A stretch of 28,963 nucleotides of DNA from a virus, in IMG/VR virus record IMGVR_UViG_3300046009_003447, positions 1-28,963 of that record. One strand, 5' to 3'. The notes under the pieces are model-generated. The model was not told the origin of the DNA, ran no database searches, and saw nothing but the letters and a program-made list of their open reading frames with translations. Numbering within the stretch: the first letter of the stretch is position 1; each line of letters begins with the position of its first letter. The position numbers and the translations under genes are program-made. Of the stretch, positions 1-28,963 are shown piece by piece.

Positions 1-25
1 AAAGAAGAGATGTTTCTGGGTATTA

Positions 26-373
26 TCAAAGAGATTCCTTTGTGCTATTGGGATCTACTCTTAACCTTAAGAGGTAATCCTCATGCCCTCGCGATATTAT
101 GTAAGCAATAGATCCGCGAGGAACATTACAAATAGCTGCAATATTATCCAACGTAATACCACGGTCTCTTAGAACAAATGCTTTGTTGCACAACTCCGGT
201 GTGATCGGGCTGCTGGTCTCTTCCTCTGGCTCTAGGTTGGGGATAGGGTCGCCCTCGGCGTCCATCAGGGTGCCGTTTGGGTAGGACATCCAGCCTCGTT
301 TAATGGCGAATCGTACCAGGTGCTTGGCTTCTCGCAGGACTTGGTTTTGGCTGATGCTGTATTGTGTGGTCAT
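26..373 (-). CDS. HTH-containing hypothetical protein
   Basis: 115 aa, last gene of the replication block, starting 6 bases after the helicase stop. I do not recognise a named family. The C-terminal half (about residues 60-105) reads as a helix-turn-helix: a helix around CNKAFVLRDRG, a turn, then ITLDNIAAICNVPRGSIAYI, which resembles HTH domains of small phage regulators and of proteins that accompany HNH nucleases. The middle (about 45-55) is an acidic linker, PEEETS. There is no signal peptide or membrane segment. The 3' half is clearly more AT-rich than the 5' half, which suggests a mosaic join inside the gene. The DNA-binding role is inferred from pattern only. Confidence 0.7.
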   Translation of the reverse strand: MTTQYSISQNQVLREAKHLVRFAIKRGWMSYPNGTLMDAEGDPIPNLEPEEETSSPITPELCNKAFVLRDRGITLDNIAAICNVPRGSIAYIISRGHEDYLLRLRVDPNSTKESL

Positions 374-379
374 TGGTAT

Positions 380-1675
380 TTAGAAACTGGGAGATGGGTC
401 GGAGAAGCGGCAGTATTGGCCTTCGTACCAAAGGGGCACCAGGCCGCACTCACCGTCTCGTTGTTTGGCGATAGCAATCACAGCTTCGCCTTGGGGCTGG
501 TTGCGCTCCCTGTTGAGCAATAGGACTAGATCAGCGTCCCTCTCAATCTGCCCAGAGTCCGCTAGGTCAGTCAGGCGAGGTACCCGGCCCTTGTCTTTCT
601 CGTTCTCTCGATTGAGCTGAGCCAGGGCAACCACGGCTGTCTTGGTATCGGAGGCCACGCCCTTGAGCCTGCCAGATACTTCTGCGATCTCGTAGGTCTT
701 TTTCTCTGCGGCCTTCGATCCATGGATCTTCTGGAGGTAATCCACTAGGACCAGCTTCACGCCCCATTTGCGTACAGCCCTGCGGATCACCGCGGTGATG
801 GTGGCAATGTTGGACACACCGGATCCTGAGATGAAATGAATCGGGCTGCCTGCGATCTTGGCCGAGGCTGTGGACATGGCCTTCATGCCTCCCTGATCAA
901 GCTGGCCGGTCTTGATGTCCTGCATGGGTATGCTGCCAACAGACGAGACCATCCGGCGCACGATGGACTCGTCGGACATCTCTAGGCTGATGAACAGGGT
1001 GGGGATCCTTGAGTCAATGCTGGCTGCCTTGGCAATGGCAATGGCAATGGCTGTCTTACCGATGGATGGCCTGGCCGCAATGATGGCCAGCTCACCGAAC
1101 TGGAAGCCGTCGGTCATCTGGTCGAGCCTGTGGAAGCCCGAGGTGATCCCGGAGAGCTGTCCCTGCCTTGAGAATCGTTCCTGTGTCGAGTCAATGAACC
1201 GACTGACAACCGACTTGGACGATTGGACTTCCTCCTTGGATGCCTCAACGGTGAGCCCTGCTTCGGCATTAGAGACGATTTGATCGACGGAGAGGGTGGA
1301 TACAGCGGACTCACGAATCAGACGGTCTCCAGCGGTTCTGAGATGGCGTCTGTGGTGGGCCTCTAAGACGGCCTGAGCGAATGCCGGGTAGTTCGCTGGG
1401 CTCGGACACATCTCGTCGGCCTTGTTCAGAGCCTCGAAAGGCACCGGAGTCTGGCCCATGGAGCGCTTCCACTCCTTGACCACGGTGGCCATGTTGACCG
1501 GATCGCTCTTGGCAACGAGGCCTTTGGCGATCTCGAACACATTATACAGATCGCTGTCCTGTAGAGCATCGCTGGGGATCTTGGCGAATACCTCGTGGCA
1601 GACATCGGAGCCACCGGAGAGACAGGCGCCGATGAGGCCGAACTCGTCGTCCTGGGCGAAGTAGGGGTCGCTCAT
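380..1675 (-). CDS. dnaB: DnaB-type replicative DNA helicase
   Basis: 431 aa, close to normal DnaB length. This hexameric ATPase should unwind DNA at the phage replication fork. The N-terminal domain covers about residues 1-145 (opening DPYFAQDDEFGLIGACL, as in DnaB N-domains), then a linker, then the RecA-like C-terminal domain. Visible motifs are the Walker A box ARPSIGKT (201-208), the catalytic Glu in SLEMS (232), Walker B LVLVDYLQ (308-315), ALAQLNRE (350-357) and KQRDG (404-408) near the arginine finger. The start codon overlaps the stop of the initiator gene by 4 bases (ATGA), so translation is probably coupled and the initiator is probably its loader or partner. No primase (TOPRIM) domain is fused and none is seen in the window, so priming probably relies on the host. 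Confidence 0.96.
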   Translation of the reverse strand: MSDPYFAQDDEFGLIGACLSGGSDVCHEVFAKIPSDALQDSDLYNVFEIAKGLVAKSDPVNMATVVKEWKRSMGQTPVPFEALNKADEMCPSPANYPAFAQAVLEAHHRRHLRTAGDRLIRESAVSTLSVDQIVSNAEAGLTVEASKEEVQSSKSVVSRFIDSTQERFSRQGQLSGITSGFHRLDQMTDGFQFGELAIIAARPSIGKTAIAIAIAKAASIDSRIPTLFISLEMSDESIVRRMVSSVGSIPMQDIKTGQLDQGGMKAMSTASAKIAGSPIHFISGSGVSNIATITAVIRRAVRKWGVKLVLVDYLQKIHGSKAAEKKTYEIAEVSGRLKGVASDTKTAVVALAQLNRENEKDKGRVPRLTDLADSGQIERDADLVLLLNRERNQPQGEAVIAIAKQRDGECGLVPLWYEGQYCRFSDPSPSF

Positions 1676-2409
1676 TGGTAGTCGGCAATGTTGAGGCTGT
1701 ACGCGCCGGTGCCGTTGTTCCCAGAAGGGGAGGTGCTTCGAGACTTGTCGATCTCTCCGTTCCAGTTGTTCAACAGGGTCATCAACTCACGTCGAAGGTA
1801 TTTGTCGTCTGACTGGTAGCGTGCTTCCAAGGCAACCAAGTCTTCCTCCGGAGTGTTAAATTCGAAGATCTCCTTCAAAGCCTTGATCTCCTTGTTGCTC
1901 CATTGGGTTGTTGGTCGACGGCGGATCATTGCACCGACTCGTAAACGGAAGGCTTCGAGCTCAGGTAAAAGATCACGCGAAACAATTCGCTCCTTCCCTT
2001 CCATTCCCTGTTCCTCTTCCCTGTTCCCATTCCCTGTTCCAAGGCAATCTTTCTCGAATCCTCGCGAATCCTCTCGAACATCGTCGAATGGTGGCAGCTT
2101 AGAGGCTGAAGGCTTGTCGATTTTCTGATGATTTTGCCACTTTGGGATGTCCAAGTAAGATTCACCGTCGACCTGATAGAGCCTGATGCAGCCTTGCTTC
2201 TCAAGTTCTGAGATCCACACAGGAAGACGCTTGAAAGCATCCTCGTCGTAAGGGAAAAGACGACTCGCGAGGAGTCGCGAGGATGCGCGAGCCCTCCCGA
2301 CATCGTCGCAGCATGAAAAGAGGCCGATGAAAAGCAGTCGAGCCTCTCTTGAAACTCTACCTAGACTTTCGGACTCCCAAAACTCGGGCTTGATTGATCG
2401 AATTCTCAT
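1672..2409 (-). CDS. phage replication initiator / helicase-loader-like protein
   Basis: 245 aa. The opening RIRSIKPEFWESESLGR is typical of phage replication proteins with an N-terminal winged helix (about residues 1-105, including LLFIGLFSCCDDVGRAR and YLDIPKWQNHQKI). A charged low-complexity linker follows (about 106-140) and then a helical C-terminal domain (about 145-230) that usually contacts the helicase. The linker is encoded by a repeat-rich DNA segment (2004-2090), the same arrangement as lambda O, where the origin lies within the initiator gene. It overlaps the neighbouring ORFs by ATGA at both ends. The name is by family resemblance and position next to DnaB; initiator versus loader cannot be separated from sequence alone. 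Confidence 0.87.
   Translation of the reverse strand: MRIRSIKPEFWESESLGRVSREARLLFIGLFSCCDDVGRARASSRLLASRLFPYDEDAFKRLPVWISELEKQGCIRLYQVDGESYLDIPKWQNHQKIDKPSASKLPPFDDVREDSRGFEKDCLGTGNGNREEEQGMEGKERIVSRDLLPELEAFRLRVGAMIRRRPTTQWSNKEIKALKEIFEFNTPEEDLVALEARYQSDDKYLRRELMTLLNNWNGEIDKSRSTSPSGNNGTGAYSLNIADYQ
2004..2040. repeat. three 13-bp-spaced iterons inside the initiator gene
   Basis: The 11-mer TTCCCTGTTCC occurs exactly at 2004-2014, 2017-2027 and 2030-2040, with a strict 13-bp period. A decayed relative (TTCCCTTCC) precedes it at 1994-2002. The period is not a multiple of three, so the repeats are not explained by repeated amino acids. They lie in the inter-domain linker of the initiator gene. 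By analogy with lambda ori, these are candidate binding sites for the initiator. Confidence 0.72.
2051..2090. repeat. four tandem 10-bp repeats beside the iterons
   Basis: Four consecutive 10-base units, TTCTCGAATC, CTCGCGAATC, CTCTCGAACA and TCGTCGAATG, share the core TCGAA or GCGAA. They begin 10 bases from the last 13-bp iteron. A 10-bp period puts the cores on one face of the helix, and the period is again not a multiple of three. Together with 2004-2040 this forms an origin-like block of about 90 bp. Confidence 0.55.
2264..2293. repeat. 10-bp repeats with TCGCGA core in the initiator gene
   Basis: Two adjacent 10-base units, CTCGCGAGGA and GTCGCGAGGA, are followed by a degraded third, TGCGCGAGCC. 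They share the palindromic core TCGCGA. They lie in the coding part for the N-terminal domain (SSRLLASRLF region), about 170 bp upstream in the gene from the iterons. The function is unknown. Arginine-rich coding may explain part of the pattern. Confidence 0.4.
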
Positions 2410-2618
2410 TGATGCGCCTTTGCAGCAAGATGTGAGTTCCTGTTCTCAATCGCCTTCGCTTTTGCTTGCTGAAGCATTTGGCAAACCATATCCACGTTGT
2501 GGATGGCTAATAATACCAAGCTATCATCTCCCCAAGGATCGGGCTGGTAGATGCAGATGTAGCCAACATCTGATGCGTACACTTCGGTGTCGTTCTGACT
2601 TTGGATTTCAAGTTTCAT
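2406..2618 (-). CDS. hypothetical protein upstream of the initiator
   Basis: 70 aa. It overlaps the initiator start by ATGA and follows the structured intergenic element at 2630-2701. The sequence VYASDVGYICIYQ, then WGDDSLVLLAIHNVDMVCQML, reads as a small alpha/beta fold ending in a lysine/alanine-rich helix. I have the impression of similar short proteins in other phage genomes (a Y-x-S-x-x-G-Y-I pattern before an acidic stretch and a V-M helix), but I know no function. No membrane segment. The start is fixed by the intergenic element just upstream. Confidence 0.7.
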   Translation of the reverse strand: MKLEIQSQNDTEVYASDVGYICIYQPDPWGDDSLVLLAIHNVDMVCQMLQQAKAKAIENRNSHLAAKAHQ

Positions 2619-2629
2619 GTCTTAAACGG

Positions 2630-2701
2630 AAAACCCCACCCAGACCGTGCTAGGAACTCGCGCAGAACCAACGCGACGTGTCACGGAAAGGGTGGGGAAA
2701 A
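2630..2701 (-). promoter_or_regulatory. nested three-stem hairpin in the intergenic region (structured leader or terminator)
   Basis: This lies in the 183-base gap between the exonuclease and the next ORF. Three inverted repeats nest inside one another: CCCCACCC (2634-2641) with GGGTGGGG (2690-2697), CCGTG (2645-2649) with CACGG (2682-2686), and TCGCG (2658-2662) with CGCGA (2672-2676), around a 9-base loop. On the minus strand the outer stem ends GGGTGGGGTTTTCC, about a dozen bases before the start codon at 2618. It could be a terminator after the exonuclease, or a folded 5' leader controlling the initiator-helicase genes. The stems are seen directly; the function is inferred. Confidence 0.6.
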
Positions 2702-2801
2702 GTTTGTTGAGCATGGGTCCTGATTGTAGTGTCGTCGTTTGCTTCCTAGGGCTCACGTCGACGGTCTCTACCTATCTGGCATCCTGGTTGTTGTCCAGCC
2801 C

Positions 2802-3461
2802 TCAGTAGGCCGGTATCAGAATATCCGCCACCTGCTGGGTTAACTGCACGTCCCTCAGGCAATAGTCGATGGCTGCCTGGCGGTCGGTATTCCACAGCAG
2901 ACTAAAGTCGGCGCCGGTGCCTGTCTTGTCACCTAGGCCCAAGTGCCGGCTGATTGCACCAAGGCTTCCGTGCGCCCGGCTGTCTCCAAGCTGCCACACC
3001 TCGCGCAGGTCGATCACCAGATCGTTCCAGTATCGTCCCTGGCGCAGCCAGTAGGGAGGAAGGATGCGGTGCTTCCAGGAGCGCTTGATGAGGAACGGTA
3101 GATCGAAGGCCTTAATGTTGAATCCGACGAGTTTAGGCTGCCGCTCGTAGTAGTTACACAGCTCCCACCATTCCCGGAGCATGGCGGCCTCGTTGCCGTC
3201 GTTCTTCAGCACCGCGGTCACCTGGTGCTCGATGCGGTATCCGATGCACAGGATCTGCCCCGAGAGAGCGTCCAAGGCTGCGTTCTTGATGAAGTCCGCG
3301 GTGTGGTTCTCCTCGGCCTTTTGAATGCGCTCGGCGATGAGGTCAGGGTTCTTGACGTTGCCCAGCTTCACGTCGGCCGGATTGAAGGGTGGTATGTTGA
3401 GTTCCGACAGTGGTAGTGGCCCGGTCTCGATGTCGAAGATGATTGTTGGGTTTGCTGGCAT
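2802..3461 (-). CDS. DEDDy-type 3'-5' exonuclease (DnaQ-like / PolB exonuclease-like)
   Basis: 219 aa, a stand-alone exonuclease domain. All three Exo motifs are visible: ExoI FDIET with D10 and E12, ExoII GFNIKAFDLPFL with D120, and ExoIII YCLRDVQLT with Y200 and D204, which makes it the DEDDy subclass. These residues coordinate two metal ions to remove nucleotides from 3' ends. No polymerase gene is present in the window, so it may proofread for the host polymerase or act in recombination or repair. The leader just upstream is A-rich (GAAAGCAATTTAGCAAT) with no Shine-Dalgarno site. The 99-base gap before it contains GATGCGCG twice (about 3490 and 3507) and nothing else I can name. Confidence 0.9.
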   Translation of the reverse strand: MPANPTIIFDIETGPLPLSELNIPPFNPADVKLGNVKNPDLIAERIQKAEENHTADFIKNAALDALSGQILCIGYRIEHQVTAVLKNDGNEAAMLREWWELCNYYERQPKLVGFNIKAFDLPFLIKRSWKHRILPPYWLRQGRYWNDLVIDLREVWQLGDSRAHGSLGAISRHLGLGDKTGTGADFSLLWNTDRQAAIDYCLRDVQLTQQVADILIPAY

Positions 3462-3560
3462 ATTGCTAAATTGCTTTCAGTTAGTAGTTGATGCGCGTTT
3501 GTCCCGATGCGCGCCCCCGGTTACCCACGAGTCCCAGCAGCAACAGGCTGCCGGAAAGTG

Positions 3561-3956
3561 TCAGATGTGTTTGCCGCAATGAGGGCAGATTGTCCTGGTC
3601 AACGGCTGTCTTACGGTGGGCACGCCCAGCCATTCGCAGATTTCACGGTAGGAGACCCACCCAAACCCACGCACCGACCTAGGCTGCAGGTGCCCGAGGT
3701 TGTAAAGGTCGAGAGCCTCCTGGCGGCTCTTGATGGCTAGGCTTTCGAGGATGTTGAACGTCCTGGTCGAGAACGGGAATCCCCACACCCGCAGGATCTC
3801 CTCGTGCTTCTGTGCTGCCTGTTCAATCTGGTTGATCCGCTGGCGGCTGAGGTTAAACCGTTTGCCGATCTCCTCCAGGGTGCAGCCCTCCGACCGTAGT
3901 CGGACCACCTCGGGCACCATGTGGATCAGCTTCATCGTGGGTTTGCGTGTTTTCAT
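3561..3956 (-). CDS. sigma-70 region 4-like HTH protein with alpha-CTD-like domain and C-terminal zinc motif
   Basis: 131 aa. Residues about 14-50 (VVRLRSEGCTLEEIGKRF, then NLSRQRINQIEQ) match the helix-turn-helix of sigma-70 region 4, which recognises -35 elements. Residues about 65-112 (NILESLAIKSRQEALDLYNL, then VSYREICEWLG) resemble the helix-hairpin-helix of the RNA polymerase alpha C-terminal domain. The tail CPHCGKH is a half zinc knuckle. The combination suggests a phage transcription regulator that contacts host RNA polymerase or phage promoters. Met1, Met8 and Met13 are all possible starts. TATACA sits 2 bases upstream of Met1 on the minus strand, so if that is a -10 box, translation would begin at Met8 (3935). 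Confidence 0.8.
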   Translation of the reverse strand: MKTRKPTMKLIHMVPEVVRLRSEGCTLEEIGKRFNLSRQRINQIEQAAQKHEEILRVWGFPFSTRTFNILESLAIKSRQEALDLYNLGHLQPRSVRGFGWVSYREICEWLGVPTVRQPLTRTICPHCGKHI

Positions 3957-3992
3957 GTGTATAATGCTTGCAGAATTTTAGAACTGATTTTT

Positions 3993-4580
3993 TTATTCAA
4001 ACAATGACAGGTTTTCGGCCTCTTTTTGGCGGGGTTCTAACATACTTTTAACGATCCAGAGCGATTCTTTGTACGGAGCCCATTTCCCTCCATCCTTTGA
4101 AATGGTAACATTGCTGCGAGGTATGATGTTCCATGGTATCCAATAAGTTTCTCCAGTATCCAACTGGTGTAGCGCAATAAGGTCCGCCTGAGGGGCTTTA
4201 CCAATGCGGTAAAACCAGCCTTTGCATGGACCGTAGCACGCGAAGTTAGCCGACTTGACGTCAACTCTAAGAACCTTGTTGACTAGCAGGTCAAACGGCC
4301 ACTTCACGGCGGTGCATTTTTCAACCTGAAACCCTGCTGATTCCAGTATCTCCTGAACTCTCTTTTCACCGCCCCATCCAGTGTCGGAGTCAGAATGTTC
4401 TCTTGCGAGGCCAAGTCGCTCGGCCCATTTTAAAAACCCACCTTTCTTTGAGATCTGGTTGGCCAGGTCTCCTTGTCCTGTATCCTTCAGATACTGGTTG
4501 GTGGGCATAGTGCCGGTGTTGCGGTAGTTTTCCATGATCCGATCTGAGATCATGGCTTCGTTCCATTGCTTTCTTGTCAT
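3993..4580 (-). CDS. PD-(D/E)XK nuclease family protein
   Basis: 195 aa. The core FDLLV (D97), then RVDVKSA (D107, K109), preceded by E72 in GGEKRVQEIL, is the standard arrangement of the PD-(D/E)XK fold, a metal-dependent DNA cleavage domain. The N-terminal 60 residues look like a small helical DNA-binding region (YLKDTGQGDLANQISKKGGF). The gene is visibly more AT-rich than the SSB and exonuclease genes around it, a sign of separate acquisition, for example as a free-standing endonuclease. It may be a resolvase, a homing-type nuclease or a recombination nuclease. Substrate cannot be read from sequence. It starts 47 bases after the SSB gene with a weak TTGTCT-N17-TATCCG promoter-like pair in the gap. 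Confidence 0.78.
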   Translation of the reverse strand: MTRKQWNEAMISDRIMENYRNTGTMPTNQYLKDTGQGDLANQISKKGGFLKWAERLGLAREHSDSDTGWGGEKRVQEILESAGFQVEKCTAVKWPFDLLVNKVLRVDVKSANFACYGPCKGWFYRIGKAPQADLIALHQLDTGETYWIPWNIIPRSNVTISKDGGKWAPYKESLWIVKSMLEPRQKEAENLSLFE

Positions 4581-4627
4581 GGCACCTACCGGATACCATT
4601 CAAAACGATCAAAGACAAGAAATTGTT

Positions 4628-5368
4628 TTAGAATGGAACATCTGAATCGCTCGGATCTTCCTGGGCGTTGATCTCGTCGATTCGCTTGGTAACCGCGGCA
4701 ATGAGTGCGATGTCGTCAGGCGTCTTTCCGCTGGAGACCTTAGCCTTGGGCAGCCAGTGCTCGGCCAGGCCGCGCACAGCGTCAGGCGTTAGCTCGGAAA
4801 GCGGCACTCCCCTGAACTTGCCGACGTGCACCTTGATGTCTGCAATCTTAACCGGCGCCGCAGTGGCTGGCGTCACGATCTTGGTTTTGTCGTCGTCCCG
4901 AGGCGGCCTGTCCTCCAGGCGTACCCACAGGCCCGATGGCTTTAAGGCCTCCCCACTCTTGTGGGGCATGATCAGCTTGATGTTGCTGAACGTCTTGGTG
5001 CCGTCCCGAGACTGCTCGTGAACGATCACCACGGTGGCCGGCTTACCGATCAGGCCGTCGAGGTTGAGGCTGACGGTCTCCTCGGGGGTAAGGGCTCGGC
5101 CGTGCCAGTCCTTGAGGAACTTAGTCAGGCCGGCCTTCTCGTGCAGGCTGGCGGTCATTGGCGCCGTCATGACCACCCAGGGCTGCACCGGGTTGCGTGA
5201 CTGGTCCAGGATGTCCAACTCGAATGCGATCTTGAACTTCTGCTTGGTGCCGTACTCGGTCTCGTAGGCCTTGAGCGGAGTGATGTCGACACAGACCGCG
5301 CGGCCTGTGTACTCGGGGCACGGTGTGAAGGTGCCGCCGCTTGGTTTCGTTGATACTGTGATTCCCAT
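4628..5368 (-). CDS. single-stranded DNA-binding-like protein
   Basis: 246 aa. The N-terminal two thirds (about residues 10-150) are beta-rich with the look of an OB fold (FKIAFELDILDQSRNP, ATVVIVHEQSRDGTKTFSNI). A proline/lysine linker follows, then a small helical segment, and the acidic C-terminus EDPSDSDVPF. A tail ending D-x-P-F is the hallmark of SSB-type proteins, used to recruit replication and repair partners. Longer than bacterial SSB (about 170 aa), so it is a phage-type analogue. It heads the DNA metabolism block, and its leader (ACAACAAAGCAAACAT before ATG) has no Shine-Dalgarno sequence. Confidence 0.8.
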   Translation of the reverse strand: MGITVSTKPSGGTFTPCPEYTGRAVCVDITPLKAYETEYGTKQKFKIAFELDILDQSRNPVQPWVVMTAPMTASLHEKAGLTKFLKDWHGRALTPEETVSLNLDGLIGKPATVVIVHEQSRDGTKTFSNIKLIMPHKSGEALKPSGLWVRLEDRPPRDDDKTKIVTPATAAPVKIADIKVHVGKFRGVPLSELTPDAVRGLAEHWLPKAKVSSGKTPDDIALIAAVTKRIDEINAQEDPSDSDVPF

Positions 5369-5389
5369 ATGTTTGCTTTGTTGTGTTGT

Positions 5390-5581
5390 TTACCTAGAGG
5401 CCTGTTTTTCAACCTCTGAAAGTTGCTTAGCCATTCGCTCGTACTGCGCCCAGTAGTCGGGCCAAGTGCTCTTAATCTTTGACAGGTTGTCCTGGTCGGC
5501 CACGAGTGCCGCGGCGCCCAGCTTGCGAACGAATGACCCGCCGTATTCGATCATTGTGTGTGCTACGTCAAAGTCTTTCAC
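5390..5581 (-). CDS. small conserved phage hypothetical protein
   Basis: 63 aa, last gene of the overlapping small-gene run. The opening MKDFDVAHTMIEYGGSFVRK and the later WPDYWAQYERMA belong to a short protein type I recognise from many phage genomes, with no known function. It is probably two helices. It begins inside the end of the preceding gene with a 4-base overlap (5578-5581), so it is likely translationally coupled. Confidence 0.75.
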   Translation of the reverse strand: MKDFDVAHTMIEYGGSFVRKLGAAALVADQDNLSKIKSTWPDYWAQYERMAKQLSEVEKQASR

Positions 5582-5727
5582 TTGGAGCCTTTCCCACGCT
5601 TCCTGGTAAAGAAGCTGGTGAACTCGATCTTGATCTTACGGGCAGCCCGGTAGGCCTCACCGGCGTCCCGCTTGGTCAGGTGGTAAGGGCCGGTGCCCTC
5701 CCGTTGGATCTGTTGAGCTGTTTTCAT
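5578..5727 (-). CDS. small basic hypothetical protein
   Basis: 49 aa from the ATG at 5727 (MKTAQQIQREG); the frame is open further upstream to 5835, but 5727 overlaps the preceding stop by ATGA and matches the rest of the run. It is rich in lysine and arginine (KRDAGEAYRAARKIKIEF, ending RKRGKGSK), so it may bind nucleic acid. No family recognised. Confidence 0.6.
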   Translation of the reverse strand: MKTAQQIQREGTGPYHLTKRDAGEAYRAARKIKIEFTSFFTRKRGKGSK

Positions 5728-5915
5728 TGCAGGATAAAGTCGAAGTTGATCTGCCAGGTGTCGCACAGCCTGTTGTAGGTGTCGTTCTTGATGCGCCAGG
5801 TCCGCGGGTCCCGGGTGGTCCCGCTGTGCCTGCATTTGATCCGCACGTCGATGTGCTGGATGGCCGTGTTCCGCAGGTGATGGTCGGGCGGCAGTTCGTG
5901 CAGTTTGGTGATCAT
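5724..5915 (-). CDS. small hypothetical protein
   Basis: 63 aa. It starts with a 4-base overlap after a very strong ribosome-binding site (GGAGGAGGAGAG) formed by the last codons of the upstream gene. Histidine and arginine are abundant (LPPDHHLRNTAIQHIDVRI). The middle RDPRTWRIKNDTYNRLCDTW may be an alpha/beta unit. No family recognised and no membrane segment. Confidence 0.65.
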   Translation of the reverse strand: MITKLHELPPDHHLRNTAIQHIDVRIKCRHSGTTRDPRTWRIKNDTYNRLCDTWQINFDFILQ

Positions 5916-6226
5916 GGTTTTCTCTCCTCCTCCAATATCGTCAGCATTCCAGATGCAACCTGTCCATCCGAGCCGTCTCGGAAGAATGCCATAGCGGCTC
6001 GGTGGATGCGGTCCTCAAGCCGATGGATGCGGTCAGCTCTGTCCTCGTACAACGCAACGTCCGCAACCAGAACGCTGTGCTTGTTCTTCACGTCCATAAG
6101 CTCCTCCTCCAGCTGCTTGATCCGATCCTCCCGTTTTCTGACCTCCAGAGCGATTGCGCGGAGTTCGCGGGAGTCGTACCAGTTCGGTGCTTCAGCGATA
6201 TTTAAGATTTGGTCTTCGAGTGTCAC
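5912..6226 (-). CDS. coiled-coil hypothetical protein of the junction-repeat array
   Basis: 104 aa from a GTG at 6226 that overlaps the upstream stop (GTGA); an in-frame ATG at 6244 lies inside the upstream gene and is less likely. A long coiled coil covers about residues 28-75 (VRKREDRIKQLEEELMDVKN, later RIHRLEDRIHR). The RI-K/H-x-LE pattern is shared with the array members at 6405, 6850 and 7065. The C-terminus EEERKP encodes the GGAGGAGGAG site for the next gene. Function unknown; coiled coils in such proteins usually give oligomerisation. Confidence 0.72.
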   Translation of the reverse strand: MTLEDQILNIAEAPNWYDSRELRAIALEVRKREDRIKQLEEELMDVKNKHSVLVADVALYEDRADRIHRLEDRIHRAAMAFFRDGSDGQVASGMLTILEEERKP

Positions 6227-6408
6227 GGCTTGGCCTCCTTCCATTTAAACTGCGGCATTCCGCTTGTGTCGATTATCCACTCGGCATGGCCTACTCTCAC
6301 TGCTTCGCGTTTCATGTGACTCACTTCGGTGCATCCACCAAAGACTGCTCCAAAAATGATTCCTAAAATGAAGCAGAGTGAGTACTCCCTTACGTCGTCT
6401 TGACTCAC
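6223..6408 (-). CDS. small single-pass membrane protein
   Basis: 61 aa from GTG at 6408. Residues about 10-26 (SLCFILGIIFGAVFGGC) form one transmembrane segment. The C-terminal half is soluble, with EWIIDTSGMPQFKWKEAKP. The tail KEAKP is the array junction: the same bases form AAGGAG for the next gene and the GTGA overlap. A similar E-W-x-x-D-x-x-G-x-x-x-F-x-W ending is familiar from other phage small proteins. A membrane role such as lysis control or superinfection exclusion is possible, but the sequence does not show which. Confidence 0.7.
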   Translation of the reverse strand: MSQDDVREYSLCFILGIIFGAVFGGCTEVSHMKREAVRVGHAEWIIDTSGMPQFKWKEAKP

Positions 6409-6629
6409 AGCTTGGCCTCCTTGGATTTTTCAATCAACGCAACTACCGGACACGGTTCGCCGCATTTGTGTTGATGTTTTTTTGAGTGATGAACCCATGA
6501 GCAGTTAGGTATTACTAAGTCCAACGCCTCCTCCAGCCGCTTGATGCGCTCAAGAAGCTCTACTTTGTCCCGACTTAGATCAGCGATTGCTTTGATGTAT
6601 GCAACGTGTGCATCGACTATGTGACTCAC
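6405..6629 (-). CDS. coiled-coil protein with Cys/His cluster, array member
   Basis: 74 aa from GTG at 6629 overlapping the upstream stop. Residues about 15-42 form a coiled coil (IADLSRDKVELLERIKRLEE). Behind it lies a Cys/His cluster, NCSWVHHSKKHQHKCGEPCP, with spacing that could bind one zinc ion. It ends in the junction tail KSKEAKL. It shares the RIKRLEEA core with the genes at 6850 and 7065, so these appear to be paralogues with different flanking parts. Function unknown. Confidence 0.7.
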   Translation of the reverse strand: MSHIVDAHVAYIKAIADLSRDKVELLERIKRLEEALDLVIPNCSWVHHSKKHQHKCGEPCPVVALIEKSKEAKL

Positions 6630-6853
6630 GGCTTGGCCTCCTTTGCTCGCGTCCATTCTCCGTTCGCATCTGCAATCCGAATCTTTCCAGATTTTGTGAC
6701 TCGGATTTGTAGCGAGTTTCTTCCCTGATGCTTTGGTGTTTCCAGAAGCAGCCATACCCAGCCCTTCTCTTTGTCGGAGAATCCGCGAATGACTTTTACG
6801 GCACCCCAATCGAATCCGTACTGCGTATCTGCGAAGTGGATTTGAGAAGTCAC
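6626..6853 (-). CDS. small hypothetical protein, array member
   Basis: 75 aa from GTG at 6853. A beta-rich body with GAVKVIRGFSDKEKGWVWLL, LETPKHQ and LQIRVTKSGKIRI reads as one small beta domain. I recall a similar layout (K-G-W-V-x-L-x-L-E-T-P-K, then V-T-K-x-G-K-x-R-I) in other phage small proteins, without function. It ends in the junction tail AKEAKP. Unlike its neighbours it has no coiled coil. Confidence 0.72.
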   Translation of the reverse strand: MTSQIHFADTQYGFDWGAVKVIRGFSDKEKGWVWLLLETPKHQGRNSLQIRVTKSGKIRIADANGEWTRAKEAKP

Positions 6854-7068
6854 AGCTTGGCCTCCTTGGCTTTGGTCCAGATTTTGAGACGAATAAATAC
6901 GTCCTCTTCCGTAACCATATTGTCCCCCGCCTCCTTCAGCCGCTTGATCCTAGCGTCAGCATTGTTCAACGCCCGCTCCAAGGCACGCGCATGGTTGATA
7001 AGAACTTTTGGTTCAGGATCCATGTCATGTATAATTAGAAGCGTATCTGTTCGCAGCGTATCACTCAC
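6850..7068 (-). CDS. SDTLRTD / RIKRLKEA small coiled-coil protein, array member
   Basis: 72 aa from GTG at 7068 (overlap with upstream stop). It opens MSDTLRTDT, has a helix with ALERALNNADARIKRLKEAG (about residues 30-50), and ends FIRLKIWTKAKEAKL. The next gene upstream has the same three elements (SDTPRTDA, ANERIKRLEEAGD, VVWAKAKEDKL), so the two are diverged tandem copies. Function unknown. Confidence 0.74.
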   Translation of the reverse strand: MSDTLRTDTLLIIHDMDPEPKVLINHARALERALNNADARIKRLKEAGDNMVTEEDVFIRLKIWTKAKEAKL

Positions 7069-7355
7069 AGCTTGTCCTCCTTGGCTTTGGCCCATACAAC
7101 ACACATTCCGCTCCAATCTTGTACAGACCATCCAGACTCAACGATTTTATCCCCCGCCTCCTCTAGCCGCTTGATGCGTTCGTTGGCGGCGTTCAGTTCG
7201 CATTCAAGTTGTTCAGAAAACTCAGCATCAACGGCGGTGTCCAAATCATGAAAACCACGCTTCGCATCCGTCCTCGGCGTATCGCTGACCATTTTCGTGG
7301 CGTCACGAATATGGTCTTCACCGACCATTTTGTTGGTGTCACCAAGATGGTTCAC
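7065..7355 (-). CDS. SDTPRTD / RIKRLEEA small coiled-coil protein with repeated N-terminus
   Basis: 96 aa from GTG at 7355 (GTGA overlap). The first 25 codons read NHLGDTNKMV, then GEDHIRDATKMV, a short duplication encoded by two palindromic repeats (7288-7351). After that comes SDTPRTDA, the normal opening of this protein type, so the original start may have been the ATG of KMVSDTPRTD. Residues about 55-75 form a coiled coil (ANERIKRLEEAGDKI) and the end is VVWAKAKEDKL. It is the closest relative of the gene at 6850. Function unknown. Confidence 0.72.
   Translation of the reverse strand: MNHLGDTNKMVGEDHIRDATKMVSDTPRTDAKRGFHDLDTAVDAEFSEQLECELNAANERIKRLEEAGDKIVESGWSVQDWSGMCVVWAKAKEDKL
7288..7351. 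repeat. two tandem 28-base imperfect palindromes
   Basis: Two similar units, each bounded by ACCAT and ATGGT, lie at 7288-7315 and 7324-7351, separated by 8 bases (36-base period). Each has an internal stem, TCGTG with CACGA in the first and TTGGTG with CACCAA in the second, so each can fold. They sit in the 5' end of the gene at 7065-7355 and code for its duplicated N-terminus. They could be a small mobile repeat, a translational control hairpin or a regulator site. Confidence 0.5.
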
Positions 7356-7579
7356 AGCTTGGCCTCCCTCGCTTTGAGCATTGCGTCGGCGATGTCGTAA
7401 CAGTCTTGAGCGAGCAATTCTCGATGTTCGTGAGGATGAGCGAAACGATGCGCTTGTCCTTTCAACGCCGCCGCTGCGAAGTAGTCGCGGAGTGTCATGC
7501 CCATGTCCCATTTTGAATATTGTGAATCGGGTGGGACGTTAGGAAACGCCGGTCCTCCGTCGTTGATCTGGATGCTCAT
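7352..7579 (-). CDS. small conserved phage protein (GPAFP...GMTLRDYFA type)
   Basis: 75 aa from ATG at 7579, which overlaps the preceding stop (ATGA) behind the site GGAGGAATCGAA; an in-frame ATG at 7612 lies inside the upstream gene. INDGGPAFPNVP followed by GMTLRDYFAAAAL is a widespread but uncharacterised type in phage genomes. The C-terminal helix (LLAQDCYDIADAMLKAREAKL) ends in the array junction. No catalytic motif seen. Confidence 0.78.
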   Translation of the reverse strand: MSIQINDGGPAFPNVPPDSQYSKWDMGMTLRDYFAAAALKGQAHRFAHPHEHRELLAQDCYDIADAMLKAREAKL

Positions 7580-7923
7580 TTCGATTCCTCCACCACTCCA
7601 CACGGGAGCCACGTTTTACCGCCGTCGGTGCTGTACTCTCGCTCATCCAGCCACAAGTCTCTGTCAGCTTGGACAGACACCCAGCCGAGGAGAACTCGGT
7701 CCTGCGGGTTGCGCTTGAATCTCATCCACGCCCCCAGCGGCACCTCATCCGCAGTCCACGGGCGGAGGACAGGGGTGGGTTTGATGCGGTACTGTGTGTC
7801 GTCCCAGTTCCACCTAGGTACATGTACTAATGACCACTTTCCTTCATACATGCTCTGAACGTCCTTCCCATCCACAAATGCCTGCATGACGCGGATGGCT
7901 TCTTTGGTTTGTTCGATATTCAT
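7576..7923 (-). CDS. hypothetical phage protein with WNWDDTQYRIKP motif
   Basis: 115 aa. The N-terminal helix (EQTKEAIRVMQAFVDGKD) is followed by a beta-rich region with the motif WNWDDTQYRIKP and a second tryptophan-rich part (VPLGAWMRFKR, GKTWLPCGVVEE). The W-x-Y-R-I-K-P pattern is common in small phage proteins of unknown role. It starts with an ATGA overlap after GGAGGAAACGAA and ends EESK, whose codons make the next GGAGGAATC site. Confidence 0.74.
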   Translation of the reverse strand: MNIEQTKEAIRVMQAFVDGKDVQSMYEGKWSLVHVPRWNWDDTQYRIKPTPVLRPWTADEVPLGAWMRFKRNPQDRVLLGWVSVQADRDLWLDEREYSTDGGKTWLPCGVVEESK

Positions 7924-8117
7924 TTCGTTTCCTCCACCTTCACCATTGGAACGAAGTCAAGCCGGTTGCTCTCGTCGATTGCGATTCCCCAATTGTTCCT
8001 GCGGCAGGACAGTTCGGTGGCGTTGTAAACTTCCACCACCTTCTCGTCCGGCAGGTAAATGGACAGCAGTCCTTTGAATGTTAGTCGTACAGTTTCTGAT
8101 TTGTTTTGCTCGCTCAT
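7920..8117 (-). CDS. small hypothetical protein
   Basis: 65 aa. It starts ATGA-overlapped behind the site CAGGAGACGAA. The body is beta-rich (VRLTFKGLLSIYLPDEKVVE, then NNWGIAIDESNRLDFVPMVK), perhaps one small barrel or sheet. The end VEETK encodes the GGTGGAGGAAACG site for the next gene. No family recognised. Confidence 0.68.
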   Translation of the reverse strand: MSEQNKSETVRLTFKGLLSIYLPDEKVVEVYNATELSCRRNNWGIAIDESNRLDFVPMVKVEETK

Positions 8118-8281
8118 TTCGTCTCCTGTCTCTTTAGATATTCACTGACCGCTTCGTCCGCAACGTATTGTAGTTTGTATCCTCTCTTTGCTGCGTATTC
8201 CTTTAGCCGCTTGTGCGTGTCGTCTGACACGACAAACATCTTAGCAACGGGACGTTTGGGTTTGGGTTTTGGCGCACTCAC
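8114..8281 (-). CDS. ribbon-helix-helix-like small protein, paralogue A
   Basis: 55 aa from GTG at 8281, overlapping the RuvC stop; the frame stays open to 8398, but that part lies inside RuvC. After a basic tail (PKPKPKRPVAK) comes a beta strand KMFVV, helix DDTHKRLKEYAAKRG and helix KLQYVADEAVSEYLKRQ, the Arc/MetJ ribbon-helix-helix order. It matches the protein at 8730-8867 in the pattern T-H-K-x-L-x-E-Y...L-Q-x-V-A-D-x-A. It is probably a small DNA-binding protein. Confidence 0.68.
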   Translation of the reverse strand: MSAPKPKPKRPVAKMFVVSDDTHKRLKEYAAKRGYKLQYVADEAVSEYLKRQETK

Positions 8282-8733
8282 TTCAACCCCTCCGCAATCA
8301 TGGCGTGCTCCAGGATCAGCACAGCGTCTGCGGTCTTCAGGGTAATCACCTGTCGGGGCTGTCGCTGCTGCGCGATGCCCTTCAGGTGGCTCTTCCACTT
8401 GGCGCCGTGTGTGGCTTTGCTGCCGACCCCAATTGTCTTCTGCCAGCGCTGTGGCGGCACCTCGATCACCCGGGTCTTAGACGCTGCGATCAGGCCGTGC
8501 AGGAATCCGACGTTGTAGCCGAAATTGAACATCGAGCTGCCCGGGGCGCCCTTACCTCCGACGTACCCACCCACCTTCTCAATGTAGCAGACATCCGAGA
8601 TCGCCAACCTGTCGGTCACCAGGATGCTGATGTCCTGGTCGGTCTGCGGCATCGAGTTCAGAATGATGCCTGATGGCCCGAGGTAGGCCAGGCCGCCGCT
8701 GGCACCCGGGTCGATGGCAAGTATCCGGGTCAC
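8278..8733 (-). CDS. RuvC-like Holliday junction resolvase
   Basis: 151 aa from GTG at 8733. The opening RILAIDPGASGGLAYL carries the first catalytic Asp (D8), CYIEKVGG the Glu (E52), and the ending KTADAVLILEHA the late Asp (D136). This is the RNase H-like active site of RuvC-type resolvases, which cut four-way DNA junctions. Phage versions resolve branched replication intermediates before packaging. Length fits the short phage forms. Overlapping GTGA starts tie it to both small ribbon-helix-helix-like genes around it. Confidence 0.88.
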   Translation of the reverse strand: MTRILAIDPGASGGLAYLGPSGIILNSMPQTDQDISILVTDRLAISDVCYIEKVGGYVGGKGAPGSSMFNFGYNVGFLHGLIAASKTRVIEVPPQRWQKTIGVGSKATHGAKWKSHLKGIAQQRQPRQVITLKTADAVLILEHAMIAEGLK

Positions 8734-8867
8734 TTGGCAGCCTTTCTCAGCCAGGCGGCAATCGCCTTGTCGGCCACGGCCTGCAGTTTGAGGCCGGCGG
8801 CGAGGCAGTATTCTCGAAGGGCCTTGTGTGTGGTAGGTGTCACGTTGATGGTTTTCGGTTTGATCAA
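8730..8867 (-). CDS. ribbon-helix-helix-like small protein, paralogue B (TTG start)
   Basis: 45 aa. The frame opens with TTG at 8867 overlapping the preceding stop (TTGA) and ends in the GTGA overlap with RuvC. It reads IKPKTINV, then PTTHKALREYCLAAG, then LKLQAVADKAIAAWLRKAAK. It aligns with paralogue A (8114-8281) through T-H-K-x-L-x-E-Y and L-Q-x-V-A-D. The fold order is strand, helix, helix. The TTG start is supported by the overlap pattern; an internal GTG nine codons in is the alternative. Confidence 0.6.
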   Translation of the reverse strand: MIKPKTINVTPTTHKALREYCLAAGLKLQAVADKAIAAWLRKAAK

Positions 8868-9091
8868 TTTTTGCACAGTTTTAATGCCGTCGTTACTGCA
8901 AAGCTAATAAGTGGCCAGTGATCTTTGCTTTTAATTGGAAACACCCATGAATCGTCATTTGGATCTTCAATAATTACATATCGTTCGCTGTATTCGTCTA
9001 TTACAGAAACATGAACGAATGAATTATCACTTGGGTGTGGAACCGTAATTTTCAAAACAGTTTTAGTGGCTACGCTCTCAGTGGTTTTCAT
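8864..9091 (-). CDS. small hypothetical protein, AT-rich
   Basis: 75 aa from ATG at 9091, which overlaps the endolysin stop (ATGA) and follows AAGGAGATCAA, a good ribosome-binding site; the longer frame to 9166 would run inside the endolysin. The body is beta-rich (VLKITVPHPSDNSFVHVSVI, YVIIEDPNDDSWVFPIKS) with a C-terminal helix. The gene is much more AT-rich than its neighbours, which suggests recent acquisition. No family recognised. Confidence 0.68.
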   Translation of the reverse strand: MKTTESVATKTVLKITVPHPSDNSFVHVSVIDEYSERYVIIEDPNDDSWVFPIKSKDHWPLISFAVTTALKLCKN

Positions 9092-9417
9092 TTGATCTCC
9101 TTCTTCACCTTGGCCCAGTAGGCCTCTGTGGCAGATTTGCGGTCGCCAGTCGGGCCGCCATTCCATTTCCTGGCCAACTGCTCGGTGGTGGCGCCGCGGC
9201 CGTAGTGCTTCAGGTAGGCCTCGCAGACTGCACGGGCCTGCACCCGGTTGGTCATGTCCTGGTGACGGTAGTGGCTGCCGGTGATCCTGTTCACGTCCAG
9301 GACAACGGCCCTGTGGATCTGAAGGCAGCCGATGGCTCGGCCTTGGTCACCGATGGCCAGGTCGTTGCCGGAGGACTCCACCGCGATCAGGGCGGTGATG
9401 AGGTTGGTCAGGTTCAT
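9088..9417 (-). CDS. endolysin, lysozyme-like / lytic transglycosylase fold
   Basis: 109 aa. ALIAVESSGNDLAIGDQGRA holds the catalytic Glu (E14) followed by G-x-x-Q-I (GCLQIH, 30-35), the signature of transglycosylase SLT/lysozyme-like domains. Later ARKWNGGPTG (82-91) matches the N-G-G motif of this fold. It would cleave the glycan strands of peptidoglycan at the end of infection. There is no signal peptide or membrane segment, so it needs a holin; candidates are about 10 kb upstream at 19140-19498. A virion-associated role is less likely given its small size and early-side location. It overlaps both neighbours by ATGA. Confidence 0.85.
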   Translation of the reverse strand: MNLTNLITALIAVESSGNDLAIGDQGRAIGCLQIHRAVVLDVNRITGSHYRHQDMTNRVQARAVCEAYLKHYGRGATTEQLARKWNGGPTGDRKSATEAYWAKVKKEIK

Positions 9418-9677
9418 GGCTGGACGTAGCAGGAGATTCCATCGACCACGATGATGCCGTGGCCGCTGTCGATTATAGCTGCCACAGCGCTAGCCTCGGC
9501 CTCGATGGCTGTGGCTGGCCGGATGTACATTCCCGACTTGTAGTCGCACAAGTCGCCGTTGGAATGATCGAATGCCTCGAAGCAGGGCATCGAGCAGAAG
9601 TTGCCCATCTCCCGGTCTTCAGGCAGGGGGCCTTGGCAGTAGATGCAGGTGGTGGGTTGGAAGAGGATGTTGCTCAT
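9414..9677 (-). CDS. small zinc-ribbon-like protein
   Basis: 87 aa. TCIYCQGPLPEDREMGNFCS followed by MPCFEAF has two C-x-x-C/C-x-x-x-C pairs (about residues 10-33), enough for one zinc site like the cytoplasmic zinc ribbons of phage and bacterial small proteins. The C-terminal half (AIEAEASAVAAIIDSGHGII) is a helix and strand. It heads the run that includes the endolysin. Its leader contains CCAAAGCAAACAAC and no Shine-Dalgarno sequence. The function is not known. Confidence 0.75.
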   Translation of the reverse strand: MSNILFQPTTCIYCQGPLPEDREMGNFCSMPCFEAFDHSNGDLCDYKSGMYIRPATAIEAEASAVAAIIDSGHGIIVVDGISCYVQP

Positions 9678-9774
9678 AGTGTTGCTGTTGTTTGCTTTGG
9701 TGGTGCTTGTTTGCGCGTTGGCCAGTCGCGCCCCTGGTTGGGTGGTATTGGCCCCACCCGGGCCTAAAGCTGGA

Positions 9775-9945
9775 TTAAGGATCTACGGAAAACCGATTCA
9801 CAATATTTTGCTCGTAGATCAAAGCGCTCAATTCTTGGCGAAGGAACAGCACATCAGCACGGTTTGTCGCGGTATTCAGCTCGGCACGAATCTTTGCGAT
9901 CTCCTGGCCTAGTCTTACGATTTCACTCAAGTTGGTGTCCTTCAT
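9775..9945 (-). CDS. small helical hypothetical protein
   Basis: 56 aa from ATG at 9945 (MKDTNLSEIVRLGQEI). The frame is open to an ATG at 10026, but that codon lies inside the palindrome at 10010-10037, and 9945 is preceded by GCAAACCAAAGCAAAAA, the A-rich leader shared with other first genes here. Residues about 5-45 form one long amphipathic helix (IVRLGQEIAKIRAELNTATN). It could be a small coiled-coil regulator; no family recognised. The 97-base gap to the next gene downstream shows nothing I can name. Confidence 0.6.
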   Translation of the reverse strand: MKDTNLSEIVRLGQEIAKIRAELNTATNRADVLFLRQELSALIYEQNIVNRFSVDP

Positions 9946-10009
9946 TTTTTGCTTTGGTTTGCTGCTGTTGCCTTCGACGTGATCAAGATGGCCCAGACCA
10001 CGTTTCCCG

Positions 10010-10037
10010 TCTACAGAGAAAACCATTTTTCTGTAGA
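10010..10037. repeat. 12-bp palindrome with short loop at the structural/early boundary
   Basis: TCTACAGA (10010-10017) pairs with TCTGTAGA (10030-10037), and AAAA (10019-10022) with TTTT (10026-10029), leaving one bulged G and a 3-base loop. On the plus strand it is followed by TTTTGAAT; on the minus strand, the coding direction, no T-run follows. A simple intrinsic terminator for the tail operon is therefore not clear. An operator or a terminator for plus-strand transcription fits as well. Confidence 0.55.
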
Positions 10038-10040
10038 TTT

Positions 10041-10070
10041 TGAATAAAACCCAATGTTTGCAGGGGTCAA
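10041..10070 (-). promoter_or_regulatory. possible promoter for the early/middle genes
   Basis: On the minus strand TTGACC (10065-10070) stands 18 bases from TATTCA (10041-10046). The -35-like hexamer lies in the tandem 11-bp repeat, which therefore supplies two of them 11 bases apart. The -10 match is weak. The position between the end of the structural genes and the small-gene run is where a separate promoter would be expected. Confidence 0.25.
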
Positions 10071-10082
10071 ACAGGGGTCAAA
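10061..10082. repeat. perfect tandem 11-bp repeat at the end of the tail operon
   Basis: CAGGGGTCAAA occurs twice in a row (10061-10071 and 10072-10082). The stop codon of the 896-aa tail protein (10078-10080) lies in one copy. Read on the minus strand each copy contains TTTGACC. Possible roles are an operator, part of a promoter, or a replication slippage product. Confidence 0.6.
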
Positions 10083-12768
10083 TTCCCTTGAGATCCACCA
10101 AACTCAAGGTCAGGTACTTCTGATCGTTGGTGGTGGCGTCGAAGTAACTGGCGATCACCTGAGTCTCGCGTTCCGAGTAGCTGCGGTAGGGCTTCACCCG
10201 GGTGGCTAGGACCGCAGGAAACTCTGTCGGCTGACCGTTCTCGGTCTGCCAGTTGCCCGAGGTGAAGCCGAACCGCCTGCACCAGGTCTGCAGGTTCTGC
10301 GGCGGAACAAACCAGTAATCGGTGCCGAAACTGTCCTGACCTTGAAAACACTGCACGCCGTAGCCGGTCAGAAGATCGTAGCCGGCCTGGTCGAGATACC
10401 AGGCATCTAGGTCAAAGTCAGGCTCATAGCCGGTGCCAAAGAATCCAGGCAGGCCTGGGGCCTTGTCCATTGTGCACAGGCAGTTTGATCGAGTCCATGA
10501 GTCGAGGCGCCATTGCAGCAGGTTCCACAGCCAGGCCGACTTGGGGATCTTGTGGAAGAATGGGCCGCTGCCGGGGCCGCTGTTCAGTGTCAGCAGGGGC
10601 CGGTAGGGAATATCGAACACATCGTCAATGTGGCCTCCGTTGTCGAACTTGATGGATGTCAGCCTGTCCTGGTAGGTGGCGACCGTGTTCGAGGTTTGGA
10701 GCGGCACCGTCGAGGCAAAACGAGATCCCTCTCGATCTTTAAATATGTCGTCGATCCCTGCCTGGAATAGACCAGTCGGCCCTTGTGCGAACTTCGGTGT
10801 TTTGTTTGGGCTGCCTGGGATCCGCACTGAGGCGTCGACGCCATTGGGGCCGCCCCATTTGTTCACCCAAAAGTCGGCCTCGAACCCAGCCGTCGCAAGC
10901 TGATCAGGATCACCAAACTGGGCTCGCATCAGCTCGTTATCGTAGTTGCTTGAGCTAAAGCCCCAGGGCCCTCCTGGCGGAATGAAGGCGGCGTTGATTG
11001 ATCCTTGGTAAAGAAGCGTCGATGTTGCAATGTTGCTGCCGATCTTAGTCGGGAACAGGTAGAACCATTGTCCGGTGATATTGTTGACCTTGGAAGGCCC
11101 GATCAAAACCGTGCTATCGCTTGAGGAAAAATAGAAGTTTTGCCAAGCGCCTACACCGAAACCTGGGTCATGGCTTTTGATGTAGAGCTGGTCTGATTGG
11201 GCGTAGGATTCAAAGTCAATCAGGAGGTTTCCGTCGATTCCAATAGGGCTTCCAATGCTGCAAACCAACCCTTGAGGTGTGAGCCTAAGAAGGCCGATTC
11301 GGTCTTCGGTGATGTCGTGGACGTCGTCGTAATTGTTGAGGAAACCTTGCTCAACAGCCAGCCGGCGCCGCACGTCGATGGCCTTGTCGAAGATTGTGGC
11401 CTCGTTACCGGCAGACCAGAATCCCTGAGGGTAAACCGTCGAGATCGTGAGCGGTGTGGTGCTGATCTGCCACCTGGGTGCCGTTGAATCGCAGAAGATG
11501 TTGCAATCGACCGGGCTGATCTCAATCAGGCCGCGGTCGCTGGTCAGTTCGATGCTGTTGGCATTCTGCACCACGGTGATGCCAAGGCCTTCCAGGCGTT
11601 GCACCAGGCTTCCAACACCCGTGAAGTTGACCAGTCGTTCCTCGGAGATTTCACCACTGGATCCGAAATAATAGCGCACCCGGGCACGTCCCCAGGTAAA
11701 CACCAGGTCTCCGAGTTGCTGCCTGAAGTCTCCGGGATCGGCGTAGGTCTGGGGGTAAACCTGCCGGATGTCGTGGTCTACGTCTGGGTCGATTTGAGCG
11801 CCCATCGTGTGCAACCAGTCGAACATGATGAACGGGTTGGCCACGTTGTTGGCCTGGGCCGATCGTTCCAAGGCCAGGAAGTCCGATGTGTTGGCGCCCT
11901 GCCAGCTCGGTGGTCCCTCGGCAAAGTAGGGTACATCTCCCGGGAAGTACGGGAAGAAATGGTAGCAAAACCCGCCGTTAGGCCAGCGCGTGGCCCAGGT
12001 GCCGTCCTGTCGGCGTCGGAAGGCTCGGACGGCTCCAGGACCAACGAACTGCCTGTCAGCGCTGCCATCGGGCAACTGCAGCAGCACCTGCACGGTAGAG
12101 GTCCCGCAGTTGTGGACCCGCCAGCAGTCGTAACGCTGGTATGTGTTCAGGATCCGGAATTCGCTCAGGCCCTCAATGGCAATCTCGGCCACGGCCAGCC
12201 TGTGCTTGTGGATCCGCCCAGGGGGCAGTGTAGGGTCGGAAGGCCCGAGGCTGCCGCGCACATAGGATGTCAGGCCGGATCCGACCTGTGGATCCCAGCC
12301 GAGGTGCACATCGTACTCGATGCCAGCCACCTCACGGCGCAACAGCTCGAAGCTGAAGTGAATCTTGCCGACGTCGCAGGTGAACGGATCTCCCACGGTG
12401 CTGTGGTGATCGACGTAGACCTGGCCGCCAGCCACATCGAGGTGCTTGTTCTCCAGTTTCGACAGCTCGATACGGGCGGCCACCTGGTTGTGCTCGTCGC
12501 GGTAGTAACCGATGCCAGGAATGCTCGGGCTGGGTACGGCACCATCGTCCTTGAGCCTAAGGGCGGTCTCCGGGTCGTTCCGGTAAACGTACCACACACC
12601 ATACGGGAATGGCGCCGACCATTGGGCAAAGGGGGAGAACCGCGAACTCGCCCAAAGCGGCCCCATGCCGTTCAGCGCTGCCTGGCACTTCTTATCGAAT
12701 CGGCTGTAGAGATTGTTCAGGTTGTAGGCCGTGAACATCTTGTCGAGCCTGCCAAGGGCGTAGGGCAT
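10078..12768 (-). CDS. large tail-tip / receptor-side structural protein, unrecognised
   Basis: 896 aa from ATG at 12768 (MPYALGRLDKMFTA), just after the preceding stop; an ATG five codons earlier (12783) overlaps that gene and is less likely. It is the last and largest gene of the tail operon. The composition is rich in aromatic residues, Gly, Asp and Asn (FCYHFFPYFPGDVPYF, WNLLQWRLDSW), with beta-rich stretches and no transmembrane segment or collagen repeats, as in tail hub, tip or receptor-binding proteins. I see no peptidase, lysozyme or pectate-lyase signature. Position and size suggest a tail-tip or host-contact role by inference only. It may be adsorption-related and fast-evolving. 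Confidence 0.75.
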   Translation of the reverse strand: MPYALGRLDKMFTAYNLNNLYSRFDKKCQAALNGMGPLWASSRFSPFAQWSAPFPYGVWYVYRNDPETALRLKDDGAVPSPSIPGIGYYRDEHNQVAARIELSKLENKHLDVAGGQVYVDHHSTVGDPFTCDVGKIHFSFELLRREVAGIEYDVHLGWDPQVGSGLTSYVRGSLGPSDPTLPPGRIHKHRLAVAEIAIEGLSEFRILNTYQRYDCWRVHNCGTSTVQVLLQLPDGSADRQFVGPGAVRAFRRRQDGTWATRWPNGGFCYHFFPYFPGDVPYFAEGPPSWQGANTSDFLALERSAQANNVANPFIMFDWLHTMGAQIDPDVDHDIRQVYPQTYADPGDFRQQLGDLVFTWGRARVRYYFGSSGEISEERLVNFTGVGSLVQRLEGLGITVVQNANSIELTSDRGLIEISPVDCNIFCDSTAPRWQISTTPLTISTVYPQGFWSAGNEATIFDKAIDVRRRLAVEQGFLNNYDDVHDITEDRIGLLRLTPQGLVCSIGSPIGIDGNLLIDFESYAQSDQLYIKSHDPGFGVGAWQNFYFSSSDSTVLIGPSKVNNITGQWFYLFPTKIGSNIATSTLLYQGSINAAFIPPGGPWGFSSSNYDNELMRAQFGDPDQLATAGFEADFWVNKWGGPNGVDASVRIPGSPNKTPKFAQGPTGLFQAGIDDIFKDREGSRFASTVPLQTSNTVATYQDRLTSIKFDNGGHIDDVFDIPYRPLLTLNSGPGSGPFFHKIPKSAWLWNLLQWRLDSWTRSNCLCTMDKAPGLPGFFGTGYEPDFDLDAWYLDQAGYDLLTGYGVQCFQGQDSFGTDYWFVPPQNLQTWCRRFGFTSGNWQTENGQPTEFPAVLATRVKPYRSYSERETQVIASYFDATTNDQKYLTLSLVDLKGI

Positions 12769-12770
12769 GA

Positions 12771-12980
12771 TCAGTAGAACCAAGATTCTTCAGCCGTCTG
12801 CACCGTGGTCGAACCCACCGCGGTCTTCAGCGTCGTACCATTGGCATTCTGCTCAACCCGCTGGCCAGGCCCAGCGACTAGCTGGACCCGGCGCACGGCC
12901 TCGATCAGTTGATTGATGGCCCGGGCATGGTCTGCCTTTAGGCCGCGCTCCGATAGCTTGGATGGCAGTTGCAGGGGCAT
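12771..12980 (-). CDS. small structural-operon hypothetical protein
   Basis: 69 aa. An amphipathic N-terminal helix (ADHARAINQLIEAVRRVQLV) is followed by a beta-type end (NGTTLKTAVGSTTVQTAEES). It is tightly packed: 3 bases after the 118-aa gene stop and 2 bases before the 896-aa gene. The short helix-plus-strand build is common in trimeric tail or decoration components. No family recognised. Confidence 0.68.
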   Translation of the reverse strand: MPLQLPSKLSERGLKADHARAINQLIEAVRRVQLVAGPGQRVEQNANGTTLKTAVGSTTVQTAEESWFY

Positions 12981-12983
12981 GGC

Positions 12984-13340
12984 TTAAATCTCGCAGAACT
13001 GGGCGAAGATCTTGACGGGGCTGTTGGAGGCTTTGACGTACATCGTCGCATCGACCCAGGGGATCAGGATGAACTGACCGGCCGGGATTTGAAACGAGTA
13101 CGGCGAGGAAGGCCCGATGGAGACCGGGTTGACTAGATCCAGGTTGACTACCAGGAGCCGGTAGGGCGTACCCAGGTCAGCGGTGAGGTCTAGGGCCTCG
13201 TCGGTCGTTCCGACCACCTGCGTCTGTTGCCCCATGTCGGTGCCAGTCATGTTGGCCACCGTGCTGTAGGACTGCGAATTGATCACGGCGCCGCCCTTGC
13301 TGGCGTACAGCCGGGCGCTCATCTCGACTTCGTTTGCCAT
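12984..13340 (-). CDS. beta-rich structural protein, tandem copy 2
   Basis: 118 aa, paralogous to its neighbour at 13353-13712. Shared landmarks are ARLYASKGGA near residue 10, GTDMGQQTQVVG in the middle, RLLVVNLD, IPAGQFILIPWVDATMYV and the final FCEI. The I-P-A-G-x-x-x-L-I-P pattern is typical of small all-beta phage structural domains. It probably forms part of the tail tip or decorates the virion; which is not shown. No Shine-Dalgarno site precedes it. Confidence 0.78.
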   Translation of the reverse strand: MANEVEMSARLYASKGGAVINSQSYSTVANMTGTDMGQQTQVVGTTDEALDLTADLGTPYRLLVVNLDLVNPVSIGPSSPYSFQIPAGQFILIPWVDATMYVKASNSPVKIFAQFCEI

Positions 13341-13352
13341 AGGGTTGGTCGG

Positions 13353-13712
13353 TTAGATCTCGCAGAAGGTGGCCTGGACGGTCACCGCGGAGGTGTTGGC
13401 CAGCAGGTAGAGGGTGGCGCTGACGTAGGGGATCAGCAGGGTCTCACCGGCCGGGATCCGCATCGTGTAGGTGCCGCTGACAAAACCGAGTTCGACATAG
13501 TTGGTGTTGTCTAGGTTGCTGATCAGCAGTTTGTAGGGGCTGCTTACGTCGACCGGCACGTCGAGAGCCTCGACGGTCAGGCCGATCACCTGAGTCTGGC
13601 TGCCCATGTCGGTGCCGACCATGGTGGCGCTCTTGGTGTAGGTTACTGAGGGCAGGTAGGCTCCGTTTTTGGAAGCGTACAGCCGGGCGGTCATTTGAAT
13701 TTCGTCTGCCAT
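13353..13712 (-). CDS. beta-rich structural protein, tandem copy 1
   Basis: 119 aa. The copy at 12984-13340 aligns over the full length: ARLYASKNGA, GTDMGSQTQVIG, KLLISNLDN, IPAGETLLIPYVSATLYLLA and terminal FCEI. The two genes sit head to tail with 12 bases between them, so a gene duplication followed by divergence explains them. Both probably contribute to one complex, either as a hetero-oligomer or as alternative subunits. Function unknown. Confidence 0.78.
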   Translation of the reverse strand: MADEIQMTARLYASKNGAYLPSVTYTKSATMVGTDMGSQTQVIGLTVEALDVPVDVSSPYKLLISNLDNTNYVELGFVSGTYTMRIPAGETLLIPYVSATLYLLANTSAVTVQATFCEI

Positions 13713-13730
13713 AGAGGTAAGTGTCGGTTG

Positions 13731-14561
13731 TTAGATGAAGGGGTAAACGAGAGTGTCGTAAGGGGCAAAGGTCCAAGCAATAACCTGTTCGACCTGGTTG
13801 GTCTTGGTGATCAGGCTTGTCGAATAGTTGGTTTGCTTCCAGCCCCAAGCAGTGCCAACTGGCGCCTGAATTTGTCCTGTGTTTGGGTCGATTGGGGTAT
13901 TTGGAAGCATTTGGACCACTGAGAACGGAAGGTTCCAATTAAAAGCGAATGACTCCCTGGTGTACACCGGAGGGATGCCGTTGGGAACTTGAGGCAGCCC
14001 GAGGTTGCCGCTGAAGGTTGCGATCCTGGTCAGACTGACTCGGGCCGTCGGGAAGGTGTCCTGGCCTCGGTAGAGCATCTGCCAGACCTTCTGAGCTAAC
14101 GGCAGAGTCGATATGTTGCTTTCCTGAATACCTGGTAGCCTTTCGCCGTTCTTGATGGCTGTTTCAATGATGAATCTGTAAAGCGCCGGGTTGCCTGTTG
14201 AGTTTGCCTCCTTGTCGACAGCAGGCAAAGCGAACACTGACACGTCGAGGTAATCTGTCCTGAACTCGTAGCGGATGTCGGCCAGTTCACCCACCTGCGG
14301 GATGCTCTGGTCTTCAATCGGAAGGCCTGGGTCGTAGGAGTTGCCGCCGATTGTGACGGTGGCTTCTGAATAGGGGCCGTCCTCACGGATGTTGTACTTG
14401 GCGCCCAGGGCTACCCATTGAGCCGAGGCGATCCGCAGGGTGTTCTTATCACCTCGAAACACCAACTGAACCACCCGGCCGTTTCCGCTATTGTCGTAGG
14501 CGCGGCTGACCTCGATGTATTCGCCGGCCGTCGGGTTTGGGATGCCTTGGATCGTTGCCAT
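13731..14561 (-). CDS. tail protein after the tape measure, probable distal-tail or baseplate component
   Basis: 276 aa, directly after the tape measure gene. The N-terminal part is beta-rich (YIEVSRAYDNSGNGRVVQLV, EATVTIGGNSYDPG), followed by a mixed region (YRFIIETAIKNGERLPG) and an aromatic C-terminus. In siphoviruses this position is usually taken by distal tail or hub proteins, so the assignment is positional. I recognise no catalytic motif and no clear Dit domain signature. Confidence 0.72.
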   Translation of the reverse strand: MATIQGIPNPTAGEYIEVSRAYDNSGNGRVVQLVFRGDKNTLRIASAQWVALGAKYNIREDGPYSEATVTIGGNSYDPGLPIEDQSIPQVGELADIRYEFRTDYLDVSVFALPAVDKEANSTGNPALYRFIIETAIKNGERLPGIQESNISTLPLAQKVWQMLYRGQDTFPTARVSLTRIATFSGNLGLPQVPNGIPPVYTRESFAFNWNLPFSVVQMLPNTPIDPNTGQIQAPVGTAWGWKQTNYSTSLITKTNQVEQVIAWTFAPYDTLVYPFI

Positions 14562-14562
14562 G

Positions 14563-15549
14563 TTATTCGACAGCCTGAGCTGTTCTTCCGGTGTTCACGC
14601 GAACGGCTCGGGTCTCGTTGGTTTGAATCTTAATCTGGCCGACCATGGTGTTGACCCAGCCCGGGGCAGCGGGCTCAGTAAACATTGAAATTTCGCGTTT
14701 CACTTTAGAGTCAACAGTTCCAAGTCTTCCTTGGTTTACTAAAGGTAGAGCATCAAACCTTTTTTTGTCATCAACTGTGTTCATGAAAAGAGCTGGAATT
14801 ACCGCATTTTGAACGTCTCTCAAATACTCCGGTAATCCACCTCCTCTTTCCATTGCGTTCAGCAAGTTTGTAAGATCTTCAGTATATGCTTCAAGGACTG
14901 ACGCTGTCGGAGCTGATGCCACAATCGACTGACGTTTTAATTCATCAAGCCTATCTGCGAGTTTCCCTATATCATCAATCTCCTGTTTGCTAATTAGCTT
15001 AATCTCACCTTGCTCTGATAGTTTAGAAATAGCTCCCGCAGCCTTAAAGGCTTCTCCTCCTAGTATACCAATCAATGCCGCTTGTGTTTGAGCGCTTTTA
15101 CCAGCTCTGTCATGGGATTCACCCATTCTCCGTATGATTTCAATGTTTGAGATGCTGTTTTTGTTAAGTTCAGCGACATTGAACCCAAGAGTTTTGAAGT
15201 ATTCTCGGGCCTTTCCGCCCTCCTCAATAGCCTTCAGGCGCTCTTGGCTGACTTTGGTAATCGACTTGGCCATGGCCTCGAATGAGACGCCTGTCTGGCC
15301 TGCCAGCACCTGAAGGCGCTGCACGTCGTCGGTGCTGATGTTGAGCTGCTCCGAGAGGTCGCCAATGGCGTCGGCTGTCTCGATCACCTTGGAAGCAAAG
15401 GCGCCGATTGCAGCCACTGATAGGGCGCCACCGAGTTGAGCGCCGACACTTGACCTGAATTTGTCGGTCATGCTGGTGGCTCGTTTGAGGCCGCCCTCAA
15501 ATGAGCTGCCGTCCAGGCCCAGCTTTGCAATGAGTGAGAAGATGGCCAT
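14563..15549 (-). CDS. tail tape measure protein (short)
   Basis: 328 aa from ATG at 15549 (MAIFSLIAKLGLDGSSFEGG); the frame is open 19 codons further but that part overlaps the upstream gene. The N-terminus with LGLDGSSFEGGLKRATSMTD is typical of tape measure proteins, and the rest is mostly alpha-helical with Ala/Lys/Glu-rich stretches. A hydrophobic stretch (LGGALSVAAIGAFASKVI, about 39-56) is the usual membrane-active region. At about 1.5 angstrom per residue the length predicts a tail of only about 50 nm. Bases about 14690-15235 are much more AT-rich than both flanks, so the middle may have been replaced by recombination. Confidence 0.82.
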   Translation of the reverse strand: MAIFSLIAKLGLDGSSFEGGLKRATSMTDKFRSSVGAQLGGALSVAAIGAFASKVIETADAIGDLSEQLNISTDDVQRLQVLAGQTGVSFEAMAKSITKVSQERLKAIEEGGKAREYFKTLGFNVAELNKNSISNIEIIRRMGESHDRAGKSAQTQAALIGILGGEAFKAAGAISKLSEQGEIKLISKQEIDDIGKLADRLDELKRQSIVASAPTASVLEAYTEDLTNLLNAMERGGGLPEYLRDVQNAVIPALFMNTVDDKKRFDALPLVNQGRLGTVDSKVKREISMFTEPAAPGWVNTMVGQIKIQTNETRAVRVNTGRTAQAVE

Positions 15550-15550
15550 T

Positions 15551-16117
15551 TCAGTTCCTGATTGTGCTTTGTTCCTGAGCGTAGCGCCAGAGGGCATCCT
15601 GCTCATTGCTCCAGAGCTCGACCTGGCCGTTCATCTCGGCGTGCGTTAGGAACAGCCGTTCTGCATCAATGACAGGCATATTGATCACCGTGATCTCGTC
15701 GAATCCAATGCTGACTAGGCCGACCAGGATCCGTTCCGGCCAAGGCATGGTTGCCGAACGCTGGCCAGATCCAGGACGGCGCAACACCTCCGGGCAGTCT
15801 GACTGCTTGGTTATCCATTCCTGAACCGATTGGCACTGTTTGATAAGATCAGCCTTCTTAACCTTCTGGCGCATGATCCGCAGCGGCAACCACCGCAGCC
15901 AGGAGCGCATCGTCTTGACCGATTCATAAATCGGCTGGCTGCAAACCACAGCCACCTCGACAAGATCCTGGGCCGACGCGTTGCCACCATAGACAAATGG
16001 TGAACCCATCCGATGCAGCAGCAGGGCATGGCCAACACTAAAAGGCACCAGGCGAAGCCCCATCACAATGGGACAAGGCTTCGATGTAGCGTTTAGGATG
16101 TCGGCCAGGGCGGTCAC
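15551..16117 (-). CDS. tail assembly chaperone-position protein
   Basis: 188 aa from GTG at 16117, overlapping the tail tube stop (GTGA). It sits between tail tube and tape measure, where gpG-type chaperones are encoded in siphoviruses. The protein is mostly helical with basic stretches (SWLRWLPLRIMRQKVKKADL) and a WPERILVGLVSIGFDEI segment. I see no slippery heptamer and no overlapping GT-type extension frame before the tape measure, so the usual -1 frameshift pair is absent or not recognised. The name is positional. Confidence 0.7.
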   Translation of the reverse strand: MTALADILNATSKPCPIVMGLRLVPFSVGHALLLHRMGSPFVYGGNASAQDLVEVAVVCSQPIYESVKTMRSWLRWLPLRIMRQKVKKADLIKQCQSVQEWITKQSDCPEVLRRPGSGQRSATMPWPERILVGLVSIGFDEITVINMPVIDAERLFLTHAEMNGQVELWSNEQDALWRYAQEQSTIRN

Positions 16118-16605
16118 AGGTTGGTGGCCGCGGCAGCGCTGATGGCCGGGAAGCGCTTCAAAGTGATCGTGCCGGTGGCTTTGCCGGTCTGGGTGGTCTT
16201 GATCGAACCGCCGCCGGCATAGATCCATCGGCCACCGCTGCCGGTGTTGATGGCGTCGGCGTAACCTGCGACATTGATCACTGGAGCGTTGCTGATCGCC
16301 ACGGTGCCATTACCTTGGGGCAAAGAGCAGCCATAGAGGCGCTCGTTAAGAGCGGTGGCCGCGGTGGCGTTGGTCCCAACAGGAACGAAATTGACGGTCA
16401 GGGTCAGCCGGTTGTTGTAGGTGATGTGGCCGACCACCTCGCCGTTGTTATTGCGTACCTCTTCGGTGTCGCATTCTCCAGTGATGTCGTAACTTTCAAT
16501 CTCGGGCGAGATGTAGCCGGTGACAATGAGGGCGCCGGCGGCGTCGTACATTGCCAAGGTCGCCGGTGATCCAAAGAGATATTTATTTCCGTGTACGTTA
16601 GCCAT
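16114..16605 (-). CDS. major tail tube protein
   Basis: 163 aa. It starts ANVHGNKYLFGSPATLAMYD. The body is beta-rich with an acidic loop YDITGECDTEEVRNNNGEVV and the strand NNRLTLTVNFVPVG. Size, beta content and position (after the tail terminator, before the chaperone and tape measure) are as in siphovirus tube proteins, which stack as hexameric rings. The end is Gly/Thr-rich (TGKATGTITLKRFP). Confident as a structural protein; tube identity rests on gene order. Confidence 0.76.
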   Translation of the reverse strand: MANVHGNKYLFGSPATLAMYDAAGALIVTGYISPEIESYDITGECDTEEVRNNNGEVVGHITYNNRLTLTVNFVPVGTNATAATALNERLYGCSLPQGNGTVAISNAPVINVAGYADAINTGSGGRWIYAGGGSIKTTQTGKATGTITLKRFPAISAAAATNL

Positions 16606-16617
16606 AGGTGTCTGAGG

Positions 16618-17100
16618 TTAGATGGTTGCGCTGCAGTAAAGGGTGAAGGTCCTGGTGAACGTCCTGGACCGATTAGAGATTGAGGATGCCCCAAAGTCCA
16701 GAGGGGCGGCGAACTGGGCCGTAAACGGGCCGCTGGCGTCGTTTGATGGCGCGTCTAGGGCAGAGGCCCCGGACTCGTCAAAGAGCGGCAGGATCCGATT
16801 GTCGAGCACCTGGACGGTGGTCAGCACAGCAGCCTCGTCGGTGTCGTCGGCAGATAGCTGTAGCTCGACGGCGATCTCGATCTCACAGGTCAGATCGGTG
16901 CGTTGCACAGGCCTGGCCGAGTTGGTCGAGACCACCAGGCGCGGGAAGTTGGGCATGACGTCCTGCTCGTCGGGGTCGTCGTAGAGGCCGCGGCTGTAGG
17001 ATGTCAGGCAGGTGGGTGTACCGGCGCCGGAGGCCGACCAGTCGGCGGCCGCCAGGTAGTCGGCCACAGCCTTCTCTGCTCTGAGTGCGGCGGCGTTCAT
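16618..17100 (-). CDS. tail terminator / tail completion protein
   Basis: 160 aa. An N-terminal helix (AALRAEKAVADYLAAADW) is followed by a beta-rich region with PRLVVSTNSARP and TCEIEIAVELQLSADDTDEA, then a long C-terminal part with FTRTFTLYCSATI. This helix-then-sheet build of about 150 aa placed between the gp10-like gene and the tube is the usual tail terminator arrangement (lambda gpU-like role, capping the tail tube). It overlaps its upstream neighbour by ATGA. Confidence 0.74.
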   Translation of the reverse strand: MNAAALRAEKAVADYLAAADWSASGAGTPTCLTSYSRGLYDDPDEQDVMPNFPRLVVSTNSARPVQRTDLTCEIEIAVELQLSADDTDEAAVLTTVQVLDNRILPLFDESGASALDAPSNDASGPFTAQFAAPLDFGASSISNRSRTFTRTFTLYCSATI

Positions 17101-17894
17101 TTGATGGAGATTCCGTTGTCTTCCAGCACCTTGCCGTTTTGCAGCATGGCCTCGGTCATGTGGTTGGTCAGCTCGGCCAGCTCGTCGTCCATGGCCCTCT
17201 GCATGGCCTGGTTGTAGATCGTTGCCACCCGGCTGTATTGGTTGTCGGCCACGCCAGCGGTCATGACCACCGAGGCTGTCGGGTTGAATCCTGGGACCGC
17301 TTGAATGCCTCGGGCCTTGGTGCCCTTGTGCACGGCCACATTCTCCTCAGGAAGGCCGTACTGGTTGGCCAATGAGACCAGTGCAGCGTTGGTCTTCTTG
17401 GGCGCCTTGTAGCCTGCAGGCTTCGATAGAGGCTTCCATTTCGGGCTCTGGAACTGAGTGAAGCCCTTGTTGTAGATCCGGATGATCTTCACCACACCGG
17501 AGCGTAGGTAGCCGACTGAGCCGATAGATTTCCGCATCAAGGCCGAGGCTGCCGCTTTCATCTCCTCACCGTAAAGACCGCGGCGGCCGGCCTTGGCTTC
17601 CTTAGACTGGGCGATCAGGTGTACCCGGCGAAGCAGTCGGGACTTGCCGATGCGTTTGCCGGTCTTCTTGGACTTTCGGTTAATGTTTCCCAGCGGGGTG
17701 CCGAGGTAGTCAGCAATCCTGCGGCGCTCCTGGCCCGGGCTCTTAGGCGGCACCAGGACAAACAGCCGGACCATCAGGTAAAAGAATCGGCTGTTGACCG
17801 CCTTGTGAAGGTCACGGCTCGTCTGCAGAAGGTATGCCTTCATGGCAGCGTCGAACTTGCTGGAGTCGACCGTCATGTTGACGACAGGTCTCAC
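17097..17894 (-). CDS. HK97 gp10-like head-tail / minor tail protein
   Basis: 265 aa from GTG at 17894, overlapping the stop of the connector gene; the first ATG (TVDSSKFDAA) follows six codons later. The frame stays open further upstream into the connector gene and is not counted. Features: VDSSKFDAAMKAYLLQTSRD, as at the start of gp10-like proteins, then a strongly basic central part (RKSKKTGKRIGKSRLLRRV) and a helical end (MDDELAELTNHMTEAMLQN). Position between connector and tail terminator supports the call. Longer than the usual 110-150 aa gp10 proteins because of the basic insertion. Confidence 0.7.
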   Translation of the reverse strand: MRPVVNMTVDSSKFDAAMKAYLLQTSRDLHKAVNSRFFYLMVRLFVLVPPKSPGQERRRIADYLGTPLGNINRKSKKTGKRIGKSRLLRRVHLIAQSKEAKAGRRGLYGEEMKAAASALMRKSIGSVGYLRSGVVKIIRIYNKGFTQFQSPKWKPLSKPAGYKAPKKTNAALVSLANQYGLPEENVAVHKGTKARGIQAVPGFNPTASVVMTAGVADNQYSRVATIYNQAMQRAMDDELAELTNHMTEAMLQNGKVLEDNGISIK

Positions 17895-18346
17895 CGGGTT
17901 TTCGCTCCTAGTTCGAGGCTGTAGTAGGCGCCGGAGGCATCCACCCGGCAGGACAGGATCCGGAGGGTGCGTCCCTGATAGACCAGGGTCCTGCCGACCA
18001 CCGGGCGGGGCTTGCAGAAGGTCAGGGCGATGCGGTCGGTGTTCTCCTGAAGCAGATAGTAGCCATCCTCCTTGAGCAGCCTGGAGAACTCGGTGCCCTG
18101 GTCGAGGGTGTAAAGGGTGGTGTCCATCGTGACCAGGGTGCTGTCCCAGGTCTTCCAGTCGGAAAACTTGACCAGGATCCGAGATGCTACGTTGTCCTGG
18201 AATCCACCGGGCACCGGCGTGTTGGCATCGGTGACCATGGCCGGGATGCACCGGATCGACGAGCCTTCCCAGATGAACATCGGCGCCCCCAGCATCTGCT
18301 GGAGCACCGTCATGCCCTGCTGGAGACTGGAGCCGATGATGGTCAT
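17891..18346 (-). CDS. head-tail connector / stopper-like protein
   Basis: 151 aa, probably all-beta: FIWEGSSIRCIPAM, VASRILVKFSDWKTW and GRTLVYQGRTLRILSCRV. The gene precedes the gp10-like and tail terminator genes, the place of head-tail joining proteins in HK97-like phages. The segment KEDGYYLLQENTDRIAL resembles a repeat in the small protein at 21312-21548 (LLLTEN, FFVLQEDASGKI), a pattern of short beta hairpins. It starts right after the fibre gene stop without overlap. Functional name is by position. Confidence 0.68.
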   Translation of the reverse strand: MTIIGSSLQQGMTVLQQMLGAPMFIWEGSSIRCIPAMVTDANTPVPGGFQDNVASRILVKFSDWKTWDSTLVTMDTTLYTLDQGTEFSRLLKEDGYYLLQENTDRIALTFCKPRPVVGRTLVYQGRTLRILSCRVDASGAYYSLELGAKTR

Positions 18347-18847
18347 TTAGGCGGTGAAGTAGGTGCCGGAGATTACGATGCGGCTGGTTGCCTGTAGTTG
18401 CCCGGCCAGGCTGGTCGAGTCCCCGTTGTCGTAGTGGTACAGAGCGGCGTAGGACGTACCACCGACAGCTTTACCGATCACCGCGGTCTTGGCCTGGTTT
18501 GTGGCGTTGTCGAGCCAGATGGCCAGTGCGGCGTCGTAGGTGACTGGATCCGGCAGGCTCAGTCGAAGATCGCCGGTGGCAGCGCCGCTCACCGAGTTAA
18601 TGGTCAGGTCGACCGTAAAGGTCTCGATGAATCCAATGGCCGTGTGTCGCGCCATGTTGACTGTGATCGCAAAGGTGCGGCCACCGCCGGAATCGGTCAG
18701 CGTCGGCACCCAGGTCGACGGGGCGGTTAGAGGCAGGGCGGCGTAGATCTCGTTGAAGTTATCGTTCAGCTTCTGCCCAGCACCGCGGAGGGTGTCCCCG
18801 GTGTTGTCGTTGGCGATTGCTCCGATGTTGATGATTTGCTGGGCCAT
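18347..18847 (-). CDS. tail fibre-like protein with INIGAIANDNTGDTLR opening
   Basis: 166 aa. Residues 5-35 (INIGAIANDNTGDTLRGAGQ, then KLNDNFNEIY) form a motif found at the start of many phage fibre and appendage proteins, where it probably makes a virion attachment or trimerisation segment. The rest is beta-rich (FAITVNMARHTAIGFIETFT, TSRIVISGTYFTA). It is probably a minor fibre or receptor-binding protein. It lies between the lysis genes and the connector gene, an unusual place. Confidence 0.72.
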   Translation of the reverse strand: MAQQIINIGAIANDNTGDTLRGAGQKLNDNFNEIYAALPLTAPSTWVPTLTDSGGGRTFAITVNMARHTAIGFIETFTVDLTINSVSGAATGDLRLSLPDPVTYDAALAIWLDNATNQAKTAVIGKAVGGTSYAALYHYDNGDSTSLAGQLQATSRIVISGTYFTA

Positions 18848-18848
18848 A

Positions 18849-19079
18849 TCAGTTCTTCGGTAGTGCGTACCAACCTGCCGGAAGCGTCACCGTGGACGGC
18901 CCTACCAGCTTCTTGTCTTTGTCGAATCCGTACACGCTGGCCTTCACCGGCTTGGCCAGCATCACCGGATCACCGGAAGGGACCAGGACCACCTTCGCCA
19001 CCTGGCAGCCCAGGCAGGTCAGCAATGCGATCAGCCAGATCGCTTTTGAGGGCCTCGGGAGCTTTACCATGTTGCACAT
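18849..19079 (-). CDS. small lipoprotein, nested in the neighbouring gene (spanin-like arrangement)
   Basis: 76 aa from ATG at 19079, or 73 aa from ATG at 19070 (VKLPRPSKAIWLIALLTC). A basic start, hydrophobic stretch and LGCQ form a lipoprotein signal with lipidation at the Cys. The mature part is short and beta-like (KPVKASVYGF, PSTVTLPAGWYALPKN). The 5' half overlaps the 57-aa gene at 18970-19143 in another frame, and holin-like genes lie just upstream, as in Rz/Rz1. An outer-membrane spanin role is possible, but the mature part is not proline-rich like classical Rz1. Confidence 0.68.
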   Translation of the reverse strand: MCNMVKLPRPSKAIWLIALLTCLGCQVAKVVLVPSGDPVMLAKPVKASVYGFDKDKKLVGPSTVTLPAGWYALPKN

Positions 19080-19143
19080 CGGTGGGTGGTGTTTCTCGGA
19101 ACCAGTCGAGCAGGGCCTTGAGGATCTGGTAGATCCAGTTCAC
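18970..19143 (-). CDS. 57-aa protein overlapping the lipoprotein gene
   Basis: The frame starts with GTG at 19143, overlapping the upstream stop (GTGA), and runs to 18970. It reads NWIYQILKALLDWFRETPPT, then DVQHGKAPEALKSDLADRIA, and a Gly/Pro-rich tail. The amphipathic N-terminal helix could sit on a membrane. I recall similar short proteins (aromatic N-terminus, W-x-R-E, then a helix ending L-x-D-R-I) in phage lysis regions. The lipoprotein gene begins inside it in a different frame, as in Rz/Rz1 pairs. Not certain, because it lacks a clear transmembrane anchor. Confidence 0.58.
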   Translation of the reverse strand: MNWIYQILKALLDWFRETPPTDVQHGKAPEALKSDLADRIADLPGLPGGEGGPGPFR

Positions 19144-19322
19144 TCGGATTTCTTCTCGGCGTCTTTGGCCCAGATGAGGCCGATGCCAGCGGTCACCGCG
19201 GCGATGGTCGTGGTGATGTCCAGATGGGTGGTCGGATCACCGTCGAACAGGGCCTTCATGGCCCCGCCAACAGCGACCAGGATGGCACCGATGCCGGCCA
19301 ATGTGGTCTTGGTGTTTTTCAT
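19140..19322 (-). CDS. holin-like protein, two membrane segments
   Basis: 60 aa from ATG at 19322 (KNTKTTLAGIGAILVAVGGA), overlapping the preceding stop by ATGA. Two hydrophobic segments, about residues 7-22 (LAGIGAILVAVGGAMK) and 34-49 (TTTIAAVTAGIGLIWA), with a charged tail AKDAEKKSE, are the layout of a class II-type phage holin. This small protein type is familiar from other phages. It would make holes in the inner membrane for the endolysin encoded far away at 9088-9417. Confidence 0.75.
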   Translation of the reverse strand: MKNTKTTLAGIGAILVAVGGAMKALFDGDPTTHLDITTTIAAVTAGIGLIWAKDAEKKSE

Positions 19323-19498
19323 TTGGATCGGAATAAGCGATACGCACCGTAGATGGCGCACAGTAAGCCAATCACGGCGGTGACGAGTCGAACGATGTCG
19401 GTGAGCCAGGGGATAAACGAAACAGCGGTTGCCGCTGCTGCTCCACCCATGGAAGCGATCATCTGATTTGTGTCACCGCCGTGATTGGATGCGTCCAT
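19319..19498 (-). CDS. small membrane protein, second holin/antiholin candidate
   Basis: 59 aa, starting with ATG at 19498 immediately after the preceding stop. A polar N-terminus with DASNHGGDTNQMIASMGG is followed by one or two hydrophobic stretches, AAAATAVSFIPWL and IVRLVTAVIGLLCAIYGAYR (about residues 35-54), and the basic end LFRSK. It is followed directly by the two-segment holin-like gene. Such pairs often form holin and antiholin. Which does what cannot be told. Confidence 0.65.
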   Translation of the reverse strand: MDASNHGGDTNQMIASMGGAAAATAVSFIPWLTDIVRLVTAVIGLLCAIYGAYRLFRSK

Positions 19499-19654
19499 TT
19501 ACGTGGGATTTGATTGGTTTTTCGCAGCTTCTTCTAGGATATCCACCAAGGGGAGACCGACGCGCATATTGTTCACGTCGCCGGCCTTCATACCAATCAC
19601 CAAGAGCTGGTGGAGCAGTTGGAGTTGTTGCAGTGTGAGTTCGATCTTAATCAT
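19499..19654 (-). CDS. small hypothetical protein
   Basis: 51 aa, ATG at 19654 overlapping the upstream stop (ATGA), TAA at 19499-19501. It reads IKIELTLQQLQLLHQLLVIG, then MKAGDVNNMRVGLPLVDILE and ends EEAAKNQSNPT. The leucine/glutamine-rich first half is an amphipathic helix. It sits at the head of the holin cassette. No family recognised. Confidence 0.6.
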   Translation of the reverse strand: MIKIELTLQQLQLLHQLLVIGMKAGDVNNMRVGLPLVDILEEAAKNQSNPT

Positions 19655-20055
19655 GCGGCGGGAGCATCAGCGACCACGGGCGCGTCCGCAACGATTTCCG
19701 GCGTCACCTGCGGCAGCATCGGAGGGACGATCATCACCGGAGGAGCCCACGGCAGCGGCGGAGCGATGACCGGAGGGTTGATCTGGTCAGCGATCTGCGC
19801 GGTGACGTTCGCTTCGATGGCGGTCTGATCGACCCCAGAAGCGAAGCACCAGCCCAAGACTTGATCCTGAGTCAGATCCTCGTAAGGCGTGAACGATTCG
19901 GTCGGCGGAGCAAACGACGCGCTGCCGTAGCAGGTGCCGCTGTACTGATCCTGCGAGCCGTTGCACCTCCAATCGGCGGTGATGACGACATCGGTGTGAG
20001 TGCCTTCGGTGGGTTTGACCAACAGGCGTTCGATGATCCAAGAGAGGGTAATCAT
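19651..20055 (-). CDS. DUF7936-like protein accompanying the tail fibre
   Basis: 134 aa. The pattern DVVITADWRCNGSQDQ, then SGTCYGSASFAPP and FTPYEDLTQDQVLGWCF resembles a domain I know from phage genomes as DUF7936 (name given from memory). It usually lies next to tail fibre genes. The C-terminus is a proline/alanine/valine-rich tail (about residues 92-134) with no regular fold. The gene starts 7 bases after the S74 fibre gene. A role in fibre assembly or attachment is a positional guess. Confidence 0.7.
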   Translation of the reverse strand: MITLSWIIERLLVKPTEGTHTDVVITADWRCNGSQDQYSGTCYGSASFAPPTESFTPYEDLTQDQVLGWCFASGVDQTAIEANVTAQIADQINPPVIAPPLPWAPPVMIVPPMLPQVTPEIVADAPVVADAPAA

Positions 20056-20062
20056 GGTCGTA

Positions 20063-21310
20063 TTAAGCGTTCTTCAGAGCGTTGACTTCAGCCGACAGTT
20101 CTTTAATCGCGGAAACCAACAACGAAACCATGTTTCCGTAGTGGATTGCATCAGGCGTGTTATCTGGAGCATATTGAACAAACTCGGTCAATCCAGCGGC
20201 ATCAACCTCCTCGGCAATCAAACCTCCAAAAACAGTATCTCCACTATTCTTAGCTTTGTAAGTCACAGGACGAAGTTTTAGAACATCGGATAATCCACGG
20301 GTCGAATCAGCGATGTCAGTCTTGTATTTGAGCGAAGAGGTTGAGCGATAGAAGATTCCCTGAGAATCCAAATACACATTGGCTGCGCTGCCAGATGTCA
20401 GATTGTATGGAGCATTGGGAAGCGAAGCGGAATCTGCAGAGCTTCCAGTAATTAACAACCCATCATTTCTAGCTCCGAAGACAAACTTATCACTGCCGTT
20501 TACACAAAATGTAATGTAATCGGTCGAAGTTGAAGAACCTTTGAAGTGAGTTCTTGTGTTTGAAGCAGCAGTAACCCCCACGCCGACGTTGCCGCTCGAA
20601 TCAATCCTAACACGCTCGGTCGCCGCTGTGTCTGTGCCTACGGATCTAGTTCCAAATACCAAATCACCAAAACCACCGGAAGTGGAAGTGGTAGATACAA
20701 AACCAATGTAAGCAGGAGCGTTTGTCAGCCCAAGAGCGTTGTATCCAAAAGTAATGTTTGAATAAGCTCCAACTGTGGTTGGGTTCCAAATGTTGATTGC
20801 ATTTGTAAATGTGCTTGGCGTGGTGATTGTCGAAGCCGTTGTTACGCTTAAAGGAGCGTAATTGGTCGATGTGGTGTAGTTGTTGACCAAAAGACCACCA
20901 TTTACATCCAGCTTTGCTCGCGGCGTAAGCCCCACGCCGACGTTGCCGGAGGAGTCTACACGATAACGCTCAGCGCCTCCTGTAGTAACAGCAAACGTGT
21001 CTGCCGCTGGAAAGTAGATTCCGGTGTTCGTATCTCCCGTCGTAGTAAGAGCAGGAAGCAACAGTGTGCCAGCAGCAAACGTCGAAACACCAGTCACACC
21101 CAGCGTCGTCCCCACCGTAGCCGCGCCGGTGATGGTGGCGGAGGCGAGGGTGGCGGTGCCGCCGGCCCCGAGGAGTTGATTGATCGTCGACTTCTTAGTC
21201 GTGCCGCTGGCGGCCATTGACGTATCGGAGACGTCGACGATAACCAACGGGTCGGCCGTTGGATCAACTGTTGAGATGGCCGTTAAGGCCGTAATTTTGG
21301 AGTCTGCCAT
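20063..21310 (-). CDS. tail fibre/spike with C-terminal S74 intramolecular chaperone
   Basis: 415 aa. The N-terminus ADSKITALTAISTVDPTADP is a common attachment segment of phage fibres, followed by Gly/Thr/Ala-rich beta repeats. Two related segments, ERYRVDSSGNVGVGLTP and ERVRIDSSGNVGVGVTA, mark a duplicated beta unit. Residues about 321-415 are a peptidase S74 domain (endosialidase chaperone), with SSLKYKTDI carrying the Ser/Lys pair, then RPVTYKAK, FGGLIAEEVD and a C-terminal coiled coil. This domain helps trimer folding and cuts itself off. The gene is more AT-rich in the fibre part than the surrounding head genes. Confidence 0.87.
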   Translation of the reverse strand: MADSKITALTAISTVDPTADPLVIVDVSDTSMAASGTTKKSTINQLLGAGGTATLASATITGAATVGTTLGVTGVSTFAAGTLLLPALTTTGDTNTGIYFPAADTFAVTTGGAERYRVDSSGNVGVGLTPRAKLDVNGGLLVNNYTTSTNYAPLSVTTASTITTPSTFTNAINIWNPTTVGAYSNITFGYNALGLTNAPAYIGFVSTTSTSGGFGDLVFGTRSVGTDTAATERVRIDSSGNVGVGVTAASNTRTHFKGSSTSTDYITFCVNGSDKFVFGARNDGLLITGSSADSASLPNAPYNLTSGSAANVYLDSQGIFYRSTSSLKYKTDIADSTRGLSDVLKLRPVTYKAKNSGDTVFGGLIAEEVDAAGLTEFVQYAPDNTPDAIHYGNMVSLLVSAIKELSAEVNALKNA

Positions 21311-21311
21311 A

Positions 21312-21548
21312 TCAGTAAACGGTAAGGATGAACTTTTCGGAGTTTTCGGTTAGTAAAAGGTCGGTGCCGTCTTCCAAAGCAATTCGGTCGTAGGTGCCGA
21401 ACGAGAAAACGATCTTACCGGAGGCATCTTCCTGCAGGACGAAGAACTCGTCCTCCTGGAGCATATCGCGCCGCAGGATCGGTAGATCGAAGCCACCGGC
21501 ATCGCCGGAGGGCGCTCGATTGGTTCCGATGCCGATGCCAAGTCTCAT
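21312..21548 (-). CDS. small beta-repeat structural protein
   Basis: 78 aa, starting RLGIGIGTNRAPSGDAGGF. It contains short imperfect hairpin repeats: EFFVLQEDASGKI, then DRIALEDGTDLLLTEN, then SEKFILTVY. Such L-x-x-E-D-G-x-x-L-L repeats occur in small phage appendage proteins. It lies 1 base after the fibre start on one side and 3 bases from the 87-aa gene on the other, so the genes are packed in one operon. No function known. Confidence 0.65.
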   Translation of the reverse strand: MRLGIGIGTNRAPSGDAGGFDLPILRRDMLQEDEFFVLQEDASGKIVFSFGTYDRIALEDGTDLLLTENSEKFILTVY

Positions 21549-21551
21549 GTG

Positions 21552-21815
21552 TTAGGCGGTGCGAGCCAGGAATGCCACGGCCTTTCCAGAGGCTAGTTGA
21601 AATTCGGTGATGTTACCGACCAGTGGGAAGCCGGCCGGCAGGGTGATGCCGGTCCAAGTCCCAGAGATGCCGGTGCCTGTGATCGAGGTGAAGACGGTCG
21701 GCTCAGCCGGAATCACGGCCGAGAAGTTGCCAGTCTGGGTAGCCGTGGTGGTCACCGGGAAGAATCCCTGGCGCCCCATGCTGTATTCCATCGAGATGTC
21801 TGCTTGAACGGCCAT
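21552..21815 (-). CDS. small beta-rich structural protein
   Basis: 87 aa. Body VQADISMEYSMGRQGFFPVT, then TQTGNFSAVIPAEP and SITGTGISGTWTGITLPAGF, ending GKAVAFLARTA. The threonine/glycine-rich all-beta composition suggests a virion component. It is the first gene of the appendage cassette after the capsid block and the hairpin at 21833-21865. It may be a decoration or fibre-base protein; not recognised. Confidence 0.65.
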   Translation of the reverse strand: MAVQADISMEYSMGRQGFFPVTTTATQTGNFSAVIPAEPTVFTSITGTGISGTWTGITLPAGFPLVGNITEFQLASGKAVAFLARTA

Positions 21816-21832
21816 TTGGTTTTTCGGTTAGA

Positions 21833-21865
21833 GGGGAGGCTGCCAGCGTATCCAACAGCCTCCCC
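21833..21865 (-). terminator. strong 10-bp hairpin between the capsid block and the appendage cassette
   Basis: GGGGAGGCTG (21833-21842) and CAGCCTCCCC (21856-21865) are a perfect 10-bp inverted repeat with a 13-base loop. It lies in the 62-base gap between the 58-aa gene stop (21878) and the next start (21815). On the minus strand no T-run follows, so it may be an imperfect terminator, a transcript-stabilising 3' hairpin for capsid mRNA or an attenuator. Confidence 0.55.
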
Positions 21866-21877
21866 AATTTCGGTTTG

Positions 21878-22054
21878 TTAACCTTTTCGGACTTTCGGTG
21901 CCAGGGCTCCCTGTATCCACAGGATGAGCTTGCCTCCTTCGGGAACGGTCGCGGTGTTGAAGCCGTCGCGCTGGAGAGTCGCGTCGACTTCGGGACCAGA
22001 AACGAGCTTGGTTTTGCCGTTCTTGTCCACCGAGATGGTAGTTGCGATTCTCAT
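21878..22054 (-). CDS. 58-aa protein following the major capsid gene
   Basis: Starts with ATG at 22054, 11 bases after the capsid stop, and ends with TAA at 21878-21880. It reads RIATTISVDKNGKTKLVSG, then PEVDATLQRDGFNTATVPEG, then GKLILWIQGALAPKVRKG. The mix of short strands suggests a small beta domain. Its place next to the capsid gene suggests a head protein or accessory factor; I recognise no family. Codon use and base composition match the neighbours. Confidence 0.6.
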   Translation of the reverse strand: MRIATTISVDKNGKTKLVSGPEVDATLQRDGFNTATVPEGGKLILWIQGALAPKVRKG

Positions 22055-22065
22055 GGGTCAGCCGA

Positions 22066-23223
22066 TTAGGCGGTGATGAGAACCTCGGCCTGCGTGGTGT
22101 CCGCGGCCGCGGCGCCGAACATGATGTCGTAGGACGCCATGTGAGCGCGGGAAGCGCGGCTGTACCAGACAGACAGCAGGACCGAAAGGCCGTTGGACAG
22201 CTCGACCGTGCGCTGCTCCAGGAACTCGCCGGCGATCATTCCGACCGGGAGGCCCGAGGCCACCGCAATGGCGTCCTGGCCGCAAACGAAGCCGGCGGTG
22301 TTGGCGATAGCGCCGGTCCAGTCGTTCTGCTCCAGGATGTTGTTGAATCCAAAGAAACCGTTGTTCAACGGGCCATATCGGCTGTCCGGGAACGGGTTGG
22401 TTCCAGCGGCAGCGGTGAACTGACCGGAGAACATCAGGCGAGCCAGGTGGCCACCGTCGAGCAACAGCAGCTTCTGGCGGTAGTTCTTGGCCAGGGCCAG
22501 GATCGCCGGGAGGTCGGAGCTGTCGAAGTTGGCGGCCGTGCCGATGGTGGTTCCGGCGCCGTAGTTGCCGGAGGTCATGACAGCGGTCACCTTCTTGGAG
22601 ATGGCCAGGGCGAAGATCTCAGCGGAGCCCTGAGACAGGTCGGAGAGGGCGAAGCCCTGGTTCAGCTCCTGCTGGGTGACCGTGAACGTTTTGGTGATCT
22701 GGTTCACCGTCACCGAGGTAGCGGCCAAGGTGGACTGATTGGCAGCGCCATCCTCGAAGTTGGTGGCGTTGTCGACCGCTGCGTCGCCGGTGGTGAACTT
22801 CTTGACCTGCACCGTCGCACGGGGGCGGAGGTTATCCAGGCCGACGTTGCGGGTAAAACTACTGATCATGGCCAGTTTGGCGCTGATCACGGTGATCACG
22901 GCGTCGGCGAGATAGTCGACAACCAAGCCGGAGGCGAAGGTGTTCGCAGCCTGGGGAGCGATCAGCGCCGACTGGCGGAGCAGTTCGCTGTGGTTCTCGA
23001 TCAGGAAGCGCTGGCGCTCGGCACCGGCGCGGAGGCTCTTGTGCTTCTCCAGGAGGGGGTTGCCAAGGTTCTGGATCACCGGCCGGAGAGGCTCGGGGGC
23101 AGGGGCGGCGGTGATAGCCTTGGCGCTGATGGCGGCGGCAACGGCCTTGGCCACGATGGCGTCAATGTCGAGGGCGGACGGCGCACTAGGAGCGGCCGCC
23201 ACCACGGTGTTTGATTCAGTCAT
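22066..23223 (-). CDS. major capsid protein from a possible internal start
   Basis: 385 aa from ATG at 23223 (TESNTVVAAAPSAPSALDID), in frame with the fused gene. The bases before this ATG, CACCACACAAC, resemble leaders of other first genes here (for example ACACAACACCGACCC before TerL). The first 60-70 residues are Ala-rich with a helical IVAKAVAAAISAKAI, as in HK97 delta/scaffold domains; the rest is the capsid body. Large amounts of capsid protein compared with protease would need such a start or proteolysis of the fusion. This is an inference. Confidence 0.5.
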   Translation of the reverse strand: MTESNTVVAAAPSAPSALDIDAIVAKAVAAAISAKAITAAPAPEPLRPVIQNLGNPLLEKHKSLRAGAERQRFLIENHSELLRQSALIAPQAANTFASGLVVDYLADAVITVISAKLAMISSFTRNVGLDNLRPRATVQVKKFTTGDAAVDNATNFEDGAANQSTLAATSVTVNQITKTFTVTQQELNQGFALSDLSQGSAEIFALAISKKVTAVMTSGNYGAGTTIGTAANFDSSDLPAILALAKNYRQKLLLLDGGHLARLMFSGQFTAAAGTNPFPDSRYGPLNNGFFGFNNILEQNDWTGAIANTAGFVCGQDAIAVASGLPVGMIAGEFLEQRTVELSNGLSVLLSVWYSRASRAHMASYDIMFGAAAADTTQAEVLITA

Positions 23224-24222
23224 GTTGTGTGGTGTCTGCTGTGATGTCGGCGCGGTTGTCGCGCCATCGGCGGCAGCGTCGGTGCTGCCGGTCGAAAGTT
23301 TGTCCTCCGGAGATTCATCCGGGGTCTCGCCCTCCTCGATTTCGAGTTGGGCATAAAGCGCTTTGAACCAATCACGGCCTGCGGCGCCTCCCCAAAGGTT
23401 GGCTGCCACGTCGGCCGGTGTGTTGGGCTCGGCTTCGAGGAAGCGCTCGTTGCGTCCCCACCAGGCGTTGGCTGTGCGGATCTTGTCCTCGGTGGGCGCC
23501 TCACCGGCCACCAGGGCCTCGGCGTCCAGGACCGTCTGCTTCTCAAGGCCATCACCGGCGAGGCCTTCGGCGTACTGCTCCAGGCCGCGGCGGAGGTTGT
23601 TTCGGACAGTCTCGGGAGCGGTCTTGGTGACAGCCCGAGGATGCCAGCAGGCGGCAATGGCCATCTGCTCCTCGGTCATCTTGTCGGCCAGGCCAAACTG
23701 GATGGCCTCCTGGGCGGTGAACCAGGTTTCCTCTTTCATTGCGGCCCGGATCTGAGAGGTCGGGCGGCCGGTAACCTTGGAGTAGATACCAGCCAGCACC
23801 TCGGCGTGTTGATCCAAGGCATCGGCCATCTTCCGCATTTCCTCCGAGGTGCCTGCCACCATTCCGGAGGGGTCGTGAATCATAAACAAGGCCGCATCGG
23901 CGATCTCAACAGTGTCACCGGCCAGGGCAATGATTGAGGCAATCGAGGCAGCGATGCCGACCACCCGGGTGGTGACAGGCGCCTGCCGGCCTCGCAGCAT
24001 ATTGTAGACGGCAAGGCCGTCCCAGACGTTGCCGCCAGGGCTGTTGATTTCGACCACCAGGGGGCCTTGGCCGACGTCCTGCAGGGCCTGGCTGAAGGCC
24101 TTGGCCGAGATTCCGGATCCACCAAACCAGTCTTCACCGATCTGATCGAAGATTTGGAGGGTGGCCGGCTCCGAGGCCGAGGCCCGGGGCTGGTAGGAAA
24201 GCCAGTTGTTGATCTTGGTCAT
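22066..24222 (-). CDS. fused ClpP-like prohead protease and major capsid protein
   Basis: 718 aa, one unbroken frame. Residues about 20-185 are a ClpP/S14-type protease: INSPGG (59-64), GIAASIAS with the nucleophile Ser (S93), MIHDPSG with His (H116) and KEETWF with the third residue (E165). Residues about 190-330 are an acidic, Ala/Thr/Ser-rich linker like a scaffold or delta domain. Residues about 400-718 look like an HK97-fold major capsid protein. In most phages these are separate genes. An internal ATG at 23223 (residue 334) may give the capsid protein separately. The overlap with the portal gene is 4 bases (ATGA). Confidence 0.88.
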   Translation of the reverse strand: MTKINNWLSYQPRASASEPATLQIFDQIGEDWFGGSGISAKAFSQALQDVGQGPLVVEINSPGGNVWDGLAVYNMLRGRQAPVTTRVVGIAASIASIIALAGDTVEIADAALFMIHDPSGMVAGTSEEMRKMADALDQHAEVLAGIYSKVTGRPTSQIRAAMKEETWFTAQEAIQFGLADKMTEEQMAIAACWHPRAVTKTAPETVRNNLRRGLEQYAEGLAGDGLEKQTVLDAEALVAGEAPTEDKIRTANAWWGRNERFLEAEPNTPADVAANLWGGAAGRDWFKALYAQLEIEEGETPDESPEDKLSTGSTDAAADGATTAPTSQQTPHNMTESNTVVAAAPSAPSALDIDAIVAKAVAAAISAKAITAAPAPEPLRPVIQNLGNPLLEKHKSLRAGAERQRFLIENHSELLRQSALIAPQAANTFASGLVVDYLADAVITVISAKLAMISSFTRNVGLDNLRPRATVQVKKFTTGDAAVDNATNFEDGAANQSTLAATSVTVNQITKTFTVTQQELNQGFALSDLSQGSAEIFALAISKKVTAVMTSGNYGAGTTIGTAANFDSSDLPAILALAKNYRQKLLLLDGGHLARLMFSGQFTAAAGTNPFPDSRYGPLNNGFFGFNNILEQNDWTGAIANTAGFVCGQDAIAVASGLPVGMIAGEFLEQRTVELSNGLSVLLSVWYSRASRAHMASYDIMFGAAAADTTQAEVLITA

Positions 24223-25754
24223 TCTGATTTCTTGGCTCTGGGTTTCCGTTTCTTGGCCACAGCGACCACCTCCTGGATGGGTTGGGCTGGGATCTCCTCG
24301 GGCATTGTCCCGGAGGGCTCTGCCTCGGCAGCCATCTCGGCTGGCTCGGGCGCGATAGGCTGCTTCTGGGCGGTCGAGATCTCCGAGACATCGAGGCCGT
24401 ACTTAGTGGCCAGGTCTTGGATGTACCGGGCTTGCTGGGCCTTGGCCTCCAGGGCGGATCGCCAGTCGATGCCTCGGGCGCCGTAAATCTCGTCGTAGGT
24501 TGTGACGCCAGCGGTCAGCTCGGCGAGCTGAGCCGATGAGTTGCGGCCGACGTCGACATTCGGAGCCCTGGGGGCCTGGATGGCGATCTCGTACCAATCG
24601 TCAGGTGAGTCTCGCAGGCTGGGATCGGTGCGGATGGCGTATTCCATCACATATTCCCAGATCCTACGGGCGGCCGAGGCCATCACCTGGTGACGGCTCC
24701 GGAACCACACCGAGGACATATCCAGGGCGCCACGGTATACCGTGCCCTGCATCCCTTCCGGGAACACCAGGACGTAAGGGATGCCAACGCCGGCGCACAC
24801 CTTCTCGGTCAGGCTGCGCCAGTATTCGCGCATGTTGACGTTGGGGCGGTCGGCTTGGAACTGCTCGAACTCGTCCCCGGACTTCAGCACCTTGACCGTG
24901 CTGCCGAATACATTCTCGTAGTAGGTCTGGGCGGTGCCCTGACTTCCAACCACACCAGAACGGAGGCTGCTGGCCTGCACCTCACCGGAACTGGTCTTGA
25001 TCACCTGGGCCACGCTGGAGGCGAGCTTGCAGGATTCCATTTCCAGCTTCTGAAGATCGTCCAGGTCGTGCAGGTCGTTAATGACGCACGCCACGAATGG
25101 CAGGCCGCGGAGCTGGCCGGCACGCTGGGCCTCGTAGATGTGGACGATGGAGTCGGAAGATATTGACCGGATCTCGGTGAGTTGGCCTTGGTTCGTTTCC
25201 TGCCCAATAAAGTAGGAAAGAGCGCGGCCTGTTTTGGTATCAAACCGGACTCCATCGAAGATATCCGGAGATTGATCCTGGCCGGTGGGTGTGGCCACCT
25301 GTTGAGGTTCGATGAGCTGAAGACGGGGGCGGCCCGAGTCTCCCTTGGTCAGCAGAAGGAAAGATTCGCCATCGTAGAACCATCCACGGGCGGCCAATGA
25401 CATCAAGGTGCCGAACGATTGCCGACTGCCGATGTCCGGATAACGGCTCCAGGTGTCCCACCATTTCTTCGCTCGGAGATTCCAGTCGGGATTCGAGGAA
25501 GCCGGCTGCACCGAGAAGTTGCTGCCGACCGTGTAGTTCTCGAACAGGTCACCGAGGCGATTCATCACCGCGTTGTTCTGCTCGAAGAATCGGCTCTTTC
25601 GGACGATCTGCTGCCGGGTCGAGGCAGTGACGTCGAACCGCACCGAGGTGTAGCTGGTGTCCAGGAAGGAACGGCGGATCGAGTTGGACGCGCCCTCGTA
25701 TCGGTCGACAGGGGCCGACCGAAACTTAGCCAGGATGTTGTCGAGGAATCCCAT
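24219..25754 (-). CDS. portal protein (lambda type)
   Basis: 511 aa. The start GFLDNILAKFRSAPVDRYEG and the segment RKSRFFEQNNAVMNRLGDLF (about residues 52-71) match lambda-type portals, with WFYDGESFLLLTKGDSGRP and LQLIEPQQV next. Near the middle GIPYVLVFPEGMQGTVYRGA holds the conserved core of the family. The Pro/Glu/Ala-rich C-terminus (about 470-511) is a flexible tail ending in a basic stretch. Twelve copies should form the DNA entry ring at the capsid vertex. It overlaps the protease-capsid gene by ATGA and the upstream gene by one base. Confidence 0.93.
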   Translation of the reverse strand: MGFLDNILAKFRSAPVDRYEGASNSIRRSFLDTSYTSVRFDVTASTRQQIVRKSRFFEQNNAVMNRLGDLFENYTVGSNFSVQPASSNPDWNLRAKKWWDTWSRYPDIGSRQSFGTLMSLAARGWFYDGESFLLLTKGDSGRPRLQLIEPQQVATPTGQDQSPDIFDGVRFDTKTGRALSYFIGQETNQGQLTEIRSISSDSIVHIYEAQRAGQLRGLPFVACVINDLHDLDDLQKLEMESCKLASSVAQVIKTSSGEVQASSLRSGVVGSQGTAQTYYENVFGSTVKVLKSGDEFEQFQADRPNVNMREYWRSLTEKVCAGVGIPYVLVFPEGMQGTVYRGALDMSSVWFRSRHQVMASAARRIWEYVMEYAIRTDPSLRDSPDDWYEIAIQAPRAPNVDVGRNSSAQLAELTAGVTTYDEIYGARGIDWRSALEAKAQQARYIQDLATKYGLDVSEISTAQKQPIAPEPAEMAAEAEPSGTMPEEIPAQPIQEVVAVAKKRKPRAKKSE

Positions 25755-26161
25755 TAGGTCATCCCCGTTCTGATGGCGCCCTCTCGACGGAAGTTCGAGA
25801 AGTCACCGCCGTAACTGGTCACAGCGACCAGGACGACAGCCATCATTTTGTTGAAAACCTGAGTGTCGGTAGGGGCTGCGATGCCGTCCTGGCCGAGTAG
25901 ATAGACCGCCAGCTCGTAGTCGGCGATCAGGCTTTCCCACATCTCGACCATCTCGGACGGGGTGGGGGCGCCTTTGCCGGGCTCGGCAAATTCGACCGAG
26001 ACATCCGAGGAAGACGTCGACCGGACTACCTGGCCGGACTCGATCACCGAGGCCGCGGCAATGACCTTAGAGGTCAGGGCGGCCAGCAGTGTCGCGCCAC
26101 CGAGGGCGCTGTAGACACTGCGAAGATAGGCACGCTTGATTGCGACCGTGAAAGTGAACAC
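25754..26161 (-). CDS. hypothetical protein between terminase and portal
   Basis: 135 aa from GTG at 26161. The N-terminal part (LRSVYSALGGATLLAALTSK, then VIESGQVVRSTSSSDVSVEF) is helical and beta-like, followed by PTPSEMVEMWESLIADYELA and a hydrophobic stretch. Lambda has gpW here, a small head-completion protein, but this one is longer and lacks obvious gpW sequence. It could be a gpW-like adaptor; uncertain. It shares one base with the portal start, and a 46-base gap without other genes separates it from TerL. Confidence 0.62.
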   Translation of the reverse strand: MFTFTVAIKRAYLRSVYSALGGATLLAALTSKVIAAASVIESGQVVRSTSSSDVSVEFAEPGKGAPTPSEMVEMWESLIADYELAVYLLGQDGIAAPTDTQVFNKMMAVVLVAVTSYGGDFSNFRREGAIRTGMT

Positions 26162-26207
26162 CTCGGGCTGGAGGCTCCCACATTATTTCACCTGTTCAAT
26201 GGCTTAG

Positions 26208-28058
26208 CTAAGACTGGACATCACTTGACGTAAGATCATTCCAGAGCATGACCATGGCCAGTTGCATGATCTCGCAGTCATGCAGATGGTCGGGCCACTT
26301 TTGGTTGCGCTTCACCCAGACGTGCTTGATGCGGCCAGCTCGATTGGCTTGGGGCCGCAATAGGTGCGAGTCTAGGTGCCGCCAGTAGAGATCCGGATCA
26401 GCCACATAGGCGCCTTCGGCCTGGACGCTGGGCGGCTCCTGGTGCACGCCCCATTCTCGGTCGATGTCTCCCTTTCGAAGTCTGGACAGCATATCCCGCA
26501 GGTGCTCGGTGTCGAACACCAGGAGGGGCTGCACGACGTCGGTGCGCATCGAAGAGGATGTCGACAGGCCGAACGGGTGCACGGCGCCGGAGGTTGTTGT
26601 AAATCGGGCGCCGGTCTCTCGTCCTTTGAGCGGCAGCCATCCGACCAAGGCAGGTTTTCGGAGGCCGCCTTCCGGTGGGAACCTTAGGCCGCACGGGTAG
26701 CTGATGGGGTTGGATGTGATCGAGGAATAACTGCCGCAGGCATCGTAAACCGTCTGCGTGTTGAAGCCCGAGTCGATGCCCACATCCATGTCGTGAACCT
26801 CAAGGGCCACCTGCACCCGGCGAAGGGCTGCGAAGTCATCGGCATGGCCGGCAGCCACCAGTGTGCTGTTGCCGTCCTTCCATTCGCGGCAGACCCACCA
26901 CAGGAACGGCGCCACGGCCTGGACGTCGGCAGTCAGGTAGCGGCGGCCTCCGGTGATAGAGACAGCAGCCGATGCCTCGGGGCGCTCCTGCTGCACGTCT
27001 TGCTGCTCCCAGGGCTCGGCCAGATTGCCATTGATGAAGCCCTGAAGGCCGGCCATCGAGGATTTAGCTTCGAGGAAGGCTACGGCGAGGTGTCCCCAGG
27101 TGCACTTGCGATCCGGGCTGTAGAGGCTGCTCAGGTGGTAGGATCGCACGCCGGGCATGGCGTTTGGATTCTCGGGGCGCCACTGGCCATGGCGGAGGGC
27201 TGCCACCTTGTGGGCGTCGGTGATGTGGCCGAGGCAGAGCTGGCAGACGTAGTGGGCCGAGGCCCGGACCTTGGCGAGGTCGTGTTTACCGTCATCGGTC
27301 TTAGCGTCGTCCCAGGTGACCTGGCGCCATTCGAGTTTGATCAGCTCCCGGCAGTGTGGGCACGGCAGGTAATAGCGGCGCTGGTCCCCGCGGAGGAAGC
27401 GCTGCCAGATCCGGCCTTCGACCACGGTGGGTGTCGAGGTCATGAAGGCCTTGGAGCTTGAGAAGCTCTTGAGTCTCTGCTCGGCCAGGTCTAGTGCATC
27501 GGCTTCCTTGCTGGTAGCCTCGGCGAACTTGTCCACCTCGTCGGCGATCAGCACCCGGACGGGTCGCGAGGCTAGGTTGGCTGGGCTGTTGGATCCGACA
27601 AAAGTCAGGGTCGACCGGGTAAAGTTTTGCTCTAGGTTGGTGATCTTGTCGGCCTCGGCCGGGAAGCATTCCAACATGGTCGGGCTATCCTCCAGCATGG
27701 GGAGCCAGCGGGACTTCGAGAAGGATCGGGCAAGATTCTCGGAAGGCATGAGCCACAAGGCCGGGCTTGGTTCGTTGGCGATCAGCCAAGCCAGGCCAGC
27801 CATCAGGGTGGTGGTCTTCGATGTCTGTGACCCCCAGCACAGTGTCACCTCGGAGACCGATGGGTTCTTCCAGTCCTCCATGGGCTCCCGGGTGTACGGC
27901 CTGACAGACGTCGAGAACGGCCCGGGGTGCTCGGTCTGCCGCTGGGTAAGCCGGAGGTTGGCCTCCGACCATTCGACCACCGTCTGCTGCGGGGTGGGCC
28001 GGTAGAGGCTTCGGCGGTAGTCCAGAAGGGAGCGCTGGAGGTCGGTCAGGATTTCCAT
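26208..28058 (-). CDS. terL: terminase large subunit, GpA family
   Basis: 616 aa, normal length for GpA-type terminases. ATPase part: Walker A variant GSQTSKTTT (76-84), Walker B VRVLIADEVDKF (167-178), motif III TSTP (207-210). Two zinc pairs, CPHC (233-236) and CQLC (272-275), then FINGNLAEPW (341-350), typical of GpA. The nuclease domain has LTADVQ (375-380), DVGIDSGFNTQTVYDA (425-440) and a late HDCEI Asp. It translocates DNA into the prohead and cuts at cos-type ends. The relation to lambda implies cohesive-end packaging. Start overlaps TerS by 13 bases. Confidence 0.96.
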   Translation of the reverse strand: MEILTDLQRSLLDYRRSLYRPTPQQTVVEWSEANLRLTQRQTEHPGPFSTSVRPYTREPMEDWKNPSVSEVTLCWGSQTSKTTTLMAGLAWLIANEPSPALWLMPSENLARSFSKSRWLPMLEDSPTMLECFPAEADKITNLEQNFTRSTLTFVGSNSPANLASRPVRVLIADEVDKFAEATSKEADALDLAEQRLKSFSSSKAFMTSTPTVVEGRIWQRFLRGDQRRYYLPCPHCRELIKLEWRQVTWDDAKTDDGKHDLAKVRASAHYVCQLCLGHITDAHKVAALRHGQWRPENPNAMPGVRSYHLSSLYSPDRKCTWGHLAVAFLEAKSSMAGLQGFINGNLAEPWEQQDVQQERPEASAAVSITGGRRYLTADVQAVAPFLWWVCREWKDGNSTLVAAGHADDFAALRRVQVALEVHDMDVGIDSGFNTQTVYDACGSYSSITSNPISYPCGLRFPPEGGLRKPALVGWLPLKGRETGARFTTTSGAVHPFGLSTSSSMRTDVVQPLLVFDTEHLRDMLSRLRKGDIDREWGVHQEPPSVQAEGAYVADPDLYWRHLDSHLLRPQANRAGRIKHVWVKRNQKWPDHLHDCEIMQLAMVMLWNDLTSSDVQS

Positions 28059-28675
28059 GGGTCGGTGTTGTGTAGTGTCTTAAGACAGACCTCCTGGACC
28101 CACCTGGTCAATTCACGCTCAGCGTGCTCGGGGTCGTGCGGTGCTATCCGGCCGGAGAGTTGCTTGGGCATGGCCTTGATCAGCGAGGCTACGGCGCCGT
28201 CGTGCTCCTGCATCACCCGGCGTACCCAGTCGCCGGAGACTAGGCGCCGTTCCTTCTCGGCCTGGGCGATCACCTCGTCACGGGCGGATGTCAGGTTCTT
28301 GGCTGCTGCAGCATGGATTGAGACCAGCCGAGCGGTGTCGGCCCGTCCTTCTTTCAGGGCGACGACCACTAGCTTATAGGCTTCCAGTTCAATTTGCCGT
28401 TGCCGCTCGTAAGCGCCTTCTGGCGAATCACAAGAGGCGGTGGCTGTGTTGATATGGTTTGATGCTTCTGCGGGGCGGTAGGGGCCTTCCTGTTCGATTG
28501 GTGCGGTGTCTGGTTGGTGTAATTGTTTAGCAACAGACTTAGAGCGGGTCCTGATGTTTTGAGACCGCCACAAGTCAGCAGCCTCCGGACTGTCCATCGG
28601 CATCCCCTGAGCAATAAGCTGGGCCACCCGGGGTTGGCTTATACCGATCCGGTCGCCGTATTCCTTTTGGGTCAT
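28046..28675 (-). CDS. terS: terminase small subunit-like DNA-binding protein
   Basis: 209 aa. The N-terminal helix-turn-helix QKEYGDRIGISQPRVAQLIA (about residues 3-22), then SPEAADLWRSQN, matches the DNA-recognition part of phage small terminases. The middle is a low-complexity linker and the C-terminal half a long charged helical region (ERQRQIELEAYKLVVVALKE, DTARLVSIHAAAAKN), which would oligomerise and contact TerL. Position directly upstream of TerL with a 13-base overlap confirms the role. Overlaps the leading ORF by ATGA. Confidence 0.85.
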   Translation of the reverse strand: MTQKEYGDRIGISQPRVAQLIAQGMPMDSPEAADLWRSQNIRTRSKSVAKQLHQPDTAPIEQEGPYRPAEASNHINTATASCDSPEGAYERQRQIELEAYKLVVVALKEGRADTARLVSIHAAAAKNLTSARDEVIAQAEKERRLVSGDWVRRVMQEHDGAVASLIKAMPKQLSGRIAPHDPEHAERELTRWVQEVCLKTLHNTDPWKS

Positions 28676-28896
28676 GGATTCAAGGCGTTCTTGATTTCAT
28701 CGGGCATCATCGAGTCGGGCAGGGTGGCGGCGTATTGCAGAGCGCGAAACACGCCGTCCCTTCGGGAGTCGCCTTCTTTTGGGACGCAATAGCTCGCGAG
28801 CTGTTCCGGAGGTGTTCCACGTTTTAACAGGCGAATAAACCAAGCAACATTCGCCAATCCATATTGATCAACGAGGAATTGTATTTGTGTTGGCAT
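28672..28896 (-). CDS. small leading hypothetical protein of the packaging operon
   Basis: 74 aa from ATG at 28896 (PTQIQFLVDQYGLANVAWFI). The frame is open upstream to a GTG at 28948-28950, only one base from the adapter remnant. The leader before the ATG is A-rich (AACAAATACCTT), which supports the shorter form. The body is helical with WFIRLLKRGTPPEQLA and a C-terminal stretch DSMMPDEIKNALN. Small proteins at this place can be head or packaging accessory factors; not recognised. The upstream end of the operon is cut by the contig end, so its promoter is not visible. Confidence 0.6.
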   Translation of the reverse strand: MPTQIQFLVDQYGLANVAWFIRLLKRGTPPEQLASYCVPKEGDSRRDGVFRALQYAATLPDSMMPDEIKNALNP

Positions 28897-28951
28897 AAGG
28901 TATTTGTTGACAGCATTACACGCACAGAACGATAGCGGTCTCGCGTTCACC

Positions 28952-28963
28952 AGATCGGAAGAG
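28952..28963. other. sequencing adapter remnant at contig end
   Basis: The final 12 bases, AGATCGGAAGAG, are the start of the common Illumina TruSeq adapter. They are not phage sequence. The real contig therefore ends at 28951, and nothing should be inferred from the last bases about termini or circularity. Confidence 0.9.

Follow-up and report, generated by a model that had tools for sequence, protein, structure and literature searches.

The gap upstream of the replication genes of an uncultured virus contains a structured RNA that matches no family in Rfam 15. It is an element of about 160 nt which, judging from sequence covariation, almost certainly folds into hairpins and two pseudoknots, and whose probable role is to gate the production of replication proteins. 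The window, that is, the whole stretch of DNA analyzed, is a 28,963-base uncultured virus record whose recognizable genes lie nearly all on the minus strand. Read leftward, the local gene order is a PolB-type exonuclease, a gap with the structure, a 70-aa gene, a replication initiation protein and a DnaB helicase:

2802..3461, minus strand: PolB-type 3'-5' exonuclease, the gene upstream of the element (PF10108, E 2.8e-13)
2616..2774, minus strand: whole element, a predicted double-pseudoknot leader RNA ending at the ATG of the next gene (covariance model 1-159/159, 181.5 bits; pair counts)
2406..2618, minus strand: 70-aa protein, first gene after the element (without PHROG or Pfam match)
1672..2409, minus strand: replication initiation protein (phrog_2149, E 2.9e-36)
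380..1675, minus strand: DnaB-like helicase (PF03796, E 2.6e-71)

Elsewhere in the window, a 901-aa frame (10078-12783, minus strand) is without any PHROG or Pfam match.

Half of the element is formed by three nested stems that had been described in an earlier note made from the sequence alone. All three were found with the arms proposed there, and folding and the comparison of relatives agree with them; as a description of the whole unit the note fell short, since hairpin H1 and both pseudoknots (PK1 and PK2) had been missed. From the 5' end of the RNA, the parts are:

2731..2762, minus strand: hairpin H1, arms 2762-2751 and 2742-2731 (93.7% of cells paired; GC/AU/GU exchanges)
2743..2749, minus strand: 5' strand of PK1, CTAGGAA, in the H1 loop (97.2% of cells paired; 4 of 7 pairs changed on both sides)
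2716..2722, minus strand: 5' strand of PK2, CAGGACC, one base before the leader-ORF ATG (93.0% of cells paired; 7 of 7 pairs changed on both sides)
2622..2714, minus strand: putative leader ORF of 30 codons (MLNKLFPTLSVTRRVGSARVPSTVWVGFSV), ending in a TAA that lies 3 nt ahead of the next ATG (open frame, stop-start spacing, gene-like start context)
2634..2697, minus strand: outer stem P2, 2697-2690 with 2641-2634, arms CCCCACCC (2634-2641) and GGGTGGGG (2690-2697) (99.7% of cells paired; 5 of 8 pairs changed on both sides)
2645..2686, minus strand: middle stem P3, CCGTG (2645-2649) with CACGG (2682-2686) (98.3% of cells paired, compensatory changes)
2658..2676, minus strand: inner stem P4, TCGCG (2658-2662) with CGCGA (2672-2676) (100% of cells paired, 2 pairs compensatory)
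2663..2669, minus strand: 3' strand of PK2, GGTTCTG, in the apical loop of P4 (same pairing test as its 5' strand)
2650..2656, minus strand: 3' strand of PK1, TTCCTAG, between P4 and P3 (same pairing test as its 5' strand)

The earlier note had named two findings that would refute its reading, an ordinary folding energy and a lack of compensatory changes in relatives, and the data contradict both. The minus strand of 2634-2698 folds at -34.6 kcal/mol, whereas its shuffles average -20.9 (z -5.2, 0/200; the plus strand of this region folds with z -3.9), and compensatory changes are seen in the outer, middle and inner stem alike. With both pseudoknots included, the complete structure has 93.9% of its cells paired in a set of 37 sequences and 124 double-change cells against 40 in shuffles, and sliding the registers by 1-3 columns lowers the pairing to 31-51%. 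In a larger set of 83 distinct copies, 96.7% of the cells are paired and 432 of them show compensatory changes, while shuffles give 125.7, although, the sequences being kin, such shuffle counts are not probabilities. PK1 and PK2, each taken alone, lie beyond all 500 shuffles in both cells paired and covariation score; alignment A3 was fitted to the nested stems and not to the pseudoknots. The partner strands exchange widely, with CTAGGAA/TTCCTAG, GTGAGAA/TTCTCAC and GTAGGAG/CTCCTAC among the PK1 pairings, and CAGGACC/GGTTCTG, ACAAGC/GCTTGT, GAGAAAC/GTTTCTC, GAAGGA/TCCTTC and GATAATC/GATTATC (5' strand/P4 loop) among those of PK2. Around H1 there are invariant unpaired bases. When the window and 12 relatives were compared with Rfam 15, no family rose above its gathering threshold, and the best match at a permissive threshold reached 9.9 bits against a gathering value of 40.

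Wobble pairs in the copies are G-U in 155 instances and A-C in 28, so that selection acts on the RNA of the coding strand. This bears on the alternative that the element is an origin or primer RNA, or a replication structure at the DNA level, which would sit well with the replication genes that nearly always adjoin it; the wobble preference, the precise fit between stop and start codons and the leader ORF all point instead to an mRNA, and render this explanation extremely improbable.

The same element is found in well over 100 uncultured phage contigs, whose carriers constitute a family of uncultured aquatic phages. A search with the exonuclease recovered 80 viral loci, with gaps that mostly contain the element in several sequence types, and a pattern for the 5' hairpin matched at least 120 stretches; a 72-source model detected the element in nearly all of a sample of these stretches taken together with the earlier loci. 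It was likewise present in 22 of 22 newly fetched loci for one initiator, in 57 of the 69 searched loci with a DUF1376-like initiator, and in most loci from a DnaB search. Several sites directly before initiators that the model does not match (L267, L310-L317, L327, L331) have very different sequences and yet share the same plan, namely a hairpin with PK1, a PK2 abutting the ATG, a long stem, an open ORF of 38-40 codons and, as read from the sequence, an ATGA overlap. The chance of finding both pairings in order is 5e-5 for L310, 1e-4 for L312, 0/20,000 for L267 and 1.5e-3 for L327, the weakest of the diverged copies with only 4 exact pairs in PK2, and these copies are more stably folded than their shuffles, with z from -3.2 to -7.4. 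The architecture descriptor is unspecific, with many unrelated matches, so the analysis was confined to sites that immediately precede an initiator. Among named phages a DNA search gave no match, and the exonuclease led only to distant ones, with no element match in the MW202520 or RHph_Y25 regions. The pattern had two matches in bacterial genomes; the model found nothing in L200, and in L201 only part of an H1-like hairpin at 16.7 bits, which was taken as chance.

Three further observations concern these loci. In one lacking the element (L251:4095-4260), the start of a methylase gene runs straight into the initiator, as if by a deletion or an assembly join. A related initiator in another phage (L330:971-1221) is preceded by an ordinary hairpin, a T run and a GAGGAG-type Shine-Dalgarno (SD) sequence, with no element. 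A conserved stretch, AGGAGTCTCCTT...CAGAACAGGTGAACGCGAGACCCC, is repeated in several relatives about 2.6 kb downstream of the element (L044:8401-8565, L058:6374-6538, L062:4414-4578, L068:6296-6460).

The proposal of the earlier note that the structure is a regulatory leader of replication genes is well supported, as every context examined has a stop codon on its upstream side and a start codon on its downstream side, whichever unrelated gene comes next. It begins at the upstream stop codon, or about 30 nt past it, and ends at the downstream ATG. Unrelated genes substitute at both edges while the RNA stays: among those found upstream are the exonuclease, a C5-methylase, a 75-aa protein and a protein of the 60-aa type, among those found downstream are initiators from several families, an HNH protein, a methylase and the 70-aa gene, and the RNA types occur with several partners on both sides. 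A downstream gene that varies in this way cannot serve as the shared regulator, and autoregulation by the neighboring gene was discarded on finding the same RNA types ahead of unrelated, swapped genes. The same variability, in excluding simple autoregulation by the first gene, counts against a metabolite- or protein-sensing leader, i.e. a riboswitch or operator with the pseudoknots as the binding site. The compact double-pseudoknot fold and the invariant unpaired bases around H1 would suit such a sensor, but no ligand-linked gene is seen and the pseudoknot strands vary freely with compensation, making it a rather improbable reading. As a separate matter, the joining of unrelated genes at both edges raises the possibility that the element is also a recombination joint between modules.

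The ATG that follows the 5' strand of PK2, at a distance of 0-3 nt, opens a frame that traverses P2-P4 and terminates at the start codon of the following gene. Of 82 copies, 79 have this frame open, whereas the other two frames are open in 47 and 51; internal stops thus occur in 3 of the 82, compared with 35 and 31. Among 35 copies with a shifted register, the frame of their own ATG is open in all 35 (10 and 13 in the other frames); the contrast is weaker in the larger register group (43/46 versus 35 and 38). A short leader ORF is supported statistically by these counts. A conserved function of the peptide was rejected, as the register shifts alter most of it while the frame stays open; because the peptide sequence is not conserved, the act of translation rather than its product seems to matter. 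In 53 copies 3 nt separate the leader stop from the next ATG, and in 14 the two overlap as ATGA, a spacing that fits the overlaps or very short distances which reinitiation requires (PMC10666635). Against the coupling of leader and downstream gene stand 3 of the 82 copies with an in-frame stop 27 nt ahead of the next ATG, and some copies in which the leader stop falls 5-23 nt, and in one 122 nt, beyond the next start, where reinitiation is a weaker proposition.

An SD-like 4-mer precedes only 1 of 21 examined genes of the window phage. Scored against the contexts of real gene starts, the leader ATG falls at the 52nd percentile and the downstream ATG at the 5th, and therefore entry at the leader ATG with reinitiation downstream is favored. 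The A/C-rich start contexts and the near absence of SD sequences suggest a host with SD-independent initiation.

Taken together, these features make it reasonably likely that the element is a cis-acting leader RNA gating translation of the phage replication operon, with a gate, a leader-downstream coupling and a trigger that we infer from the arrangement of its parts. The folded PK2 would cover the 7 nt before the leader ATG and keep the 30S subunit off; once it opens, ribosomes would enter the leader ORF, unfold P2-P4, terminate at or beside the downstream ATG with its poor start context, and reinitiate there. PK1, which joins the H1 loop to a strand that the ribosome would expose, may lock the closed state or, alternatively, form during leader translation, as in the rep leaders of I-complex plasmids. 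The gate might be opened by a factor acting in trans or by an antisense RNA, or its opening might depend only on how many ribosomes are available. The same parts could be read in the opposite sense, as a translation-promoting RNA whose two pseudoknots keep the leader ATG within an open linker and recruit the ribosome rather than blocking it. The scarcity of SD-like motifs, the A/C-rich linker with its gene-like start context and the retention of the RNA ahead of any downstream gene would all accord with this, but a PK2 helix so close to the ATG should clash with the mRNA channel of the 30S subunit, and we give such recruitment little credence.

Two other roles raised in the earlier note, a terminator and a separate small RNA, found no support. 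On the coding strand the outer stem is indeed followed by TTTT (AAAA at 2630-2633), with the next start codon at 2618-2616; the tract continues as CCG (UUUUCCG in the RNA), P2 was not called as an intrinsic terminator by the consensus scan for terminators, and the stop-start spacing points to translation. An attenuator, in which the P2-P4 rod and the U-rich tract stop the polymerase except when the rod is melted by a ribosome translating the leader ORF, would draw on the GC-rich P2 directly before TTTT, the U-rich bases after P2 in nearly all copies and the passage of the leader ORF through the rod. It is nevertheless unlikely, given that the U tract is short and interrupted (TTTTCCG, ATTTCCG, TCTCTG), that P2 is not called by the same scan, and that attenuation would make the tight stop-start spacing unnecessary. 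As for a small RNA, the promoter scan found no sigma-70-like promoter on either strand, and the way the element is joined to the next ATG at a fixed point suggests that it works in cis.

The nearest parallels to the gating reading are plasmid rep leaders, the leader of T4 gene 32 and that of ppe2. The IncIalpha rep leader combines a repB/repY leader ORF, repA/repZ and RNAI, and a hairpin loop in it reportedly forms a pseudoknot switch, as described by Asano and Mizobuchi in 1998. In I-complex plasmids, translation of the upstream leader ORF is needed for expression of the initiator (PMC10286972). The phage element resembles these leaders in having an initiator downstream, a leader ORF upstream and a hairpin-loop pseudoknot, PK1 matching the pairing of an upstream hairpin loop with a downstream strand (97.2% paired, with compensation), and its open frame and stop-start spacing fit a leader ORF that would be coupled to the downstream gene. 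It differs in that the 3' strand of PK1 (2656-2650) ends about 31 nt before the ATG at 2618, with no SD there, where the plasmid pseudoknot has its 3' strand beside the initiator SD, and in that no sigma-70-like promoter was seen on either strand from which an antisense RNA to the hairpin might be made. It also resides in phages rather than plasmids, has two pseudoknots with the second abutting the leader ATG, and is shared by unrelated initiators.

The leader of T4 gene 32 is likewise that of a phage replication gene, with a pseudoknot that acts on translation (PMC3014915), as the present element would; the T4 pseudoknot lies 67 nt upstream of the start and binds the protein made downstream, whereas the gene downstream of the element varies among initiators, HNH protein, methylase and 70-aa gene, and a leader ORF is present. 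In M. tuberculosis ppe2, a B12 riboswitch leader masks the start of a uORF; this uORF shares an AUGA with the main ORF, which has no SD of its own and is translated through termination-reinitiation (PMC11260477). The structured leader at the uORF start and the AUGA-type overlap are shared, whereas the fold is different and the B12 aptamer is lacking (no Rfam match).

With slightly more doubt than assent, we regard the element as a new class of phage translation-control RNA, in which a gate of two co-evolving pseudoknots at a content-free leader ORF forms a portable cassette that can be placed between any stop and start. If so, recombination could swap replication modules freely in an SD-poor phage while a common control is kept. 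On the whole, the element stands for a structured RNA family not listed so far, whose covariation, that of its two pseudoknots included, is unusually clean, and it independently parallels the plasmid replication leaders; it offers a testable design for how SD-poor phages may time the synthesis of replication proteins, and presents a case in which a regulatory RNA persists as the fixed joint among freely exchanged gene modules.
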